64,000 nt of DNA, from assembly GCA_902806085.1 (NCBI GenBank), contig CADCVH010000105.1, forward strand, positions 1 to 64,000. The letters run 5' to 3'. Below the pieces are notes generated by a model. The model was not told the DNA's origin, ran no database searches, and was given only the letters and a program-made list of their open reading frames with translations. Each line of letters starts with the position of its first letter. The stretch's first letter is position 1. Below, in pieces: positions 1 through 64,000 of the stretch. This stretch comes from an uncultured Rubrobacteraceae bacterium. Lineage in GTDB: Bacteria; Actinomycetota; Rubrobacteria; Rubrobacterales; Rubrobacteraceae. The position numbers and the translations under genes were made by a program.

Positions 1-477
1 CGCCAGGAACATGACGACTCCCACCGCGATGCCGGCCACCAGTTGCACGGCCGCGCCGGAGGCACCGCCGGCGAACCGCCCGGCGAGGTCATCCTCGCCC
101 CCGGACGTGGCCGCGTCCACCGTCACCAGCACGACGAGCAGGACCTCGATGAGCTTGTCGATGTGGCCCACGGCGTCGAGCACCCCCACGTAGAAATAGG
201 ACGCGATCGAGGCGACGGCTATCGAGATCAGCGCCACGCGCACGAAGGAGCGAACCCGCGCCAGCGCAGAGATGGGCAAGAGCAGGGCGGCGGCAAGGGT
301 CACGTACGCAAAGACGTTTCCTACGAACAGGAGCTGGTAGATCGGCAGCATCTCCCCGTTTCCCAGGAAACCCTCGATGAGAAACAGGTAGAGGTGGATG
401 CCGGCCGTGCCCAGAGCCAGGAGCGCTACCCCGATCCGAATGGGAAAGGTGACTACCCTGGTTGCGGTGTTGTCCAT
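1..477 (-). CDS. Partial polytopic membrane protein of unknown function (5' part)
   Basis: An open frame of 159 codons runs from an ATG at 477 to the window edge with no stop, so the C-terminus lies outside. It begins MDNTATRVVTFPIRIGVALL and shows about five hydrophobic stretches: residues 11-25, 34-40 with a polar GNGEMLP loop after it, 48-72, 80-97 and 108-120, and another at the edge. A GGAGGAG ribosome binding site lies just upstream. Charged loop SGGEDD near residue 125 suggests one soluble turn. I do not recognise the family; the hydrophobicity argues for an inner-membrane protein. It reads away from everything else to its right, with the degraded hydrolase upstream. Confidence 0.6.
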   Translation of the reverse strand, partial: MDNTATRVVTFPIRIGVALLALGTAGIHLYLFLIEGFLGNGEMLPIYQLLFVGNVFAYVTLAAALLLPISALARVRSFVRVALISIAVASIASYFYVGVLDAVGHIDKLIEVLLVVLVTVDAATSGGEDDLAGRFAGGASGAAVQLVAGIAVGVVMFLA

Positions 478-695
478 AACTCTCCTCCGTGCACGTCGGT
501 GCGGAGCGCTTACGCCGCCACGCATATATCCCATCACACGGATACTATCGTGCTACAAATCCCTAATCATTAAGTACGCATTAAATGTTGCTTGAGGCGA
601 GGAATCGACCCGGTCAGAACGTCTCCACAACGAGTTTCTTGGAACGCTTCGTCCCCCAGGCGGCACTCGCGCGACGGGTTTCGGGCGTGAGGAGA

Positions 696-1303
696 CTATG
701 TGTTGTCCCTTGGCCGTTCGAGTATGGCCCGCATGAGCCTCTCTCCCTGGGCCGTCCCGAAGATGGCCTGGGCGTGGGCGTCCCCCGGCAGGATGAGGGC
801 TTCGTTGCGGCTTCCGGGGGCCGTCTCGGCCATGCGGCGCACCTCTTCGGCCAGGCCTCACCCTAGCTGGCGACGAACAGCTTGGGGTATTCGCCCAACC
901 CAAAGACTTCGCCGGTGCCGGAGAGTAGGATCACCCCGTCGGCGAGCCCGGAGTTCTCTTCCGCCGCGCCCAGGATGCCGGTCGTCCTCGCGCTCGCCCC
1001 GATGAGGGTCACGTTACGGACGCCGCGCTCTTCCCTCAAGTACCCGGCGGCCTCCGCGACGCTCCGTGCGGAGGTATCCTCGACCGCCGGGGCCGCCACG
1101 CCGTTCCCGGCTAGTCGCTCCGCCTGTTCTCGTCAGCTCGCCGCGTCGTAGGCCGCCCCGTGCGCCAGCACCGCTCCCCGGTCCCCCTCGCCCCACAACA
1201 GAGCCTCGCCGCCCGCCACCTCCACGGGCTCTCGGGGAAGCCCGCGGCGCCCGGTCCATCCGAAGACCCGTTCCCCCGCCGGTCTGTCCCCCGGGCCTAT
1301 CAC
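696..1303 (-). pseudogene. Degraded alpha/beta hydrolase
   Basis: From a GTG at 1303 the minus strand reads VIGPGDRPAGERVFGWTG, continues through EVAGGEALLWGEGDRG and AVLAHGAAYDAAS, then meets TGA at 1133-1135 where a tryptophan is expected (next residues REQAERLAGNG). The frame continues through TLIGASARTTGILG, in which the nucleophile elbow normally reads GASAG, to YPKLFVAS and a TAG at 863-865. Just after this stop the frame shifts, and the C-terminal part reads AEEVRRMAETAPGSRNEAL followed by LPGDAHAQAIFG, ending at TAG 696-698. The reassembled protein is about 200 residues, the size of a small dienelactone-hydrolase-like enzyme. Two stops, one frameshift and a damaged elbow make this a pseudogene rather than a sequencing slip. 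Confidence 0.75.
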
Positions 1304-1430
1304 AGCAGGCCAAGAAGATTTTCGCGAGCGGCGCGGGCCACGGGAGACCCACCAACGGCTTTGTTCCCATCATGTTACCTCCGCGCGTCTCTACTCGGGA
1401 CCCGGACGATGGAGCGCAGTGTCGGGGTCG

Positions 1431-2576
1431 TCAGGGACCGGTGGGGCGTGTTTCGTGAACGATGCGCTTCTCCCGCAGCACCTTCTCGGCCTCCGCAAAG
1501 TAGTCGCGCACGTCGCCCTGGTCCCCGATCCAGCCGATGTACTCCTCGATACCCTGCATCAGGTCCACGCCCGGCTCGTAGCCGGCCGCGCGGGCGCGGG
1601 AGATGTCGGAGGTCAGGTGGCGCATCTCGCCCGGCCTGAACTCTCCCCGGGCGAGCGGTTCTATCCGAACACCCAGGGCTTCGGATACCATCTCGGCGAC
1701 CTCGCGGATCGTCGTCGCCCGGCCGCTGCCGACGTTGACCGGCAGGCCGTCGAGCGCGTCGCTCTCGGCGGCGAGCAGGTTGGCGCGGGCCACGTCGCCC
1801 ACGAAGCACAGGTCGCGGGTCTGCTCGCCGTCCTCGTAGAGCACGGGGGGCTGGCCATTGAGGAGGCGCGTCGCGAAGATCGCGATCACCCCCGTGTAGG
1901 GGTTGAAGATGGACTGGCGCGGCCCGTAGGTGCAGGAGTACCGGAGCGCAACGGTGGGGACGCCGGTCTGCCGCCCCCAGGCGAGGGCCAGCCGCTCCTG
2001 GTCGGACTTGGTGATCGCGTAGACCGTCTCGCCGCCCATCGGGGCCTCCTCGGGCGTGGGAACCGGGTCGGAAGGCTCCCCGCACACGGGACAGTGGACT
2101 GCGTAGTCGCCGGCGGCGAGCTGATCCGTGGGGCGGGTGTCGGGAAAGACGAGGCCGTGCCGCAGGCACTCTGCCGCGCCCTCGCGGTAGACTGCCTGCG
2201 AGGAGGCAACCACGACCTTCTCCACGGGCAGGTTCTCGTCGCGGATGGTCTCGAGCAAGCGGGCCGTGCCGAGGCTGTTGACCTCGACGTACTTGGAGAT
2301 CTCGGGCATGTAGCCGCCGTAGGCCGCCTGGTGGAAGACGACGCTCACGCCTTCGAGCGCCGAGTTGATAGCCTTCTGGTCGCGGACGTCGGCGTGGAGG
2401 AACTCGGCCTGTGTCGGTATCCAGGGCGGTCGGCCTTTGCGGTGGGTGTTCGGTTCGAGGTTGTCGAGGATGCGGACCCTGTAGCCCTGCCTGAGGAGCA
2501 GGTCCGAGAGGTGCGAGCCGATCAGGCCGGCCCCGCCGGTAACCAGGGCGCGCCTGCCGGGCGTACGTCGCGTCAT
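1431..2576 (-). CDS. Extended SDR nucleoside-sugar epimerase/dehydratase
   Basis: A 381-residue extended short-chain dehydrogenase. The NAD-binding GGAGLIG is at residues 14-20 and the catalytic YAITK at 186-190, with a preceding VASSQAVY segment supplying the serine. The family acts on nucleotide sugars such as UDP-glucose or dTDP-rhamnose. An unusual insert at 162-168, CPVCGEP, lies between the active-site strands and could bind a metal; a similar cysteine pair is, from memory, found in some bacterial dTDP-rhamnose 4-epimerases, so that activity is possible but not proven. ATG start at 2576; it is transcribed alone, ending next to the hydrolase pseudogene. Cytosolic; probably cell-surface polysaccharide precursor metabolism. 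Confidence 0.85.
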   Translation of the reverse strand: MTRRTPGRRALVTGGAGLIGSHLSDLLLRQGYRVRILDNLEPNTHRKGRPPWIPTQAEFLHADVRDQKAINSALEGVSVVFHQAAYGGYMPEISKYVEVNSLGTARLLETIRDENLPVEKVVVASSQAVYREGAAECLRHGLVFPDTRPTDQLAAGDYAVHCPVCGEPSDPVPTPEEAPMGGETVYAITKSDQERLALAWGRQTGVPTVALRYSCTYGPRQSIFNPYTGVIAIFATRLLNGQPPVLYEDGEQTRDLCFVGDVARANLLAAESDALDGLPVNVGSGRATTIREVAEMVSEALGVRIEPLARGEFRPGEMRHLTSDISRARAAGYEPGVDLMQGIEEYIGWIGDQGDVRDYFAEAEKVLREKRIVHETRPTGP

Positions 2577-2681
2577 CTCTCTCCGATGCCTCCCATTGGT
2601 AGCCTTGTACGGGCTCCGCGGTCTTTCGGATGCACGGTTCCTCTTACCGCCGCGCCACTCGCGGGCCGGGCCGTAATGTTC

Positions 2682-4097
2682 CTACCCAAGAATCACCGGC
2701 AGCGTTACCCCCAACCCGAGCACGAAGAGCCACAGCGCGGGCGCCGGGGTCCCTATCGGGCGCCGGCGGCGCTCCTCCCGGGCGGCGATGCGTGGGTCGA
2801 GTCGCAGCCAGTCGGCGTGGCGGCGCTTCAGCAAGAGGAACACGCAGGCCGTCGCGGCGCCGTAGATCAGGTGTCCGACAAGCGACGGCAGCCCGGTGGC
2901 CGCGGCCTCGGTGGTCCAGACAAACGGATGTCCGAGCAGGATCGGCAACAGGGTCAGGTTGCCGACAAACCACCAGGCCAGCCCGTACACCATGCCCCAG
3001 GCGATCCCCGATCCTAAATCGAAAGCTTCGCGGCCGAACAGCACACCGTAACTCATCCCGATGAGCGTGCTTATCCCCATGTGGACCACGAACCCGAGCA
3101 CCGGGGATGAGCCACCAACCAGGTTGGCTATCTGCGGTAGTGCACCGGTCGAGACCATCACCAGGCTGAACAGGAGTCCACCCACCAGGCTCGCCACCAC
3201 GCCCCGGCCCAGAGAGCGCAGCGTGTGCGTCCCCGGCCCCTCGACCTCGCGGTTGATCGGGTCCGAGTCGTGGAAGAACCCGACCCAGAGCTTGTCCAGC
3301 GCGGCGTAGACCAGGCCAAGCAGCAGGCCGTAGATCACGTGTCCTACCAGGGAGCCGAACAGCCCGCCGCCCTGTTGGTAAGACCAGTCGGGCGGGCCAC
3401 CCTGCAAGATGGGCAGTAGCGTCAGCGGCCCGAGAAACCACCAGAAGATGCCGTAGGCCAGCCCCCAGCCCAAAGACGACCCGAGGCCGCGCACGTCGCG
3501 CTGGAATAACGCGCCGAAGCTCGCGCCTATGGTGACCGCGATCCCGTAGTGAATCGTCGTGCCTACCATGGCCGAGTTGGAGTCGACCAGGCCAGCGATG
3601 ATCAGGAAGAAATCGACCTGCGCCATCCACCTGCCGAAGGCCCAGCCACCGACGATGCCGGCCACCCCGCCGACCACCAACGCCCGGGGTAGGCTGAAGG
3701 GAGCCTGCCCCGGCGGCGGGCGCAAGCCACCCAACGTCCCCAGCGTCACACCCAGCGGCATGCCGAAGAACAGCAGGTAGGCGACGAGATCGGGGAAGTG
3801 GTTGCGGGCCGTGTCGACCATGCCCATCGCAGAGGCCCCGCCGGCTACGCCTAGCAGCGGGAACAGGCCAGCGGGACCGGCCAGCCACAAAAGCAGCGCG
3901 TAACCGAGGCCCCAGAGCAGCCCCGCGCCCGGACTAACCGCCCGGCGCGCGACCAGCAGCGCGAAGAGCACGCCGTACAGCCCTCCGAGCACGACACCGC
4001 CCACGAGCGAGGCGAGGCCTATAGCCCAGAGCAACGCCCCACCCAAACACCCGACGGCGAGGCCGGTGCGTAGCCCGGTGGCGCGTGCGTAGCCCAT
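2682..4097 (-). CDS. Polytopic membrane protein with three internal repeats
   Basis: A 471-residue protein that is almost wholly hydrophobic, with a basic tail segment [12 protein letters not shown] at about 438-449 before a last span. It is built from three diverged copies of one module, roughly residues 12-125, 139-270 and 300-425. Copies two and three share GxxFGxLF, then WGxxYGxxWWFxGxLTLLPILxG, then LVGHxIYG; copy one keeps [24 protein letters not shown] and [12 protein letters not shown]. The same module forms the N-terminus of the flavoprotein encoded just upstream (4 bases apart), so the two are likely cotranscribed and may assemble together. No known family recognised; a membrane anchor, quinone-site or transport role is inference. 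Confidence 0.8.
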
Positions 4098-4101
4098 CTC
4101 T

Positions 4102-5775
4102 CTAGTCGACCTCGATCGTCTGAACGATGTCGCGGGGGAAGAACAGCTCGATGTTCCAGTCCACGAACACGCGCACCTTGCGCTCCAGCCCGGGCAACTT
4201 GGAGAGGTAGATGGCCCTCCACATCATCCAGGCCAGCAGCCCGGAGAAGCGGAGGCCCTTGATCTCCGCGCACGCCGTGTGGTGGCCCACGACGGCCAGC
4301 GTCCCAAGCCCGCTGAAGTGGAACGCCCTGGGGGGCCGTCCGCGCACGCTGGCGTGGATGTTGTGCGCCAGCGTGTAGGCCTCGCGCAGCGCGAACTGGG
4401 CCGTCGGCGGGCAGGGCTTGCCCGTCTTCGCGTCCGTCACCGCCGCGCAGTCGCCCAGGGCCCACACGCCGGCGTGGTCCGGCACGGCCAGGTTTTCATC
4501 GACCGGCACCGCGCCCCGCTTGTCGAGCCCGACCGGCAGGTCCTTCAGGAGGGGGTTCGGCGTCGTGCCCGCCGTCCAGACAAGCGTCTCGGCCCGGATC
4601 TCCTCCCCCGAGTCGAGCACGACCACCCCGCGCCTGGCGTCGGCCACGCGGGTGTTCAGCTTGAACGTAACGCCCCTGGCGTCCATGCGCTCCAGGGCGT
4701 AGGCGGCCAGCGACTCGCTCAACTCCGGGAGGATGCGGTTGCGGGAGTGGAGCACCGTCACCCGCACCTCCTCCTTCGAGACGTTCGGGTAGAGGGCCAG
4801 CATGCCGCGCACGAAATCGTTCAGCCCGCCGGCAAGCTCCGCGCCCGCGAAGCCGCCGCCGGCCACCACGAAGTTCAGCATGGGACGTCTGATCTCCGGG
4901 TCCGTCTCGCGGTCGGCGCGCTCGAACATGTCGATGGTATGGTTGCGAATACGGATCGCATCCGCGAGCGTCTTGAAATCCAGCGCGTTCTTCCGAAGGC
5001 TGTCCATACCAAGGTAGTTAGAGACGGACCCCAGCGCCAGGACGAGGTGGTCGTACGAGATCTCGTCGTCCCCGGAAGAGCCGCCGTCCGATCGCAACAA
5101 CACCCGGCGACGTTCCAGGTCGATCGCGTCCACGCCCCCGCGCACGACGTTGGTACGGCGCAGGCTCGTGCGCAGCGGGCTGCTTATGTGCGTCGGCTCC
5201 AGGCTGCTCGTAGCCACCTCGGCGAGCATCGGCGTGAAGAGCAACGCGTTGGTGTCGCTCACCAGCGTGATCTCCACCGAGGGGTCGGGGCCAAACTCTT
5301 GCTCCAGGTGCTCGGCGGTCGTCACGCCCGCGAAGCCGCCGCCGAGGATCACGATACGCGTCTCGATCTCGCGCTTGAGTGGGGACCGGGTGCGCTCCGG
5401 ACCCAGCCACCGCAAGACCAGGTCCCCAAGTCCCTGGGCCAGCAACCCCAGAGCCGCACCGTACAGGACCCAGCCGACCAACGCCGGGAACAGGGCCAGC
5501 ATCCCGTCGGCCGTCCACTGCGGTCCCCGGCCCGCCAGCAGCGGCAACGAGATCACGCTTACCAACGTCCACAGCGGTACGCCAAGGGCCGCGGCGCTCA
5601 TGGCGCTGTCCACGTATGCGCGCTGCGCCGGACGGAAGGCCAGGGCATAGCCGATGCCCACCAGGGCCCCCAGCAGCAATCCCGTGGCGCCGCCGCCCAA
5701 CGTGGCCGCCAGGATCACGCCGCTCGCTGTCCCCGCCAGCAGGCCGATCACCGCACGCCGCACGTATCTGTTCAC
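4102..5775 (-). CDS. Membrane-anchored type II NADH dehydrogenase-like flavoprotein
   Basis: A 557-residue protein. Residues 1-125 are membrane-embedded; from about 135 on it is a standard NDH-2/sulfide-quinone reductase-like two-Rossmann flavoprotein: FAD-binding ILGGGFAG at about 143-150, NAD-binding [15 protein letters not shown] near 305, and the late FAD contact WALGDCA near 440 followed by [14 protein letters not shown]-2 enzymes pass electrons from NADH to quinone without pumping protons; normal members are about 400-450 residues and lack this N-terminal domain, which is homologous to the repeat of the downstream gene ([12 protein letters not shown] here, [12 protein letters not shown] there). 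Neighbours are a DoxX-like protein and a single-span peptide, suggesting a respiratory membrane complex. Confidence 0.88.
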
Positions 5776-5841
5776 GCTATCCCAGCTTCCCGGAGGCGCA
5801 GGTGCACCGGCCCGGTGTAGTTTCGGGGTGCTCCCGAGGCC

Positions 5842-6000
5842 CTACACACCCTCGCTGTTCTCGCCCTCTCGGCCTTGCCCGGCCTCTCCTCGAGTGCTCG
5901 TATCCGAGAGGTCGACCACGGCGACGATGACGATGGTGAACACGACCGCCGCGACTACCCCACCGAGCAGGACCAACAGGGCCACTATCTCGGGTGACAA
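5842..6000 (-). CDS. Small single-span membrane peptide (52 aa)
   Basis: A short frame not obvious from size alone: TTG start at 6000 preceded by a strong GGAGG site seven bases upstream (AGAGGAGGAGATCTAG). The peptide has one long hydrophobic helix (IVALLVLLGGVVAAVVFTIV then IVAVVDL) followed by an acidic, Gly/Glu-rich tail ending ENSEGV. It sits between the DoxX-like gene and the NDH-2-like gene on the same strand, so it looks like a small subunit or assembly peptide of that cluster. The function is inference from topology and context. Confidence 0.6.
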   Translation of the reverse strand: MSPEIVALLVLLGGVVAAVVFTIVIVAVVDLSDTSTRGEAGQGREGENSEGV

Positions 6001-6060
6001 CTAGATCTCCTCCTCTGCGCAGGGCACGACGGCCTTCCTGCGACGAGCACCCAGGCCATG

Positions 6061-6099
6061 CCACTCAAGTGAACCACTCAAGTGAACCACTCAAGTGAG
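6061..6099. repeat. Three tandem copies of a 13-bp unit covering a stop codon
   Basis: CCACTCAAGTGAA occurs at 6061-6073 and 6074-6086, and with one change (final G) at 6087-6099. The third copy contains the TGA stop of the DoxX-like gene (read on the minus strand). The unit is nearly self-complementary (CACT..AGTG). Confidence 0.95.
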
Positions 6100-6750
6100 C
6101 AACAGCAGCAGGCGTCCCACGCGGCTGCCACGTTCGCTCAGCGCCCTGAACCGGGGACGCAGCAGCCGGTCCAGGCCGAAGTAGCGTCCCGGCGCGATCC
6201 CGAACATGGCGACCGCGAGCAGCACGATCAGTATGTAGCTCCACTCCCACTCGTTCGGGGCGTTGGACAGCCCGATCATCAGCTGGCTGCCCATGCCGAT
6301 GGCGGCTAAAGCGCCCAGGCGGCTGAAGAACCCCAGGCACATGCTGAGGAAGATAAACGCTTCGGTGCTAAAGATCACGTACCCGAACCAGCGGATGTTG
6401 GGCTTTACGACGGTATCTATAAAAAAGCCGTTCAACTGCGTGGCCCACCCTATCGGGACGTACAACTCTGGACCGGGGTTCGCCCCTATGATGTCGGCCC
6501 TCAGCAGTCTGTTAGGGTCGCCAGCTATGGCGGACTCTTCCTCGATAAAGAAGCACAGCCCGCCTTTCGTAAAGTCGCTCCGGCACCCGAAGTCCGGCGG
6601 AACCTTCCACCAGAGCTGCGTAAAGAAGAGGTACCCGAGCCCGATGCTCGCTATCGCGATGGTGAACACGATGAGACCCCGTTCCAGACGCGACGACGAG
6701 TAGATGCCCTCCCTCGGCTCCTGCTTCTTTCCATAGTTCGTGTCGGCCAT
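6091..6750 (-). CDS. DoxX/DoxD-like membrane protein (possible quinone-reducing subunit)
   Basis: A 219-residue protein with a polar N-terminus (MADTNYGKKQEPREG), a first hydrophobic segment at about 26-46, a periplasm-like loop with cysteines (DFGCRSDFTKGGLCFF), and three further spans from about 118 to 185. The layout and the IGLSNAPNEWEWSYI segment fit the DoxX/thiosulfate-quinone oxidoreductase small-subunit superfamily, usually 130-200 residues. It is the first gene of a minus-strand run leading to the single-span peptide, the NDH-2-like enzyme and the repeat protein. The extended loop between span one and two is larger than in simple DoxX proteins. Family assignment is reasonable; substrate unknown. 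Confidence 0.7.
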   Translation of the reverse strand: MADTNYGKKQEPREGIYSSSRLERGLIVFTIAIASIGLGYLFFTQLWWKVPPDFGCRSDFTKGGLCFFIEEESAIAGDPNRLLRADIIGANPGPELYVPIGWATQLNGFFIDTVVKPNIRWFGYVIFSTEAFIFLSMCLGFFSRLGALAAIGMGSQLMIGLSNAPNEWEWSYILIVLLAVAMFGIAPGRYFGLDRLLRPRFRALSERGSRVGRLLLLLT

Positions 6751-6977
6751 CTCAATGCTCCTCTCGTCGGGGTGTCAAGGCCAGGGCGCCACGCCGGCAC
6801 GAATGCGGGTACACGACAACTGGTCTCTTCTTGCGATAGGCGCCGCGACCCCGGCAGATCACACCGCCACCGCCGCGCCTGCCTTCAGGCGCTGAAAGTC
6901 TCGACCTCAAACCCCACAAGCGGTGGGCATACGTTCGCCGGCCGGTTGCGTGCGGGTGTGGTCCTGGTGCCTCCCGT

Positions 6978-7724
6978 TTAGCAGCGATCGGGCTTCCTCT
7001 GTGGGTCTCCCATCGGTTCCCATGGTAGCGAAGGGGCGTGATGGGAGCGTGATGACGCTGTGATGTGCTGTCCCATGAGCCCGAGCGATTCGAGGGCCTC
7101 CCGGGTCGCCCGAAGGTCCGCGCGTTCGAGGGCCAGCGGTCGCAAGTGCTTGAGGTCTTCCACCACGTCGACGTCGAAGGTGGTCTCGAGCAGGCCCACC
7201 GACAGGCCCGAGAGCCGGGCGCGGGCCGTGATGCCGCCGAGCTCTGTACCCACGCTCATCGGCACGCCCTCAAACACGTCGTGGTAGCCGCGCATCCCGA
7301 TCAGGTAGTACCCCCCGTCGAAGGTTGGCCCGAAGACGAGGTCGTCGCTGTCGAGCCGACGGAAGGCCTCCTCCACGACCCCCGCGTCAAGGTGCGGCGA
7401 ATCCGAGGCGATCAGGACGGTCCGCTCCTCGCCGCGGCCCCTTGCCCCCCGAAACAGCTCCCTCTGGCGCTCGGCCAGATCCCCGTCTCCCTGGAAGAGG
7501 ACCCGCCCGGATTCACCGGTGACGGCGGATATCTCCGGCCACGCGTCGGGCGGCGTGACGTACCAGCCGGGCGGGAACGGGGAATCGGAGAAACGCGCGG
7601 AAAGATCCCGCAAAAAGGCCCGGTACAGGGCGATCGCCCGGTCGTGTCCGATGGTGCGGCCGAGCCGCGTCTTCGCGAACCCCACCCTGGGCGCCCGGGC
7701 GATCACGTACAGCGCGTCCCTCAC
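6978..7724 (-). CDS. TIGR04282/DUF2064-type glycosyltransferase
   Basis: A 248-residue protein, starting at a GTG (7724) that overlaps the stop of the upstream gene as GTGA; the open frame extends further upstream but that part is only the other gene's shadow. It begins RDALYVIARAPRVGFAKTRL, the nucleotide-sugar-binding start of the CofC/MobA-like DUF2064 family, with LIASDSPHLDAGVV near 125 and GPTFDGGYYLIGMRG near 150 as the other hallmark motifs. This family is often labelled arsenosugar biosynthesis glycosyltransferase, but only part of it has that role. Here it follows a GT2 and a radical SAM gene with overlapping reading frames, so it shares their pathway. Product unknown. Confidence 0.85.
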   Translation of the reverse strand: MRDALYVIARAPRVGFAKTRLGRTIGHDRAIALYRAFLRDLSARFSDSPFPPGWYVTPPDAWPEISAVTGESGRVLFQGDGDLAERQRELFRGARGRGEERTVLIASDSPHLDAGVVEEAFRRLDSDDLVFGPTFDGGYYLIGMRGYHDVFEGVPMSVGTELGGITARARLSGLSVGLLETTFDVDVVEDLKHLRPLALERADLRATREALESLGLMGQHITASSRSHHAPSLPWEPMGDPQRKPDRC

Positions 7725-8500
7725 CGGCCCGCCCCGGCCGTGGCCGTCTTGCCGGGCTTCCAGCGGGAGTAACGGAGTACCGTCGAGACGATGCGCCAGC
7801 CGACCTTGAGGCTTGCCACCAACGTATCGCCTACCTTCGAGACCCCGAGTCGCCGGTGGTACCGCACAGGCACCTCGCGGTAGCGGTAACCAGCCCTGGC
7901 GGACTTCACGATCATCTCGGACGGCCAACCGTAGGTCATCTCCCGCATGTCGAGCGCGAGCAAGTCCTCCCGGCGTATCGCCCGGAACGGTCCCACGTCG
8001 CTCACCCTGACCCCGTAAAGAGCGCGCATCAAGGAGGAGGCCAGACGGTTACCGAAGATTTGCTGCCAGGTCATCGAGCCCCGGGCCCGCGAGCCCAGGG
8101 CGCGGGACCCTACGACCAGATCCGCCTCCCCATCGAGAAGCGGCCCCAGCACCCGAGGGAGGTCGTCCGGATCGTCGGCGGCGTCTCCGTCGAGAAGAAC
8201 GACCACCTCGGCGTCCCGGGCCGCGAGGACCCCGGCGAGGCAAGCGTACCCGTAGCCGCGCCGCTCCTCGCGCACGACCCTCGCCCCGGCCCCGCGGGCG
8301 ATCTCCCCGGTCCCGTCGGCCGAGCCGTTGTCCACGACGATCACCTCCCCCGAGGCCAGGAGCGCCTGCCCGCGCAGGCCCTCGACCACCCGCGCTATGG
8401 AGAGCGCCTCGTCGAGGGCTGGGATGACGGCGGCGATGCGCGGTCCGGGACGCTGCCCGGAACCCCCCTCGTCTCCCGCGTGGCGGTCGGCGAGCGTCAC
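7721..8500 (-). CDS. Glycosyltransferase family 2 (DPM1-like)
   Basis: A 259-residue GT-A fold enzyme. Residues about 21-40 read RIAAVIPALDEALSIARVV, with VVDNGSADGTGEIA, then the metal-binding VVLLDGDAADDPDDLP and VVGSRALG, the order expected for dolichyl- or polyprenyl-phosphate sugar transferases of GT2. No transmembrane anchor is visible, so it acts at the membrane surface or in the cytosol. GTG start at 8500 overlaps the stop of the radical SAM gene (GTGA), and its own stop overlaps the next glycosyltransferase start, which implies translational coupling of all three. Acceptor not known. Confidence 0.88.
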   Translation of the reverse strand: MTLADRHAGDEGGSGQRPGPRIAAVIPALDEALSIARVVEGLRGQALLASGEVIVVDNGSADGTGEIARGAGARVVREERRGYGYACLAGVLAARDAEVVVLLDGDAADDPDDLPRVLGPLLDGEADLVVGSRALGSRARGSMTWQQIFGNRLASSLMRALYGVRVSDVGPFRAIRREDLLALDMREMTYGWPSEMIVKSARAGYRYREVPVRYHRRLGVSKVGDTLVASLKVGWRIVSTVLRYSRWKPGKTATAGAGR

Positions 8501-9537
8501 GCCGGCGGGCGCTCGGCGGTCTTGATAACGGTGGTGCAGGCGTTGCCCGCCTTCGGGACGTCCTCCGGGTTGCTCAAAGTGTAGCGGAGCATCTCTCGGA
8601 TCCGGCCCACCTCCTCTTCCCCGCCGCGCACCACCGGACAGTATTCGTCCGGCTCGTCCAGCCGGTTACGCAGCGCCCGGCGGCTCGCGCAGCCCCCCGC
8701 GCAGCTCTCGGCGAACCGGCACGATTCGCACGCCTGCGGCAGGAGCCTGGACTTCTCGAACTCGTGCTGGTCCCAGATGTTCCTTTCCGGGTCCGCGAGG
8801 TGCGATACGCGGCCTGCCGCCGCCGGCCAGTAGGGGCAGGGGGAGATCGTGCCGGCCGGCAGCGCCCGGATGCTCCGCTGCCCGCACGGGTTGCCCCGGG
8901 CCGTCTCCAGGCCCATGATCGCGTTCACCAGCGGCTCGCTGCACACGACCACGGGCCCGGCGGCGAAAAGGTCGGCGAACCCCCGCCAGAACTGATCGTA
9001 GGAGAGCGTAAACTCCTCGCCCGTCACGGGCTGGTAGACGTTGACCCGCAGGTCGGAGCCGAGCCCGAAGGCGAACCGCGCCACCTCCCCCATCCGGTCA
9101 AAGTTGGTGCTCATCATCACCGCCGCGACGGAGGTGGAGATGCCAAGGCGCTGGCACCGCTTCAGCGACTCCATCGCCATCTCCCACGCCCCCTCGCCCC
9201 GGAACTCGTCCATCTCCTCCTTGGTGGGGAAGTCGAAGGAGAGCTCGACGGAGTGGAAGCCCGCGAGCTCCTCGTCGGTGAGCATGGCCAGGCTGTAGCC
9301 GTTCGAGGTAATCGCGGTCTTGACCTCCCGGGAACGGAAGAGCTCCAGCATCTGCCGGTAGTCGGGGTGTACCCCGTTCTCGCCGACCCCGAGGTTGACC
9401 GACCCCACCTCCAGGTTGTCGAGGATGGTCTCGACCTGCGGTAGGGAGAGGCGCTGCTGCGTGAGGGTTGGCCTGTAACAGTGCGCGCACGCGAGATTGC
9501 ACTCGTTTGTAAGACCAATGCCAACGGCAACGGACAC
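8497..9537 (-). CDS. Radical SAM protein with SPASM-like C-terminal cluster region
   Basis: A 346-residue protein. The radical SAM cluster motif CNLACAHC is at residues 13-20, right after the N-terminus, and a cysteine-rich C-terminal region carries CGQRSIRALPAGTISPCPYW, then CESCRFAESCAGGC and a final CPVV, matching SPASM/Twitch auxiliary iron-sulfur cluster domains. GTG start at 9537 with GGAGAAAG upstream. It is coupled by overlap to two glycosyltransferases. SPASM proteins modify peptides or proteins, or serve cofactor synthesis; no precursor peptide gene was seen in the 160 bases upstream. Likely substrate is therefore open. HpnH-like hopanoid and arsenosugar ArsS roles were considered, but neither signature is clear. 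Confidence 0.88.
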   Translation of the reverse strand: MSVAVGIGLTNECNLACAHCYRPTLTQQRLSLPQVETILDNLEVGSVNLGVGENGVHPDYRQMLELFRSREVKTAITSNGYSLAMLTDEELAGFHSVELSFDFPTKEEMDEFRGEGAWEMAMESLKRCQRLGISTSVAAVMMSTNFDRMGEVARFAFGLGSDLRVNVYQPVTGEEFTLSYDQFWRGFADLFAAGPVVVCSEPLVNAIMGLETARGNPCGQRSIRALPAGTISPCPYWPAAAGRVSHLADPERNIWDQHEFEKSRLLPQACESCRFAESCAGGCASRRALRNRLDEPDEYCPVVRGGEEEVGRIREMLRYTLSNPEDVPKAGNACTTVIKTAERPPA

Positions 9538-9697
9538 TCTTTCTCCTCTCCACCACGTTACACGTCACTACACATTTAACACACACTACGGCGGCAAATC
9601 TTGCTATTCCCTTAACGTTCAGGGGAGGTCGCCGGATCACGCCTGTCTCGACTGAATAATGACACGGGCGAAACCGGGCCGGGCGAAGATCAGACGC

Positions 9698-10510
9698 TCA
9701 AAGCAGCGTCGCCACCACCTCGAGGTAGTCGCTCGGCACCACCATAGTCTCGTCGCCAGAGCGGTTGAAGCGGCCTATGAGGTCCACGACGGCGCCCGTG
9801 AGGTTCTCCCGTTTCGCCGCATCGAGCGCCAGAAGGGTCTCCCGGGTGGGACCCAATTGGGTCCGTAGGACCTCCAGGTAGTGCGGGACCGAGCGGTAAC
9901 GAAACACGAAGCTGCGCCGGGCGATCCGCAGGTCCGCGGCGGCGCCCAGGAGTTCCCGCAGCCGCTCTTCCGTGCCCCAGAGCACGGGCGGCTTCAGGCC
10001 GGGAGAGAAGGGCAGGTAACTACCGAAGAGGCTTCCCAACTCCCCGGCGAAGCCGTCCGGTGTCCAGTTCGCCAGGCCGATCCTCCCCCCCGGGCGGCAG
10101 ACCCGGAGCAACTCGCCCGCCGCCCTCTCCTGATCCGGCGCGAACATCACCCCGACGGTCGAGAGCACGACGTCGAACGAGGCATCCGGGAGCGGGATGC
10201 TCTCCGCGTCGCCCTCCAGGAAAGCGATCTCCAGCCGTTCGGCGGCGGCCCGCTCCCGGGCTCGCTGTAGGAGGGCAGGGACGTAGTCGACGCCGGTCGT
10301 CTCGCCGAAGCGGCGCGCGGCCGCAAGCGCCGTGTTGCCGCTGCCGGTCGCGACGTCGAGGACCTTCTGGCCGGGATGAATATCGACGGCCTCGCAGAGG
10401 AGCTCGCTCATGATGAGCAACGTCGCGCCGAACACCGCGTAGTCGCCCGAAGCCCATGCCCGTTGCTGGCGCTCCTTGATCGCCGCCAAATCCGGTCGCC
10501 GGTGTTGCAC
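9698..10510 (-). CDS. Class I SAM-dependent methyltransferase
   Basis: A 270-residue methyltransferase: motif I VLDVATGSGNTALAAA at about 50-65, motif II LEGDAESIPLPDASFD near 98 and the post-motif segment LLRVCRPGGRIGLANW near 135. It belongs to the UbiE/Methyltransf_11 type acting on small molecules; the family alone does not give the substrate. The ArsM cysteines are not present, so it is not an arsenite methyltransferase of the known kind. ATG at 10510. It lies between the phosphorylase gene and the radical SAM gene on the same strand, with 145-160 base gaps each side. Confidence 0.85.
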   Translation of the reverse strand: MQHRRPDLAAIKERQQRAWASGDYAVFGATLLIMSELLCEAVDIHPGQKVLDVATGSGNTALAAARRFGETTGVDYVPALLQRARERAAAERLEIAFLEGDAESIPLPDASFDVVLSTVGVMFAPDQERAAGELLRVCRPGGRIGLANWTPDGFAGELGSLFGSYLPFSPGLKPPVLWGTEERLRELLGAAADLRIARRSFVFRYRSVPHYLEVLRTQLGPTRETLLALDAAKRENLTGAVVDLIGRFNRSGDETMVVPSDYLEVVATLL

Positions 10511-10655
10511 GTCCCTCCCTACCGTCCCGTCCGGAGATAACCCCTCGCCCGGAGGTTACACCGGTAGAGATCCCGCGTCACTAGCACCATCCTTGCACCG
10601 CGCCATCTCGGCCTTCACGACTCGCGCGCCGCTCCCTCGATCCGGAGCTGTCGGA

Positions 10656-11465
10656 TCAGGCCTTGCGCGCGCCTACCCCCCCTTCCATGCGGTAGACGTA
10701 ACCGTTATCGAAGGCCAGATCCTTCCCCTCCAGCGTCTCCGCGGTCCGGAGCACGAGCTTCGGTAGCACCTCGGCCGAGAGCGCGAGCAGCCGGTCCAGA
10801 TCCTCTCTGCGAGATTCGGAGATACCGGTCGCGTAGTTGACCGGGAAGCCCACCAGCGCGTAGGGAAGCTCGAGTTCGCCGGCCAGGACCGCCTCGGGAC
10901 CGCACGTCTGGCTCACGGCCGTTACCCCGGCCATGCCCATCCAGCGGATCTCAGCCCGGCTCTCGAACCGCGGGCCGTTCGTGTGCCCGTAGACGCCCCC
11001 GACGGTGGCCTCCAGCCCTAGATCCTCGGTCGAGAGTTCCAGCTTGCGCCGAAGGCGCGGGGCGAAAGGCTCGTCCCATATGAGGTGCCCGCGGGCCGGA
11101 TCGCCGGGCTCGGTAAAGACGGTGCATTCGGCGCCGTTGGGGAGAAGGTTGGTCGGAAAGAAGATATCGTCGAACAGGACGGGCCGCCCCAGGGGCAATT
11201 CGGGGTCCACCCCTCCCACGACCGTAGTAGCGAGAACCGCCCGCGCCCCGAGCTGCCCCAGGGCCGTGAGGTTCGCCTGGTGGGGGATCGTGTGGGGCAG
11301 GTGCCGGTGGCCTCTCCCGTGGCGAGAGATGCTCCCGACGGTCCACGGCCCGGCGGAGAAGACCGACACCTCCACCTTCCCGAAGCGGTTCTCCACGACG
11401 CGCGCCCCCCGATCTCCGGGGAGTTCGTAGATGCCCGAGCCGGTGATGATGCCCACGTCTATCAT
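10656..11465 (-). CDS. mtnP: S-methyl-5'-thioadenosine phosphorylase-family nucleoside phosphorylase
   Basis: A 269-residue MTAP/PNP family-2 enzyme. It shows the opening GIITGSGIYELPG, the phosphate/ribose site ISRHGRGHRHLPHTIPHQAN (residues about 47-66), and GPRFESRAEIRWM with the purine-side MAGVTAVSQTCGPEAVLA. These enzymes split methylthioadenosine (or another 5'-deoxyadenosine derivative) to adenine and the sugar 1-phosphate. The base-recognition segment reads FPVNYATGI rather than the usual TDYDCW-type motif, so a 6-oxopurine preference is possible. It directly follows mtnA, which favours the methionine-salvage role. Start ATG at 11465. Confidence 0.85.
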   Translation of the reverse strand: MIDVGIITGSGIYELPGDRGARVVENRFGKVEVSVFSAGPWTVGSISRHGRGHRHLPHTIPHQANLTALGQLGARAVLATTVVGGVDPELPLGRPVLFDDIFFPTNLLPNGAECTVFTEPGDPARGHLIWDEPFAPRLRRKLELSTEDLGLEATVGGVYGHTNGPRFESRAEIRWMGMAGVTAVSQTCGPEAVLAGELELPYALVGFPVNYATGISESRREDLDRLLALSAEVLPKLVLRTAETLEGKDLAFDNGYVYRMEGGVGARKA

Positions 11466-11647
11466 GGCCCTCCTAGGATCGTCGAAGTTCGGTGCCGCCC
11501 ACGCACGTGCTTGAACCTTGCGTGCCGCCAGCGACCATCGACGCCACGAGCACCGCCCGGTGAACGGCCGCCATCGTACCCCGCATCCTCAGTACCGTCG
11601 GTCAAGCGGTGCGGGCAACCCGTTGGCTTGCCCCGTGAGACGTACGG

Positions 11648-12709
11648 TCAACGTTTCCCATCCGCGGATGGGCCGGCCGTTGCCTCTCCCCGCGCGGACT
11701 CGACCAGGGCGCGCAGATCGTCCACGCCGGGGCGGACCACGCCGATCTCGGTCACGATGGCCGAGACGAGGCTCGCCGGTGTGACGTCGAATGCCGGGTT
11801 GTATGCCTGGGTATCTTCCGGGGCGACCCGCGCCCCGTTGACCTCGAGCACCTCCGACGCGGATCGTAGCTCGATGGGGATGGCGTCCCCGTCGGGCGTA
11901 TCCAGGTCGATCGTGGACAGGGGCGCCGCCACGATGAACGGCACGCCGTTTGCCCGCGCGGCCAGCGCGAGCGGGTAGGTGCCTACCTTGTTGGCGACGT
12001 CGCCGTTCGCGGCGACGCGGTCGGCGCCGGTTATGACGACGTCGATGCCGCCCGAGGCGATCAGGCCGGCGGCGCCCGAGTCGATGGTCACCCTGTGCTC
12101 GACGCCCATACGCTTGAGCTCCCAGGCCGTCAGGCGGGATCCCTGCAGCAGAGGTCGGGTCTCCGTCGCCGTCACGCCCGCCACCAGACCGCGCTCGTGG
12201 GCGACCTCGACGATGCTCAGGGCCGTGCCGTGGGCCACGCACGCCAACGCGCCCGCGTTGCAGTGCGTCAGGACGCGGGACCCTTCGGAGAGAAGATCTG
12301 CCCCCACCTCGCCGATGAGACGGTTCGTCCGCTCGTCCTCGACGACCATGGCGCGGGCCCGTTCGATCAACTCGTCCACCGCCCGGGGCCGGCTGGGATC
12401 GTAGGCCTCCTCTATCCGGCCTATCCCCCACTTGAGGTTTACGGCGGTGGGGCGGGTGGAGCCGAGCAGAGACGCCGCCCGGGAGATGGCTTCGCCGACG
12501 TCCTGGCCGTTCTCCCTCGCCAGTCGCGCCGCCAGCGCGATCCCCAACCCTCCCGCCACCCCGAGCGCCGGAGCCCCGCGTACCCGGAGAGACGAGATGG
12601 CTTCGGCGAGCTCCTCCACGGAACCCAAGGAGAGGACGACCTCCTCCTCCGGCAGGCGCGTCTGGTCGATAGTCCGGATCTTCCCGTCGGCCCAGTCTAT
12701 GGTCCGCAA
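11648..12709 (-). CDS. mtnA: Methylthioribose-1-phosphate isomerase
   Basis: A 353-residue member of the eIF2B-alpha-like MtnA family, which converts methylthioribose-1-phosphate to methylthioribulose-1-phosphate in methionine salvage. I place the start at TTG 12709 because the family N-terminus RTIDWADGKIRTIDQTRLP begins right there and GGAAGGGG lies upstream; a longer frame to 12916 adds unconserved sequence. Conserved features are LRVRGAPALGVAGGLG, the catalytic cysteine in LTHCNAGAL, the aspartate in VITGADRVAANGDVANKVG, and AYNPAFDVTP near the end. The next gene downstream is the MTA-phosphorylase-like mtnP, so two consecutive steps are encoded together. Divergent from the LysR gene. Confidence 0.93.
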   Translation of the reverse strand: MRTIDWADGKIRTIDQTRLPEEEVVLSLGSVEELAEAISSLRVRGAPALGVAGGLGIALAARLARENGQDVGEAISRAASLLGSTRPTAVNLKWGIGRIEEAYDPSRPRAVDELIERARAMVVEDERTNRLIGEVGADLLSEGSRVLTHCNAGALACVAHGTALSIVEVAHERGLVAGVTATETRPLLQGSRLTAWELKRMGVEHRVTIDSGAAGLIASGGIDVVITGADRVAANGDVANKVGTYPLALAARANGVPFIVAAPLSTIDLDTPDGDAIPIELRSASEVLEVNGARVAPEDTQAYNPAFDVTPASLVSAIVTEIGVVRPGVDDLRALVESARGEATAGPSADGKR

Positions 12710-12847
12710 CTCGTCCCCTTCCCACGGATAAACCGTCGGGCGGAATTTAGCACCGACGCGACCGTCCGGCCAGCAGAAGGGCCGACAGAGAAGCCCCATC
12801 GACGACCGACCGCGTTTAATCCTTGTGTAAGGTTCTCTGATCGATCT

Positions 12848-12860
12848 CATAAGTCTTATG
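12848..12860. promoter_or_regulatory. Palindrome, likely LysR binding site
   Basis: CATAAGTCTTATG is a perfect 6-1-6 inverted repeat 15 bases before the LysR-family start codon, within an AT-richer divergent promoter region. A second partial half-site (ATAACTTG) follows. LysR proteins bind T-N11-A palindromes, so autoregulation is a sensible inference. Confidence 0.5.
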
Positions 12861-12875
12861 TGATAACTTGCGGCG

Positions 12876-13751
12876 ATGGGCCTTAGCTTACAGGCGTTAC
12901 GCGTCTTTCTGTGCATTTTGGAGTGTGGATCGCTCTCGGGGGCGGCCAGGGAGCTTGGCCTGACGCAGCCGGCGGTCTCAAACCACCTTCACGCCCTGGA
13001 GGAACGTTTCGGCGTCGCCTTGCTCACGCGGGGGCGGCCTCTGCGGGTCACGCCAGCAGGGGAATGCCTCGCCGAACACGCGCGGCTGGTACTGACCGGG
13101 GTCTCTACCCTGGAGGCCGAGATGGCCCGCCACACGGCCCCGCACGGACCGCTGGCGGTTGGTGCGTCCTCGACCCCCGGGGAGCTCTTGATGCCGGGGC
13201 TCGTGACGGAGTTCTCGGCGCGCTACCCGGACGTCGCGGTCGGGCTGCGGGTCTACGACACCGACGAGGCCATCGCGGCCCTGCTGGGGCGGGAGATCGA
13301 GGCGGCCGTCGTGGGCCACGAGGTCGACGATTCCAGGCTGGTCGGTACCGTCGTCGGCCACGACTCACTGGTGACGGTGGTCGCGGCCACCGACCGGCTC
13401 GCCGGGGCGGAGATCTCCCCAGGGGACCTCGCCGATCTACCGTTCGTGTTGCGGGAGCAGGGTTCCGGGACGCGCCAGACCGCAGAGGAGGGCCTGGCGG
13501 CGGCCGGCGTGAGGCCCAGGGTGGCGATGGAGCTAGGGTCCAACGCGGCGGTCGCGGGCGCGGTCGCCGCGGGCGCGGGCGTCGGCGTCGTCCCGCTTCG
13601 CACGGCGGGGGCCTTGAAAGAAGTAAGACGCATCGACGTTCGCGGGCTCTCGCTCTCGCGGCCCTTCGTCCTGCTAACCGAGCGCGGCCGCGCGCTATCG
13701 CCGGCCGCCGAAGCTTTCGTTGCCACTTGCGTCAGAGAGGAACATCCGTGA
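12876..13751 (+). CDS. LysR-family transcriptional regulator
   Basis: A 291-residue LysR regulator. The winged HTH occupies residues 1-60 with GSLSGAARELGLTQPAVSNH as the recognition region; the periplasmic-binding-protein-like effector domain starts around 90 (PLAVGASSTPGELLMPGL). Its stop codon overlaps the start of the substrate-binding protein gene of a phosphonate-type transporter (GTGA), so regulator and transporter form one operon, and the regulator is likely to respond to the transported ligand or a product of it. ATG start at 12876 with the palindrome immediately upstream. Confidence 0.92.
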   Translation: MGLSLQALRVFLCILECGSLSGAARELGLTQPAVSNHLHALEERFGVALLTRGRPLRVTPAGECLAEHARLVLTGVSTLEAEMARHTAPHGPLAVGASSTPGELLMPGLVTEFSARYPDVAVGLRVYDTDEAIAALLGREIEAAVVGHEVDDSRLVGTVVGHDSLVTVVAATDRLAGAEISPGDLADLPFVLREQGSGTRQTAEEGLAAAGVRPRVAMELGSNAAVAGAVAAGAGVGVVPLRTAGALKEVRRIDVRGLSLSRPFVLLTERGRALSPAAEAFVATCVREEHP

Positions 13752-14644
13752 TCCAGCGCTTGTCCAAGATCGTCCTTGTCGCCGTCGCCGCAGTTGTCCT
13801 CGCGAGTTGCGGCGGGGGTAGTGGAGGAGGTGGAGGTGGCGGTTCGGCCTCCGGAGACGAACCGTTGCAGGTCGGCCTGATCCCCAACGAGAACCCCGAG
13901 GAGGTCGAGGCGCAGTACCAACCCCTCGAAGATTACCTGAAGGAGGAGCTCGGGCGCGAGGTCGAGCTCTCGGTGCCGACGACCTACAACGCCGTGGTCG
14001 AGGCCATGGTCTCGGGGGAGCTGGACCTCGCGTACTTCGGCGGCCTGACCTACGTTCAGGCGCGCCAGCGCGCGGACATCCACCCGCTCTTTACCGAGGT
14101 CAACCCCAGGACGGGCACGACGAAGTACCGCTCCGTCATCATCGTCCCGGCCGGTAGCGACGTAAAGAAGGTCGAGGACCTGGAGGGTGAAGACTTCGCC
14201 TTCGGAAGCGTCTCATCGACCTCAGGCTCGCTCTACCCTTCCATCATGTTGAACCAGGCGGGGATCGACTACCGTAGCGACCTGGGAGAGGTCGTGTACA
14301 CCGGCGGCCACGACACGACGGCGCAGGCGGTGGCGAACGGGCGGGTGGCGGCCGGCGGTCTCGAGGATCGAATCCTGTACGACCTGCGGGAGGAGGGCAT
14401 CATCGGAAAGGACAGCGTAAGGGTGATAGAGGAGTCGGACCCGATCGAGGGCTACCCCTGGGTGGTCCGCGACGCCCTCTCGGAAGGGGACGAGCAGGCG
14501 CTCACCGGCGCATTCCTCGGCATAGAGGACCCCAAGCTCCTGGACCTGCTCCGCGCCGAGGATTACGAGAAGGTCCGGGCGAGCGACTACGACTACGTGG
14601 AAGAGCAGGCCCGCAAGCTCGACCTCATCGCGGAAGAGCAATAG
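13748..14644 (+). CDS. phnD: Phosphonate-type ABC transporter substrate-binding lipoprotein
   Basis: A 298-residue binding protein from GTG 13748. The N-terminus is a lipoprotein signal (IVLVAVAAVVLASC, lipobox LASC) followed by a Gly/Ser linker. The mature part has LQVGLIPNENPEEVEAQYQP, LSVPTTYNAVVEAMVSGELD and AYFGGLTYVQA, the ligand-binding signature of the PhnD family, which takes phosphonate, phosphite or related oxyanions. The full C-terminal lobe is present. It is followed after four bases by the ATPase gene. Ligand cannot be told from sequence; no C-P lyase or phosphite dehydrogenase gene lies nearby. Confidence 0.9.
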   Translation: MIQRLSKIVLVAVAAVVLASCGGGSGGGGGGGSASGDEPLQVGLIPNENPEEVEAQYQPLEDYLKEELGREVELSVPTTYNAVVEAMVSGELDLAYFGGLTYVQARQRADIHPLFTEVNPRTGTTKYRSVIIVPAGSDVKKVEDLEGEDFAFGSVSSTSGSLYPSIMLNQAGIDYRSDLGEVVYTGGHDTTAQAVANGRVAAGGLEDRILYDLREEGIIGKDSVRVIEESDPIEGYPWVVRDALSEGDEQALTGAFLGIEDPKLLDLLRAEDYEKVRASDYDYVEEQARKLDLIAEEQ

Positions 14645-14648
14645 CAGC

Positions 14649-15497
14649 GTGAAGGGTGTCCTGCTCGATGAGGTCTCCGTCGGCTTCGACGGCGTGGCGG
14701 CGCTGAGCGACGTAACGCTTCAGATTGAGGCGGGGGAGCAACTCGCCGTGATCGGGGCCTCCGGCGCGGGCAAGTCCACGCTCTTCCGCGCGCTCACGCG
14801 GAGCGTGGCCCTCGCGGGCGGCCGGGTCGTCGTCGGAGGGCACGACCTCTACTCCCTCCCGCGGCGCAGCCTGGGCGAGTTGCGCCGGCGCATCGGGACC
14901 ATCTACCAGGCGTACAACCTCGTCCCGCAGCTCTCGGCCGGCGTCAACGTCTCTTTAGGCGAGGTCGGCGAGATGGGAAGGTTGGGGACGTTGCGGGCCT
15001 TCTTCGCCGGGCCCGACGCGGGTCTCTCTAGGAGGGCCGGGGCCGCGCTCGAAGAGATCGGGCTCGGGGACAAGGCAGGCGTGCGGACGGCGGACCTCTC
15101 CGGCGGCCAGCAGCAGCGGGTGGCCGTCGCGCGACTGCTGGTCCAGAGGCCCGACCTGATCCTGGCCGACGAGCCCTTCGCCGCCGTCGATCCCGTGACG
15201 ACCGAGCGCGTCCTGGAGACGCTCCTCCACCTGAACCGCGAGGGCGCGACCCTGCTGGCAAACCTGCACGACGTCGAGGTCGCGCGCCGCTTTCCGCGCG
15301 TCGTCGCGCTGCGCGAGGGCCGCGTGGCCTTCGACGGCCCGCCCGAGCGGCTGACCGAAGAAGAGCTGGCGAGGATCTACGCGGGAGACCCGCACGGAAC
15401 GGAGAACGGCGAAGGCCCCGGGCCCCCGTCTGCCCGGCCTGAACTCGAAGGGTCGTTTCGTCTAGCGGAGGGAAGAGATGGCGTCTCCTCGCACTGA
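14649..15497 (+). CDS. phnC: Phosphonate-type ABC transporter ATP-binding protein
   Basis: A 282-residue ATPase from GTG 14649. Walker A GASGAGKS is at about 37-44, the Q-loop at TIYQAYNLVPQL, the signature LSGGQQQRV near 152, Walker B LILADEPFAAVDP near 173 and the switch histidine in ANLHDVEVARR. The C-terminal 40 residues are low-complexity (ENGEGPGPPSARPELEG) and overlap the start of the permease gene by 20 bases, a translational-coupling arrangement. It energises uptake through the adjacent permease using ligand from the PhnD-type lipoprotein. Confidence 0.93.
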   Translation: MKGVLLDEVSVGFDGVAALSDVTLQIEAGEQLAVIGASGAGKSTLFRALTRSVALAGGRVVVGGHDLYSLPRRSLGELRRRIGTIYQAYNLVPQLSAGVNVSLGEVGEMGRLGTLRAFFAGPDAGLSRRAGAALEEIGLGDKAGVRTADLSGGQQQRVAVARLLVQRPDLILADEPFAAVDPVTTERVLETLLHLNREGATLLANLHDVEVARRFPRVVALREGRVAFDGPPERLTEEELARIYAGDPHGTENGEGPGPPSARPELEGSFRLAEGRDGVSSH

Positions 15498-16386
15498 ACG
15501 TCCGGCGTTCGGGGGGGTGGTCCCGCGCTTCTCCTGGGGGAGCAGCCTGGCCGTCCTCGCCATCCTCGGCCTTACCGGCTACAGCGTTGCTGGCACCGGT
15601 TTCAACATCGTCGAGCTGCTCAGGGGCGGCGGCGCCGCCGAGAGGTTCGTCTCCGAGATGTTCCCGCCCGACCTCTCGGCCGCCACGCTTCGGGCGATGG
15701 GCGCCGGCATCCTGGAGACCTTCCAGATGTCGTTCCTAGGCGCGCTCCTCGGCGCGGCCGTGGCCTTCCCCCTGTCGGCCCTCGGCACGCGGGAGATCTC
15801 CACCGTCGGCGCCTCGCGCGGGGAACGGCTCCTGCTCGCCGTCCCTTACCACCTCTCGCGCATGCTCCTGAACGTCTTCCGCTCCGTCCCCGACATCCTC
15901 TGGGCGCTGGTCTTCGTCGTCGCCCTCGGCCTCGGCCCGTTCCCAGGCACGCTCGCCCTGGCGGTCCACTCCGCGGGCGTGCTCGGCAAGCTCTACAGCG
16001 AGGCGCTGGAGGCCGTCCCCTCCCGACCCGTGCAGGCGCTCACGGCGACCGGCGCGAGCGGCTTTCAGGCCTTCCTCTTCGGGCGGCTGCCGCAGGCCAT
16101 GAACGGCTTCGCCTCGCTCACGCTCTACCAGTGGGAGTGCAACATCCGCTCGGCGACGATCCTGGGGTTCGTCGGGGCCGGGGGCATAGGGCAGCAGATC
16201 CTGATCTCCATGAACCTCTTCGACTACCCGAAGGTCGCGACGCTGGTAGGGGCGACGATAGTGGTCGTCTTACTCGTCGACCGCTTCTCGGCCGCCCAGC
16301 CCCGCGAGGTCCCAGAGGAAGAGCTTGGCGACCACGAGGAAGAGCGTCGGGCCGCCCCTGATGAGGTGCGCGTGGCCCCTGCGTAG
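15478..16386 (+). CDS. phnE: Phosphonate-type ABC transporter permease
   Basis: A 302-residue inner-membrane permease. Hydrophobic spans lie at about 22-40, 80-102, 120-160, 205-230 and 245-270. The EAA-loop region that docks to the ATPase appears as ALEAVPSRPVQALTATGASG, with FGRLPQAMNGF following and GFVGAGGIGQQIL near 225, as in PhnE proteins. The C-terminal tail is highly charged (REVPEEELGDHEEERR). ATG start at 15478 after AGGGAAGAG. Only one permease gene is present, so it would work as a homodimer. Confidence 0.92.
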   Translation: MASPRTERPAFGGVVPRFSWGSSLAVLAILGLTGYSVAGTGFNIVELLRGGGAAERFVSEMFPPDLSAATLRAMGAGILETFQMSFLGALLGAAVAFPLSALGTREISTVGASRGERLLLAVPYHLSRMLLNVFRSVPDILWALVFVVALGLGPFPGTLALAVHSAGVLGKLYSEALEAVPSRPVQALTATGASGFQAFLFGRLPQAMNGFASLTLYQWECNIRSATILGFVGAGGIGQQILISMNLFDYPKVATLVGATIVVVLLVDRFSAAQPREVPEEELGDHEEERRAAPDEVRVAPA

Positions 16387-16396
16387 CCCCTGCGTA
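16375..16396. repeat. Two tandem copies of an 11-bp unit on the phnE stop
   Basis: GCCCCTGCGTA occurs at 16375-16385 and 16386-16396. The TAG stop of the permease gene spans the junction between the copies. Confidence 0.9.
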
Positions 16397-16424
16397 GCCC
16401 GGCGACCAGCATCTGGGGCAGGCG

Positions 16425-16453
16425 TTGACAACGGCCGTTGCGAGGCGTATACC
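16425..16453 (+). promoter_or_regulatory. Sigma-70-type promoter of the riboswitch-kimA unit
   Basis: TTGACA at 16425-16430 and TATACC at 16448-16453 are separated by exactly 17 bases, an optimal housekeeping promoter. Transcription would start near 16460, just before the riboswitch aptamer. Confidence 0.7.
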
Positions 16454-16471
16454 GATGGGTGACAACAGAAT

Positions 16472-16614
16472 GCCAGAAGACGCCGAGCCCCCGGGTGGCA
16501 CCGGGGGGCGGGGGACCCACTTGGGGCCTATCAGGTCCTCGGGGTGAATCGCCGGCGAAAGCCGGCGTAGGGCTTATCCTTCGGCCCGAATCCGACAGCT
16601 AACCTCGTAGGCGC
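16472..16614 (+). promoter_or_regulatory. ydaO/yuaA-type c-di-AMP riboswitch
   Basis: The leader contains GGCGGGGGACCCACTTGGGG, then CGGGGTGAATCGCCGGC, and most tellingly CCCGAATCCGACAGC at 16586-16600 followed by TAACCTCGTAGGC at 16601-16613. These are the conserved elements of the ydaO class (Rfam RF00379), which binds cyclic di-AMP and normally turns expression off. The gene it precedes is a KimA-type potassium importer, the classic target of this riboswitch. A CTTCGGC/GCCGAAG inverted repeat (16579-16585 with 16612-16618) overlaps the 3' half and could form the alternative fold. I cannot fold the RNA here, so exact ends are approximate. Confidence 0.88.
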
Positions 16615-16633
16615 CGAAGAAGGAGGTTCCGCG

Positions 16634-16711
16634 GTGTCCGCTGTCCGGTCCTGTCGGGTTGCCCGTTTAGGGTGCCCTCGTTTCGCCGATCTCCCCGTTC
16701 GGGCGGCGTAA
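16634..16711 (+). CDS. Possible 25-codon leader peptide upstream of kimA
   Basis: A GTG at 16634 sits seven bases after a near-perfect AAGGAGG (16620-16626), the strongest ribosome binding site in the leader. The frame encodes 25 residues ([20 protein letters not shown] then PVRAA) and stops at TAA 16709-16711, overlapping the ATG of the transporter gene as TAATG. The arrangement suggests translational coupling, with the riboswitch controlling access to this site. It could instead be an accidental frame, with the GTG at 16672 as the true transporter start. Confidence 0.4.
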
Positions 16712-18672
16712 TGGCCGCCCCCAACGCGGCCCCGTCTAGGGGCGCCTACCCCCGCTTCAAGCGGTGGCTCCTCGCCGAGCGCGTCGAGCAGGTCGAGGGC
16801 CCCTACGCGAGGCAAGCCAAGAAGCGTCAGCAGCCCTGGTGGAAGGTGGTGTGCCTCACCGGCGTCGACTACTTCTCCACTTTAGGCTACATCCCCGGCA
16901 TCGCGGCGCTGGCCGCCGGGGCGCTCTCGCCGATAGCCACGCTGCTCATCGTCGCGCTGACCCTCTTCGCCATGCTGCCGATGTACAGGCGCGTCGCCGA
17001 GGAGAGCCCGCACGGGCAGGGCTCCATCGCGATGCTCGAGAAGCTTCTCTCGTTCTGGCCGGGCAAGCTGCTGGTGCTGGCCCTCCTCGGCTTCATCGCC
17101 ACGGACTTCGTGATCACCATGACCCTCTCCGCCTCCGACGCGGCCGTCCACCTCGTGGAGAACCCGCTGGTGTCGGGGGCCCTGGAGGGCCAAGAGATCC
17201 TTATCACCCTGGTTCTGGTGGCAGCCCTTGGAGCGGTGTTCCTGAGGGGCTTCAGGGAGGCCATCAACCTCTCGGTGGTCATCGTCGGGGCCTACCTGCT
17301 CCTGAACCTCGTCGTCGTGGCCGTCGGCCTCTACGCCGCCTTTACCAACCCCCAGAGCATCGCCGACTGGCGGGACGTGCTGCTCACGAGCTACGGAAGC
17401 CCTTTGGCGATGGTGGGGGTGGCGCTGCTGGTCTTCCCCCGGCTCGCGCTCGGCATCTCGGGCTTCGAGACCGGCGTCACCGTGATGCCGCTGGTGCGTG
17501 GGGAGGCGGGCGACGACCCGGAGCACCCGGCCGGACGCGTGCGCAACACGCGCAAGCTGCTCACCACAGCCGCAGTGACCATGAGCTTGTTCCTGGTCGC
17601 CACGAGCTTCCTCACGGTCGTCCTGATCCCCGCGAAGGAGTTCGAGGCGGGCGGGGGAGCCAACGGCCGGGCGCTCTCCTACCTCGCCCACGAGCACCTG
17701 GGCGGGGCCTTCGGCACGGCCTACGACATAAGCACGATCGCGATCCTGGCGTTCGCGGGGGCCTCCGCGATGGCGGGGCTTCTGAACGTCGTGCCCCGAT
17801 ACCTGCCCCGCTACGGCATGGCGCCCGAGTGGGGGCGCGCGGTGAGGCCGCTGGTGCTGGTCTTCACCGCCGTGGCCTTCGCGGTCACGCTCGCCTTCCG
17901 GGCCGACGTGGACGCCCAGGGCGGCGCCTACGCCACGGGGGTGCTCGTGATCATGACCTCCGCCGCCTTCGCCGTGGCGCTCTCGTCCATCCGGAGGCAC
18001 GGCTCCCTCAAGGGGGCGTTGTTCTTCGGGCTGGTCACCCTGATCTTCGCCTACACCACCGTCGCCAACGTCCTGGAGCGCCCCGACGGCATCATGATCG
18101 CCTCCCTCTTCATCGCCGCCATCGTGGCCACCTCGCTCGTCTCGAGGGTGCGGCGCTCGCTGGAGCTCAGGCAGGAGCGCATAGAGCTGGACGACGCGGC
18201 CCGGCGGTTCGTGGAAGAGGCCAGCAGGGGGGATCAGATCCAGGTAGTGGCCCACCGCCGCCGCTCAGACAACGACCCCCGGGAGTACGAGCGCAAGCTC
18301 GCCGAGCAGCGCGAGTACAACCGCGTCCCGAAGGGCGAACCCATCCTGTTCCTCGAGGTGGACGTGGCCGACGCCTCTGAGTTCGAGGACGTGCTCGAGG
18401 TCAGGGGGGTGCGCGTCGGCGGCCACATGGTGCTTAGGGCCGAGAGCTCCACCGTGCCTAACGCCATCGCCGCCCTCCTCCTGCACCTGCGCGACGCCAC
18501 GGGCAAGACGCCCAACTGCTACTTCGGGTGGACGGAGGGCAACCCCATCATCTACCTGTTCCGCTTCCTGCTGTTCGGAGAAGGGGACACGGCCTCCGTC
18601 GCCCACGAGGTACTCAGGGAAGCCGAGCCGATCCTCGAACGCCGGCCCATAATCCACGTCGGCGGCAGATGA
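16711..18672 (+). CDS. kimA: KimA-type potassium importer (APC superfamily)
   Basis: A 653-residue polytopic transporter. After a basic N-terminus ([16 protein letters not shown]) comes [20 protein letters not shown], a hallmark of the KimA group, then about twelve spans to residue 490, including [20 protein letters not shown]. The remaining C-terminal 160 residues are cytosolic, starting at [12 protein letters not shown], and resemble the regulatory tail of B. subtilis KimA, where c-di-AMP binds. KimA imports K+ with protons. I prefer ATG 16711, overlapping the leader stop; GTG 16672 is an in-frame alternative with a poor ribosome site. Regulation by c-di-AMP through the upstream riboswitch is strongly indicated. 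Confidence 0.88.
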
Positions 18673-19137
18673 CTCGGGCTTCGCGGAAGGCCTCAAGCTC
18701 GAAGTTCCCGGAACCCCACGACGAAGAAGTCACCCCCAAGCCTCGTGGTAGGGGAACGGTGCCCCCTGGAGGGCCTCGGGACGCCGCCGGGTCGGGCGGT
18801 GTACCCTTTTCGAGCCTGAGCACCTCCGCCCAGCCGGCTTTGCCCAGCCGGCTTTGCCCAGCCGGCTCCGCCGAGCGCGTCCTCCAGCCCGAGCAGCTTG
18901 AGCCGGGGCGACCGGTGGCGAGCAGACGGGGGTTGGTGACCTCCTCCAACCTCGCCTCACCGGGGACCGGGGAGGAGGACGAGACGTCGTGGCGCGATTT
19001 CCAAGGGCTTTGGCGGCCCTCTCATGCTCTCCGACGACACGATGGGAGCCACCAGACTCAAGAACGTTCCTTCGAGATCCTCGCCGGACAAAACCTACGA
19101 GAAGGCACGCCGGTACCTGTCCCGGCAGGCGATCGGC
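18673..19137. other. Non-coding stretch with tandem repeats between kimA and the AraC gene
   Basis: No frame here has a recognisable family, ribosome site or steady codon use. The one structured element is a triple tandem repeat at 18831-18872. The two flanking genes converge here, so the stretch may hold terminators, but I see no clear hairpin with a T tract. Confidence 0.6.
18831..18872. repeat. Three tandem copies of a 14-bp unit
   Basis: CAGCCGGCTTTGCC occurs at 18831-18844 and 18845-18858, and as CAGCCGGCTCCGCC at 18859-18872. Each unit contains the palindrome AGCCGGCT. Confidence 0.95.
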
Positions 19138-20127
19138 TCAGCGCGCCGGGCCGGAAACGCCGTCCATGGCCCGGTGCCCGTCGTCACGCGGGCAGGACCC
19201 GTTCTCGCGGGCCCGGGAGGTGACGCGGTATCGGCCGGGCGGTTGAGAACGCGCACGGCTGAACGCCCGGCTGAACGCGTAGACGGAGGTGTACCCGACG
19301 GAGCGAGCGATGGTCCCAAGGGCGTCGTCGGTGTCCCTGAGCCGTAGCGCCGCGAGATCCATGCGCCATCGCGTGAGGTAGGCGCCAGGAGTTTCACCGA
19401 CGACGGCCGGGAACCGCCGCGACAGGGTCGCCCGCGACACGCCGATCTCCGCCGCGAGGATCGACGTGGTCCAGGCCCGGGCGGGATCCCCGTGGAGCTT
19501 CGTCAGCGCCTCACCGATCATGGGGTCGCCGAGCACGCCAAGCCAGGACGCCTCAGATCGGGCCGGTTCGGCCGCGAGCCACGCCCGCAGCAGCTGGACG
19601 AGCAGGATGTCGACCAGGCTGTCGAGCACGACGGTGGTCGCGATTTGGGGTTGTGCTAACTCTCGGGCGAGGAGCCGAACCGTGTCGTCGAGGCTGCCGC
19701 CGCCGTTGTCGGCGCGGATGTGGACGACGTCGGGGAGCGACGCCAGGACCCGGGTCGAGACCGCAGGGTCGCGCTCGTAGTGCGCGCACAGAATGCGGGA
19801 CCGGACCGGCCCCGAGCCGATCCTGTAGAGCTCGCCATCCTCCCGGGTTATCCCGGCGGCTTCGCCATCGTACGGACGCGCTACGGCGTCGGGATCGCTG
19901 CTTAGAGTATGCTCGGTTCCGGTCGGCAGGAGGACGACGTCGCCCGGCATGAGCTTTATAGGGTGCTCACCCGGCAGCCCGATCCACGCGACGCCCGAGG
20001 TGACCGCGTGGAACGCCGCCCCGGGGACGGCGGGCCGCCAAACACCCCAAGACTCCCCCGCCTCGACCCGCGCCCCGACGGTGCCGCGGACACCGGACAC
20101 GGCGAGCACATCGGCAAGCAAATCCAT
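19138..20127 (-). CDS. AraC-family transcriptional regulator with cupin domain
   Basis: A 329-residue regulator. The N-terminal half is a cupin ligand-binding domain (MPGDVVLLPTGTEHTL near 59-74), and the C-terminal half carries the double HTH of AraC proteins: TSILAAEIGVSRATLSRRFP near 226 and IARSVGYTSVYAFSRAFSRA near 274. The tail GRYRVTSRARENG is typical. It is divergent from a short-chain dehydrogenase gene with a 195-base AT-rich spacer between them, so it probably controls that gene in response to a small molecule. Confidence 0.9.
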   Translation of the reverse strand: MDLLADVLAVSGVRGTVGARVEAGESWGVWRPAVPGAAFHAVTSGVAWIGLPGEHPIKLMPGDVVLLPTGTEHTLSSDPDAVARPYDGEAAGITREDGELYRIGSGPVRSRILCAHYERDPAVSTRVLASLPDVVHIRADNGGGSLDDTVRLLARELAQPQIATTVVLDSLVDILLVQLLRAWLAAEPARSEASWLGVLGDPMIGEALTKLHGDPARAWTTSILAAEIGVSRATLSRRFPAVVGETPGAYLTRWRMDLAALRLRDTDDALGTIARSVGYTSVYAFSRAFSRARSQPPGRYRVTSRARENGSCPRDDGHRAMDGVSGPAR

Positions 20128-20322
20128 CCGCTTAATGTACCGGGAAAGAACCTATCATTCAAGCAATTCTTTGCCCCAACGGACACGTTCACCGTTTTTT
20201 GTGAAACAAACAAATATTTATTTGAGCTTATTGAGCATTGAAAGGACCACACAGCGCCGCATACACTCATTCGCGCCGTCACAAATACGAGCGGCCCAGT
20301 TGGTTACACTCGGGAGGACATC
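20128..20322. promoter_or_regulatory. AT-rich divergent promoter region
   Basis: The spacer between the AraC and SDR genes is far richer in A and T than its surroundings. It holds the near-palindrome CAAATATTTATTTG (20211-20224), a TTGAGC direct repeat (TTGAGCTTATTGAGC, 20222-20236), and CGTTTTTTGTGAAAC. These are plausible sites for the AraC-family regulator; exact promoters are not clear to me. Confidence 0.5.
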
Positions 20323-21087
20323 ATGGAAACATCCGGAAGTATCGCCCTCGTCACCGGCGGCAGCCGGGGGATCGGCAAGGACGTGGTGCGGAGCGTTACC
20401 GGGCGCGGCACCGACGTGATCTTCACCTACCAGAGCAACGAGGCCGCCGCCGAGGCGCTGGTGAGCGAGGTGGAAGGGACGGGCCGCCGCGCCGTTGCCC
20501 TGCGACTGGATGCGGGCGACGTCGAAACGTTCGACGCCTTCGTGAAGCAGGTGCAGGACGTCCTGCAAGACTGGGGCACAGACCGGTTCCAATACCTGGT
20601 CAACAACGCAGGTCTGGGCCTGTACGCGAGCATCGCGGAGACCACCGAGGAGCAGTTCGACGAGATCATGGACGTCCACGTCAAGGGGACGTTCTTTTTG
20701 ACAAAGAGGCTGCTGCCGCTGATCGCGGACGGCGGGCGCATCGTGAACGTGTCCACCGCCCTGACGCGCGCTGGCGTTACCTATCCCGGGCAGGCGACCT
20801 ACGCCATGGCAAAGGGGGCAGTGGAGGTAATGACGAGGTACCTGGCTCAGGAGCTCGGGTCGCGTCGGATCTCCGCGAACACCATTGCGCCGGGGGGGAT
20901 CGAGACCGACTTCATGGGCGGCGCGATGCGCGACCCGGGCCTGCAAGAGCTGGCCACCTCCGTCACGGCGCTGGGGCGCGTCGGGCAGCCCGAAGACGTC
21001 GGCGGGGTTGTGGCGTCGCTGCTCTCGCCCGAGACGGGCTGGGTGAACGGGCAGCGCATAGAGGTGTCGGGCGGGCAAAACCTGTAG
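20323..21087 (+). CDS. Short-chain dehydrogenase/reductase (FabG-like)
   Basis: A 254-residue classical SDR. The cofactor-binding TGGSRGIG is at residues 11-18, the structural NNAG at about 94-97, serine in NVSTALT near 146 and the catalytic YAMAK near 166-170, followed by NTIAPGGIETDFMGG. It reduces or oxidises a carbonyl/alcohol with NAD(P)H; the substrate is not evident. ATG start at 20323 after GGAGG. It is divergent from an AraC-type regulator, typical for an inducible catabolic or detoxifying reductase, and is followed by an MFS remnant that may once have been its partner. Confidence 0.9.
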   Translation: METSGSIALVTGGSRGIGKDVVRSVTGRGTDVIFTYQSNEAAAEALVSEVEGTGRRAVALRLDAGDVETFDAFVKQVQDVLQDWGTDRFQYLVNNAGLGLYASIAETTEEQFDEIMDVHVKGTFFLTKRLLPLIADGGRIVNVSTALTRAGVTYPGQATYAMAKGAVEVMTRYLAQELGSRRISANTIAPGGIETDFMGGAMRDPGLQELATSVTALGRVGQPEDVGGVVASLLSPETGWVNGQRIEVSGGQNL

Positions 21088-21131
21088 GACCGCGCGGCGG
21101 TTCGACTTCCGGCGTTACGGAGGAAACACAG

Positions 21132-21341
21132 GTGCATCGTCTTCCGTTCGTACCATCCCCGGGCACGTTTGCTGTTGGCACGGCTGGCTTCGTGATCGCG
21201 GGCGTCCCGCCGCCGGTCTCGAACTCGTTCGGGGCCGCCGGCTGGCTCGTCGGGGACCGAGGAGGGCGACCGTGGGGCCGTAGGGGGCCCCGGGTTCCCC
21301 TCAGCGTCGCGGCGGCCACACTTCGTAGATCTCGTGAGTAG
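21132..21341 (+). pseudogene. Remnant of an MFS transporter N-terminus
   Basis: A GTG at 21132 with GGAGG upstream opens a 69-codon frame reading VHRLPFVPSPGTFAVGTAGF, then VIAGVPPPVSNSFGAAGWLV, which resembles the first span of AraJ-type drug/sugar efflux proteins (normally followed by GVSVAAAGQLV and a second span). After about residue 42 the similarity stops and the frame turns into charged, Arg-rich sequence up to TAG at 21339-21341. The start is intact but at least nine-tenths of the gene is gone. It lies directly after the SDR gene, in the same direction. Confidence 0.5.
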
Positions 21342-21376
21342 GTTTGGCCCTACCCGGCCTCAGCGGTCCGGTCGGT

Positions 21377-22144
21377 TCACGGCAGCGCGGACATCTTCGC
21401 CACCAGCGCCGGTTCCCGCATCGCGGCCTCCCCGACGAGAACCGCGTCGGCCCCGGCGTCGCGCAGGCGGCGGGCGTCCTCGACGGTCCTGACGCCGCTC
21501 TCCGCGACGAGCGTCGCGCCGGCGAGCTTCGGGGCGAGCTTCTCGAAGGTGCCGAGGTCGACGGTGAAGTCTCGCAGGTTCCTGTTGTTGACCCCGACGA
21601 CGCGGGCGCCGGACTCCAGGGCGAGATCCGTCTCCTCCTCGTCGTGGACCTCGACGAGCGGCGTCAGGCCGACCTCCACGGCCAGGGAAACGTGGCGGGC
21701 GAGCGTGGCCGCGTCGAAGAGGGCGGCTATGAGGAGGACGGCGTCCGCGCGGGAGCCCGCTTCGAGGACCTGGGCCTCGTCGACGGTGAAGTCTTTGCGG
21801 ATCACGGGCAGGGACGTAGCGTTTCTGGCGGCGTCGAGGTCTTCGAGGGAGCCCTTGAAGCGGTCGGGTTCGGTGAGCACGGAGAGGCATCGTGCGCCTC
21901 CCCGCTCGTAGCCGGCGGCCCACCCGGCGGGGTCGACCTCCCGTATCGGGCCCGCGGAGGGCGAGGCGCGCTTTATCTCGCTTACGACGGAGAGGCCGGG
22001 TTTGGCGAGTGCCGCGGCGAAGTCGCGTTTCTCGAAGAGGAGTGCCTCCTGGTAGAGGGCGTCGAGGTCGGTGTTTTCGTGGAGTTCGCCGGCGCGGAGG
22101 AGGGCCGCGGCGGCCAGCTCCTCCAGCACGGTCGGGCGGCTCAC
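21377..22144 (-). CDS. trpC: Indole-3-glycerol phosphate synthase
   Basis: A 255-residue (beta/alpha)8 enzyme from GTG 22144, overlapping the trpD stop as GTGA. It converts carboxyphenylaminodeoxyribulose phosphate to indole-3-glycerol phosphate in tryptophan synthesis. Family motifs in order: VVSEIKRASPSAG near 45, YERGGARCLSVLTEP, LPVIRKDFTVDEAQVLEA, VGVNNRNLRDFTVD and VAESGVRTVEDARRLRDAG, then GADAVLVGEA. Last gene of trpG-trpD-trpC; trpF, trpB and trpA are not in the window, and trpE lies 25 kb away beside hisIE. Confidence 0.96.
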   Translation of the reverse strand: MSRPTVLEELAAAALLRAGELHENTDLDALYQEALLFEKRDFAAALAKPGLSVVSEIKRASPSAGPIREVDPAGWAAGYERGGARCLSVLTEPDRFKGSLEDLDAARNATSLPVIRKDFTVDEAQVLEAGSRADAVLLIAALFDAATLARHVSLAVEVGLTPLVEVHDEEETDLALESGARVVGVNNRNLRDFTVDLGTFEKLAPKLAGATLVAESGVRTVEDARRLRDAGADAVLVGEAAMREPALVAKMSALP

Positions 22145-23166
22145 GGGGTCCCGGCCATGCGGCGGGTGGCCTTCACGAAGTCTCCCAGGGCCTTCTCGGC
22201 CGCCCCGGTCTTTACAGATTCCTCTGCCTGGCGAACGCCCCCCTCGATGGTCCCGGTCTTGCCTGAGACGAAGATCGCGGCCCCGGCGTTCAAGAGGACC
22301 ACGTCGCGGGCGGCGCCGGTCTCCCTGCCGGAGAGGACGTCGCGCAGGATGCGGGCGTTGAGGTGGGCGTCGCCGCCGAGGAGGCCGTCGGGGGCGTGGC
22401 GCGCGAGGCCGAAGTCTTCCGGGGAGATCTCGTACTCTTTGAGGACCCCGTCGGAGACTTCCGCGACGACCGTCGGGGCGCTCGTCGTGATCTCGTCCAT
22501 CCCGTCGGTCCCGTGGACCACGAGCGCCCTTTCGGCCCCCAGGTCCCGCAACGCTTCGGCCACCGGCCGCACGAACTCCGCGCCGAACACGCCGACGAGC
22601 TGCCGCCTGGACCCGGCGGGGTTGGTAAGGGGGCCAAGCAGGTTGAAGATGGTCCTGAAGGGCAGCTCGGCCCGCACCGGGGCGACGAAGCGCATCGCCG
22701 GGTGGTGGGTGCGGGCGAACATGAACCCGATGCCGGCCTCCTCGATGCACCGCGAGACCTGCCCGGGCGTGAGCTCTATCTCGGCGCCAAGCGCCTCCAG
22801 CACGTCGGCACTCCCGGCCCGGCTCGTCGCGGCCCTGTTGCCGTGCTTGGCGATGACGACGCCGGCCCCGCGGGCCACGAAGGCGGCGGCGGTGGAGACG
22901 TTTATGGTCCCCTTGGCGTCGCCGCCGGTCCCGCACGTGTCCACGACGCCGGGCGGGGCCTCGACCGACGCCGCGAAGCGCCGCATGGCGCGGGCGAAAC
23001 CGACGATCTCCGGCACCGCCTCGCCCTTCACCCTGAGCGCGGTCAGGAGGGCGGCCGTGGCCTCCGGGGCGACCGTGCCCTCCATGATGGCCTCGAGCGC
23101 CCTCTCTGCCTCGCCCTCCGTCAGGGACTCTCCCCCGGCGGCCTTCCGGAGCGTCTCGCGGAGCAC
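22141..23166 (-). CDS. trpD: Anthranilate phosphoribosyltransferase
   Basis: A 341-residue enzyme transferring phosphoribosyl from PRPP to anthranilate. GTG 23166 is chosen: it lies two bases after the trpG stop and the family N-terminus VLRETLRKAAGGESLTEGEA follows; the longer frame upstream is a shadow of trpG. Motifs: VDTCGTGGDAKGTINVSTAA (PRPP site) near 78, KHGNRAATSRAGSADVLEAL, FNLLGPLTNPAG and VVHGTDGMDEI. Both flanking genes are trp genes in the same direction and overlap or nearly touch it. Confidence 0.96.
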   Translation of the reverse strand: MLRETLRKAAGGESLTEGEAERALEAIMEGTVAPEATAALLTALRVKGEAVPEIVGFARAMRRFAASVEAPPGVVDTCGTGGDAKGTINVSTAAAFVARGAGVVIAKHGNRAATSRAGSADVLEALGAEIELTPGQVSRCIEEAGIGFMFARTHHPAMRFVAPVRAELPFRTIFNLLGPLTNPAGSRRQLVGVFGAEFVRPVAEALRDLGAERALVVHGTDGMDEITTSAPTVVAEVSDGVLKEYEISPEDFGLARHAPDGLLGGDAHLNARILRDVLSGRETGAARDVVLLNAGAAIFVSGKTGTIEGGVRQAEESVKTGAAEKALGDFVKATRRMAGTP

Positions 23167-23168
23167 GG

Positions 23169-23732
23169 CTACCCTTCCAGGAAGTTCTTGAGGAGGTCGC
23201 GACCGTGGCGGGTCAGGACGCTCTCGGGGTGGAACTGGACGCCCTCTACGGGAAAGTCGCGGTGGCGGACGCCCATGATCGTGCCGTCCGACGTGCGGCT
23301 CGTCACGACGAGGCAGTCGGGCAGGGAGTCCGGCTCGATGACGAGCGAGTGGTACCTCGTCGCCTCGAAGCCCTGGTCGAGACCGGCGTAGACGCCCTCG
23401 CCGTCGTGCAGGATCTTGGCGGTCTTCCCGTGGACGGGCTCGCCGCGCACGATCCTGGCCCCGAACGCCTGTCCGATGCTCTGGTGCCCGAGGCACACGC
23501 CAAGCAGGGGCGTCCCCTCGCCGGCTTTCTCGATCAACTCCACCGAGATGCCGGCCTCGTTGGGCGTGCAGGGGCCCGGCGAGACGACTATCCTGTCGGG
23601 GCGGAGCGCGGCCACCTCCTCAAGCGTTACCTCGTCGTTGCGGCGCACGAGGACCTCGGCGCCGAGCTCCCCCAAATACTGGACGAGGTTGTACGTAAAG
23701 GAGTCGTAGTTGTCTATGACGAGAACCCGCAT
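23169..23732 (-). CDS. trpG: Anthranilate synthase glutamine amidotransferase component
   Basis: A 187-residue class I glutamine amidotransferase, ATG 23732. MRVLVIDNYDSFTYNLVQYL opens it; the nucleophile lies in LLGVCLGHQSIGQAFG near 79 and the His-Glu pair in VEGVQFHPESVLT near the end. It supplies ammonia to TrpE, whose gene is unlinked at 47965-49473. It heads the trpGDC run and is divergent, with a 51-base spacer, from the ornithine-cyclodeaminase family gene. A dual role as PabA is common when trpG and trpE are unlinked. Confidence 0.95.
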   Translation of the reverse strand: MRVLVIDNYDSFTYNLVQYLGELGAEVLVRRNDEVTLEEVAALRPDRIVVSPGPCTPNEAGISVELIEKAGEGTPLLGVCLGHQSIGQAFGARIVRGEPVHGKTAKILHDGEGVYAGLDQGFEATRYHSLVIEPDSLPDCLVVTSRTSDGTIMGVRHRDFPVEGVQFHPESVLTRHGRDLLKNFLEG

Positions 23733-23783
23733 GAGCCCCGGAATTTTAGCCGATACTCTCCAGACGAACAGGGGGACGAACTC

Positions 23784-24734
23784 GTGACCCTGCTCCTGAC
23801 CGAGAACCAGGTCGAAGAGCTCCTCGACATGCCCGCCACGCTTGGGGCCGTGGAGGCCGTCTTGCGCCAGCAGGCGGAGGGCCGCGCCACCAACCGCGCC
23901 CGCCGCCGCGTAGCCCTCCCCAAGAGCGGCCTGAACGTCATGTTCGCCGGCGCGCCGGAGATAAGCGCCCTCGGCCTGAAGGCCTACACCGTCGCGAGGG
24001 GCGGCGCCCGCTTCTACACCATGCTCTTCGACCCGGAGACCGGGGAGCTCCTCTCCATCCTCCAGTCGGACCGCATGGGGCAGATGCGCACGGGTGCTGC
24101 CAGCGGCGTCGCGACGAAGCACCTGGCCCGCGAGGACGCGAGCACTCTGGGCATCTACGGGGCTGGCTGGCAGGCCGAGAGCCAGCTCGAGGCCATAGCC
24201 GCGGTGCGGAACCTCGAACGGGTCATCGTCTATAGCCGCAAGGAGGAGTCGCGCAAGAGGTTCGCCGCGAAGATGGGCGAGAAGCTCGGCATGGACATAG
24301 AGACGACGCACGCCGCCGAGGAGCCGGCCGCCCAGGACATCGTGGTGACCGTGACCTCCTCCGGGGAGCCGGTGCTGCACGGCGAGTGGCTCAGGCCGGG
24401 GGCGCACGTCAACGCCGCGGGGTCCAACTTCCTGTTCAAGAGCGAGATCGACCGCGAGGTCGTCAGGCGCGCGGCCTTCGTCTGCGCCGACGCCCGCGAG
24501 GAGCTCGGCCTCGAAGCCGGCGACCTGATGCCCTCCTTGGAGACGGGCGCCCTCCTCCCCGAGGCCGTCTACGAGCTCGGCCAGGTCATCGCCGGCCACG
24601 TCCCGGGGCGCAAGGGCCCGGAGGACATAACCGTCTTCGCCAGCCAGGGCCTCGCCCTCGAAGACCTCGCCGCCGCCCGCGTCGTCTACGACCGCGCCGT
24701 CGAGCGGAGCGTCGGCCAGAAGATAGAGTTCTGA
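23784..24734 (+). CDS. Ornithine cyclodeaminase/mu-crystallin family protein
   Basis: A 316-residue protein from GTG 23784 (GGGGGA upstream); the much longer frame that reaches back into trpD is only an antisense extension. The family is represented by ornithine cyclodeaminase, alanine dehydrogenase (archaeal type) and ketimine reductase. Visible features: GLKAYTVARGG, DRMGQMRTGAASGVATKHLA near 95-114, the Rossmann motif LGIYGAGWQAESQLEAI near 122, and VNAAGSNFLFKSEIDREV near 220. Substrate is uncertain; proline or alanine metabolism is possible. Confidence 0.88.
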   Translation: MTLLLTENQVEELLDMPATLGAVEAVLRQQAEGRATNRARRRVALPKSGLNVMFAGAPEISALGLKAYTVARGGARFYTMLFDPETGELLSILQSDRMGQMRTGAASGVATKHLAREDASTLGIYGAGWQAESQLEAIAAVRNLERVIVYSRKEESRKRFAAKMGEKLGMDIETTHAAEEPAAQDIVVTVTSSGEPVLHGEWLRPGAHVNAAGSNFLFKSEIDREVVRRAAFVCADAREELGLEAGDLMPSLETGALLPEAVYELGQVIAGHVPGRKGPEDITVFASQGLALEDLAAARVVYDRAVERSVGQKIEF

Positions 24735-24753
24735 CGCAAACCGGGTCTTTCGG

Positions 24754-25872
24754 CTAGGCCCCGTGCCCCCGGGCCGGCCGGGCCGTGGACCCGCGGACGA
24801 CGAGACGGGTCGGCAGCGGCCCGGGGCCCTCGGCCTCTCCCCCGCCGAGCCTCGCGACGAGCAGGCGACCCGCGAGCAGGCCTTTCTCGACGTGGGGCTG
24901 GTTGACGGTGGTGAGCGGCGGGTTGGCGCGGGCCGCCTCCGGGACGTCGTCGTAGCCCACGACGGAGAGGTCGCCCGGGACGGAGAGGCCCATCCCCCTG
25001 GCGGCCTCCAGAACCCCGAAGGCGAGCTGGTCGCTTATCGCCAGGATGGCGGTCGGACGCGGCCGCATTCCTAGCAGGATTCTCGCGGCCCTCTCCCCCT
25101 CTTCGGGAAGGTTCTCCGGGCACTCGTAGACGGGCACGTCCCGCCAGGGCACGCCCACGGACTCGACGGCCTCCCTGTAACCGTCCAGCCTCAGGCGGGT
25201 GGACCTGAACGCGGTCTGCGCCTGGCGGTCCGGGCCGGCCAGGCCGCCGACCGGCCGCGGGGCCAGCTCGAAGGTGACGACCGCGATGCGCCGGTGCCCG
25301 AGCCCGACGAGGTGTTCCGCGGCGGCGCGAGCCCCGCCCCCGTCGTCGACGCTCACGTTGGGCATGTCCCCGGCCGGGTCCTTCGGCGGGTCGTCCACGA
25401 GCACGGCCGGCAGCCGCCGGTCGCGGACCGCCCCCATCATTTGGTCGCCCTCGGCCATGCAGTAGACGACGAAGCCGTCGACGGCCGCCCCCCTCACGGC
25501 CTCGGGGTCGTGCCGGCCGGAGATCGAACCGGGCACCAGCAGGAGCCCGAGGCCCGCCTCCTCGGCCGCCCTCGATACACCCTCGAAGAAGAGCACCGCC
25601 GCCGGGTCGGCGAAGGCGTACGAGAGCCTGTCCGCGTAGAGGACGCCGATGGCCCCGACGCGCCCGCGCCTCAGGCCCCTCGCCGTAGGATCCGGCCCGG
25701 TGTAACCGAGCCGCCCGGCCGCCTCCATCACCCTCCTGCGCAGCCCCTCGGAGAGCTGGTCGGGCCGGTTGTACGCGTTCGAAACGGTCGCGGGCGACAC
25801 GCCGACCTCGGCCGCCACCTCCTTCAAGGTGGCCCGCCTCCCAACCTTCCCTCTTTCGGGGTTGACGCCCAT
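24754..25872 (-). CDS. LacI-family transcriptional regulator
   Basis: A 372-residue LacI/GalR regulator. The HTH is at residues 14-38 (ATLKEVAAEVGVSPATVSNA, then YNRPDQLSEGLRRRV with the hinge after it), and the effector domain shows GAIGVLYADRLSYAF, VDDPPKDPAGDMPNVSVDDG and ILAISDQLAFGVLEAARGMG. It is divergent from a run ending in a GH31 glucosidase, and a strong palindrome lies between the two start codons, so it most likely represses that run and itself until a glucoside-derived sugar binds. Confidence 0.93.
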   Translation of the reverse strand: MGVNPERGKVGRRATLKEVAAEVGVSPATVSNAYNRPDQLSEGLRRRVMEAAGRLGYTGPDPTARGLRRGRVGAIGVLYADRLSYAFADPAAVLFFEGVSRAAEEAGLGLLLVPGSISGRHDPEAVRGAAVDGFVVYCMAEGDQMMGAVRDRRLPAVLVDDPPKDPAGDMPNVSVDDGGGARAAAEHLVGLGHRRIAVVTFELAPRPVGGLAGPDRQAQTAFRSTRLRLDGYREAVESVGVPWRDVPVYECPENLPEEGERAARILLGMRPRPTAILAISDQLAFGVLEAARGMGLSVPGDLSVVGYDDVPEAARANPPLTTVNQPHVEKGLLAGRLLVARLGGGEAEGPGPLPTRLVVRGSTARPARGHGA

Positions 25873-25893
25873 CGGGGCCGTATGATAGCTTTT

Positions 25894-25920
25894 CTGAATC
25901 GATTAAGTAAAACGATTCAG
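25894..25920. promoter_or_regulatory. LacI-type operator
   Basis: CTGAATCG (25894-25901) and CGATTCAG (25913-25920) form a perfect 8-bp inverted repeat around an 11-bp AT-rich centre. It can also be read as two adjacent imperfect LacI boxes with central CG (TGAATCGATTAA and TAAAACGATTCA). It lies 22 bases upstream of the LacI-family start and 15 bases before the divergent gene. Confidence 0.75.
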
Positions 25921-25934
25921 AGAGGTGGTGGGGC

Positions 25935-26402
25935 GTGGTCGGGCTGATGGACGTGCGGGAGCAGGTGGACCTGGACTACGCCCGGGCCCGCAGGAGGGCT
26001 TTGGTTGGCGGGTTGTTGGCCTGGGTACGGAGGCGGTGCGCTTCGTTGCGCGCCTTCGACGACGCGCGTCGGGAGCTTGGGGCCGAGAACCGGCGGTACG
26101 TCGGGGTGAGGGTCGTCGAGGTGTGCCGGGTGGTCGGCAGCGTGGGCCGGTGGCGCGAGTTCGACGGGTCTTTCATGCCCACGCGGGCGAGCGAGGGTAG
26201 GTGGAAGCGGGTCGACCTGGCGTTCAGGACGGGCCGGGATCTCCCGCCGGTGGTCCTGTACAAAGTAGGTGATGAATACTACGTCCACGACGGCAACCAC
26301 CGCGTTAGCGTGGCGCGGTTCGAGGGGGTCGAGATGATCGACGCCGAAGTCACCGAGTTCTTTCCCGCCAGGCGCATAGGCCCGTCGAGGGCGGCGGGTT
26401 GA
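25935..26402 (+). CDS. ParB/sulfiredoxin-like nucleotide-binding domain protein
   Basis: A 155-residue protein, GTG 25935 after AGAGGTGG. The C-terminal half reads LPPVVLYKVGDEYYVHDGNH then RVSVARFEGVEMIDAEV, the ParB-N/sulfiredoxin fold motif (DGNHRVSVAR), in which ParB proteins bind CTP and sulfiredoxins ATP. The N-terminal half is Arg-rich and helical (DYARARRRALVGGLLAW). There is no HTH, so it is not a chromosome-segregation ParB. Its first position in a LacI-controlled run with an MFS exporter and a glucosidase is odd and may indicate a sensing role. Its stop overlaps the next start. Confidence 0.75.
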   Translation: MVGLMDVREQVDLDYARARRRALVGGLLAWVRRRCASLRAFDDARRELGAENRRYVGVRVVEVCRVVGSVGRWREFDGSFMPTRASEGRWKRVDLAFRTGRDLPPVVLYKVGDEYYVHDGNHRVSVARFEGVEMIDAEVTEFFPARRIGPSRAAG

Positions 26403-27562
26403 CGCGGCCACCTCCCCCTCTCAGGCGCGCGCGCCTCGCGGTGCTCGCCGTGTTCTTTATCAACGGGTTCGCGCTCGGGGGCTGGTTCGTGAGGATACCG
26501 GCGGTGCAGGAGAGGCTGGGGCTCGGGGAGGGCCTGCTCGGGGTCGCCCTGCTCGGGACCGCCGTCGGGGCGCTGACCGCGATGACGGCGGTCGGGGGGC
26601 TCATCTCCCGGTTCGGCAGCCGGCCCGTGGTCGGGGTCTCGGCGGTGCTGCTCGCGGCCTCCCTGCTGCCGCTGGCCCTAGCACCCAACCTGCCCGTCCT
26701 CGTCGCCGCGCTCGTGCTGGTGGGCGTGGGAAACGGCGCGCTCGACGTCTCCATGAACGCCCACGCCGTGACCGTCGAGGAGCGGTACGGGCGCAGGGTC
26801 ATGTCCACCTTCCACGCCGCGTTCAGCTTCGGCGCCCTCGCCGGCTCCGTACTCGGCGGCCTCGTCGCCGCCGCGGGCGTCGGCGTCCTCCCCCACTTCC
26901 TCGCCGTGTCCCTCCTCGCCACGCTCGCCACCGTCCCGGCCTACCTGGCGCTCCTGCCCTCAGGCGCGGACGCCGCCGAGGGCGGGGCCCCGGCGTTCGC
27001 GCGCCCGACGCGGGCGTTGCTAGGCCTGGGCGTGATCTCCTTCTGCGTCCTGCTAGGCGAGGGCGCGATGTCCGACTGGTCCGCCGTGTACCTGGACAAC
27101 GATTTGGAGACCGGCCCGGGCTTCGCCGCGGCGGGTTACGCGGCCTTCTCGCTGGCGATGGCCCTCGGCCGCCTCTTCGGCGACGGCCTGGCCGAAAGGT
27201 TCGGCCCGGCACGCCTGGTCCGCCTCTGCGGCGCCGTGGCCGCGCTCGGCCTCGGCGCCGCTTTGGCCATCGGCAACCCCGCCCTCGCCCTCGTCGGCTT
27301 CGCCTGCGCCGGCGCGGGCTTCTCCGTCGTCTTCCCCCTCGCCCTGAGCGCGGCCGGGGGGGCGGAGGACGTCGCCACGGGCCCCGCCCTCGCCGCCGTC
27401 GCCACCGCCGGTTACACGGGCTTCCTCATCGGCCCCCCCGCCATCGGCTTCGTCGCCGAGATCGCCGGCCTGGGCGCCGCCCTCTACCTCGTCGTGGGCC
27501 TGAGCACCGCCGTCTTCCTCCTCGGCGGCGCCGTCCGCCCCAAGAGCGGCAAGAAGGAGTAG
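26399..27562 (+). CDS. MFS transporter (YbjJ/FucP-like)
   Basis: A 387-residue twelve-span transporter, TTG 26399 overlapping the previous stop (TTGA). The first span reads AVLAVFFINGFALGGWFVRI, followed by GGLISRFGSRPVVG, the loop 2-3 motif of the superfamily, and span five has NGALDVSMNAHAVTVEE, seen in the YbjJ group. A central loop LPSGADAAEGGAPAFARP separates the two six-span halves. Position in the LacI-controlled run suggests sugar import or export. Substrate not determined. Confidence 0.88.
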   Translation: MTRPPPPLRRARLAVLAVFFINGFALGGWFVRIPAVQERLGLGEGLLGVALLGTAVGALTAMTAVGGLISRFGSRPVVGVSAVLLAASLLPLALAPNLPVLVAALVLVGVGNGALDVSMNAHAVTVEERYGRRVMSTFHAAFSFGALAGSVLGGLVAAAGVGVLPHFLAVSLLATLATVPAYLALLPSGADAAEGGAPAFARPTRALLGLGVISFCVLLGEGAMSDWSAVYLDNDLETGPGFAAAGYAAFSLAMALGRLFGDGLAERFGPARLVRLCGAVAALGLGAALAIGNPALALVGFACAGAGFSVVFPLALSAAGGAEDVATGPALAAVATAGYTGFLIGPPAIGFVAEIAGLGAALYLVVGLSTAVFLLGGAVRPKSGKKE

Positions 27563-27622
27563 CCCGTACAATGCCAACCCTGGCGTCGACCCGACACCTG
27601 ATACTTTAGCGGAGGTAGAGCC

Positions 27623-30049
27623 ATGTTAGAGAAGCGGCCGGAGACCGGCGGGGCCTACGAGCCGCTCGGCGCGGGGAAGCTCGCGGACCACGGCGACCGC
27701 GGCCTGAGTTTGAGGTCTGGGGCGACGACGGTCGAGGTGACCGCGCTCGCCCCAGACCTCTTTCGCGTGGGCATGTTCCCGGAGGGCCGGTCCCCGCGGT
27801 ACGGCACCGAGGCCATCGCCAAAGAAGACTGGGGGCCCGTCCAGATCTCCATGCAGGAGTCCGACCACGAGCTGACGCTCTCGACCACGTCAGCGACGGC
27901 CCACATAGCGCTCGACCCCCTGCGCGTCCGGTTCACCGACGGATCAGGCAGGGAGTTCGCCGCGGACGACGAGGACCTCGGGATGGGACACGTCGTGGCG
28001 CCGGGGGCGGACGTGTTCAGCCAGCCGCTCGGGAGCCCGGTCCGGCTGTACAAGAAGCGGGCCGCGGGCGAGCGGTACTTCGGGTGCGGGGAGCGGACGA
28101 GCGGGCTCGAGAAGACCGGCTCCTACCAGGTGTTCTGGAACGTCGACCCGCCGGAGGGGCACACGGCCTCGTTCAACAACCTCTACTCCTCCATCCCCTT
28201 CGTCCTCTCGATGACCGGCGGCGAGGCCCACGGCCTCTTCTTCGACAACACCCACCGCGTCGAGCTCGACCTCGCGCTCGAGGACGAGGACCGCGCCTAC
28301 TTCGGCGCGGAGGGCGGGGACGTCGTCTACTACGTCTTCTGCGGCCCGACCCCGGCAGACGTCCTGGACCGCTACACCGAGCTCACCGGCCGCATCCCGA
28401 TGCCTCCCCTGTGGTCACTCGGCAACCAACAGTGCCGCTACTCCTACATGGACGAGGCAGAGGTCAGGGACGTGGCGAAGAACTTCAGGGAGAGGGACAT
28501 CCCCTGCGACGTGATCTACCTCGACATCCACTACATGGACGGCTACCGCGTCTTTACCTGGGACAGCGAGCGTTTCCCCGACCCCGAGGGCCTCATCTCG
28601 GACCTGCACGAGCAGGGCTTCCACGTCGTAACGATCGTGGACCCCGGCGTGAAGGTGGACGAGGATTACCCCGTCTACGTCGAAGGCCGGGACCGCGACC
28701 TCTACTGCAAGACGCAAGAAGGCGAGGAGTACCACAACTCCGTCTGGCCCGGCGTCTGCGCCTTCCCGGACTTCACGAGCCCGGAGGCCCGCGAGTGGTG
28801 GGGCGATAACCATAGAGTCCTCACGGACGTCGGGGTCGATGGGATCTGGTGCGACATGAACGAGCCAGCGCTCTTCGTCCCCCGCCAGTCCACCATGCCG
28901 GACTTCGTGGTCCACCCCGGCGGCAGCGGCGGCGGGCCGAAGTGGCACGCCCAGATCCACAACACCTACGGCTCCCTCGTCGCCCGCGCCGCCCGCGAAG
29001 GGCTACTAAAGCTGAAGCCCGACGAGCGCCCCTTCGTCATAACGCGGGCAGGCTACGCGGGGCTGCAGCGGCACGCGATGCAGTGGACGGGGGACAACTC
29101 CTCGTGGTGGGAGCACCTCTGGATGAGCATGCCCCAGCTCCAGAACTTGGGCCTCTCTGGCGTGGCCTGGGCCGGGGTGGATATCGGGGGCTTTTTCGGG
29201 GACTCTAACGGCGAGCTCCTGGCCCGCTGGACGGAGATGGGCGCCTTCCAGCCGTTCTGCCGCAACCACGCCGCCGTAGGCACCCGCCGGCAGGAGCCGT
29301 GGGCCTTCGGCGAGCCCTACGAGTCGGTGTGCCGCAAGATGCTAAAGCTCCGCCAACGCCTCCTCCCCTACCTCTACACGCTCTTCGAGAACTGCCACCG
29401 CACCGGCGCCCCCATCATGCGCCCCCTTCTCTTCGAGTACCCCGAGGACGAGACGACCTACACCGCCGACGACGAGTTCCTCTTCGGCGACGCCCTGCTC
29501 GTCGCCCCCATCTCCCGCCCCGGCATCGAGCACCGCCACGTCTACCTCCCCCAGGGCGCCTGGTTCCACTTCTGGAGCGGCGAACGTCTGGAAGGCCCGG
29601 CCCACACCCTCGCCCACGCCCCGCTCGGCGAGCCCGCCGTCTACCTCAGGGCGAACACCCCGCTACCGATGGGCCCGGACGCGTCCCACACCGGCGAGGG
29701 GACGTCCGGCCCGCTCACCGTGCTCGTGCATCCCGCCCCCGGGGCGGCCCCGGGCTCCACGTCCCTCTACGAGGACGCCGGCGACGGTTTCGGCCACGAG
29801 GGCGGGGAGTTTGCCCGGCGCGGGGTCTCCTGCGAGGCGACGGACGACCGTATCGTCGTCCGTTTCGGGGAGCGCGAGGGCTCGTTCGTCCCGGCCAGGG
29901 AGACGGTTCATCTGGAGCTGCGCGGCGTCGGGTCGGCGCGGGGCGTCTCGGTGAGCGGCGAGGCCGGGGAGTCGAGATCCATCGACGGGGGCATCGCGGT
30001 TACCCTCCCCGAGACGGGCGCGGAGACGACGGTAGAGGTGGTCCTGTAA
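27623..30049 (+). CDS. Glycoside hydrolase family 31 alpha-glucosidase
   Basis: An 808-residue GH31 enzyme with ATG 27623 and GGAGG upstream. The N-terminal galactose-mutarotase-like domain spans about 30-250 (YFGCGERTSGLEKTG near 152), and the TIM barrel begins at MPPLWSLGNQQCRYSY near 260. The nucleophile aspartate is D411 in DGIWCDMNEP and the acid/base D491 in MQWTGDNSSWWEHLW. A C-terminal beta domain (DUF5110-like, YEDAGDGFGH) follows. There is no signal peptide, so it acts in the cytosol, probably on imported alpha-glucosides. Neighbouring MFS and LacI genes support a sugar-utilisation role; it is separated from the MFS gene by 60 bases. Confidence 0.95.
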   Translation: MLEKRPETGGAYEPLGAGKLADHGDRGLSLRSGATTVEVTALAPDLFRVGMFPEGRSPRYGTEAIAKEDWGPVQISMQESDHELTLSTTSATAHIALDPLRVRFTDGSGREFAADDEDLGMGHVVAPGADVFSQPLGSPVRLYKKRAAGERYFGCGERTSGLEKTGSYQVFWNVDPPEGHTASFNNLYSSIPFVLSMTGGEAHGLFFDNTHRVELDLALEDEDRAYFGAEGGDVVYYVFCGPTPADVLDRYTELTGRIPMPPLWSLGNQQCRYSYMDEAEVRDVAKNFRERDIPCDVIYLDIHYMDGYRVFTWDSERFPDPEGLISDLHEQGFHVVTIVDPGVKVDEDYPVYVEGRDRDLYCKTQEGEEYHNSVWPGVCAFPDFTSPEAREWWGDNHRVLTDVGVDGIWCDMNEPALFVPRQSTMPDFVVHPGGSGGGPKWHAQIHNTYGSLVARAAREGLLKLKPDERPFVITRAGYAGLQRHAMQWTGDNSSWWEHLWMSMPQLQNLGLSGVAWAGVDIGGFFGDSNGELLARWTEMGAFQPFCRNHAAVGTRRQEPWAFGEPYESVCRKMLKLRQRLLPYLYTLFENCHRTGAPIMRPLLFEYPEDETTYTADDEFLFGDALLVAPISRPGIEHRHVYLPQGAWFHFWSGERLEGPAHTLAHAPLGEPAVYLRANTPLPMGPDASHTGEGTSGPLTVLVHPAPGAAPGSTSLYEDAGDGFGHEGGEFARRGVSCEATDDRIVVRFGEREGSFVPARETVHLELRGVGSARGVSVSGEAGESRSIDGGIAVTLPETGAETTVEVVL

Positions 30050-30060
30050 CGGGGGCCGCC

Positions 30061-30978
30061 ATGGGGGTACGGCGGATGCTCCGTTCGGTCCTGGTCCTGC
30101 TCGGCGCCCTGGCGCTCGGGTACGTGGGCGTCGGCCTGCTCGTCGTCTTCGTGATGACCTCCCCGCACCGCCGGGCGCCGGAGGCCACACCCACCGAAGC
30201 CGGCCTCGCCTACGAGGACGTCGAGCTCAGAAGCACCGACGGCGTCCGCCTCTCCGGTTGGTGGATGCCCGCCGGGGACTCCCGCCGCGCCGCGCTCCTC
30301 GTCGATGGCTGGGGCGGGGACAAGTCCAACGAGCACGTCCTTAAGACCGCGCCCATCTACCACCGCGAGGGCTACAACGTGCTCGCGATAGACCTCAGGG
30401 CGCACGGGGAATCCGGCGGGGGGCGCCGCACGCTCGGCTACCGCGAGACGCGGGACGTCCTCGGGGCGCTCGCCTGGCTGAGGGGACGCGGCTACCGGCC
30501 CGAAGACACCGTGCTTCACGGGTGGTCCATGGGGGGTACGACCGTGGTGCGGGCAGCACCCGGTACGGGGATCGCCGCGGTCGTCGAGGAGGCGGGCTAC
30601 GCGGACCTCCCGCGCCTCCTCGAAAGCGCCATACCCCGGGTCGCCGGCCTCCCGCGGCTCCTGGTGCCCGGCATCCTGCTCGCGGGCAAGCTGTGGCCCG
30701 ACTTCGACCCCTGGGCCGTGCGCCCCGAGCGCGAGGCCTCGGAGCTCTGGAAGGAAGACGTGCCGCTCTTCGTTATCCACTCGACCGGGGACGACGTCAT
30801 CCCCATCGAACACGCGAAGATGCTGGCCGCGGCCCACCCGGACGCCCGTACGTGGATGCTCGACGGCTACGACCACGTCGCCGCCTTCACCCACCCGGAG
30901 TACGAGCAGAGGCTGCGGTCCTTCCTACAAGATTCCAGAAAAGAAGCCAACCGCGGCATCCGCCCCCCGCGCCCGTAG
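30061..30978 (+). CDS. Membrane-anchored alpha/beta hydrolase
   Basis: A 305-residue protein with ATG 30061, 11 bases after the GH31 stop, so likely cotranscribed; the frame reaching back into the GH31 gene is a shadow. An N-terminal transmembrane helix (VLVLLGALALGYVGVGLLVV) anchors it with the catalytic domain outside. Elements: LRSTDGVRLSGWWMPAG, NVLAIDLRAHGESGG, nucleophile serine in LHGWSMGGTTVVRA near 164, aspartate in HSTGDDVIPIEHA and histidine in DGYDHVAAF. It resembles the BEM46/YqkD group of serine hydrolases. Confidence 0.9.
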   Translation: MGVRRMLRSVLVLLGALALGYVGVGLLVVFVMTSPHRRAPEATPTEAGLAYEDVELRSTDGVRLSGWWMPAGDSRRAALLVDGWGGDKSNEHVLKTAPIYHREGYNVLAIDLRAHGESGGGRRTLGYRETRDVLGALAWLRGRGYRPEDTVLHGWSMGGTTVVRAAPGTGIAAVVEEAGYADLPRLLESAIPRVAGLPRLLVPGILLAGKLWPDFDPWAVRPEREASELWKEDVPLFVIHSTGDDVIPIEHAKMLAAAHPDARTWMLDGYDHVAAFTHPEYEQRLRSFLQDSRKEANRGIRPPRP

Positions 30979-31000
30979 AGACGCCCCGCCGGGGCGTCTC
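30978..31000 (+). terminator. Strong hairpin at the end of the GH31 run
   Basis: GAGACGCCCC (30978-30987) and GGGGCGTCTC (30991-31000) are perfect complements with a 3-base loop. The hairpin begins inside the stop codon of the hydrolase gene. There is no T tract, as is common for high-GC actinobacterial terminators. Confidence 0.65.
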
Positions 31001-31181
31001 CGCCCCGTCACCCACCGGAACACCCCCCAAACCGGGGGCCGGCCACCGACGGCGCGAGCTTCGGCTTGGCAGGCCACCCCACGGAAGAATCGCGAAGGCA
31101 GTCCCCAAGGGCCCCATCAGGCGAACACCGTCCGGCCATAGGTTCTTTTCCGATGCCTGAGACCCGTGGCCCGGTGCCCCG

Positions 31182-31844
31182 CTATCGGGCGTCGATCAGG
31201 GCCCGCAGCTCCGGGTCGGTGAAATCTTCTACCACCATAAAAACGCCGGCCTTCCGCAGCTTGTCGGGCCTCTGGGTCGAGGCGATGCCGACGGTTGGGA
31301 TGCCGGCGCCCACGGCCGAGGCGATGCCGGAGACGGAGTCCTCGAAGGCCAGGGCCTCATCGGGGGCCAGGTCGAGCCTCTTCAGGGCCTCGTTGTACGG
31401 GGCGGGGTCGGGCTTGACGGCTTCGACCTCGTCGGAGAGGACGATGAAATCGAAGAAGTCCTGGAGCTCGAGGGCGGGCAGGACCGCGCCGACGTTCTCC
31501 CCCGGCGCGTTGGTGACGAGGCCGGCCGCGAGGCCGCGGGCCTTGATCTCCCTCAGGTAATCCAGGAGTCCCGGGAGCGGCTCGAGATCCACGGCGCGCT
31601 CCCTGAAGCTGGCCTCTTTGGCCTCGAAGACCTCGCGCCCCTCCTCGTCCGAGAGGCCGGGGAGGAGGTCGCGCACGATCTCGGCGTTTGACCGGCCGCT
31701 GATGTTCTCCCTGTAGAACGCCTCGTCCACCTCTATGCCGCGGGGCAGCAGGACCTCCACCCAGGTCGGCAGGTGCAACGAGTCTGTCTCGGCGAGGGTG
31801 CCGTCGAGATCGAAGAGCAGCGCCTTTGGCACACGACCCGGCAT
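31182..31844 (-). CDS. HAD-superfamily phosphatase/phosphoglucomutase-like hydrolase
   Basis: About 220 residues from ATG 31844 (an upstream in-frame start at 31874 adds ten residues; GTG 31832 is also possible). Motif I is LLFDLDGTLAETDSLHLPTW, motif II VTNAPGEN near 110, lysine in EAVKPDPAPYNEAL and motif IV AFEDSVSGIASAVGAG. The cap domain helix between motif I and II is of the beta-phosphoglucomutase type. Probable substrate is a sugar phosphate, but members also hydrolyse phosphoglycolate. It follows a small membrane-protein gene on the same strand, and converges on the GH31 run. Confidence 0.88.
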   Translation of the reverse strand: MPGRVPKALLFDLDGTLAETDSLHLPTWVEVLLPRGIEVDEAFYRENISGRSNAEIVRDLLPGLSDEEGREVFEAKEASFRERAVDLEPLPGLLDYLREIKARGLAAGLVTNAPGENVGAVLPALELQDFFDFIVLSDEVEAVKPDPAPYNEALKRLDLAPDEALAFEDSVSGIASAVGAGIPTVGIASTQRPDKLRKAGVFMVVEDFTDPELRALIDAR

Positions 31845-31877
31845 TACGGGCGCCCGCCCGCCGTCTGCGCGCAACGC

Positions 31878-32219
31878 TCAGGCACCGTAGTAGAGGACGG
31901 CGTTCAGGGCGCGCGTGACGATGAGGAGCGCGCCGATGTACAGGAGGATGAACAGGTGGCCCCGCTCCCGGCCCTTCCTCAGCGGGCTGGTCTTGTACTC
32001 GGCCATGGCCAGGAGCACCCCGATCGCGCACAGCCCCCACACCCAGTAGAACGCGAAGTACCGCGCGAAGTTGCCCGGGTCCGGGCGGATCGTCGCCCAC
32101 GCGAAGGCCAGCGTCACGAAGGCCGCCAGGCCCACCGAGAGGACGAACAGGACCCTGTTCGCCCGGCCCCGGCGCCCCCAGGCGAGCCAATCCGCGAATG
32201 TCGAGGCGAGCGCTTTCAC
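31878..32219 (-). CDS. Small membrane protein of unknown function
   Basis: A 113-residue protein, taking GTG 32219 (VKALASTFADWLAWGRRGRA) as start; the frame extends upstream but loses hydrophobicity and the leader looks non-coding. Three hydrophobic spans are visible: RVLFVLSVGLAAFVTLAFAW, FAFYWVWGLCAIGVLLAMAE and LFILLYIGALLIVTRALNAV, with basic loop KTSPLRKGRERG between the last two. No known family recognised. It is divergent from an MFS transporter gene and lies just upstream of the HAD gene. Confidence 0.6.
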   Translation of the reverse strand: MKALASTFADWLAWGRRGRANRVLFVLSVGLAAFVTLAFAWATIRPDPGNFARYFAFYWVWGLCAIGVLLAMAEYKTSPLRKGRERGHLFILLYIGALLIVTRALNAVLYYGA

Positions 32220-32358
32220 GAGGGCTATGTTAGCAGCGCGGCAAAGATCCCGGTAAAACGTTCGGGCCGTACCCGGAGATCCGTCCCCGCCGGCGGATCT
32301 TCCCGGGGCCGCCGCGTCGTGCCTACCGAAATGGCTCACGGCCAGTAGAATAACCGCC

Positions 32359-33483
32359 GTGCGTCGACTCCTTGCCCTCTGCTCCGCGATCGTCCTGGTG
32401 GACACGATCTTCTACGCCGCCCTGACCCCGCTCGTGCCGTACTTCAACGAGGAGTTCGGCCTCTCGAAATCCGCGGTGGGCCTGCTCGGGGGCTCGTTCG
32501 GCGCCGGGGTGCTTGCCGGCGCGGCCCCGGGCGGCTACCTCGCCTCGCGGGCGGGGGTCCGGGCGGCGGCGCTGGTGGGTCTCCTCTTGATGAGCCTGGC
32601 GAGCGTCGGGTTCGCCCTCGCCGGCGAGACGTGGCTGCTGGTCCTGACGCGGTTCGTCGCGGGCTTCGGGAGCGCGCTCTCGTGGGTCGCGGCGTTTACC
32701 TGGCTCGTGGCGCGGGCGCCGGAGGAGCGGCGGGGCGAGCTTATCGGGGTGATGCTCAGCGCCGCCGTGGTCGGCGCGCTCCTGGGGCCCGCGCTTGGCA
32801 GCGTCGCGGCCGTCGTCGGCCTCGTCCCGACCTTCACCGGCGTCGCCGTCGCCGGGATCCTCATCGCCGTCTGGGCCGCCCTGGAGCCGGCGCCGTCCCC
32901 GAGCGGGGAAGGGTCCCTCCTCGGCGCCCTCAGGACCCTCCGGCGGCCGAGGCTCCTCACGGGGCTCCTGTTCGTTGGGCTCTCGCCGCTTCTCTTCTCC
33001 GCGCTCACCGTGCTCGTGCCGCTCGACCTGGCCACCTTCGGTTGGGGGGCCGCCGCTGTCGGGGCGATTTTCTTGATAAGCGCGGGCTTCGAGGCCCTGG
33101 TCCACCCGCTCTTCGGGCGCTGGACGGACCACAGCGGCTACCGGCCCCCCGTGCTCGCCGCCCTCGTCGTCTCCGCGGGGATACTGGCCGTCCTGGCCTG
33201 GGCGGCAAACCCCTGGCTTCTCGCGCTCCTCGTCGTGCTCGCCGGCGTTGCCTTCAACGCCCCGCTCGTGCCCGGCACGGCCCTCTTCTCGCGCGCGAGC
33301 GAGAAGGTCGGCATGGACCAGGCCGTCGCCTTCGCCGTAACGAACTTCGCCTGGGCCTCGGGCTACGCCGTCGGGGCGCCTTTGGGCGGCTTCCTGGCCG
33401 ACCTCGGCGGCGACGCGCTCTCGTACCTCGTCCTTATGGGGGTGTGCGCCGCGACCCTGTTGCTCCTGCGACGGGCGGAGTAA
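32359..33483 (+). CDS. MFS transporter
   Basis: A 374-residue twelve-span protein, GTG 32359. It starts RRLLALCSAIVLVDTIFYAA and shows YLASRAGVRAAALVG for the loop 2-3 motif and RFVAGFGSALSWVAAFTWLV around span four/five; the second half has FGRWTDHSGYRPPVL. Loop SPSGEGSLLGAL divides the halves. Resembles multidrug or small-molecule exporters of the DHA type. Ligand unknown; divergent from the small membrane protein gene. Confidence 0.88.
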   Translation: MRRLLALCSAIVLVDTIFYAALTPLVPYFNEEFGLSKSAVGLLGGSFGAGVLAGAAPGGYLASRAGVRAAALVGLLLMSLASVGFALAGETWLLVLTRFVAGFGSALSWVAAFTWLVARAPEERRGELIGVMLSAAVVGALLGPALGSVAAVVGLVPTFTGVAVAGILIAVWAALEPAPSPSGEGSLLGALRTLRRPRLLTGLLFVGLSPLLFSALTVLVPLDLATFGWGAAAVGAIFLISAGFEALVHPLFGRWTDHSGYRPPVLAALVVSAGILAVLAWAANPWLLALLVVLAGVAFNAPLVPGTALFSRASEKVGMDQAVAFAVTNFAWASGYAVGAPLGGFLADLGGDALSYLVLMGVCAATLLLLRRAE

Positions 33484-33553
33484 GGACCGGCCGCACCCGC
33501 CCGGATCTTTCATATACTCCCAACCGTAGGTAAGCGACAGACGGGAGAGAAGC

Positions 33554-34252
33554 GTGCCCCAGCCCATAGACCTGTACTACTGGCCCACCCCCAACGGGTG
33601 GAAGGCCTCGATCTTCCTCGAAGAGCTAGGGCTGCCCTACGAGGTGAAGCCCATAAACATCACGGCCGGCGACCAGTTCGAGCCCGAGTTCCTCAAGATC
33701 AGCCCCAACAACAAGATGCCGGCCATCGTGGACCCCGAAGGCCCCGACGGCGGGCCCATCTCCGTCTTCGAGTCGGGGGCGATCCTGATCTACCTGGCGG
33801 AGAAGACGGGCCGCTTCCTGCCCACGGACCCGCGCGGCCGGTACCGTGTCCTCGAGTGGCTGATGTTCCAGATGGGCTCCGTAGGCCCCATGCTCGGGCA
33901 GGCGCACCACTTCCGCCAGTACGCCCCGGAGACCATCCCCTACGCCGTTCAGCGCTACACGGACGAGGCGGCCAGGATCTACCGCGTCATAGACAGGCGC
34001 CTCTCCGAATCCGAGTACATAGCGGCCGACGACTACACCATCGCCGACGTCGCCGTCTTCCCCTGGCTCGTCCCCCACAAGAACCAGGGCCAGGACCCCG
34101 CCGACTACCCGAACCTCAAGCGCTGGTACGAGGCCGTGAAGGGGCGCCCGGCGGTTCAGCGCGGCCTCGAGGTCTTCGCGGAGCAGCGCCGCCAGCTCAA
34201 CCGGGACATGGACGAGGAGACCCGCAGCACCCTCTTCGGCAACAAGAGGTAA
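33554..34252 (+). CDS. Glutathione S-transferase family protein (YghU/YfcG-like)
   Basis: A 232-residue protein from GTG 33554. The thioredoxin fold opens with LYYWPTPNGWKASIFLEELG, where TPNGWK is the nu-class GST active-site sequence, followed by ISPNNKMPAIVDPEG (cis-proline) and FESGAILIYLAEKTGRFLP. The helical domain has IADVAVFPWLVPHKNQGQD near 170. Nu-class enzymes act as disulfide-bond oxidoreductases with glutathione. Actinobacteria usually make mycothiol or bacillithiol-like thiols rather than glutathione, so the physiological thiol is unclear. Confidence 0.92.
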   Translation: MPQPIDLYYWPTPNGWKASIFLEELGLPYEVKPINITAGDQFEPEFLKISPNNKMPAIVDPEGPDGGPISVFESGAILIYLAEKTGRFLPTDPRGRYRVLEWLMFQMGSVGPMLGQAHHFRQYAPETIPYAVQRYTDEAARIYRVIDRRLSESEYIAADDYTIADVAVFPWLVPHKNQGQDPADYPNLKRWYEAVKGRPAVQRGLEVFAEQRRQLNRDMDEETRSTLFGNKR

Positions 34253-34357
34253 CTAGAAGGCATCGAGGTTTTGGGGATGCGTCTGGCATTCCCTGTTGGT
34301 GGCGTGCGGTGTCGGCCCGTATCGTCCGGCGCCTCACGTTCTCCTGTGCTCGCCAAG

Positions 34358-34396
34358 CACCCCTCAAAGCCTAGAACCTCAAAGCCTTCTAGAACG
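34358..34396. repeat. Imperfect tandem duplication across a stop codon
   Basis: On the minus strand TTCTAGAAGGCTTTGAGG is followed by TTCTAGGCTTTGAGG, differing by a short indel. The first TAG is the stop codon of the GlcG-type gene. Twenty-seven of 29 bases at 34358-34386 also match 55112-55140 (opposite orientation). Confidence 0.8.
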
Positions 34397-34808
34397 CCGC
34401 CGCGCCGGCTTCGGCGACCTCCTGGTCCTGCTCTATGGTGCCCGTGCTGACGCCGACGGCGCCGACGATGTGGCCGTCGCGGACCAGGGGTATGCCGCCG
34501 GGGAAGACGGCGAGCCGGCCGCCGTGGGCGTCGCTGAGGCCGTAGATCGGGCCGTCGGGACGCGTGTCGGAGGTCAGGTCGGCCGTCTGGCACTGGAAGG
34601 CCACGGCCGTGTAGGCCTTGTTGATCGAGATAGAGATGCTCCCGACGTTCGCGGTGTCCATGCGGACGTGGGCCTTGAGGTTGCCGCCCGCGTCGCAGAC
34701 CGCTATGTCCATGGGTTGAGCGATCTCCGCCGCCTTCTTCTCGGCGGCCTCTATCACCCTCCTGGCCTCCGCCAGCGTGATGGTGTCCCTGATCTTTGGA
34801 TCCGCCAT
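34389..34808 (-). CDS. GlcG/HbpS-type heme-binding family protein (DUF336)
   Basis: A 139-residue protein from ATG 34808 (GAGGAGGGG upstream). It reads MADPKIRDTITLAEARRVIE, then MDIAVCDAGGNLKAHVRMD and IPLVRDGHIVGAVGVSTGTI, the two recognisable blocks of the GlcG/HbpS family. Streptomyces HbpS binds heme and senses redox stress; other members are in glycolate gene clusters. Its role here is open. Transcribed toward the GST gene from beside the interrupted binding-protein gene. Confidence 0.88.
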   Translation of the reverse strand: MADPKIRDTITLAEARRVIEAAEKKAAEIAQPMDIAVCDAGGNLKAHVRMDTANVGSISISINKAYTAVAFQCQTADLTSDTRPDGPIYGLSDAHGGRLAVFPGGIPLVRDGHIVGAVGVSTGTIEQDQEVAEAGAAAF

Positions 34809-34845
34809 ACGGGTCCCCTCCTCTGGTGTCGGTTCCTGCGCCGCC

Positions 34846-36465
34846 CTACGCGCCGTTCCTGCGCGACCAGTGCCCCTCGCCCACCTCCGTCTCGGCGAGC
34901 TCGAGGGTCGCGGCATGGCCGGTGAAGTCCACGTGCCTGTTGACGGCGACGAGCGCCTGCGGGCAGCACAGGAAGACGTTCAGGGCCTCGTCGTAGACGA
35001 GCTTGTCCAGCTGCTTGCCGATCTCGCCGAGCTTCTTCGGGTCCGTCTCCACGACGGAGCGGCCCATGAGGTCCTCGAACTGTTGGAGCACGGGCCCGAC
35101 CCGGAAGGCGCCGCCGGAGTGGAAGTACTCGCGGTGGATGACCGCCGGCGGGTAGCCCGCCGCCAGGTCGAACCAGGCGTGGACGAGCACGTCGAAGGGC
35201 ACCGGCAGGTTCTTCTCGACGAGCGCCCGCTGCGCCGCTACCAGATCTTCGTCGGGGATCACGACGATCCGCACCTCTATGCCCAAAGCCTCCCTGAAGT
35301 CCTCGGCCAGGTGCCGGGCCACCGCCTCGACGTCGCCCGTGGCCGCCAGCCTGAGCGCCCGGTCGGGCTGCCAGCCGGCCTCGGAGAGTAGCCTCTTGCC
35401 CTCTTCCGGGTCGTGCGGGTAGGGCTCCAGGTCGTCCGGCGACTCCCACGAGTACGGCGGCGCCATCGCGGCGACCGGGTGGGCGTACCCGGAGAAGACC
35501 TCCCGTATCAGGCGGTCGCGGTCCACGGCGAGGTTGAGGGCCTTGCGAACGCGAACGTCGTCCAGGGGCGCCGAGTTGCGGTTGACGAGGCCCGAGACGA
35601 CTCGCATGGCGTCGATGGCCACCAGGTTCGCGTGCTCGGAGTCCTCCACCCTCCCGGCGTCGGCCGGGGAGACCTCGGTGACTATGTCGATCTCGCCCTC
35701 CGTGTCGCAGACGAGGCCGAGCGCCTCGGCGGGGTCCACGTCGTTGCGGAAGATCACCCTCTCCAGGCGAGGCCCGCGCTCCCTGTTCCAGTGGTCGGTG
35801 TTGGCCTCGAGGACGACCCTATCGCTGCGCGGCAGGTTCGTGGGCAGCCAGGTGCAGGTAAAAGGGTCGGCCTCGATGATCGCGATCTCGGCCTCCCAGG
35901 AGGAGAAACCCTCGACGAGGGTGAACGGTCCCGAGCCCCACGGGCCCGGAGCGTCGATCGCTCACCAGTGTCCTTCGCCGGTGCCGTACTTCCGGTACCC
36001 GAACCCCTCCTCCTCCCAGAAGCGGGTGCTCGCTATGTGAAAACCGCGGAACTTCGCGAGCGCCAACCCGTCGGGCTCGGGGAACTCGAAGCGCACGGTG
36101 TAGTCATCCGGGCACACAACGCGGGTGTCGGGGTGGAAGTTCAGGTACGTCCCCGGCGGGTGCGGGGCCCTCCACTTCTGCACCTCCTCAAAGGACCTCT
36201 TGATGCTCCGGGCGGTCAGCGGCTCGCCGTCCTGGAAGCGTACCCCCTCCCTGACCTTGACAACCAGCGTGCTGCCCTCCCACCACGAGTCCTCCATGCA
36301 CGCCCCGACGATGTTGCCCCGCTCGTCGGTGCGGACCGGCTCCTCCATCGTGTTCCACGTGATGAACAACCAGTTGAGCGGGTGGGGGTCCACGACGTGA
36401 ACGGTTCCAACCGGCGTACGGGCTCCCCCTTCGACGACGGGTTGCCGCGCGACCTGACCAGCCAT
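34846..36465 (-). pseudogene. Oligopeptide-type ABC substrate-binding protein interrupted by one TGA
   Basis: From ATG 36465 (AAAGGAAA upstream) a single reading frame of 539 codons plus stop is broken only by TGA after GEGHW, at about 35960-35962; the frame continues unchanged (AIDAPGPWGSGPF) to the end, RRNGA. Upstream it has HPLNWLFITWNTMEEP and VVKVREGVRFQDGEPLTARS; downstream SAPLDDVRVRKALNLAVDRD and GKRLLSEAGWQPD, all SBP_bac_5 hallmarks. There is no signal peptide or lipobox, unusual for this family, and no permease or ATPase gene nearby. Could be a recent nonsense mutation, a sequencing error or readthrough. Confidence 0.8.
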
Positions 36466-36631
36466 GCATGTTTCCTTTCCCCAGGAACAGACGGAGAGAA
36501 GGTTAACAGAGGCCCGGCCCCGCGCAACCGCGGCGTTCATTGCAACCGCGGGGCCGGGGTAGGAGGATATCCGCGGGATCGGGCGACGACCGGAAGAGAG
36601 GACCCGCACGAAAGAGCCGACAAAGACAGGG

Positions 36632-37213
36632 GTGGCGCTCGCCGGCGCGGTTGGGCCCGTGCTCTTCGCAGCCGTCCTCGCCGCGCTGACGGCGCTCCAG
36701 TACGACTTTATGCTCGGGATCGGCTGGAGGCCGCTCGAGGACCCGGCCGGCGCCTGGCCGAGCGGGCTCGCCCTCGGGCCCCACGGGTGGCTCCTGGACG
36801 CGACCTTCGTCGTCTCGGGCACCTTGCTGATGGTCTTCGCCGCCGGGCTCGACCGGGGGATACGTCGCGGCTCCAGGGCGGGACCGGCCTTGCTCTTCCT
36901 CTCTGGCGCGGCGATGGCGCTACTGGCCTTCGAGACGGATCCCATCCGGCGCACCGGCCCGAGGTCCCCGCACGGCCTCGTCCACGACGCCTCCTTCGCC
37001 GTCTTCGCCCTCTCCCTGCTGCTCTCCCTCTTCTTTATGTGGCGCCGCATGGGCGGCGATCCCCGCTGGCGCGGCCACGCCCGGCTCACCCTGGCTACCG
37101 CCCTAATCTGCCCGCCGTGCCTCGTCCTACCGGGCCTCACCTACTACCTCTTCGTCGCCGCGATGCTCCTCTGGATAGAGGCCACGGCCTTGCGTCTCTG
37201 GCGTACCCCCTAG
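36632..37213 (+). CDS. DUF998-like membrane protein
   Basis: A 193-residue protein from GTG 36632 with six hydrophobic spans. It shows LQYDFMLGIGWRPLEDPAGA and HGWLLDATFVVSGTLLMVFA, the patterned start of the DUF998 family, and TDPIRRTGPRSPHGLVHDAS in the middle loop. Function is unknown; family members are integral membrane proteins seen widely in actinobacteria. It converges on the CorA gene, ending four bases inside its stop region. Confidence 0.75.
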   Translation: MALAGAVGPVLFAAVLAALTALQYDFMLGIGWRPLEDPAGAWPSGLALGPHGWLLDATFVVSGTLLMVFAAGLDRGIRRGSRAGPALLFLSGAAMALLAFETDPIRRTGPRSPHGLVHDASFAVFALSLLLSLFFMWRRMGGDPRWRGHARLTLATALICPPCLVLPGLTYYLFVAAMLLWIEATALRLWRTP

Positions 37214-38226
37214 AGCCAGCCCCGCCGTTTAAAGACGAGGAAGAGGGAGACGCAGACCAGCATCATCAACACCAGCGCGAAGGGGTAGCCGAAGAGCCAG
37301 TGGAGCTCCGGGATGTGGTCGAAGTTCATGCCGTAGATGCCGGCTATGAGGGTGGGGGCGAACAGGATGGCGGCCCAGCCGGAGATCTTCTTGACCTCGT
37401 CGTTCTGCTCTATTGAAGCCTCGGTGAGCGCCTTGACCTCCTCGTTCTGTTGCAGGCCGACGAGCGAGAGGTTCACGCTCAGGATGTTCTGCAGGAGGTC
37501 CCGGAAGCCGGCCACCTGCTCGGTGACCTGTATGGCGTGGTCCTGGACGTCGCGCAGGTAGCGTTGCAGCTCGGGGTCCACGCCGTACTTCTCGAAGCCG
37601 GCGATCAGGGCCGTCAGCATCCCGGACAGGGGCTTGACGGCCCTCTGGAACTCGATCACCTCGCGCGAGAGCTCGTAGGTGCGCCTGGAGACGCCGGCGT
37701 TGCCGCCGAAGACCTCGGTCTCTATCTCGTCTATGTCGTTCTCAAGGCCCGCCACCACCGGCCCGTAGTCGTCCACGATTCTGTCCATGATCGCGTAGAG
37801 GATCGCCTCCGGCCCGCGGCGCAACAACTCGATGTCCTTCTCCATCCGGTTGCGCACCTCGCGCACGTCCGGGGCGTCGCCGTGCCTGACCGTCACCACG
37901 AAGTCCGGCCCGATAAAGACGTGGACCTCCCCGAACTCGACCGTCTCCGGCCTGTCCAGGTAGCGGGCCGCCTTAAGGACCACAAAGAGGGTGTCGCCGT
38001 AGCGGTCGAGCTTGGGCCTCTGGTGGGCCTTGACCGCGTCCTCGACCGCGAGCTCGTGGAGCCCGAACTCCTCGGCGACGGAGGAGAACTCCTCGGCGGT
38101 GGGCCTGTGCAGCCCGATCCAGGCTATCCCGCTCTGGCCGTGGCAGGCCTCGTAGGTCTCCTTTAAAGAATCCGGCTCGACGGCCCTCTTGCCGTCCACG
38201 TAGACCGCGCTGTCCACTATCGTCAT
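37210..38226 (-). CDS. corA: CorA-type Mg2+/Co2+ channel
   Basis: A 338-residue channel protein from ATG 38226 (GAGAAGAGGGG upstream; a longer frame to 38313 adds unconserved sequence). The cytosolic domain has IAWIGLHRPTAEEFSS and EDAVKAHQRPKLDRYGDTLF, and the membrane part carries the defining YGMNF before the last two spans (FALVLMMLVCVSLFLVFKRR). CorA pentamers conduct Mg2+ with the GMN selectivity loop. It is transcribed alone and its end overlaps by four bases the convergent DUF998-like gene's end. Confidence 0.94.
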   Translation of the reverse strand: MTIVDSAVYVDGKRAVEPDSLKETYEACHGQSGIAWIGLHRPTAEEFSSVAEEFGLHELAVEDAVKAHQRPKLDRYGDTLFVVLKAARYLDRPETVEFGEVHVFIGPDFVVTVRHGDAPDVREVRNRMEKDIELLRRGPEAILYAIMDRIVDDYGPVVAGLENDIDEIETEVFGGNAGVSRRTYELSREVIEFQRAVKPLSGMLTALIAGFEKYGVDPELQRYLRDVQDHAIQVTEQVAGFRDLLQNILSVNLSLVGLQQNEEVKALTEASIEQNDEVKKISGWAAILFAPTLIAGIYGMNFDHIPELHWLFGYPFALVLMMLVCVSLFLVFKRRGWL

Positions 38227-38532
38227 CTCGTCACCCCTCTTCTCGCTTCTGCCGGCGGGACGCTCAAAAGCCCGCCTGGCGGCATCACGGCCGCGCGCCT
38301 GCGAGGGTGGCAAGGAAAACGGTCTTGGAAAAACTCCTGCTACCGGGCGCCCGCGGCGAGCGGCCTGCTACTACTATGGTCTAAACCGTCGTCAGCCAAG
38401 GACCGCTCACCTCCTCTTCCGGCCCGAGAAACGCGACCGGGAGAGTATAATCCTCGCCCCCAAAAGCGACAATGTAGGTCGCGGCCCGCGATCCGCAAGG
38501 GCGCCCCTGCGTCGAGTGCTGCCCGGTCCCGG
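38227..38532. other. Intergenic stretch upstream of corA without a gene
   Basis: No convincing frame here. A TATAAT-like box on the plus strand (38444-38449) lacks an obvious -35 and drives no known gene. No Mg2+-sensing M-box elements were recognised. Confidence 0.5.
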
Positions 38533-38754
38533 CTACCGCCCGGGGTCGCTGAGGCGGCACTCCGGGTTGCGGTCGAGATGCTCGAAGTGGGCCTGCGCGC
38601 CGCCACCTTCGTTGTGGGCACGAACCGGTCTATCGCATTCTACGCACCGAAAATCTGGCCTTGGTCCCCTCCTGGGGCTCTGGTCTCGAAGTTGTAGCGC
38701 CTCGTCAATACCGATTTCCCGTCCGTCAAGCGTACAAGCCGTCGCTCTTGCCAT
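38533..38754 (-). CDS. Small CoiA-like zinc-finger protein (73 aa)
   Basis: A 73-residue protein from ATG 38754. The second half reads PDFRCVECDRPVRAHNEGGG, then AQAHFEHLDRNPECRLSDP: two CxxC-type cysteines, one histidine pair in AHFEH and a last cysteine, resembling the N-terminal zinc ribbon of CoiA/competence-type nucleases and of small orphan zinc-ribbon proteins in many bacteria. It lies 86 bases downstream of the LarA-like gene on the same strand. Function unknown. Confidence 0.75.
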   Translation of the reverse strand: MARATACTLDGREIGIDEALQLRDQSPRRGPRPDFRCVECDRPVRAHNEGGGAQAHFEHLDRNPECRLSDPGR

Positions 38755-38840
38755 CGCTCCGCCCCTCTTTATCAGCGAGCCTACATGAAAGATTGTGGCG
38801 TACTCGACAAGCAGGCGAAACCCGCTGCGACTGAGCGAGC

Positions 38841-40418
38841 CTACTCGACCTCGACCATGAAGAGCGGGGGAATGTGCATGTAGGTGATGCTCGGGCTCGA
38901 ACCGACGATGGGTTCGGCGACCTGCAGGGCTTCGGCCACGGTGTCGGCGCGTTTGTATCCCATGCGGGAGGTGGTGTGCGGGTCGCCGCCGACGAAGACG
39001 ACGCCGCCTACGTGGTCGAGGGCGTGGGCGCCCCACTGCCAGGTGGTGAACGGGTGCCAGCCGTGGTAGGCGTGGGAGTTGCGGTACAGGGTCCTGTACC
39101 AGGGGTCGTAGATGTACTCCTTCTCGAAGAGGCGCTCCGCCTCGTGGGGGTCCGTGGTCCGCGAGAGGACCTCCTCGAAGAACGGCCGGTAGCTCGGGTG
39201 GGCGACGTCGTCGAACTCGTTCGGGACGGGGTGGGTGGCGATGATGACGCCGCCCTCGCGCACCAGCGGCTTGCTCTTGTAGAGGTTGAAGAGGTAGCCG
39301 AGGACGTAATTGTGGACCAGGATCGGGTTCATGATGGAGTTGACGTTGTACGGCCCGATGTACGGCACGCCGAGCAGCAGCACGTCGGCCTGGCCCTCGA
39401 CGTGGACGAGCTGCTGGCGATAGATGTGCTCGAGGGTCTCCGCGTGCACGGGGTCTGTCGCGCCGGCCTGGACGCTCGTCATCCGGTGCGGGGCGACGAT
39501 GGACTGGAAGACCTTGCGCGCCGCCCGGCGCGGCATGAGCTGCGTGGCCTTGTGGTTGGCGAGAAAGTTCGCCTTCGTAACGGCGCTCCACTCGTGCTCG
39601 GGCTTCGCCATGAAGTCGAACATGGCCGGGAAGGCCGCGTTGTTGAGGGTCGTCTCTATGTGGAAGACCTTCACGGCGTTGTCCAGGATCTCCCCCATCC
39701 GGTTCACCGAGCCGTGCAGCGCGGACTTCGGCGGGTCCATCAGGGAGCGCGTGTTCCTGAGCGTCTCGGCGTTGTGGTGGTGTCGGATCGAGGAGTAGGG
39801 GGATATGCCCGTGTGGACGGACTTGTGCCCGCCGTTCATCGAGACGAGGTTGATGTTCACGTACACGACGAGGTCGCTCTCGGCCGCCCGGCGGCTGATG
39901 CGGACCTCCTCACCCCGCTGCGTCTCCCCGATGACCGCGTTCCCCTCGGGGTCCTCGGCGTCGTAGTTGTATAGCCGCTCGGGGTAGAAGGAGGACATGA
40001 CGTCCTTCCCCAAAGCCCACCGGAGCTCCTTCTCCGTCATGCGGCGGTGCAGCCCGAGCGCGGCGATGAGGTGGATGTCCTCGACGCCCTTGGCGTAGGC
40101 CTTCTCGAGCACCTTCTCTATGACGAGCTGGCGGTTGTCCGGCGGCTTCATCGGGGGCAGCGGGCACGAGACGTCGTCGAAGACGATGGTCAGCTTCATG
40201 CCGGGGCGCAAGAGCTCGTGCAGGGGCTCCATCCCGATCGGCCCCAGCAGCGCCCGCTCGATGGCGACGTTCGGGTCGGGGAGCGGCTCGACCGGCCCCG
40301 GGGGGTAGATCACACGCGTCCCCTCCGGCAGCTTCTCGTAGTGGAAACCGTCCCCCGCGTTGAACATCATCGGCGGGCTGTCCTTCTCGAGTATCGTCGT
40401 GAAACCGGGCCTGCTCAT
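38841..40418 (-). CDS. LarA-type (DUF2088) nickel-pincer racemase-like protein
   Basis: A 525-residue protein, ATG 40418. It carries IVFDDVSCPLPPMKPPDNRQ near 77 with ALGLHRRMTEKELRWALG near 120, and NINLVSMNGGHKSVHTGISP near 191, where the DUF2088 fold binds substrate and nickel-pincer cofactor. LarA isomerises lactate; related members epimerise other 2-hydroxy acids. LarB, LarC and LarE, which build the cofactor, are not in the window. The protein is about 100 residues longer than LarA (about 425), mainly in the C-terminal part after VHVEGQADVLLLGV. Upstream spacer holds two TetR-type palindromes. Confidence 0.82.
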   Translation of the reverse strand: MSRPGFTTILEKDSPPMMFNAGDGFHYEKLPEGTRVIYPPGPVEPLPDPNVAIERALLGPIGMEPLHELLRPGMKLTIVFDDVSCPLPPMKPPDNRQLVIEKVLEKAYAKGVEDIHLIAALGLHRRMTEKELRWALGKDVMSSFYPERLYNYDAEDPEGNAVIGETQRGEEVRISRRAAESDLVVYVNINLVSMNGGHKSVHTGISPYSSIRHHHNAETLRNTRSLMDPPKSALHGSVNRMGEILDNAVKVFHIETTLNNAAFPAMFDFMAKPEHEWSAVTKANFLANHKATQLMPRRAARKVFQSIVAPHRMTSVQAGATDPVHAETLEHIYRQQLVHVEGQADVLLLGVPYIGPYNVNSIMNPILVHNYVLGYLFNLYKSKPLVREGGVIIATHPVPNEFDDVAHPSYRPFFEEVLSRTTDPHEAERLFEKEYIYDPWYRTLYRNSHAYHGWHPFTTWQWGAHALDHVGGVVFVGGDPHTTSRMGYKRADTVAEALQVAEPIVGSSPSITYMHIPPLFMVEVE

Positions 40419-40445
40419 CTTCTCCTCCAGTGCGTCATGCTGCTC

Positions 40446-40721
40446 TTAAATCGGGGACTTGCCCATCAGAGGGACGGCCCGTCTGCCGGGCCCCGTCCGG
40501 CGCGCGTGCCGTATGCTAGCAGCCCCGCGACTCTCCTTTTCGACGGCCGCGGCCACCCGCCGGGCGTAGGCCGGGATTCCGGGCAACTGGCCGCCGATCG
40601 GGATCGCGTAGCCCACGAAGCGCGGGCCAGCGGTCCCGACTGGTGTGCCCCCGACCGTAACAGCCTCGAACACCCCCCAGTCCCCCATCGCCCCCACCTG
40701 CTCGGACAATAACCTACTCAT
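40446..40721 (-). CDS. Uncertain small open reading frame (91 aa)
   Basis: An ATG at 40721 opens MSRLLSEQVGAMGDWGVFEA, ends at 40446 with GRRAVPLMGKSPI. Its codon use is GC-rich at third positions but it has no family and its start codon lies within the TetR-type palindrome; no ribosome site is visible. It may only be part of the untranslated leader of the LarA-like gene. Confidence 0.25.
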   Translation of the reverse strand: MSRLLSEQVGAMGDWGVFEAVTVGGTPVGTAGPRFVGYAIPIGGQLPGIPAYARRVAAAVEKESRGAASIRHARRTGPGRRAVPLMGKSPI

Positions 40722-40777
40722 CGGTAGGTAGTCTAGACGAAGCCTCCCCCGGATTGCAAGTGGACCTACCGGCAGGT
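40712..40777. promoter_or_regulatory. Two TetR-type palindromes
   Basis: ACCTACTCATCGGTAGGT (40712-40729) has perfect ACCTAC/GTAGGT arms; ACCTACCGGCAGGT (40764-40777) is a related compact site with one mismatch. They lie 87 and 39 bases before the TetR start and upstream of the divergent LarA-like gene, so one regulator probably controls both sides. Confidence 0.65.
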
Positions 40778-40815
40778 AAGTTACGGAGGGGCGTGCGGGC
40801 GGCGGAGGTAGGGCG

Positions 40816-41478
40816 GTGGGCGAGACGGAGAAGAAGGGGACCAGGCGCCGGATGAAGGGGGCGGAGCGGCGCGGGGTCATCATGGGCGCCGCGATGGAGG
40901 AGTTCGCGCGGCGGGGTTACCAGGCGGCTTCCCTGGACGTCATAGCCCGCTCCTCGGGCGTCTCCAAGCCGGTCATCTACGACCACTTCTCCTCCAAGCA
41001 GGCGTTGCACGTGGCGTTGCTGGAGGACCAGCTACGGGGGTTGCTGGCGCACGTGGCGGCGCGGGTACCGGAGGAGGGGTCTGCCGAGGTCCGCTTGCGG
41101 GGGGGCATCGAGGCCTTCTTCGGGTTCGTGGAGGAACACCCCTACGCCTGGCGGATGCTGTTTCGGGAGGTCGCCGGCGGGGCCGAGGTGGCGGAGGCCC
41201 ACCGTCGCATCCAGGCGGCGGCCACGGGCTTCAGCGCGGGCCTGCTGGCGCGCGAGCCGTTCTTCGCGGGCCGGGACGGCCCCGGGCGCGAGAGGGCCGT
41301 CGAGATGCTCGCCGAGATGCTCAAGTCCGGGCTGAACGGCCTTGCCGCGTGGTGGTACGAGCACCCTGACGTCCCCCGCGAGGACCTCGTGGAGGTCGCC
41401 ACCGGCTACGCCTGGTTGGGGTTGGACCGCCTGCGTGCGGAAGGCCCCGCGGGCTCCGAACGAGAACCCGGCCCGTAG
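40816..41478 (+). CDS. TetR-family transcriptional regulator
   Basis: A 220-residue regulator, GTG 40816. The HTH lies at about 23-62: GVIMGAAMEEFARRGYQAAS and VIARSSGVSKPVIYDHFSSK, the typical TetR N-terminal signature. The ligand-binding domain has HPYAWRMLFREVAGG (residues about 109-123) and LAAWWYEHPDVPREDLVEV, as seen in the large AcrR-like group with TetR_C_33-type domain. Two palindromes upstream imply autorepression; the divergent LarA-like gene and the convergent dehydrogenase/acyl-CoA reductase genes are possible targets. Confidence 0.92.
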   Translation: MGETEKKGTRRRMKGAERRGVIMGAAMEEFARRGYQAASLDVIARSSGVSKPVIYDHFSSKQALHVALLEDQLRGLLAHVAARVPEEGSAEVRLRGGIEAFFGFVEEHPYAWRMLFREVAGGAEVAEAHRRIQAAATGFSAGLLAREPFFAGRDGPGRERAVEMLAEMLKSGLNGLAAWWYEHPDVPREDLVEVATGYAWLGLDRLRAEGPAGSEREPGP

Positions 41479-41508
41479 GCGCAAGCCCGGATGGGTGCCC
41501 CGGTGTCG

Positions 41509-42717
41509 CTACTTCCGGTGGTCGAAGGCGACCTTCACGTGACCCGCGCGTCCGGCCGAACGCGCGGCGGAGATCGCCCCCCGGTACTCTTCCAGCCGGA
41601 AGCGCGGGCCGACCATGGTCTCCAGCTTTATCTCCGGCGCCAGCCTTATCGCTAGGTCGAAGCTGCTCGTCTTTTCGCCCCGGTACTCCTCGACGCCGTA
41701 GGCGTAGGTTCCGGAGAGGTTTACCTCCTTGTGCCAGAGCGCGGTCAGGTCGAGGCTGCTCTTCGCCCCGGGCATCCCGACGAGCGAGACGTCCCCGCCG
41801 GGCTTCGTCAGGCGCACGGCGTCCTCCATCGTGCCGGACGATCCCACGCACTCGAAGACCTTCTCCGCCCCGCCAACGACCACCGGCTTGCCCAGCTCCG
41901 GTTGGAGGGTCTCTGTGCCGAGCATCCCGGGCAGGGTCGTGTAGGTCTCCCCCGGGTGGACGACCTCGTCGGCCCCGAGGCGGAGGGCCTCTACGCGCTG
42001 ACGTTCGTGCTTGGCGACGCAGATTATGCGGCCGGCATCGGTCAGGTGCCGCAGGGCGGCGACGGTGAAGAGCCCGATGTTGCCAGCCCCGACGACGAGG
42101 GCCGTCTCTTCGGGCCCCGGGGCCGTCTTGAGCGCGGCGTGGACGGCGCAGGCGAGCGGCTCGACGGCGACGGCTGCCTCGTCGGGCAGGCCGTCCGGGA
42201 CGCGGTGTAGCTGGGTCGGGTGGGCGACGAGCGTCCGCTGGGTCCAGCCGCCGCCGGTGTCGCGGCAGAAGCCGGTCTGGATGCCGGGGCTTACGGCCCC
42301 CCTGGTGACGTTCAGGCAGAGGGCGTGGTGGCCCGAGGCGCAGCAGGGGCATGGTGGGTCGATGCCCCGGGCGGCGCAGCCGAGGGCGGGTTCCAGGACG
42401 ACGCGTTCGCCGGCGCGGAAGCCGGAGTTGTCGTCGGTGACGACGCCCACGACCTCGTGGCCCATCACGAAGGGGGGGCTCGTTATCGGGGAGAAGTACG
42501 GCGAGTTCTCAGAAGAGAGGGTGCCGAGGTCGGAGCCGCAGATCCCGGAGAGGAGCGGTTTGACGCGGACCCATTCGGGCGCAGGCAAGGCCGGTTCCGG
42601 CGCGTCCACCAGTTGCAGGGGGGAGAGCCTTCCCGTCTCCAGGTTCTTTACCCTCTTGGCACCGGCGCGCATGAGGAGGTAGCGGGGGACGGACTTGCGG
42701 TAGACGAGGGAGAGCAT
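41509..42717 (-). CDS. Zinc-dependent medium-chain alcohol dehydrogenase
   Basis: A 402-residue MDR protein. The catalytic zinc site shows GICGSDLGTLSSE near 59 and MGHEVVGVV near 86; the structural zinc region has CPCCASGHHALC near 123-134, and the nucleotide fold ALVVGAGNIGLFTVAALRHL near 205. Residue pattern ECVGSSGTMEDAVRLTKPGG follows. It is longer than simple ADHs by about 40 residues at the N-terminus. It begins two bases downstream of the stop of the acyl-CoA reductase/HAD fusion, so the two are cotranscribed, and could act in interconverting the fatty alcohol or aldehyde. Substrate is inference. Confidence 0.87.
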   Translation of the reverse strand: MLSLVYRKSVPRYLLMRAGAKRVKNLETGRLSPLQLVDAPEPALPAPEWVRVKPLLSGICGSDLGTLSSENSPYFSPITSPPFVMGHEVVGVVTDDNSGFRAGERVVLEPALGCAARGIDPPCPCCASGHHALCLNVTRGAVSPGIQTGFCRDTGGGWTQRTLVAHPTQLHRVPDGLPDEAAVAVEPLACAVHAALKTAPGPEETALVVGAGNIGLFTVAALRHLTDAGRIICVAKHERQRVEALRLGADEVVHPGETYTTLPGMLGTETLQPELGKPVVVGGAEKVFECVGSSGTMEDAVRLTKPGGDVSLVGMPGAKSSLDLTALWHKEVNLSGTYAYGVEEYRGEKTSSFDLAIRLAPEIKLETMVGPRFRLEEYRGAISAARSAGRAGHVKVAFDHRK

Positions 42718-42718
42718 C

Positions 42719-44971
42719 CTAGATCTTCTTGGTGGCGCCGTTCCTGTCCCAGTCCCGGATCTGCCACCCCCGCTCCTCCGCGGCCGACCGCAACCGCCTG
42801 TCCGGGTTCACGGCCACCGGGCGCCCGACGGCCTCGAGCATCGGCAAATCGGAGATGGCGTCCGCGTAGGCGTACGACCGCGAGAGGTCCACGTTGCGCC
42901 TTCTCGCGAACGAGGCGAGCATCCTGGCGCGGGCGTCGCCGGCGACGGGGGTCCCCACGAGCTCGCCGGTGTACGCCCCGTCTTCCTGGGCGAGCGTGGA
43001 GCAGAGAACGTCGTCGGCGAGGTCCTTCATCGGTTCGAGCAGGAAGTCCAAGGCGCCCGAGAGGAGGACGACGCGGTGGCCGAGGGCCTTGTGCTCGCGC
43101 AGCCGCTCGAGGGCCTCGGGGAAGATGCGCTCCAGGGTGAAGCCCGCGAAGCTCTCCCGGCCGAGGTGGCGGGCACGCTCAGGTTTCCAGCCGGCGTAGT
43201 TCTTGTAGAAGGCGCGGTTGAAGTGGGCGCGGCTGATCTTGTCCAGGCCCCAGTAGTACGGGATCTTGGTAAGAAACGCCGCGAGCCACAACGGCCTCAC
43301 CGCCGCCGGCAGCTCCTGCATCCTGAGCCACGCGTAGTAGGAGACGACGTTCGAGCCGACGAGCGTGCCGTCCACGTCGAAGATCGCGGCGACCTCCCCC
43401 GGCTTCTCCTCGACCTTCCTGCGCTTCTTGCGGTTGGGCCGCGTCGTGAGCGCCGGCAGATGCGTCCCGTGCAACCACTCCCGCCACCGCACTTCCGTGA
43501 TGTCGAACGGGAAAGACTCCCTGTCCGCCGGTTCGAGCGCCTCGTGCAGGGCCCCCGTCCTGTCTGTGGAGAAGACGGCGTACATGTTGGCGTAGGCGCC
43601 GTAGATGCGGCTGTAGTACAGGCTCATGCGGGCCCGCTTCTCGGTCCGGGCCATCCTCTGGCGGGCGTCGGAGACCATGTGCCCGTCCGGGAGCCGTGCC
43701 GCAACCTTCCCGCCGACCTGAAGCGCCGCCAACTGCGCCCTGAGCGCGAGCTCGACTTTTTTGCGCCCCGGGAAGCTCCACTCGGGCACCTGCACCGGGC
43801 GCCCGCCGGAATCCCTCAGGGGGTTCTCGACGAAGTAGTCCCTGACGTGGTCGTAGAGGTCGCGGTAGCGCAAGGGGTTGCGTTGTCCGGAGGCGACGTG
43901 GAAGACCTCCGGCTCCTCCGGGCGCCGGACGCCGGCGGCGAGGATGGCGTTAACGACGTGGTCCACGGGGACTATGTCGACGAGGGTCTCGGGGTCGCCG
44001 GGGAACTCGCGCAGGAGGCCCTTGGCGTAGGCCATTATTATGGGGTCGGCCATGCGGGAGCCCTGGATCCAACCGGGGTAAGGCTCCCTGAAGCTGCTCT
44101 CTATGATCGCCGGCCGCAGGATGACGAGCGGCGACTCGCCCCGCTCCCGGACGACCGTCCGCTCCGCCAGGGACTTGGTGAACGTGTAGACGTCGTTCCA
44201 CCCGAGCTCGCGGGCGCGCTCCGTCCCCCGCTCGACGAGGCGCTCGCGCATCCAGGCCCGCCTGAGCTGGTCGACCCGCGCGGCGACCTCCTCCCCCGTC
44301 CCGACCATCCCGAGCTCGTTGCGGGCCTCCCCCTCGAAGCGCCTGAGAAGCCCCCTCTCCTGCGAGGCCTTCTCCACCTCGCCTACGACCGCCTCGAGGC
44401 CCAGGATCTCCTCCCGCGCGTCGAGGACCGTCCCGTTCGGCGTCGCCTTCCCGGGCGGCTCCTCGGGCGCGGCCCCCCTGATGTTCCCCGCGACGTACGC
44501 CGTCGAGATGTGCATGAACAGCGGGCTCTTCGACCACCCCCGGGCGAGCTTGAGCAGCCCGACCGTCCCGCGGACGTTGGAGTCCACGGCGGCGTCCAGC
44601 GGCGCGTCGAAGACCACGGACGCGGCGGAGTGGACGACGACGTCCACGCTCTCCGAGAGCTCCGCCAGGTCCTCCTCGCCGAGCCCGAGCGAGGGCGCGT
44701 GAACGTCCCCTTCCAGCACCCGGATCTTCTCCGAAACGCGCCCCTCGAAGCCGTCCCCGAGCTCCTCGCGCAGCCTCCTGAAGGCGGCGGAGCCGAGCAC
44801 GTCCTTGTGGAAGCGGTCGGCGGCGCTCTTGTCCTTGGAGGGGCGGACGACGAGGTAGAGGCGGCCGAGGTCGGGGAGGGAGCGCAACACCTTCTCGACA
44901 AGCGCCGTCCCGAGAAAGCCGGTCCCGCCGGTCAGGAGTATCGTCTTGTCCCTGTATGACTCCGCCAGCAC
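42719..44971 (-). CDS. Fatty acyl-CoA reductase/HAD phosphatase fusion
   Basis: A 750-residue two-domain protein. Residues 1-440: FAR-N extended SDR, with TGGTGFLG (14-21), VVHSAASVVFDAPL (112-125), catalytic YTFTK (262-266) and LVDIVPVDHVVNAIL near 330. Residues 520-745: HAD type IB, motif I FDVDGTLVG (531-539) and VVLLSGALDFLLEPM and later DAISDLPMLEAVG. FARs reduce long-chain acyl-CoA (or ACP) to fatty alcohol with NADPH. The HAD half may hydrolyse a phosphate ester of the same lipid pathway. plsY is the next gene upstream (one base between), supporting a lipid role, such as alkyl-ether lipid or wax ester precursors. The fusion is unusual. Confidence 0.88.
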   Translation of the reverse strand: MLAESYRDKTILLTGGTGFLGTALVEKVLRSLPDLGRLYLVVRPSKDKSAADRFHKDVLGSAAFRRLREELGDGFEGRVSEKIRVLEGDVHAPSLGLGEEDLAELSESVDVVVHSAASVVFDAPLDAAVDSNVRGTVGLLKLARGWSKSPLFMHISTAYVAGNIRGAAPEEPPGKATPNGTVLDAREEILGLEAVVGEVEKASQERGLLRRFEGEARNELGMVGTGEEVAARVDQLRRAWMRERLVERGTERARELGWNDVYTFTKSLAERTVVRERGESPLVILRPAIIESSFREPYPGWIQGSRMADPIIMAYAKGLLREFPGDPETLVDIVPVDHVVNAILAAGVRRPEEPEVFHVASGQRNPLRYRDLYDHVRDYFVENPLRDSGGRPVQVPEWSFPGRKKVELALRAQLAALQVGGKVAARLPDGHMVSDARQRMARTEKRARMSLYYSRIYGAYANMYAVFSTDRTGALHEALEPADRESFPFDITEVRWREWLHGTHLPALTTRPNRKKRRKVEEKPGEVAAIFDVDGTLVGSNVVSYYAWLRMQELPAAVRPLWLAAFLTKIPYYWGLDKISRAHFNRAFYKNYAGWKPERARHLGRESFAGFTLERIFPEALERLREHKALGHRVVLLSGALDFLLEPMKDLADDVLCSTLAQEDGAYTGELVGTPVAGDARARMLASFARRRNVDLSRSYAYADAISDLPMLEAVGRPVAVNPDRRLRSAAEERGWQIRDWDRNGATKKI

Positions 44972-45568
44972 CTAGCCCTCCGCCTCCCTTTGTCCGACCT
45001 TGCGTTCTCTGCCCTCGATCAGCGCCCGCGCGTTCTCCACGTGCCGGTAGAGCACGAGTGCCCCCCCAGTCACCGTATACAAGACGTAAGGCAGCGGCTG
45101 GCCCGTGAGCACGAACGCGAACGGGCTCACCAGCATCACCGCGATCGCGCCGAGCGACGTGTAGCGGCTCACCAGCACCACGGCCCACCAGAACGCGAAC
45201 AACCCGAGCCCGACGAGCGGCGCCAGCCCGATAGAGGTGCCCGCCCCCGTCGCGACCGCCTTGCCGCCCTTGAAGCGCAAGAATACCGGCCAGCAGTGCC
45301 CGACCACCGCGGCCAGGGCGACGGCCGCGTGGAGCCACTCGTTCTCTACCAGGCCGCGGGCCAGCACGACCGGGATCAGGCCCTTCAACATGTCCCCGAG
45401 GAGCGTCAGGATCGCGGCCCACTTCCCCGCCGCCCGCAGGACGTTCGCCGTCCCGATGTTGCCGCTACCGACCGTGCGCACGTCGACCCCGAAGGCGCGC
45501 CCGACGAGGTAGCCGACCGGAACCGCCCCCAGGAGGTAACCGACGAGCACGAGAACGATCCCCACCAT
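44972..45568 (-). CDS. plsY: Acyl-phosphate:glycerol-3-phosphate acyltransferase
   Basis: A 198-residue inner-membrane acyltransferase from ATG 45568. The family blocks GYLLGAVPVGYLVGRAFGVD, RTVGSGNIGTANVLRAAGKW and HCWPVFLRFKGGKAVATGAG are all present, with five spans in total. PlsY adds the first acyl group to glycerol-3-phosphate using acyl-phosphate from PlsX. A longer frame upstream is not conserved. Its stop is directly before the start of the fatty acyl-CoA reductase fusion, so acyl and alkyl supply genes sit in one operon. Confidence 0.94.
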   Translation of the reverse strand: MVGIVLVLVGYLLGAVPVGYLVGRAFGVDVRTVGSGNIGTANVLRAAGKWAAILTLLGDMLKGLIPVVLARGLVENEWLHAAVALAAVVGHCWPVFLRFKGGKAVATGAGTSIGLAPLVGLGLFAFWWAVVLVSRYTSLGAIAVMLVSPFAFVLTGQPLPYVLYTVTGGALVLYRHVENARALIEGRERKVGQREAEG

Positions 45569-46214
45569 GGCGGGCCAAGTATAGCGGAAGCGCGAACCCC
45601 CGACCGTCCCCCGCATCCACCCCACAAAGGCTCAAACGCTCACGCACCGCGCCGACGAAACCCGCACCGATCCACCCCCGGTTACGGCAACACAATCGGA
45701 CGCAAACCGGCCCCACCCTCCGCCGGATGAAGCCCGAAGGCGCCGTCTACCTCACCACCAGCACCGCGCTCCACGAGCCAAGGTAGGACAGGGAACTGCC
45801 GCGCCGCCGGACGCCGGAAGAAGGGGAAAACCGCAGGCGCGGTAAAAGCATTTCGTACGACACGATGCCCAAGGGGCCCGGGTGGACGAAAGCAACGGGC
45901 CGAACAGATAACTACCAGGCACTGCTCCGGGAAAGGTCCTTCGGCCCGGACGTCCTTCTCCGATGGCTTCGATAGGGACGTTACCACGAACAGGCCACGC
46001 ACAGATCGGCCAGGCCCTCATGCGTTGGCCGAGAACCTCGGCGGCGATTACCGAGACCTCCAGGATGGGCTTGATGTGTGAGCCGATGTCCCGTAATATT
46101 CAACACGACGGTTGAACAACCTCTGGTTTAAATAGCCTCACGGAAGAAGGGGCTCGCGGATGCGGAAGGTCGCGCGGCGAGGTCTTGGCGGCAACATCGA
46201 CGCGGAGGTAAGAA
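45569..46214. other. Intergenic stretch with an ArsR operator and no clear gene
   Basis: Frames here lack family similarity, codon bias or ribosome sites. The only element I can support is the palindrome at 46099-46116 near the right end. An AT-rich TTTAAATAG (46127-46135) could be part of a promoter for the downstream run. Confidence 0.55.
46099..46116. promoter_or_regulatory. ArsR-type operator palindrome
   Basis: TTCAAC (46099-46104) and GTTGAA (46111-46116) are perfect inverted halves with a 6-base centre, within AATATTCAAC..GTTGAACAA. It lies 99 bases upstream of the reductase gene that starts the ArsR-containing run. Confidence 0.7.
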
Positions 46215-46763
46215 GTGGGAGCAATACACGCGCACGAGTTCATGAGCCTAGACGGCGTGATCGACACGCCGACGTGGACGTTCGACTACGGCTTCGACCC
46301 CAAGATGGGAGAGGCCATCGGCGCGGTCACGCAACGCTGCCGGGGCATCCTGCTCGGGCGCACGACCTACGAGATGTTCGAGCCGGCGTGGTCGAAGCGG
46401 ACCGCCGAGGACGACCCGGGGGCGCCGTTCTTCAACGACACCACCAAGTACGTCGTATCCTCGACGCTCACGGACGCGACGTGGAGGAACTCGGAGGCCA
46501 TCGGGCCGTACGACCCCGACACGATCCGCGGCTTGAAAGACGAGGTCGACGGCGACATCTACACCAGCGGCAGCGGCACGCTGGTCCGGGCGATGCTCGC
46601 GGACGGCCTGGTCGACGAGTTGCACCTGTTCGTCTTCCCGCTCACCCGCGGGTCCGGCCCCCGGCTCTTCCCCGAGGAAGCCGCGCCCGGGAACCTGTCG
46701 CTCGCTGCCTGCGAGTCGTACGAGAACGGCGCGGTCTACCTGGCCTACCGACCGCAAGCGTGA
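46215..46763 (+). CDS. RibD C-terminal-domain dihydrofolate-reductase-like protein
   Basis: A 182-residue protein from GTG 46215 with GGAGG upstream. Segments AHEFMSLDGVIDTPTWTFDY, RGILLGRTTYEMFEPAW, DIYTSGSGTLVRAMLADGLV and DELHLFVFPLTRGSGPRLFP define the RibD-C/DHFR-like family, which binds NADPH and reduces small molecules; its substrates are mostly unknown. It heads a run with an ArsR regulator and an SRPBCC gene, a layout common in actinobacteria, and is probably derepressed by the ligand of that regulator. Confidence 0.87.
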   Translation: MGAIHAHEFMSLDGVIDTPTWTFDYGFDPKMGEAIGAVTQRCRGILLGRTTYEMFEPAWSKRTAEDDPGAPFFNDTTKYVVSSTLTDATWRNSEAIGPYDPDTIRGLKDEVDGDIYTSGSGTLVRAMLADGLVDELHLFVFPLTRGSGPRLFPEEAAPGNLSLAACESYENGAVYLAYRPQA

Positions 46764-46841
46764 GGCCGCCGCGTCAGGAAGAACCGGTGCGGCCCCGGGC
46801 TTCGGGTCCACCGCGCGAATCCGACCCGGAAGCCGCGCGAG

Positions 46842-46988
46842 CACGGGCTTATCGACGAGTTCCGTCTGTGGACGTGCCCGGCGAAGGCAAGTGGCTCTTC
46901 GAGACCGGCATGGATCGCTCGATGCTCCTCTCCGGCCCCCGGACGACCGGCTCCGGGCTGGCGGCGTCGGCCTACCGGCCCGCCGGTG
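46842..46988 (+). pseudogene. C-terminal remnant of a second RibD-C/DHFR-like protein
   Basis: The plus strand reads HGLIDEFRLWTCP, then after a frame change GEGKWLFETGMDRSM and LLSGPRTTGSGLAASAYRPA. Together they match the last third of the RibD-C family (LIDEYRLWVHPVVLGKGKRLF in intact members), including the TTxSG block before the end. The first two thirds are missing and a frameshift sits near 46880. It follows the intact paralog at 46215, suggesting a decayed duplicate. Confidence 0.65.
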
Positions 46989-47025
46989 GGCCCGCTCTCG
47001 GTTCCGTCGACGATCCTCGCAACCC

Positions 47026-47370
47026 GTGACGCTCACGGAGGAACGGCTCGACGCCGCCTTCTCCGCTTTGGCCGACCCGACCCGGCGGGCGATAGTCACC
47101 CGCCTCTCTATGGGTGAGGCAACGGTCAAAGAGTTGGCCGAGCCGTTCACGATCAGCCTGCAGGCGGTCTCCAGGCACATCAGGGTGCTCGAAAGGGCGG
47201 GGCTCATCAGCCAGGGGGTGGACGCCCAACGCCGGCCCTGTCGGCTGCGGACCGACACGGCGGACGAGCTCGTCGGCTGGATCGCCGACCAGAGGCGGCG
47301 CTGGGAGGGCCGTCTCGACGCCCTCGAAGCGCACCTCGAACAAGTCCAAGCCGGGGAGTCGAACGAATGA
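47026..47370 (+). CDS. ArsR-family transcriptional regulator
   Basis: A 114-residue ArsR repressor from GTG 47026; a longer frame upstream runs through the reductase remnant. The winged HTH reads FSALADPTRRAIVTRLSMGE and VKELAEPFTISLQAVSRHIR, with VLERAGLISQGVDAQRRPCR forming the wing. No metal-binding cysteines are seen in the DNA-recognition helix, so it is probably not an arsenic sensor but one of the ArsR group linked to SRPBCC genes. Its end overlaps the SRPBCC start by four bases. The TTCAAC/GTTGAA palindrome at 46099 is its likely site. Confidence 0.9.
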   Translation: MTLTEERLDAAFSALADPTRRAIVTRLSMGEATVKELAEPFTISLQAVSRHIRVLERAGLISQGVDAQRRPCRLRTDTADELVGWIADQRRRWEGRLDALEAHLEQVQAGESNE

Positions 47371-47821
47371 ACGCACCCGCAAACAAGGACGATCGACGAG
47401 GCGAGTTCACCACTTCTCGCGTGGTCGACGCGCCCAGGGATCTCGTCTGGCGAGCCTTCACCGAGCCCGAGCATCTCGCGGCGTTCTGGGGTGGGCCCGG
47501 AATCACCGTGCCTGTCGAGTCCGTCACCCTGGACGTGCGTCCGGGGGGCAGATTCGGGCTGAAAATGGTGGCCCCGACGGCACCGAGTACCCGAACCGCG
47601 GCGAGTACGTCGAGGTCGACGAGCCTAACCGGATCGTGTTCACAGAGCCCGACGTGGGGATCACCGCGACGATCACCTTCGCCGAGGTCGAGGACAAGAC
47701 CGAGGTGAAGATCCACCAGGTCGGCGTCCCAGAACGGTTCCTCGGGCCCGAAGCCGAAGCCGGGTTCGCCGCCATGTTCGACAAGCTCGAGGCCCTCCTC
47801 GACCGGTGGACCGAGGGCTGA
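47367..47821 (+). pseudogene. SRPBCC/AHSA1-family protein with a single frameshift
   Basis: ATG 47367 (overlapping the ArsR stop as ATGA) opens SRVVDAPRDLVWRAFTEPEH, FWGGPGITVPVESVTLDVRP and GGRFGLKMV; then a base is missing near 47568-47575 (GGTGGCCCC would read GGTGGGCCCC). The rest of the family sequence continues in the next frame, GPDGTEYPNRGEYVEVDEPN, FTEPDVGITATITFAEVEDK and MFDKLEALLDRWTEG. The full domain is present across the shift, about 150 residues. It may be a sequencing error or a recently inactivated gene. Confidence 0.8.
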
Positions 47822-47901
47822 GCGACTCTCCACCCTGCCGGGTTTGCCACCTTCCACGAAACCGGATCCCGAGCCGCCCGCAAAAGCTGACGGCCGAAAG
47901 C

Positions 47902-47945
47902 GAAGCGTGCTGAGAGCGGAGGCGAAGCCGGAGCGTGCTGAAAGC
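47902..47945. repeat. Pair of 16-bp direct repeats after trpE
   Basis: GAAGCGTGCTGAGAGC (47902-47917) and GGAGCGTGCTGAAAGC (47930-47945) differ at two positions and are 12 bases apart, in the short spacer between the SRPBCC and trpE genes. Confidence 0.6.
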
Positions 47946-47958
47946 CTCTAAAGGAGGC
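47944..47958 (-). terminator. Small hairpin beyond the trpE stop
   Basis: On the minus strand GCCTC-CTTTA-GAGGC is followed by TTTC, just seven bases after the trpE stop codon. Five base pairs only, so a weak or partial terminator. Confidence 0.35.
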
Positions 47959-47964
47959 GTGCCC

Positions 47965-49473
47965 CTACAGCCACATCCCGCGGCTGCGGGCTACCTCTAG
48001 GGCCTGCTGGATCGCCTTCGCCTTGTTGCGCGTCTCCTCGTACTCCGAGGAGGGAACCGAGTCGGCAACGACGCCGCCGCCGGCCTGGAAGTACACGGTA
48101 TCGTCTTTCACCAGCGCCGTTCGCAGCGTTATGCAGGTGTCGAGGCGGCCGTCTATGCCGTAGTAGCCCGTGGCGCCGGCGTAGGGGCCGCGGCGGGTGG
48201 GCTCGAGCTCGTCTATGATCTCCATCGCCCTCACCTTCGGCGCCCCGGAGACGGTCCCGGCCGGGAAGGCCGCCGCTAAAGCGTCCAGCGCGGTGAGGCC
48301 TTCGCGCAGGTTCGCCTCCACGGTCGAGACTATGTGCATGACGTGGGAGTAGCGCTCGACCTCCATAAAGCCCTCGAGCTCCACCGAGCCGACCTCCCCG
48401 ACGCGCCCGAGATCGTTGCGCCCGAGGTCGACGAGCATGACGTGCTCGGCCCGCTCCTTCTCATCGGCAAGCAACTCCTCTGCCAGGGCGGCGTCCTCTT
48501 CTGCCGTCCCGCCCCTCCACCGGGTGCCGGCAACGGGCCGGGTCATCACCCTCCTGCCCTCGACCCGCACGAGCGGCTCCGGCGAGGCCCCGACGAGCGC
48601 CAGGTCCCCAATCTTCAGGTAGGTCATGTAGGGGGACGGGTTGACGGTGCGCAAACCCCGGTACAGCAGCAGCGGGTCGAGGTCCCCCACCTCGGCGGAG
48701 AACCTCTGGGACGGCACGACCTGGAACGCGTCCCCCGCCCGGATGTACTCCTTGGCCCGGCCCACGGCCTCCTCGTAATCCGCCCTGGTGAAGTTGGATG
48801 ACACCTCAAGAGAGCCGCCCCCGAAGCGCGGCGCCCGGCGCGCGAGCGGGGCCGAGAGGCGCTCCGAGATCCTCCGGATGTCGTCCGCGGCCCGGCGGTA
48901 GGCCGCCGAGAACCCCTCCCCCTCCACGTCGCGCAGGCCCGCGGCGTCCACCAGGGAGACGACGAGCACCTTGTGCCTGAGATGGTCGAAGACCACGAGC
49001 GAGTCCGTGACCGCGAACAGCGCCTCCGGGACGCCGAGGTCGTCGGGCGGGGCTAGCTCCGCCGGCAACCTCTCCAGGTAGCGGACGGCGTCGTAGGAGA
49101 AGAAGCCGACGGCGCCCCCGACGAAGGCCGGCAGGTTCGGCAAGGGTGCTACGCTCTTCTTGCCCACGATCCCGGCCAGCCCGCGGAACGGGTCCTTCGC
49201 CGGCACCTCGCGGACCCCGTCCGCGTCCACCACCGTGAAGACGCCGTCCCGGTAGGAGAGCGTGCGCTTCGGGTCGAAGCCCAAAAAGGAGTAGCGGCCG
49301 AATCGTTCGGCGGCCTCCGCGCTCTCGAGCAAGAAGACCGTGTCCTCTTCCGCGAACCTCAGCACCGCCGAGATCGGGGTCTCGAGGTCCCCGATAAACT
49401 CCGCGTAGACCGGCACCACGTCGTAGGACCGGGCGAGTCGCCTCGCCTCGCCGACGGACGGCGTGAGGTTCAT
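47965..49473 (-). CDS. trpE: Anthranilate synthase component I
   Basis: A 502-residue enzyme from ATG 49473, directly after the hisIE stop (TAGC-ATG). The feedback-binding LLESAE is at about 47-52, the chorismate-binding domain follows: PSPYMTYLKIGDLALVGASP, MTRPVAGTRWRG, EHVMLVDLGRNDLGRVGEVG, and near the C-terminus FPAGTVSGAPKVRAMEIIDE. It converts chorismate to anthranilate with TrpG. The presence of LLES-type residues implies tryptophan feedback inhibition. It is separated from trpGDC by 24 kb but grouped with histidine genes. Confidence 0.96.
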   Translation of the reverse strand: MNLTPSVGEARRLARSYDVVPVYAEFIGDLETPISAVLRFAEEDTVFLLESAEAAERFGRYSFLGFDPKRTLSYRDGVFTVVDADGVREVPAKDPFRGLAGIVGKKSVAPLPNLPAFVGGAVGFFSYDAVRYLERLPAELAPPDDLGVPEALFAVTDSLVVFDHLRHKVLVVSLVDAAGLRDVEGEGFSAAYRRAADDIRRISERLSAPLARRAPRFGGGSLEVSSNFTRADYEEAVGRAKEYIRAGDAFQVVPSQRFSAEVGDLDPLLLYRGLRTVNPSPYMTYLKIGDLALVGASPEPLVRVEGRRVMTRPVAGTRWRGGTAEEDAALAEELLADEKERAEHVMLVDLGRNDLGRVGEVGSVELEGFMEVERYSHVMHIVSTVEANLREGLTALDALAAAFPAGTVSGAPKVRAMEIIDELEPTRRGPYAGATGYYGIDGRLDTCITLRTALVKDDTVYFQAGGGVVADSVPSSEYEETRNKAKAIQQALEVARSRGMWL

Positions 49474-49474
49474 G

Positions 49475-50113
49475 CTAGCCGTGGCGATCACTCAAGACCC
49501 GCGCGACCTCCTCGATCCCGACACCCCGCTCTTCGAGCAGGACGAGCAGGTGGTAGACGAGGTCGGCCGTCTCCTCGGCGAGCCTCTCCTCGCGCAGCGC
49601 CGCTATGACGACCTCTACCGCCTCCTCCCCCACCTTCTGCGCCACCCGCTGGGGACCGCGCCGGATCAAACCCGCCGTGTACGACTCCTCAGGCATCTCC
49701 CGGTGCCGCTGCGCGATGGTCCCCGCCAACCTCTCCAAAGTAGCCCCGAACGCAGCCCCCTTGGCCTTCTCGGTCGCCACGCCGACGCCCTCGCCGGCCA
49801 GGGTCGTGAAGAAGCAGGTCTTGGCCCCCGTGTGGCAGGCAGGCCCCCTCGGCTCCACCTTGTAAAGCAGCGCGTCCCCGTCGCAGTCCAGGCGTACCTC
49901 GACGACCCTTTGCGTGTTGCCGCTCGTCTCCCCCTTGCGCCAGAGCTCCCGACGGGAGCGCGAGTAGTAGTGGGCCTCGCCGGTCGCGAGGGTCTTCTCT
50001 ACGGCCTCACCGTTCGCGTAGGCGAGCGTCAGCACCTCGCCCGTGCTCGTGTCCTGGGCGACGACGGGCACGAGGCCGTTGGCGTCGAAGCGGACGTGCT
50101 CGACGGCCGTCAC
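49475..50113 (-). CDS. hisIE: Bifunctional phosphoribosyl-AMP cyclohydrolase/phosphoribosyl-ATP pyrophosphatase
   Basis: A 212-residue fused enzyme from GTG 50113 overlapping the upstream stop (GTGA). The HisI half has [20 protein letters not shown] (about 48-67) and the zinc-binding [12 protein letters not shown] and [10 protein letters not shown]; the HisE half begins near 115 with [20 protein letters not shown] and has [16 protein letters not shown]. These perform steps 2 and 3 of histidine synthesis. Neighbours are a cysteine hydrolase gene and trpE, in one overlapping operon with hisF. Confidence 0.95.
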
Positions 50114-50658
50114 GCTCTAACCGTGCCTTGCATGGAGATTCCGGCCACAGGCACCACGTCGGCGAAGCCGCCGCCCATGACCGAGTTGTGGTGCGCGATT
50201 ATCTGGGCTGCGGAGAGGTCCCCGTCGTCCCAGGTGCCGTGCGCGTCCGCGGCGAGCGTTACGTCGTGGCCGAGGCCAAACGCCCTGCGGCAGGTCGTGT
50301 CCACGCAGTATTCGGTCTGCATTTCGGCCAGGATCAGGCGCCCTACGCCCCGCGACTCCAATTCTTCTTGGAGCGTCGTGCCGAGAAACGGGTCGGGCGT
50401 CTCTTTCTCGACGACAGGCTCGCCTTCCGCCGGGGCGACGCGCGGGTGTATCCGCCAGCCGTCGGTGCCCCTCTCCAGCGGGTGCCCGGGGCCGCCGGCG
50501 TGCTGGACGTGGATCACCGTCGCGCCCGCCTCCCGCGCTTCGCGGATCAGGCTTTCGATGTTTTGCAGCAGCCGCTCCCCGTCGGGGACCGGCTGCACGC
50601 CCGGCCAGAACATCCCGAGCTGCGTGTCGATCACGACGAGGGCCAGATCCCTAGTCAC
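50110..50658 (-). CDS. Isochorismatase-like cysteine hydrolase
   Basis: A 182-residue member of the isochorismatase-like cysteine hydrolase superfamily, GTG 50658. The catalytic triad is visible: aspartate in [13 protein letters not shown] (about 10), lysine in [12 protein letters not shown] (about 85) and cysteine in [17 protein letters not shown] (about 118). Typical substrates are amides such as nicotinamide, or streptothricin and N-carbamoyl compounds. It overlaps hisF (8 bases) and hisIE (4 bases), so it is translated with them, but no known role exists in histidine synthesis. Confidence 0.9.
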
Positions 50659-51436
50659 TTTGCACCTCCGCTTCGGTCCGCCGGACGGAGATCCCGGCCT
50701 CCATCATCTGCCTCTTGACCTCGGAGATACTGTACTCCCCGAAGTGGAAGATGCTCGCGGCGAGGACCGCGCCCGCCCCGGCCCGGACGGCCGAGACCAT
50801 GTGCTCCGGCCCGCCGGCCCCGCCCGAGGCGACTATGGGGACGTTCGTCTTTTCGGCGACCGAGGAGATCAGGTCCAGGTCGTACCCGCTCTCGGTCCCG
50901 TCGGCGTCCATGCTGTTGAGCACGAACTCCCCGGCCCCCCGCCTCTCCCCCTCCACGAGCCACCCCACCGCGTCCATCCCGGTGTTGAGACGCCCGCCGT
51001 TGAGGTAGACCTCCCATCCCGGCCCGCCCTCCTTGCGCTTGACGTCGACGCTAAGGACGACGCACTGGGCGCCGAAGCGCTCGGCGCCGGCGTCTATGAG
51101 GCCGGGGTCCTGCACCGCGGCGCTGTTGACGGAGACCTTGTCGGCCCCGGCCCGCAGCATGGCCCGCATGTCTTCGGCCTTCCTGACGCCGCCGCCTATG
51201 GTGTACGGGACGAAGACCTCCGAGGCCGCGGCCCGGGCAAGCGCAGACGCGGTCTCGCGGCGCTCGTGGGAGGCGGTGATGTCGTAGAAGACGATCTCGT
51301 CGGCACCCTCGCGGTCGTAGAGGGCGGCGAGCTCGACCGGGTCCCCCGCGTCCCTCAGGTTCTTGAAGTTCGTCCCCTTGACGACCCTGCCGGCGTCCAC
51401 GTCCAGGCACGGTATGATGCGGACCTTCAGCCCCAC
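50651..51436 (-). CDS. hisF: Imidazole glycerol phosphate synthase cyclase subunit
   Basis: A 261-residue (beta/alpha)8 enzyme. MGLKVRIIPCLDVDAGRVVK opens it; FKNLRDAGDPVELAALYDRE, FVPYTIGGGVRKAEDMRAML, SVNSAAVQDPGLIDAGAERF and VLNSMDADGTESGYDLDLIS (catalytic aspartates near 11 and 133) follow, with VPIVASGGAGGPEHMV near 196. It makes imidazole glycerol phosphate and AICAR with HisH glutaminase; hisH and hisA are outside the window. ATG start at 51436, twelve bases from the DUF429 gene. Confidence 0.96.
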   Translation of the reverse strand: MGLKVRIIPCLDVDAGRVVKGTNFKNLRDAGDPVELAALYDREGADEIVFYDITASHERRETASALARAAASEVFVPYTIGGGVRKAEDMRAMLRAGADKVSVNSAAVQDPGLIDAGAERFGAQCVVLSVDVKRKEGGPGWEVYLNGGRLNTGMDAVGWLVEGERRGAGEFVLNSMDADGTESGYDLDLISSVAEKTNVPIVASGGAGGPEHMVSAVRAGAGAVLAASIFHFGEYSISEVKRQMMEAGISVRRTEAEVQSD

Positions 51437-51448
51437 GGCGTCCTCCCC

Positions 51449-52300
51449 CTAGACGTACGGGACCCCGGACGCGCGCGCCTCCTCGGCGATGCGGTCGCGC
51501 AAAGGATCCTTCGCCGGCAGGAGCACGGAGCCCTCGCTCCCCGAACCCACCACCATCGACCCGTCCCTGCCCCGCCAGTGGCGGTGGACGGTGTAGGCCG
51601 CGAGCGTGCCCTCGACGAGAGCCAGGATGCGGTCGAGCTCGGCGTGGGACATCGAGGCCGACACCTCGAGCTTGGAGACGTCTATGTTCTCCTCGGCAGA
51701 GGGGTCGGCCGAGAGGTTCCCGGTCCGCAGGCGCAGGCCCGGCGTGTCCCACAAAACCTCGATGGCGCCCCGGATCGCCGCGGCCCGGCCCTCCTTGTTA
51801 CCTTTGCGGAACTTGGGGTCCTCCATCCCCCGGAGTACCGTCGCCGGGTCCCCGTCGACCCCCGAACGCTCCAGGGAGAGGATCTTGAGCGTTGCGGCGG
51901 ACTCGACCTCCACGACGACGCTCTGGCCCCGCGCCCTCGGAAACGGGTAGTCGGTGTACTCGACGCCGACCTTCTCCAGCTCCGAGAGCAGGTCTTCTGC
52001 GAGGGGAGCGTCGTCGAACATCCTGCGGCTCGCCGAGTAGGCCGGCAGCGCGACCTTGGAGAGGATGCGTTCGATCCTCCGGGTCCCCCGCTCGTTCGGG
52101 ACGGCGAGCGGCGCGTCGACGCCCACGATCACGCCGCGCCGATCCTCCCCGTACGCCTCGATGGCCCCGCGCAACTCCTCCGGGCTCCCCGCGAAGGTGT
52201 TGGCGATGATGCTCCCCCGCTCGTCCATAACGACCAGGCAGGAATCCTTCTCCCGCGCCTCCCCCGGCCTCCACGCAAGCGCGCATCCCACGAACCTCAA
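51449..52300 (-). CDS. DUF429 family protein
   Basis: A 283-residue protein that begins RFVGCALAWRPGEAREKDSC and has VIVGVDAPLAVPNERGTRRI and AYSASRRMFDDAP in the DUF429 pattern (RNase H-like fold, predicted nuclease). TTG start at 52300 overlaps the glmM stop (TTGA) with AAGGAGG four bases away; a longer frame to 52360 lies within the glmM end. RKGNKEGRAAAIRGAIEVLW in the C-terminal half matches the family. Function is uncharacterised. It sits between glmM and hisF in a tight operon. Confidence 0.75.
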   Translation of the reverse strand: MRFVGCALAWRPGEAREKDSCLVVMDERGSIIANTFAGSPEELRGAIEAYGEDRRGVIVGVDAPLAVPNERGTRRIERILSKVALPAYSASRRMFDDAPLAEDLLSELEKVGVEYTDYPFPRARGQSVVVEVESAATLKILSLERSGVDGDPATVLRGMEDPKFRKGNKEGRAAAIRGAIEVLWDTPGLRLRTGNLSADPSAEENIDVSKLEVSASMSHAELDRILALVEGTLAAYTVHRHWRGRDGSMVVGSGSEGSVLLPAKDPLRDRIAEEARASGVPYV

Positions 52301-53625
52301 ACGTCCTCCTTCCCGGCCGCCTCGACGACCCGCGCGACTCCCGCGCAGACCTCCCGGCACACCGCCTCGTCTTCGTGCTCCACCATCACCCTCACCACCG
52401 GTTCCGTCCCGCTCGGCCTGAGCAGGATACGCCCCCGCTCCCCAAGTTTCTCCTCCGCCCCGGCGACCGCCCCCTCGACGGCGCCCAGCGCGGCGACGGC
52501 CTTCGCGGACCCCGCCCCGCCCACCGCGACGTTTATGAGCGTCTGCGGGTACACGTCCATAACGGTAGCAAGCTCGGAGAGCGGCTTCCCGCTGCGGGCC
52601 ATCACGTCAAGCAGCGCCAGCGCCGTAACCAGCCCGTCGCCCGTCGTGGCGTGCTCCGCGAGTATGACGTGCCCGGACTGCTCACCGCCCACGGACGCCC
52701 CCGTCCGCAGCATCTCCTCCGCCACGTGCCTGTCCCCGACCGGCGTGACCACGTAAGGAACGCCCATCCCGTCCATCGCCTTGAAAAAGCCGAGGTTGCT
52801 CATCACCGTTACGACCACGCCGCCGCCGAGCGCCCCGCGCTCCTTCAGGTCGCGGGCGAGGATGGCGAGGATCTTGTCCCCGTCGACGACGTTGCCCCGC
52901 TCGTCGACGGCCAGCACCCGGTCGGCGTCCCCGTCGAAGGCGAACGCGACGTCGTGGCCTGAGGCATCCAGATCCCCGATGTGGGTGGACCCGCAGCCCT
53001 CGTTTATGTTCGTGCCCGTCGGGTCGGCCCCAACGACCGTCACCTCCGCGCCGATCCGCCCCAGCGCCTCGGGCGCGGCCCTGTACGCGGCACCATTTGC
53101 GCAGTCGAGCAGGACCTTCATGCCCCCGGCGTCCGGGCTCAACCGCTTCAAGGTTTCCCCCGCGTACAGGCCCGCCGCGTCGTCGAGGGTTTCGACGGCG
53201 CCGATGCCGTCGCCGGTGGGACGCGGCACTTCGGCCCCGGTCCCCTCCTCTATCTCGCGCTCCCGCTCCCGCGGCAGCTTGCGTCCCTCGCCGGAGAAGA
53301 ACTTGATGCCGTTGTCCGGGTAGGGGTTGTGGGAAGCGCTGACGACCGCGGCGGCCGTCGCCCCGAGGCCGGGCGCGAGGGCGGCGACACCGGGCGTCGG
53401 GATCACGCCGAGGTCCACCACCCGGGCGCCGCCTGCCGAGAGCCCCGCGCACAGTGCGCCTGAGAGCATCCCGCCCGAGAGGCGGGTGTCCCGCCCGACG
53501 AGGACGGTCCCCCCGAAGACGCCCGCGGCGGCGAGCCCGAGGCGCACGGCGTCCTCCGGCGTGAGGTCCCTGTTGGCGACCCCGCGCACCCCGTCGGTGC
53601 CGAAGGTGATGGTCTTGTCTTTCAG
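52297..53625 (-). CDS. glmM: Phosphoglucosamine mutase
   Basis: A 442-residue enzyme. Its family start TFGTDGVRGVANRDLTPEDA lies at residues 7 onward, the catalytic serine in AAVVSASHNPYPDNGIKFFS near 99, the metal loop FAFDGDADRVLAVDERGNVV near 231 and GEQSGHVILAEHATTGDGLV with LLRPSGTEPVVRVM at the end. It converts glucosamine-6-P to glucosamine-1-P for cell-wall precursors. The only start that fits is CTG 53625, overlapping the GNAT stop (CTGA) with GGAGG four bases upstream; no ATG, GTG or TTG fits before TFGTDG. The frame reaching to 53982 is not conserved. Confidence 0.93.
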   Translation of the reverse strand: MKDKTITFGTDGVRGVANRDLTPEDAVRLGLAAAGVFGGTVLVGRDTRLSGGMLSGALCAGLSAGGARVVDLGVIPTPGVAALAPGLGATAAAVVSASHNPYPDNGIKFFSGEGRKLPREREREIEEGTGAEVPRPTGDGIGAVETLDDAAGLYAGETLKRLSPDAGGMKVLLDCANGAAYRAAPEALGRIGAEVTVVGADPTGTNINEGCGSTHIGDLDASGHDVAFAFDGDADRVLAVDERGNVVDGDKILAILARDLKERGALGGGVVVTVMSNLGFFKAMDGMGVPYVVTPVGDRHVAEEMLRTGASVGGEQSGHVILAEHATTGDGLVTALALLDVMARSGKPLSELATVMDVYPQTLINVAVGGAGSAKAVAALGAVEGAVAGAEEKLGERGRILLRPSGTEPVVRVMVEHEDEAVCREVCAGVARVVEAAGKEDV

Positions 53626-54062
53626 GCTTCCTCCGTTTCGGTTCCGGGGTAGATCCTGAACCCGACCTGCTCCCTGTGTCTCAAAGACCTGTAGAAGTCC
53701 AGGCTCTCGTCCGAGGCTATAAGGTCCATGCGCCCGGCCCCCAACCTCGCGAAGGCCTCGTCCACGAGCCCCCTGCCCACGCCCCTGCGGCGCCACTTCT
53801 CGTCGACCGCGAGCAGGCCGAGGTGCGCCTGGAAGACGCCGTCGCCAAAGACCTGGCCGAAACCTGCGACCTCGCCGGGATCCCGCGCAGAGGCGATTAC
53901 CGCGGTCACCCCGGGCGCGGTGAGGGACCTGCGGGTGAGGTCCGGGCCGTAGCGGAAGTTGTCCCACCCGAGCGAGCGGCATATCCCGACAACCCCGCAG
54001 AGGTGCGAACCCGCGCCGAAAGCTTCGTACACTACGGACGGGCCTTTTCCCTCGGGCTTCAC
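53622..54062 (-). CDS. GNAT-family N-acetyltransferase
   Basis: A 146-residue acetyltransferase from GTG 54062. The acetyl-CoA site reads AHLGLLAVDEKWRRRGVGRG then LVDEAFARLGAG (about 79-111), the usual Q/RxxGxG/A block, followed by DLIASDESLDFYRSL, where the general-base and substrate region lie. N-terminal 60 residues are less conserved. Substrate unknown. It is upstream of and overlapping glmM, and downstream of the rpsI terminator hairpin, so it may be the first gene of the glmM-his unit. Confidence 0.85.
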   Translation of the reverse strand: MKPEGKGPSVVYEAFGAGSHLCGVVGICRSLGWDNFRYGPDLTRRSLTAPGVTAVIASARDPGEVAGFGQVFGDGVFQAHLGLLAVDEKWRRRGVGRGLVDEAFARLGAGRMDLIASDESLDFYRSLRHREQVGFRIYPGTETEEA

Positions 54063-54082
54063 GCGGGCCTCCCTTTGAGCGC

Positions 54083-54117
54083 AGGCGAGCCCTTCCGGGT
54101 CGTGGAAGGGCTCGCCT
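54083..54117 (-). terminator. Strong hairpin terminator after rpsI
   Basis: AGGCGAGCCCTTCC (54083-54096) and GGAAGGGCTCGCCT (54104-54117) form a perfect 14-bp stem with a 7-base loop, 28 bases beyond the rpsI stop on the minus strand. No long T tract follows, so attenuation rather than full stop is possible for the downstream GNAT-glmM unit. Confidence 0.75.
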
Positions 54118-54144
54118 GGTAAAGCGCCTCTCGCTCGGGCGCTT

Positions 54145-54537
<393 letters not shown>

Positions 54538-54969
54538 TTATCCCACCTCGAGCGTCTGCGGGTCCTGGGCGGCATGGGGATGCTCGGGACCGGCGTAGAT
54601 CTTCAACTTCTTGAACTGCTGGCGGGAGAGCCGGCTCTTGGGCATCATCCCGTAGACGGCCTTGCGCAACACCTCGGTCGGCTTGCGCTGGAGCATCTGC
54701 GCGTAGCTGGTCTCCTTCATCCCGCCCGGGTACCCCGAGTGGCGCCGGTAGACCTTCTGCTCGGCCTTCCTGCCCGTGACGACCACCCTATCGGCGTTCA
54801 CCACGACCACGAAGTCGCCCACGTCCACGTGCGGCGTGTACTGCGCCTTGTGCTTGCCGCGCAACACCCGCGCGATCTCGGTCGAAAGCCGCCCGAGGGT
54901 CTTCCCCTCCGCGTCAACGACATACCACTTCCGCTCGACCTCGAGGGGCCGCGCCATGAAACTCTTCAT
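54538..54969 (-). CDS. rplM: 50S ribosomal protein L13 (uL13)
   Basis: A 143-residue protein. I choose ATG 54969 ([20 protein letters not shown]) since L13 N-termini normally begin MKTF/MKSF; an ATG directly upstream at 54972 is the alternative, and GGAGG at 54973-54977 is too close to that one. Conserved [20 protein letters not shown] and [20 protein letters not shown] blocks follow. L13 is an early-assembly 23S-binding protein. Its operon with rpsI is standard. Confidence 0.98.
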
Positions 54970-55111
54970 CATCCTCCGGAGGTTTTACAGACTACTCTAA
55001 AAAGGCCTCTAAGCGGATCAAATAGTAGCATACATCCACAAAAAGGCCACCACGGGGCCTCACCTGAGAGGTGTATCGTCCTCGACCGGGTCGAGGTACC
55101 CGGAGGCACGA

Positions 55112-55140
55112 GGCTTTGAGGTTCCAGGTTTTGAGGGGTG
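55112..55140 (+). repeat. Second copy of the dispersed GGCTTTGAGG repeat
   Basis: 29 bases here match 34358-34386 (reverse complement) at 27 positions: GGCTTTGAGGTTC, a 3-base core AGG, and TTTGAGGGGTG. It sits between the Fur-family gene and rplM. Confidence 0.7.
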
Positions 55141-55247
55141 GTGGAGCGGCATCGCCCCGATTACGAGCCCCTGAGGCTGACCCGGGTCGCAACTTCGGGC
55201 TCCGAGTCGCGCGCCCCTAAGGCCTGATGCCTCAGAACCTGCAGCCT

Positions 55248-55631
55248 CTAGGCGACGCAGTCGGCGCAGCGCCCGTACAGCGTCAGGCTGTGGTCCTCGA
55301 CGGTGTACCCGCCGGGGAGCATCGTCCCCCGCGGGATGCCGACCGGGCACACGCCCAGGTCGTAGGTCTGCTCGCACACCCGGCAACGAAAATGGTGGTG
55401 GTGCCCCCGGTCGGCCGTCTCGTAGTGTGGCTCCTCACCCGGCAGTTCCACCGCCACGATCTCGCCGCCCTCCCGTAGCGCCTTTACCGCCCGGTAGACC
55501 GTCGCGATGCCGAGGCGCGGTATCTCCCCGCCGGCCCGCTCGTGGATCTGGGCGATAGAGAGCGGCCCCTCGGCCTCCCGGATCTTGCCGAGGATGGCGC
55601 TCCGTTGCCTCGTCTGCCGCCCCGTGCCCAC
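55248..55631 (-). CDS. Fur/Zur/PerR-family metalloregulator
   Basis: A 127-residue regulator from GTG 55631 (a longer frame upstream is not conserved). The wHTH reads RQRSAILGKIREAEGPLSIA then IATVYRAVKALREGGEIVAV, and the metal sites are HHHHFRCRVCEQTYDLGVCP followed by CADCVA, two CxxC pairs of the structural zinc. Whether it is Zur, Fur or PerR cannot be told from these motifs, but a divergent zinc-type ABC importer lies nearby, favouring Zur. An imperfect palindrome before that importer is its possible site. Confidence 0.9.
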   Translation of the reverse strand: MGTGRQTRQRSAILGKIREAEGPLSIAQIHERAGGEIPRLGIATVYRAVKALREGGEIVAVELPGEEPHYETADRGHHHHFRCRVCEQTYDLGVCPVGIPRGTMLPGGYTVEDHSLTLYGRCADCVA

Positions 55632-55691
55632 GCCGGCAATATACCACGCCCGCCTCGAATCTTGCGAACACAAACTCAATAGCAACGCGCT

Positions 55692-55904
55692 TCAGGGCAC
55701 CGGGTCGTGCCCACCCCTACAGAAAGGGTTGCAGCGGAGGATGCGCCAGGCGCCAAGGAGGCCGCCCCGTATCGCCCCGTGCTTCTGTATGGCCTCGACG
55801 GTGTACTTCGAGCAGCTTGGGGTGAACCTGCAAGATGGGGGCAGGAGCGGGGAGACGAAGCGCTGGTAGATCCGGATGGCACCCACGAGGGCCCTGCCGA
55901 TCAA
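55692..55904 (-). CDS. yidD: Membrane protein insertion efficiency factor
   Basis: A 70-residue protein from TTG 55904. It reads [40 protein letters not shown] and [20 protein letters not shown] with CRGGHDPVP, the complete YidD family signature (CRFxPTCS-type block). It binds the membrane and aids YidC-dependent insertion. In many genomes it is beside yidC and rpmH; here it is isolated next to the Fur-type regulator and sufE. Confidence 0.95.
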
Positions 55905-55961
55905 CGCGGTCCTCCCCTCATCCCGCCCCCATCCACCGGACCGCGTAGTAGGAGGCCCGGG

Positions 55962-56405
55962 CTAACCGGCCCTCCGGACCTCCAGGCCCTCCCGCACCCG
56001 CCGCTTGAGGCGCCACAGGATCGCCGAGATACCGCGCAGCCTGAGCGGTGAGATCACCTCGTTCAGGCCCATCCTGACGTAGAAGTCGTCGGGAGTCGCC
56101 AGGATCTCTTCCGCAGGCAGCCCGTTTAAACCTTCGTAGACCACGCCCGCGAAACTGCGCGTGGTCGGCGCCTGCTGCGGGGCGTCGAAGTACATCTGAA
56201 CCCGGCCCTCGTCGTCGATCTCCTCCGCCAGAAAAAACGGCGTCTGGCACTCGTGAACCCTCTCCATCTCGTCCCGATGCTCCTCGAGGTACCCGGGCAG
56301 AGGCGGCACCTTCTTCGAGTACTCCAGCAACATCGGCAAGCGGAAAGAGGCCGGCGCCTCGCCAAACTCGGTAACTATATGTTCCAGTTTCTGCGGCATG
56401 CTCAT
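55962..56405 (-). CDS. sufE: SufE-like cysteine desulfurase activator
   Basis: A 147-residue protein from ATG 56405 (MSMPQKLEHIVTEFGEAPAS). Conserved features: LLEYSKKVPPLPGYLEEHRD, the sulfur-accepting cysteine in ERVHECQTPFFLAEEIDDEG near 51, and YEGLNGLPAEEILATPDDFY near 97. SufE takes persulfide from SufS for iron-sulfur cluster assembly. No suf genes are nearby. It ends upstream of yidD and is divergent from the zinc/manganese importer. Confidence 0.9.
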   Translation of the reverse strand: MSMPQKLEHIVTEFGEAPASFRLPMLLEYSKKVPPLPGYLEEHRDEMERVHECQTPFFLAEEIDDEGRVQMYFDAPQQAPTTRSFAGVVYEGLNGLPAEEILATPDDFYVRMGLNEVISPLRLRGISAILWRLKRRVREGLEVRRAG

Positions 56406-56507
56406 AACGCCCCGATCATACCAGAGGCCACGCCCTTGACGACCCCGGCCCAGCCCCCGCCGCAGGGCCCACCCCACCCCCCTCGCCACCATCCGGGTTT
56501 TATATTT

Positions 56508-56527
56508 AGTGATAATGCAGTATCATT
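56508..56527. promoter_or_regulatory. Candidate Zur/Fur-type operator before the metal importer
   Basis: AGTGATA (56508-56514) and TATCATT (56521-56527) form an inverted repeat with one mismatch in an unusually AT-rich spacer (TATATTTAGTGATAATGCAG then TATCATTTTA). It lies 95 bases before the importer start codon and could be a 7-6-7 metalloregulator box. Confidence 0.5.
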
Positions 56528-56621
56528 TTACGCCGGCGGCCGAGGACGGGCGACGAGCGGAAGGTGTCCGCACCGGGGCGCGGGTGCCCGCAACAGGCAG
56601 GAGACGATGGGGAGGACCGGC

Positions 56622-57620
56622 ATGGACTTACGTAGGCTTCTAGCGGTGGTGTTCGGGGTGTTGCTCACGTCCGTGCTGGCTGCCTGCGGCGGCGGAGGCG
56701 GGGGTGGCCAGGGCGGCCCCGGCGGCGGCCCCGTAAGGGTGGTCGCCACCTACAGCATCCTCGGGGACCTGGTCGAGAACGTCGGCGGGGAGAACGTGGA
56801 GCTGACCACGCTCGTCGGACCCAACGGCGACGCCCACACCTTCGAGCCCGCGCCGTCTGACAACGCGAGGCTCTCGGAGGCCGGGGTGGTCTTCGAGAAC
56901 GGCCTCGGGTTCGAGACCTGGCTCGACGACCTCTACGGGTCCTCCGGCTCCGAGGCGGAGCGCGTGGTGGTGACGGAGAACGTCGAGACGCTGCCCGTAG
57001 CCGAAGAGGAGCACGGCGACGAGCACGCGGAGGAAGAGGCGGGGCACGAGGAAGAAGGCGGGCACGCCGGCGAAGAGGAGGAGCACGGCGAGTACGACCC
57101 GCACGTCTGGCACGATCCGGCCAACGCGGTCGTGATGGTGCAGGAGATCCGGGACGCCCTCGCCGAGGCCGACCCGGAGAATGCCGAGGCCTACGAGCGG
57201 AACGCCGAGGAGTACGTCTCGGAGCTCGAAGATCTCGACGCCGAGGCACGGGAGCAGGTGGACACGGTTCCCGAGGACAACCGCACGCTCTTCACCTCCC
57301 ACGACACCTTCGGCTACTTCGCGGAGCGCTACGGTTTCGAGGTGGACACCGCGCTCGCCTCCGTCAGCACGGAGACCGGCGACCCCTCGGCCGGGGAGAC
57401 GGCGGAGCTTGTCGAGGAGATAGAGGCGAGCGGGGTGCCGGCCATCTTCGCGGAGAACGTCTCCGATCCCGGGGTGATGGAGGGGATCGCCTCGGAGGCG
57501 GGCGTGGAACTGGCGCCGGCGCTCTACACCGACGCCCTGGGAGAGCCGGGAAGCGAAGGCGCGACGTACATCCGGATGGTGCGGTACAACGTCTCGACCA
57601 TGTCCGAGGCGCTTCAGTAG
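56622..57620 (+). CDS. znuA: Zinc/manganese ABC transporter binding lipoprotein
   Basis: A 332-residue cluster A-I binding protein from ATG 56622 (GGGGAGG seven bases upstream; ATG 56607 is possible). The lipobox LAAC follows MDLRRLLAVVFGVLLTSVLA. Mature domains: VRVVATYSILGDLVENVGGE, ligand histidine in GPNGDAHTFEPAPSDNARL, and the His/Glu-rich loop EEEHGDEHAEEEAGHEEEGG then HAGEEEEHGEYDPHVWHDP, typical of Zn2+-specific ZnuA. The C-lobe has ASGVPAIFAENVSDPGVMEG. High loop charge suggests zinc. Divergent regulator of the Fur family nearby. Confidence 0.93.
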   Translation: MDLRRLLAVVFGVLLTSVLAACGGGGGGGQGGPGGGPVRVVATYSILGDLVENVGGENVELTTLVGPNGDAHTFEPAPSDNARLSEAGVVFENGLGFETWLDDLYGSSGSEAERVVVTENVETLPVAEEEHGDEHAEEEAGHEEEGGHAGEEEEHGEYDPHVWHDPANAVVMVQEIRDALAEADPENAEAYERNAEEYVSELEDLDAEAREQVDTVPEDNRTLFTSHDTFGYFAERYGFEVDTALASVSTETGDPSAGETAELVEEIEASGVPAIFAENVSDPGVMEGIASEAGVELAPALYTDALGEPGSEGATYIRMVRYNVSTMSEALQ

Positions 57621-58390
57621 TGAGAGACCCTTCCCTGCCCTACGGCCACCGGCGCCACGCGGCCACAATCCCGGGCGCCCCGGCGCTGGCCGCGAAGTCC
57701 GTCAGCGCCGGGTATGCGGGATCGGCGGAACTCGCGTTGCAGGAGGTGAGCCTAAAGGTGCCGGCCGGCGCCAGGATCGCGCTCGTGGGGCCCAACGGCT
57801 CGGGCAAGTCCACGCTGCTCAAGGCGGTGGCGGGGCTGTTTCCGGTGAAGGGCGGCGAGATACGGGTCTACGGCAACCCCGTCGGGGCGTGCCACCACAG
57901 GGTCGCGTACCTGCCCCAGCGCGGCGAGATCGACTGGCGGTTCCCGATCAGCCTCCAGAGGCTCGTCACCACGGGCCGCTACGTCCACCTCGGCTGGCTC
58001 AAACGCCCGGGCCGCTCGGACCGCGAGATCGTCTCGCGCACCATCGACGACCTCGGCCTCTCGCCGCTCGCAGAACGCCAGATCGGACAACTGTCCGGCG
58101 GCCAACAACAGCGCGCCCTCCTCGCCCGGGCGCTGGTCCAGGAGGGGGACCTGCTCCTCTTGGACGAGCCCTTAAACGCCGTGGACGCCGGCACCCGCGA
58201 GACCATCTCGGGGGTTCTCTCAGGGCTGCAACAGCGGGGCAAGACCATGGTAGTCGCCACCCACGATCTCGAGAGCCTCGCCTCCGAGTTCGACGGGGCG
58301 CTCTACCTGAGAGAGGGCCGGGAGGCCGAGCCCGGGCCGGGCGCGTTCGTGGGCCTTCCGGTCGGACGGGAGGCCGCGTGGGCCGGCTGA
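57620..58390 (+). CDS. znuC: Zinc/manganese ABC transporter ATP-binding protein
   Basis: A 256-residue ATPase from GTG 57620, overlapping the previous stop. Walker A VGPNGSGKST near 55, YLPQRGEIDWRFPISLQRLV of the Mn/Zn ATPases near 96, signature LSGGQQQRALLARAL near 154 and LLLLDEPLNAVD near 176, with VVATHDLESLA. It powers uptake with the permease encoded next, whose start lies within its last four codons. Confidence 0.94.
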   Translation: MRDPSLPYGHRRHAATIPGAPALAAKSVSAGYAGSAELALQEVSLKVPAGARIALVGPNGSGKSTLLKAVAGLFPVKGGEIRVYGNPVGACHHRVAYLPQRGEIDWRFPISLQRLVTTGRYVHLGWLKRPGRSDREIVSRTIDDLGLSPLAERQIGQLSGGQQQRALLARALVQEGDLLLLDEPLNAVDAGTRETISGVLSGLQQRGKTMVVATHDLESLASEFDGALYLREGREAEPGPGAFVGLPVGREAAWAG

Positions 58391-59208
58391 CGGAGCCGCT
58401 GCAGTTTACGTTCATGCAGACCGGGCTCCTGGCCGCGGTCCTCGTGGGGGTTACGTGCGCGGTGCTCGGGGTCTACGTGGTGTTGCGCAGCATGGCGTTT
58501 ATCGGGGACGCGCTGGCGCACACGATCCTGCCCGGGCTCGTCGCAGCGTACCTGCTGGGGCTGAACCTGTTGGGCGGCGCGGTGGTCGCCGGGATCGCCA
58601 CGGCCCTCGGGATAGGCTGGCTCTCGCGGCGCGGGACGCTGCGCGAGGACACGGCCATCGGCGTCACCTTTACCGGCATGTTCGCACTCGGCATCCTGCT
58701 GATGAGCACGGCCAACTCTTTCAGGGACTTCTCGCACATGCTCTTCGGCAACGTGCTCGGCATCGTCCCCCGCGACCTCGTGCTCATCTCCGCGCTCGCG
58801 CTGCTCGTGCTCGTGTTCCTCTTCCTATTCCACAAAGAGTTGGAGCTGACCTCCTTCGACCCCGTGCACGCGAAGGCGATGGGCCTCGGGGCGGACAAGG
58901 TACGCTACGGGCTGCTCGTCCTGCTCTCCCTGACCGTCGTGGCCGGCATACAGGCGGTGGGCGTCGTCCTCATCAGCGCCCTCCTCATCACGCCGGCCGC
59001 CGCGGCCTCGCTCGTCACCAACAGCCTCCCCAGGATGATGGCGATCTCCGCGGCCATCGCGGCCTTCTCCGGCGTCGCCGGCCTCTACGCCTCCTACTTC
59101 TTCGACGTCGCCTCGGGTGCGGCCATCGTCCTCGCCTGCACCGCCTGTTTCAGCGTCGCCTACCTCGTGAGGGTGCTGCAACGGGGCATGAGTAAAACCG
59201 CCGGGTAA
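58378..59208 (+). CDS. znuB: Zinc/manganese ABC transporter permease
   Basis: A 276-residue ABC-3 permease from GTG 58378, overlapping the ATPase gene by 13 bases. Segments: LVGVTCAVLGVYVVLRSMAF, FIGDALAHTILPGLVAAYLL, LREDTAIGVTFTGMFALGIL, and GVVLISALLITPAAAASLVT, with about eight spans. The family transports Zn2+ or Mn2+. The run znuA-znuC-znuB is complete. The C-terminus is a short basic tail (RVLQRGMSKTAG). Confidence 0.94.
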   Translation: MGRLTEPLQFTFMQTGLLAAVLVGVTCAVLGVYVVLRSMAFIGDALAHTILPGLVAAYLLGLNLLGGAVVAGIATALGIGWLSRRGTLREDTAIGVTFTGMFALGILLMSTANSFRDFSHMLFGNVLGIVPRDLVLISALALLVLVFLFLFHKELELTSFDPVHAKAMGLGADKVRYGLLVLLSLTVVAGIQAVGVVLISALLITPAAAASLVTNSLPRMMAISAAIAAFSGVAGLYASYFFDVASGAAIVLACTACFSVAYLVRVLQRGMSKTAG

Positions 59209-59228
59209 CTTCCCCACTCCTAGGCCCG

Positions 59229-59507
59229 ATGACCTGTTGTTTTAGGCTCGGTGCCCCTTCGCCCATGCCGCGACTCTTCTACAGCCTGTTCCAGACCGCA
59301 ACCGGTTCACCGAAGACGCGCCCGCGCCGTGAGGCCGGGCAGGCGATCCTCGTGTTGGGTGCCGCGGGAGGTGTCGGCTCGGCGCTCACCGAACTCGCCG
59401 CCCCAAACTCGGCCACAGTTTGCGCACCGTATGGCTGCAGCCAGGCTTGGCAGAAAACGGGGAAATTCTCCGTCGCCTGTGCGTCCAAGAAGTATGCGCC
59501 CCGGTGA
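59229..59507 (+). pseudogene. Remnant of an MDR-family quinone oxidoreductase
   Basis: In the frame 59229-59507 the stretch TGSPKTRPRREAGQAILVLG, then AAGGVGSALTELA matches the NADPH-binding glycine-rich turn of zinc-independent quinone reductases (GQTVLVHGAAGGVGSAAVQLA in intact members). After it the sequence turns to PNSATVCAPYGCSQAW and ends at a stop. The catalytic N-terminal half and the rest of the C-terminus are absent. Only about 40 residues are recognisable. Confidence 0.5.
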
Positions 59508-59731
59508 AAGGTTATGCGGCTAGCGTTGCTTACGGTAGCAAGCAAAAGTCGCAAACGTAACCCAGATTAGCCAATCGGGGGCTTACGGAAGCACGGGCAC
59601 CGCTTCCGAGAACGCGCTGGGCCGCTCGAACGCTCCTCGAGGGCGGTTTCTATGCAGCTAAACGAATGTCGCGGGGTTTCGTTCTCGGAAGTTGGTGGTC
59701 GCGGCGTCGTGCGACGGTGGGGGGAGGCCGA
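59508..59731. other. Gene-poor stretch after the MDR remnant
   Basis: No supported gene. Together with 59209-59507 it forms a 520-base decayed zone between the metal importer and the next minus-strand genes. Confidence 0.5.
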
Positions 59732-60313
59732 TCAAACGCGGCTTGATCGCCGCCGGTGACGGGAGCCGCAACTCAGCCCCGCCCGGCGGCGGATCCGTCC
59801 CTCGGGACCTCCCCGCCCCGGTCCGCCGAGGACGGCCCGCACGAAGCGCTCCCGGCCCACTTCCACGAGGCCTACCGTCCCGTCCTCCGGCATCCCGGGC
59901 ACGGGGTCTAAGGCCACGCTCCCCACGTCCGCGCAGGAGGGCCCGTCGAGCACCGAGACCAGCTCCCCGACGCCGATCTCCCTCGCCCGCCACCCGTCGC
60001 CTTCGCGGCCCCCGAGGCGCAGGAACATCTCGGCCTCCTCCTCGAAGCCGAAGACCGCCAGCACCCGCCGCCCCTCCTCCCCGTCCACGCACAGGGGAGA
60101 AACCCCGCCGGCCCCGTCCCTCGCTATCAGCCATCGGGTCGACGCCCGGGGCCCCGCGCCGCGCTCCGCGCCGCGCTCCGATGCGCCGCGCTCCGATGCG
60201 CCGCGCCTAGGTGCCTCCTCGGTCCGCAACACTTCCTCCTGTCCGGCCCCCGGGCCGTCTCGCTTTTCGGGCCGGCCGGGGGCCCTCGAAGCCACGCTCT
60301 TAGACTCGCTCAA
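59732..60313 (-). CDS. Hypothetical protein with a low-complexity linker
   Basis: About 193 residues if started at TTG 60313, which overlaps the stop of the upstream HTH gene (TTGA). The N-terminal third is low-complexity with an imperfect RGASERG/ERGAERG repeat encoded by tandem DNA repeats; from about residue 75 a folded part reads STRWLIARDGAGGVSPLCVD, GEEGRRVLAVFGFEEEAEMF and LRLGGREGDGWRAREIGVGE. I do not know this family. Its coupling to a MEDS-like HTH protein suggests a shared sensing function. The start could lie further in. Confidence 0.55.
   Translation of the reverse strand: MSESKSVASRAPGRPEKRDGPGAGQEEVLRTEEAPRRGASERGASERGAERGAGPRASTRWLIARDGAGGVSPLCVDGEEGRRVLAVFGFEEEAEMFLRLGGREGDGWRAREIGVGELVSVLDGPSCADVGSVALDPVPGMPEDGTVGLVEVGRERFVRAVLGGPGRGGPEGRIRRRAGLSCGSRHRRRSSRV
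60156..60207. repeat. Tandem repeat of 12/15-bp units in a coding region
   Basis: GCGCCGCGCTCC (60156-60167) is followed by two copies of GCGCCGCGCTCCGAT (60168-60182, 60183-60197) and a partial copy (60198-60207). It encodes the low-complexity linker of the gene on the minus strand. Confidence 0.9.
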
Positions 60314-61062
60314 AGCGCGGGCGGCGGGGTGACCCGGCTCAGCGCCAGCCCCGACTCCGACAGCCACACCGTCCCGGCGTGCATCACCTGCGCCCGTCTT
60401 TGGGTCTCCCCCGGCCACCCGTCCAGCGCCCCCTCAAGCACCGCCGTCTTGACCACCAGCCGGCTGTCCTCCACGAGCCCCGTGAAGGCCCGCTGCTCCT
60501 CCAGCACCGCCTCGAGGTCCAGGTCGTCCTCCCAGTCGAAGTCCGCCCACACCGAGCGCCCCTCGCCTCCCTCCTCGGCCGCCAGGCGCCTGACCTCCCC
60601 CAAACGCTCCCCCGGCTCGCCTCCCTCGGTGACGAAGCGCAAGGTCCCCTCCGCCTCCAGCCGCCCCACCTCGAGCCCGTTGCGGGAGAGCTCCCCTCGC
60701 AGCTCGTCTACGGTGGGCATGCCTTCTGCCTCGCGGTGGTACTTGACCAGCGTGCCGCCCCTGGCCTCGCCCACCCTGAAGAAGGAGGCGTCCAGGCGGT
60801 GCTGGAGGGCGCGGTTCTGGGCCACGGCCATGACGTTGTCGGGGACCTCGATGAAGTCGCGCAGCCGCCCCGTGAGGGTCTCGGAGCGCTCGCTCTTCCT
60901 CACGAACTTCTCGAGCGCCCCCCGGCGCACGCGCCAGCGGCGCCCGATCTTCACGCAGGGCAAGGACCCCTCCCTGCACCAGCGGTAGACCGTCACCTGC
61001 CCCACGCCCAGGTACCCGGCCACCTCCTCCGTTCCCAGCAACCCCTCCAACCGCTCGGCCAC
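60310..61062 (-). CDS. Excisionase-type HTH regulator with MEDS-like sensor domain
   Basis: A 250-residue protein. Residues 8-50 are a MerR/excisionase-like HTH: GTEEVAGYLGVGQVTVYRWC, then GSLPCVKIGRRWRVRRGALE (HTH_17). The C-terminal part (about 72-250) has DNVMAVAQNRALQHRLDASF and FFRVGEARGGTLVKYHREAE, resembling MEDS-type sensory domains that accompany such HTHs. A single-copy excisionase fold without integrase next to it suggests a transcription factor rather than phage Xis. Divergent from a PRC-barrel gene. Direct repeats near the intergenic promoter may be its site. Confidence 0.8.
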   Translation of the reverse strand: MAERLEGLLGTEEVAGYLGVGQVTVYRWCREGSLPCVKIGRRWRVRRGALEKFVRKSERSETLTGRLRDFIEVPDNVMAVAQNRALQHRLDASFFRVGEARGGTLVKYHREAEGMPTVDELRGELSRNGLEVGRLEAEGTLRFVTEGGEPGERLGEVRRLAAEEGGEGRSVWADFDWEDDLDLEAVLEEQRAFTGLVEDSRLVVKTAVLEGALDGWPGETQRRAQVMHAGTVWLSESGLALSRVTPPPAL

Positions 61063-61150
61063 GCGCCTCGTCCCCTTCCCGCTCCGATCGTTCCGCCCCC
61101 GGGTCCGTCCCCGGCCGCGCCGACCTCAGGCATTCTGCGACACCCGACAG

Positions 61151-61167
61151 TATTTGAACGTATTTGA
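61151..61167. promoter_or_regulatory. Direct repeat TATTTGA x2 upstream of the HTH gene
   Basis: TATTTGA at 61151-61157 and 61161-61167, 10 bases apart, 89 bases before the HTH gene start (minus strand). Same-face direct repeats are the binding mode of BldC-type MerR-like HTHs. Likely an autoregulatory or promoter element; unproven. Confidence 0.5.
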
Positions 61168-61309
61168 GTTTACACGAAAGGACCCCAGTGTACGGTACGC
61201 TTCGCAGCGCGGGCGTCGGACACGCCGACGAAGAGGGGGCGGACCCGAGGGTAGGCCCCCGCGGTGGCGGCCCGTCCCGCAGGAGAACCCACTACCGAGG
61301 AGGATCGGG

Positions 61310-61555
61310 ATGCAGCAAGCGGTGGCGACCGGCGAGGGACACGAGCACCGTTTCGGCGAGCCGCGGGGCTACGAGGGGTACGAGGTCCGCGACCCCCTCG
61401 GACAGAAGATCGGCAAGGCGGAGAAGCTCTTCGTCAACGGGGACGGCAACCCGGAGTACGTCCGGGTGCGGCTCGGCCTCTTCGGGAGGAGCGTGCTGAT
61501 CCCCGTGGAGGGCGTCAGGGCGGATGCCGAGCGGCGGACCCTCGTGCTGCGGTAG
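61310..61555 (+). CDS. PRC-barrel domain protein
   Basis: An 81-residue protein from ATG 61310 with a perfect GAGGAGG site. The PRC-barrel reads EGYEVRDPLGQKIGKAEKLF, VNGDGNPEYVRVRLGLFGRS and VLIPVEGVRADAERRTLVLR. Such proteins are small beta-barrels seen in photosynthetic reaction centre H subunits and RimM, and stand-alone in stress-related gene sets of actinobacteria. No partner is known. Its stop codon lies within a three-copy tandem repeat. Divergent from the HTH/MEDS-like regulator. Confidence 0.85.
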   Translation: MQQAVATGEGHEHRFGEPRGYEGYEVRDPLGQKIGKAEKLFVNGDGNPEYVRVRLGLFGRSVLIPVEGVRADAERRTLVLR

Positions 61556-61586
61556 CGGCCTGCGGTAGCGGCCTGCGGTAGCGGCC
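61548..61586. repeat. Three tandem copies of a 13-bp unit on the PRC-barrel stop
   Basis: TGCGGTAGCGGCC occurs at 61548-61560, 61561-61573 and 61574-61586 without change. The TAG stop of the PRC-barrel gene is inside the first copy. Confidence 0.97.
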
Positions 61587-61655
61587 CCGGCGGGGCCCGT
61601 GGGGCGCTGCAGCGTCGCGGCAACACCCCGGGCTTGTCGCGTGTCCTGGCGGCGT

Positions 61656-61995
61656 ACCCCTCCAGCGCGAAGGCCTTCAACCAGCCCGCATTCCCAAGGA
61701 CGTCCTCGAGGGCGAAGAGTTTGAGTTGCGGCGGGCGGTGCTTCGTGGCGAATAGCCTGGCGTGCGCGACGCCTTTCAGCTTCGGGGAGCACGGTGAGGA
61801 GGAGACGTCGTAGCGCGAGATCGCGTCGCCGCCGTACTCGACGACCAGGCTCCCGTTCCCGGGCCAGAGGGTCACCTCGCGGCGGGCGAAGCCTTCCTCG
61901 CCGTAGACGCGCCAATGCTTCAGGCGGGCGTAGCCGAGGACGTCCAATCTCCTCGTCAACCTGGCCGAGAAGAACGCGCAGGAGAGGTCGCCCAA
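61656..61995 (-). mobile_element. C-terminal remnant of an IS transposase (integrase-core type)
   Basis: The minus strand reads LTRRLDVLGYARLKHWRVYG, EEGFARREVTLWPGNGSLVV, EYGGDAISRYDVSSSPCSPK and LFATKHRPPQLKLFALEDVL, the beta-rich C-terminal domain (Mu-transposase C-like) that ends IS481/ISAfe-type integrase-core transposases in actinobacteria. The DDE catalytic part and terminal repeats are absent, so only a dead fragment remains. It lies between the PRC-barrel gene and the O-methyltransferase gene. Confidence 0.55.
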
Positions 61996-62094
61996 GTGTT
62001 GGCGGAGGAGCGTCGCGGTCGACGCCCACCACAGCCGGGGTGGGTAACCGCGCCGGAATGCATCGCCGGGTTCTGGGAGGTCGGGTCCGGCCTC

Positions 62095-62769
62095 CTACAC
62101 GTCCATGACCCTGGCTATGGCGAGGCCGTCTATGCGGTCCCGGATCAGGGGAACGATCAGGGCGGAGAGGCGCGGGTCTTCCGCCAGCTTCTCGTTGAAT
62201 TCGCGCATCGCGCGGGACGAGGGATCGTCCGGGTCGATGACGCTGCCCCCCCGGATGGTGTTGTCGCCGAGGATGAGGGTGCCGGGCCGCGAGAGGCGCA
62301 GGGACCAGTCCAGATACCCCGGGTAGCCCTCCTTGTCCGCGTCTATGAAGATCAGGTCGAAGGGACCCTCCCCGTTCTCGACGAGCCCGGCGAGCGCGTC
62401 ACGGGCGTCTCCCACCCGGATTTGGACCCTCTCCGAGAGGCCGGCCCGCTCGACGTTGCGGCGGGCGACCTCGGCGTGGCGTTCGTCGAGCTCTAGCGAG
62501 ATCAGGGCCCCGTCCTCCGGCAGGGCGCGGGCGAAGTGGATGGCGCTGTAGCCCCCGAGCGTCCCGATCTCGAGCACCCGCCGCGCCCCGGAGATCTCGA
62601 CGAGCATCTGCAAAAGCCTCCCCTCGCTCGCGGAGACGTTTATGGACGGCAGCCCGGCCCGCTCCGACTCCCGCAGGGCCGCCGTTAGCGCCTCGTCCGG
62701 CGGCGCGTAGAGGGCCGCCACGTAGGCGTCGATATCTCTCAAGAGCCTGCGCGTCGTGTCCCCGTCCAT
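62095..62769 (-). CDS. O-methyltransferase (CCoAOMT-like family 3)
   Basis: A 224-residue SAM-dependent enzyme from ATG 62769. SEGRLLQMLVEISGARRVLE, then IGTLGGYSAIHFARALPEDG (residues about 66-85), VRIQVGDARDALAG in the form RVQIRVGDARDALAG, and FDLIFIDADKEGYPGYLDWS near 137 are the family signature; RPGTLILGDNTIRGGSV follows. These enzymes methylate small phenolic or catechol-type compounds with divalent metal. Two bases separate it from the truA stop, so it is cotranscribed with ecfT-truA. Confidence 0.92.
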   Translation of the reverse strand: MDGDTTRRLLRDIDAYVAALYAPPDEALTAALRESERAGLPSINVSASEGRLLQMLVEISGARRVLEIGTLGGYSAIHFARALPEDGALISLELDERHAEVARRNVERAGLSERVQIRVGDARDALAGLVENGEGPFDLIFIDADKEGYPGYLDWSLRLSRPGTLILGDNTIRGGSVIDPDDPSSRAMREFNEKLAEDPRLSALIVPLIRDRIDGLAIARVMDV

Positions 62770-62771
62770 CC

Positions 62772-63521
62772 CTACCTCCAGAGGTCTCCGCCGTACCCAA
62801 CGCTTGTTAGGGTCAGCCCTTTGGCCGGCGCCGCGGGCCCGGCCTCGGTCCGCCGGCCGCCGGAGAGCAGCGCCTCGAAGCCCTCCGGTTCCCGCCTTCC
62901 AAGCGCCACTTCCTGCATCGTGCCCACCAGCGTCCTGACCATACCGTAGAGGAAGGAGTCGGCGCTGATGCGGTACACGAGCAGGTCCCCCTCCCGGGCC
63001 CAGCCCGACTCCGTCACGACCCGCTCGAACCGCACGTGGTAGCCCTTGGAGGGCGTGAAGGCGCTGAAGTCGTGGACGCCCCGGACCATCTCCCCCGCCC
63101 CCACCAGGAGGCCGAAGTCCATCCCGCGCGGCTCGTAGGCCGCCCGTTGGCGCATCAGGGGGGACCGGATCTCATCGTTGACCATGCGGTACTCGTAGCC
63201 CCTGCTCTTCGCGTCCCGGCGGGCGTCGAAGCCGTCGGGGACCGCGACGCAGCGCCTGAGGGCCACGTCTTCGGGCAGCACGGCCGTCGCCTTGTAGGCG
63301 ACGAGCGAAGGGGACAGGTCCGTCTCCGTCTCGAAGGAGACGACCTGCCCGCTCGCGTGCACGCCCGCGTCGGTGCGGCCGGCGACCGCGAGCTTGACGG
63401 GCCGGCGCAGCACCGTCCCGAGGGCCTTCGAGAGCTCCCCCTCCACCGTCCGCGTCTCAGGCTGGGCGGCCCATCCGGCGAAGCGGGCGCCGTCGTACTC
63501 GACGAGGCCGGCGAGCTTCAC
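62772..63521 (-). CDS. truA: tRNA pseudouridine synthase A
   Basis: A 249-residue enzyme from GTG 63521 overlapping the ecfT stop. KLAGLVEYDGARFAGWAAQP and LAVAGRTDAGVHASGQVVSF (catalytic aspartate in GRTDAGVHA at about 48-56), RDAKSRGYEYRMVND and SFLYGMVRTLVGTMQEVALG are the TruA motifs. It converts uridines 38-40 of the anticodon stem to pseudouridine. Standard neighbour of ecfT; normally followed by rplM-rpsI, which lie 8 kb away here. Confidence 0.96.
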   Translation of the reverse strand: MKLAGLVEYDGARFAGWAAQPETRTVEGELSKALGTVLRRPVKLAVAGRTDAGVHASGQVVSFETETDLSPSLVAYKATAVLPEDVALRRCVAVPDGFDARRDAKSRGYEYRMVNDEIRSPLMRQRAAYEPRGMDFGLLVGAGEMVRGVHDFSAFTPSKGYHVRFERVVTESGWAREGDLLVYRISADSFLYGMVRTLVGTMQEVALGRREPEGFEALLSGGRRTEAGPAAPAKGLTLTSVGYGGDLWR

Positions 63522-64000
63522 AACAGCACCGCGGCCAGGACGACGAGGATCGTCAGGAGGAGCGCCAGGGCGTCGCGGGCGCGGAAGCGCAGCTCGCGGT
63601 AGCGGACGCGGCCGTGGCCGCCGCGGTAGCCGCGGCTCTCCATCGCCTCGGCCAGCTCGTCGGCTCGCCGGAAGGCCCCGATCGTCAGGGGGACGAGGAT
63701 CGGGACCAGGGCCCGGGCGCGGGCGAGCAGGCCGCCGCTCGTGAAGTCCGCGCCGCGGGCGGCCTGGGCGCGGGATATCTTCTGCGCCTCCTCGCCGAGC
63801 GTCGGGATGAAGCGCAGGGCAATGGTCATCATCATCGCCACCTCGTGGGCGGGAAAACGGAGCCTCTTGAGCGGGGAGAGAAGGTCCTCTATGCCGTCGG
63901 CGAGCGCGACGGGCGCCGTCGTCGCCGTCAGCAGGCCGGCGGTGGTCACCAGGATCAGGAGCCGCGCCGCGAGCAACAGGCCCATCTCAAGCCCCCCCTC
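63518..64000 (-). CDS. ecfT: Energy-coupling factor transporter membrane protein EcfT (3' part)
   Basis: The C-terminal 160 residues of EcfT, open to the right edge (no start inside the window; ATG 63985 is internal). Spans GLLLAARLLILVTTAGLLTA and PILVPLTIGAFRRADELAEA surround the two conserved coupling-helix motifs, GADFTSGGL (ARG-type, preceded by AQAARGAD) and MESRGYRG. EcfT joins the EcfA ATPases to substrate-binding S components for vitamin or metal uptake. ecfA genes should lie just outside the window, upstream. Confidence 0.92.
   Translation of the reverse strand, partial: EGGLEMGLLLAARLLILVTTAGLLTATTAPVALADGIEDLLSPLKRLRFPAHEVAMMMTIALRFIPTLGEEAQKISRAQAARGADFTSGGLLARARALVPILVPLTIGAFRRADELAEAMESRGYRGGHGRVRYRELRFRARDALALLLTILVVLAAVLL

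Follow-up and report, generated by a model that had tools for sequence, protein, structure and literature searches.

NDH-2 is, by the textbook, a single-subunit, monotopic NADH dehydrogenase, and it forms a drug-target class. Why, then, would such an enzyme begin with an integral four-helix membrane module, and why would its gene lie next to one that encodes three further copies of this module? The question is raised by a locus of an uncultured Rubrobacteraceae bacterium, found in a contig stretch of 64,000 nucleotides that was analysed as a whole (the window). Two ORFs on the minus strand, with a spacing of 4 bases, encode a repeat protein (P1) and an NDH-2-like flavoprotein (P2), and both were found where an initial annotation had placed them, at 2682-5775 (Table 1).

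Table 1. Features of the P1/P2 locus in the window, and genes beside the pair at other loci (L numbers)
Feature	Position	Strand	Basis
P1, 471 aa	2682..4097	-	translation; Pfam DUF1440; AlphaFold2 (AF2)
P1 module M1, residues 1-132, diverged copy	3702..4097	-	HMM-HMM (hhalign) 99.8-99.9% to M2, M3
P1 module M2, residues 133-286	3240..3701	-	HMM-HMM 100% to M3; invariant Trp220, Trp238
P1 module M3, residues 287-430, best conserved, His339/His409 pair	2808..3239	-	alignment, HMM-HMM
P1 helix 13, residues 452-470	2688..2744	-	conserved A452, P453, A454, W456; AF2 helix
P2, 557 aa, NDH-2-like flavoprotein, four-helix module at the N-terminus	4102..5775	-	translation; Pfam; Foldseek; orthologues in several phyla
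P2 module N, residues 1-130, helices 3-26, 29-46, 54-80, 89-124	5386..5775	-	HMM-HMM; AF2 helices; near-invariant Trp69
NDH-2 catalytic core, P2 residues 138-549	4129..5364	-	profile, Foldseek, invariant FAD/NAD glycines and E313
His343 codon, in place of NADH-selecting Glu/Asp	4747..4749	-	clade alignment; C. thermarum Glu aligned; FSP1 precedent
Two C-terminal amphipathic helices, P2 residues 512-545	4141..4242	-	AF2 H512-526, H530-545; invariant residues
DM13 proteins	L113 3193-3873; L120 7372-7896; L124 7452-8255; L131 5933-6460		
Molybdopterin oxidoreductase genes	L119 2529-4181 (directly upstream of pair); L127/L128 about 2400-3840		

The division of P1 into modules and the corresponding profiles were built on 39 to 44 orthologues. 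The proposal that P1 uses one module three times held insofar as three four-helix units were recovered, besides which P1 has a conserved thirteenth helix that the proposal had missed. Similarly, the repeat pattern described for these units, WGxxYGxxWWFxGxLTLLPIL and then LVGHxIYG, is found in M2 and M3, but M1 has diverged from it though homologous. The sole Pfam match of P1 was DUF1440 (6.6e-13, 49.3 bits versus a gathering threshold of 34.7), and its orthologues at L095 (40.4) and L124 (42.9) score over this threshold too; no NCBIfam model and, by sequence, no solved structure matched P1. The AlphaFold2 model of P1 is confident (pLDDT 90, pTM 0.91), and a Foldseek search with it returned no fold match in the PDB (best E 0.18, TM at most ~ 0.2). 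The P1 module belongs to the DUF1440 (PF07274)/DUF6789 (PF20587) membrane superfamily. The DUF1440 model corresponds to one module of 135 positions, whereas P1 is a triplication with helix 13 and an NDH-2 partner. We take YagU of E. coli to be a DUF1440 protein. It was reported as an acid-induced inner-membrane protein that is required for acid survival (PMC1626474).

The same module was said to open P2, and the pairwise HMM test (hhalign) bore this out with highly significant matches of P2 residues 1-130 to M1, M2 and M3 (99.52, 99.67 and 99.75%, with E-values of 6.5e-23, 2.1e-25 and 2.3e-27, respectively). Indeed, all pairwise profile comparisons among these four units were highly significant, and the decoys for the P2 module reached at most 43% (reversed profiles) and 53% (locally, i.e., window-shuffled profiles). 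A single-sequence BLASTP gave E = 3e-12 without composition correction. When run over the whole host genome, the P1 profile retrieved, besides P1 itself, the N-terminus of P2 at 4.2e-11 and a single stand-alone protein of 165 aa, and over one Armatimonadetes genome it retrieved P1 plus the P2 N-terminus at 1.2e-39. Chance or compositional similarity, conceivable as all parts are Gly/Leu/Ala-rich membrane segments, was rejected with near certainty, since the reversed and shuffled decoys preserve composition and local hydrophobicity and score far lower, and the genome-wide searches pick out P2 N-termini specifically. Compared directly with Pfam DUF1440, the P2 N-terminus of the window gave no match and that of the L105 orthologue stayed below the cut-off (E 0.0011); its matches of 99.5% or more to the P1 modules point to this family indirectly. 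At the level of sequence homology, the P2 N-terminus is confirmed as a fourth copy of the P1 module. The AlphaFold2 model of P2 (pLDDT 87, pTM 0.80) displays four N-terminal and two canonical C-terminal helices. An N-terminal membrane module on this NDH-2, as initially described, is present, but the amphipathic C-terminal helices are kept too (NDH2_C, invariant residues); the module adds to them and does not replace them. If the N-terminus lies inside, as suggested by the Arg-rich RYVRR and the positive-inside rule, the flavodomain would be cytoplasmic.

Beyond this module, P2 matches Pyr_redox_2 (4.2e-48) and NDH2_C (3.3e-12) in Pfam, its nearest solved relatives in profile searches are NDH-2 enzymes (PDB 9mqy, 5e-81; 4nwz, 2e-74), and Foldseek placed its core onto NDH-2 structures with E-values of 1e-34 to 1e-35. 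The glycines of the dinucleotide-binding GxGxxG motifs (G145/G147/G150 and G306/G308/G311) and the catalytic Glu (E313) are conserved in 63/63 members of the clade; the equivalent of the latter, E172 of S. aureus NDH-2, is key for proton transfer (PMC5299459). In the C-terminal helices, W516, W519, R520, Y523, R535 and W540 are invariant; W516 and P528, the latter also invariant in the clade, are found in a minority of other NDH-2. At the NADH-selecting site, all 63 members have His343, versus Glu or Asp in 22 of 25 other NDH-2, from which three depart; Glu/Asp at this site bears on nucleotide specificity and does not define membership of NDH-2. The quinone-site motif reads AQxAxR in 60/63 members instead of AQxAxQ, which is not strictly defining, as its second Gln is missing in 6 of the 25 other NDH-2 of the same alignment. 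In FSP1, a His occupies the adenine-ribose position, and NADH and NADPH are used with similar kinetics (PMC10516921); by this analogy, and because His343 is invariant, the P2 clade is predicted to use NADPH as well as NADH. Altogether, His343, AQxAxR and W516/P528 lead us to predict that P2 is an NAD(P)H dehydrogenase and that its quinone site is modified; its acceptor may differ from an ordinary quinone because of the AQxAxR change and of Trp516 in the first amphipathic helix. Note that L034 (1237-4011) encodes an NDH-2, at 45% to P2, with a His at the NADH-selecting site and without the membrane module; as fusion partners in this protein, a cyclic-nucleotide-binding-like domain and FHA-like repeats were recognised by eye.

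The scan of the named genome collection provided 70 loci. Three-module proteins were found in Rubrobacteraceae, Chloroflexota (including Ktedonobacteria, e.g., Dictyobacter), Acidobacteriota and Armatimonadetes, in isolates of Streptomyces, Nocardia, Thermocatellispora, Allosalinactinospora and Actinocorallia, and also in bins labelled Deltaproteobacteria and halophilic archaea (two archaeal bins, with affiliation by label). An Actinomycetota sample contained a P1/P2-type locus in ~ 10 of 396 genomes, and the plasmid search gave two distant single-module matches only, both from Deinococcus. The gene-neighbourhood check proposed by the initial annotation agreed with its expectation: in ~ 40 named genomes, an N-extended NDH-2 gene lies immediately upstream, in the same orientation, wherever the contig reaches that far, and the three-module genes without it all start within ~ 0.5 kb of a contig end. 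In addition, a sample of 301 Chloroflexota genomes displayed 21 three-module places in 20 genomes, with the NDH-2 at 21/21, once across a contig break. One module-bearing NDH-2 without an adjacent P1 was observed (L198), and its genome encodes a complete pair at another place. The two genes overlap by 4 bases in 12 loci and by 8 bases in 6.

A larger conserved operon was rejected, as the neighbour clusters are mainly shadow ORFs of the pair and the Pfam tallies show minority neighbours only; naive gene calls among neighbours are unreliable at this high G+C, and homology-based results alone were retained. In the window, a DoxD-like gene (TQO subunit family) lies upstream of the pair at 6091-6750 on the minus strand; this family is absent from the frequent neighbour families of P1/P2 loci elsewhere (Pfam tally), and a literature search for NDH-2 together with DoxX found nothing. 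Genes for sigma-70-type regulators occur near the pair in some loci. Scans for sigma-70 promoters and terminators had no informative outcome.

The P1/P2 pair is an ancient two-gene unit that is conserved across many bacterial phyla. The NDH-2 cores of paired loci form one branch (support 0.96), in which the seven members not scored with a module either run off the end of their locus or have a diverged N-terminus (two genomes, one family). The P1 and P2 trees correlate closely (patristic r = 0.94, Mantel 0/2000) and have 16 supported splits in common, with 5 conflicting P1 splits; genes inherited together would show such agreement even if their products made no contact. A physical partnership is favoured by the co-divergence together with the gene overlap. 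Since the Rubrobacteraceae proteins are nearer to those of Chloroflexota (~ 60–70%) than to those of other Actinomycetota (~ 35%), the pair has probably been transferred between phyla as a unit.

A layout such as would be expected before fusion of the module to NDH-2 is observed in Ca. Magasanikbacteria (L137), in which a single-module gene ends immediately before the ATG of a 413-aa NDH-2 that lacks the extension; this arrangement appears ancestor-like, and its NDH-2 falls outside the branch of paired cores. The surrounding cluster (L137 3395-10760) holds DUF3179, a thioredoxin reductase, a thioredoxin-like protein, an apparent ArsR-type regulator and a mercuric reductase (above the curated cut-off). 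The other single modules (~ 40) have no NDH-2 alongside within the stretches read and are often near Crp-type regulators and DUF3179. Several stand-alone modules (L138, L143, L145, L151 and L024) are Met-rich (MMGMLPM, LxMPxxLGM) and have a conserved His pair; they lie next to Crp-type regulators, in many cases with DUF3179 as well, and a metal or redox link is possible for them. Two Chloroflexota loci (L188 2451-4085 and L189 2280-3917) encode a molybdopterin oxidoreductase of the sulfite-oxidase type with an N-terminal membrane region weakly like M1 (hhalign 91%, reversed control 0.2%), and there a P1-type module possibly serves another redox enzyme.

Our preferred reading, to which we assign a probability of roughly 0.55, is a membrane-integral NAD(P)H:quinone oxidoreductase with P1 and P2 as its two subunits, the P2 module being bound as a fourth and quinone access or hand-over being shaped by P1. 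P2 would be the flavin subunit, in which cytoplasmic NADH or NADPH would reduce the FAD, and the electrons would then pass to a membrane quinone where NDH-2 enzymes usually bind it, beside the C-terminal amphipathic helices. The extra N-terminal module would fix the enzyme in the membrane, and P1, with three further like modules and one helix, would take up this module and keep the enzyme at a membrane site of its own. Complex formation, NADPH use and a role of P1 in quinone handling are what we infer for the pair, and the packing of both proteins through like modules, as already suggested by the initial annotation, would be part of it. The quinone channel suggested at the same time is possible, and nothing was found for or against it. 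Speaking against the preferred reading are the modified quinone site and the fold search, which revealed no resemblance of P1 to a known quinone-binding protein.

Comparison with known systems situates the pair. The Ndh2 of flavin-based EET (Listeria, lactobacilli) has an extra membrane domain that is C-terminal, whereas the P2 module is N-terminal and DUF1440-like; EET partner families are not among the most frequent neighbour families of P1/P2 loci (Pfam tally). B. subtilis YjlC-YjlD (PDB 9a63, by its entry title) provides a precedent for an NDH-2 modelled with a second protein, but the partner P1 is polytopic and of the DUF1440 type. Canonical NDH-2 (PDB 4nwz, 9mqy and 5na1) have the whole core, the FAD/NAD motifs, the catalytic Glu and the C-terminal amphipathic helices in common with P2, which departs from them by its N-terminal four-helix module, the 13-helix partner gene, His343, AQxAxR and Trp516.

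As plain NDH-2 functions without such parts and the P2 core is fully conserved, P1 could also do no more than assist assembly or stability, or act as a lateral scaffold; the P2 module would then be a passive anchor and the chemistry that of a plain NDH-2. We regard this as a minority possibility, since the conservation of P1 exceeds the need of a passive scaffold: about 20 positions are invariant over several phyla, among them clusters of Trp, Tyr and Gly within the membrane. At one position of helix 3 (W376 in P1), a Trp is found in 64/65 M1, 65/65 M2 and 65/65 M3 modules, as well as in 45/46 P2 modules and 40/43 stand-alone modules.

His339 and His409 of M3, which by the predicted topology lie towards the outer side of the membrane in helices 2 and 4, suggest another function. 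A pair of this type is present in 54 of 65 M3 modules and 35 of 43 stand-alone modules, and in 3 of 46 P2 modules; because it is common to most stand-alone modules and lost in P2, M3 may keep the binding site of the ancestral module. P1 would be part of a transmembrane conduit, in which electrons pass from FAD through a P1-held cofactor or quinone to an extracytoplasmic acceptor and the two His bind heme, metal or quinone, and the minority of loci with a DM13 ‘electron transfer’ protein (4 loci, in Armatimonadetes and Streptomyces) or a molybdopterin oxidoreductase (3 loci) beside the pair would be in line with it. This is unlikely, however, since the conservation of His339 and His409 is just 84% and 93%, respectively, further ligand sets are absent and these neighbours are not general. 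Similarly doubtful is a pseudo-fourfold assembly of the four P1/P2 modules, of a fold not seen before, in which electrons or quinol would travel from the NDH-2 flavin across the membrane and a heme, a metal or a dedicated quinone would be bound at the outer-leaflet His339/His409 of M3; if true, this NDH-2 would be a transmembrane redox complex and not a surface enzyme.

P2 might also act like FSP1/AIFM2, i.e., reduce membrane quinones with NAD(P)H as radical-trapping antioxidants and not for respiration, a role compatible with the two-subunit complex. Both proteins belong to one superfamily (profile ~ 1e-28) and have a His at the adenine-ribose position, and the host genome and its relatives hold several other NDH-2-like genes, so that P2 may be specialised. 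We consider this role improbable, since His343 alone does not define a function and no lipid-protection gene context was found among the neighbours of the pair. FSP1 has neither membrane module nor partner, and the overall sequence of P2 is nearer to NDH-2. Finally, an ion-pumping NDH-2, in which the oxidation of NAD(P)H would be coupled to transport of H+ or Na+ through P1, as the large polytopic nature and transporter-like repeat build of P1 might suggest, was rejected as highly improbable, since the P1 fold matches no pump and no Asp, Glu, Lys or Arg is well conserved in the membrane core of P1 or of the P2 N-terminal helices, where only His339 and His409 are conserved and the conserved charges lie at helix ends.

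Our searches of an open-access library found no account of an NDH-2 with a P1-type module or partner, and none of the four papers found to name DUF1440 deals with NDH-2, as judged from title and abstract; the two-gene unit has apparently never been described. P1 represents a membrane fold for which no relative was found among solved structures, and its pairing with P2 would supply a functional context for the DUF1440 superfamily. The NADPH use predicted from His343 is directly testable. Altogether, a conserved NDH-2 branch that carries an integral membrane domain, has a 13-helix partner and occurs across many phyla, Streptomyces and Nocardia included, would alter the textbook picture of this enzyme.
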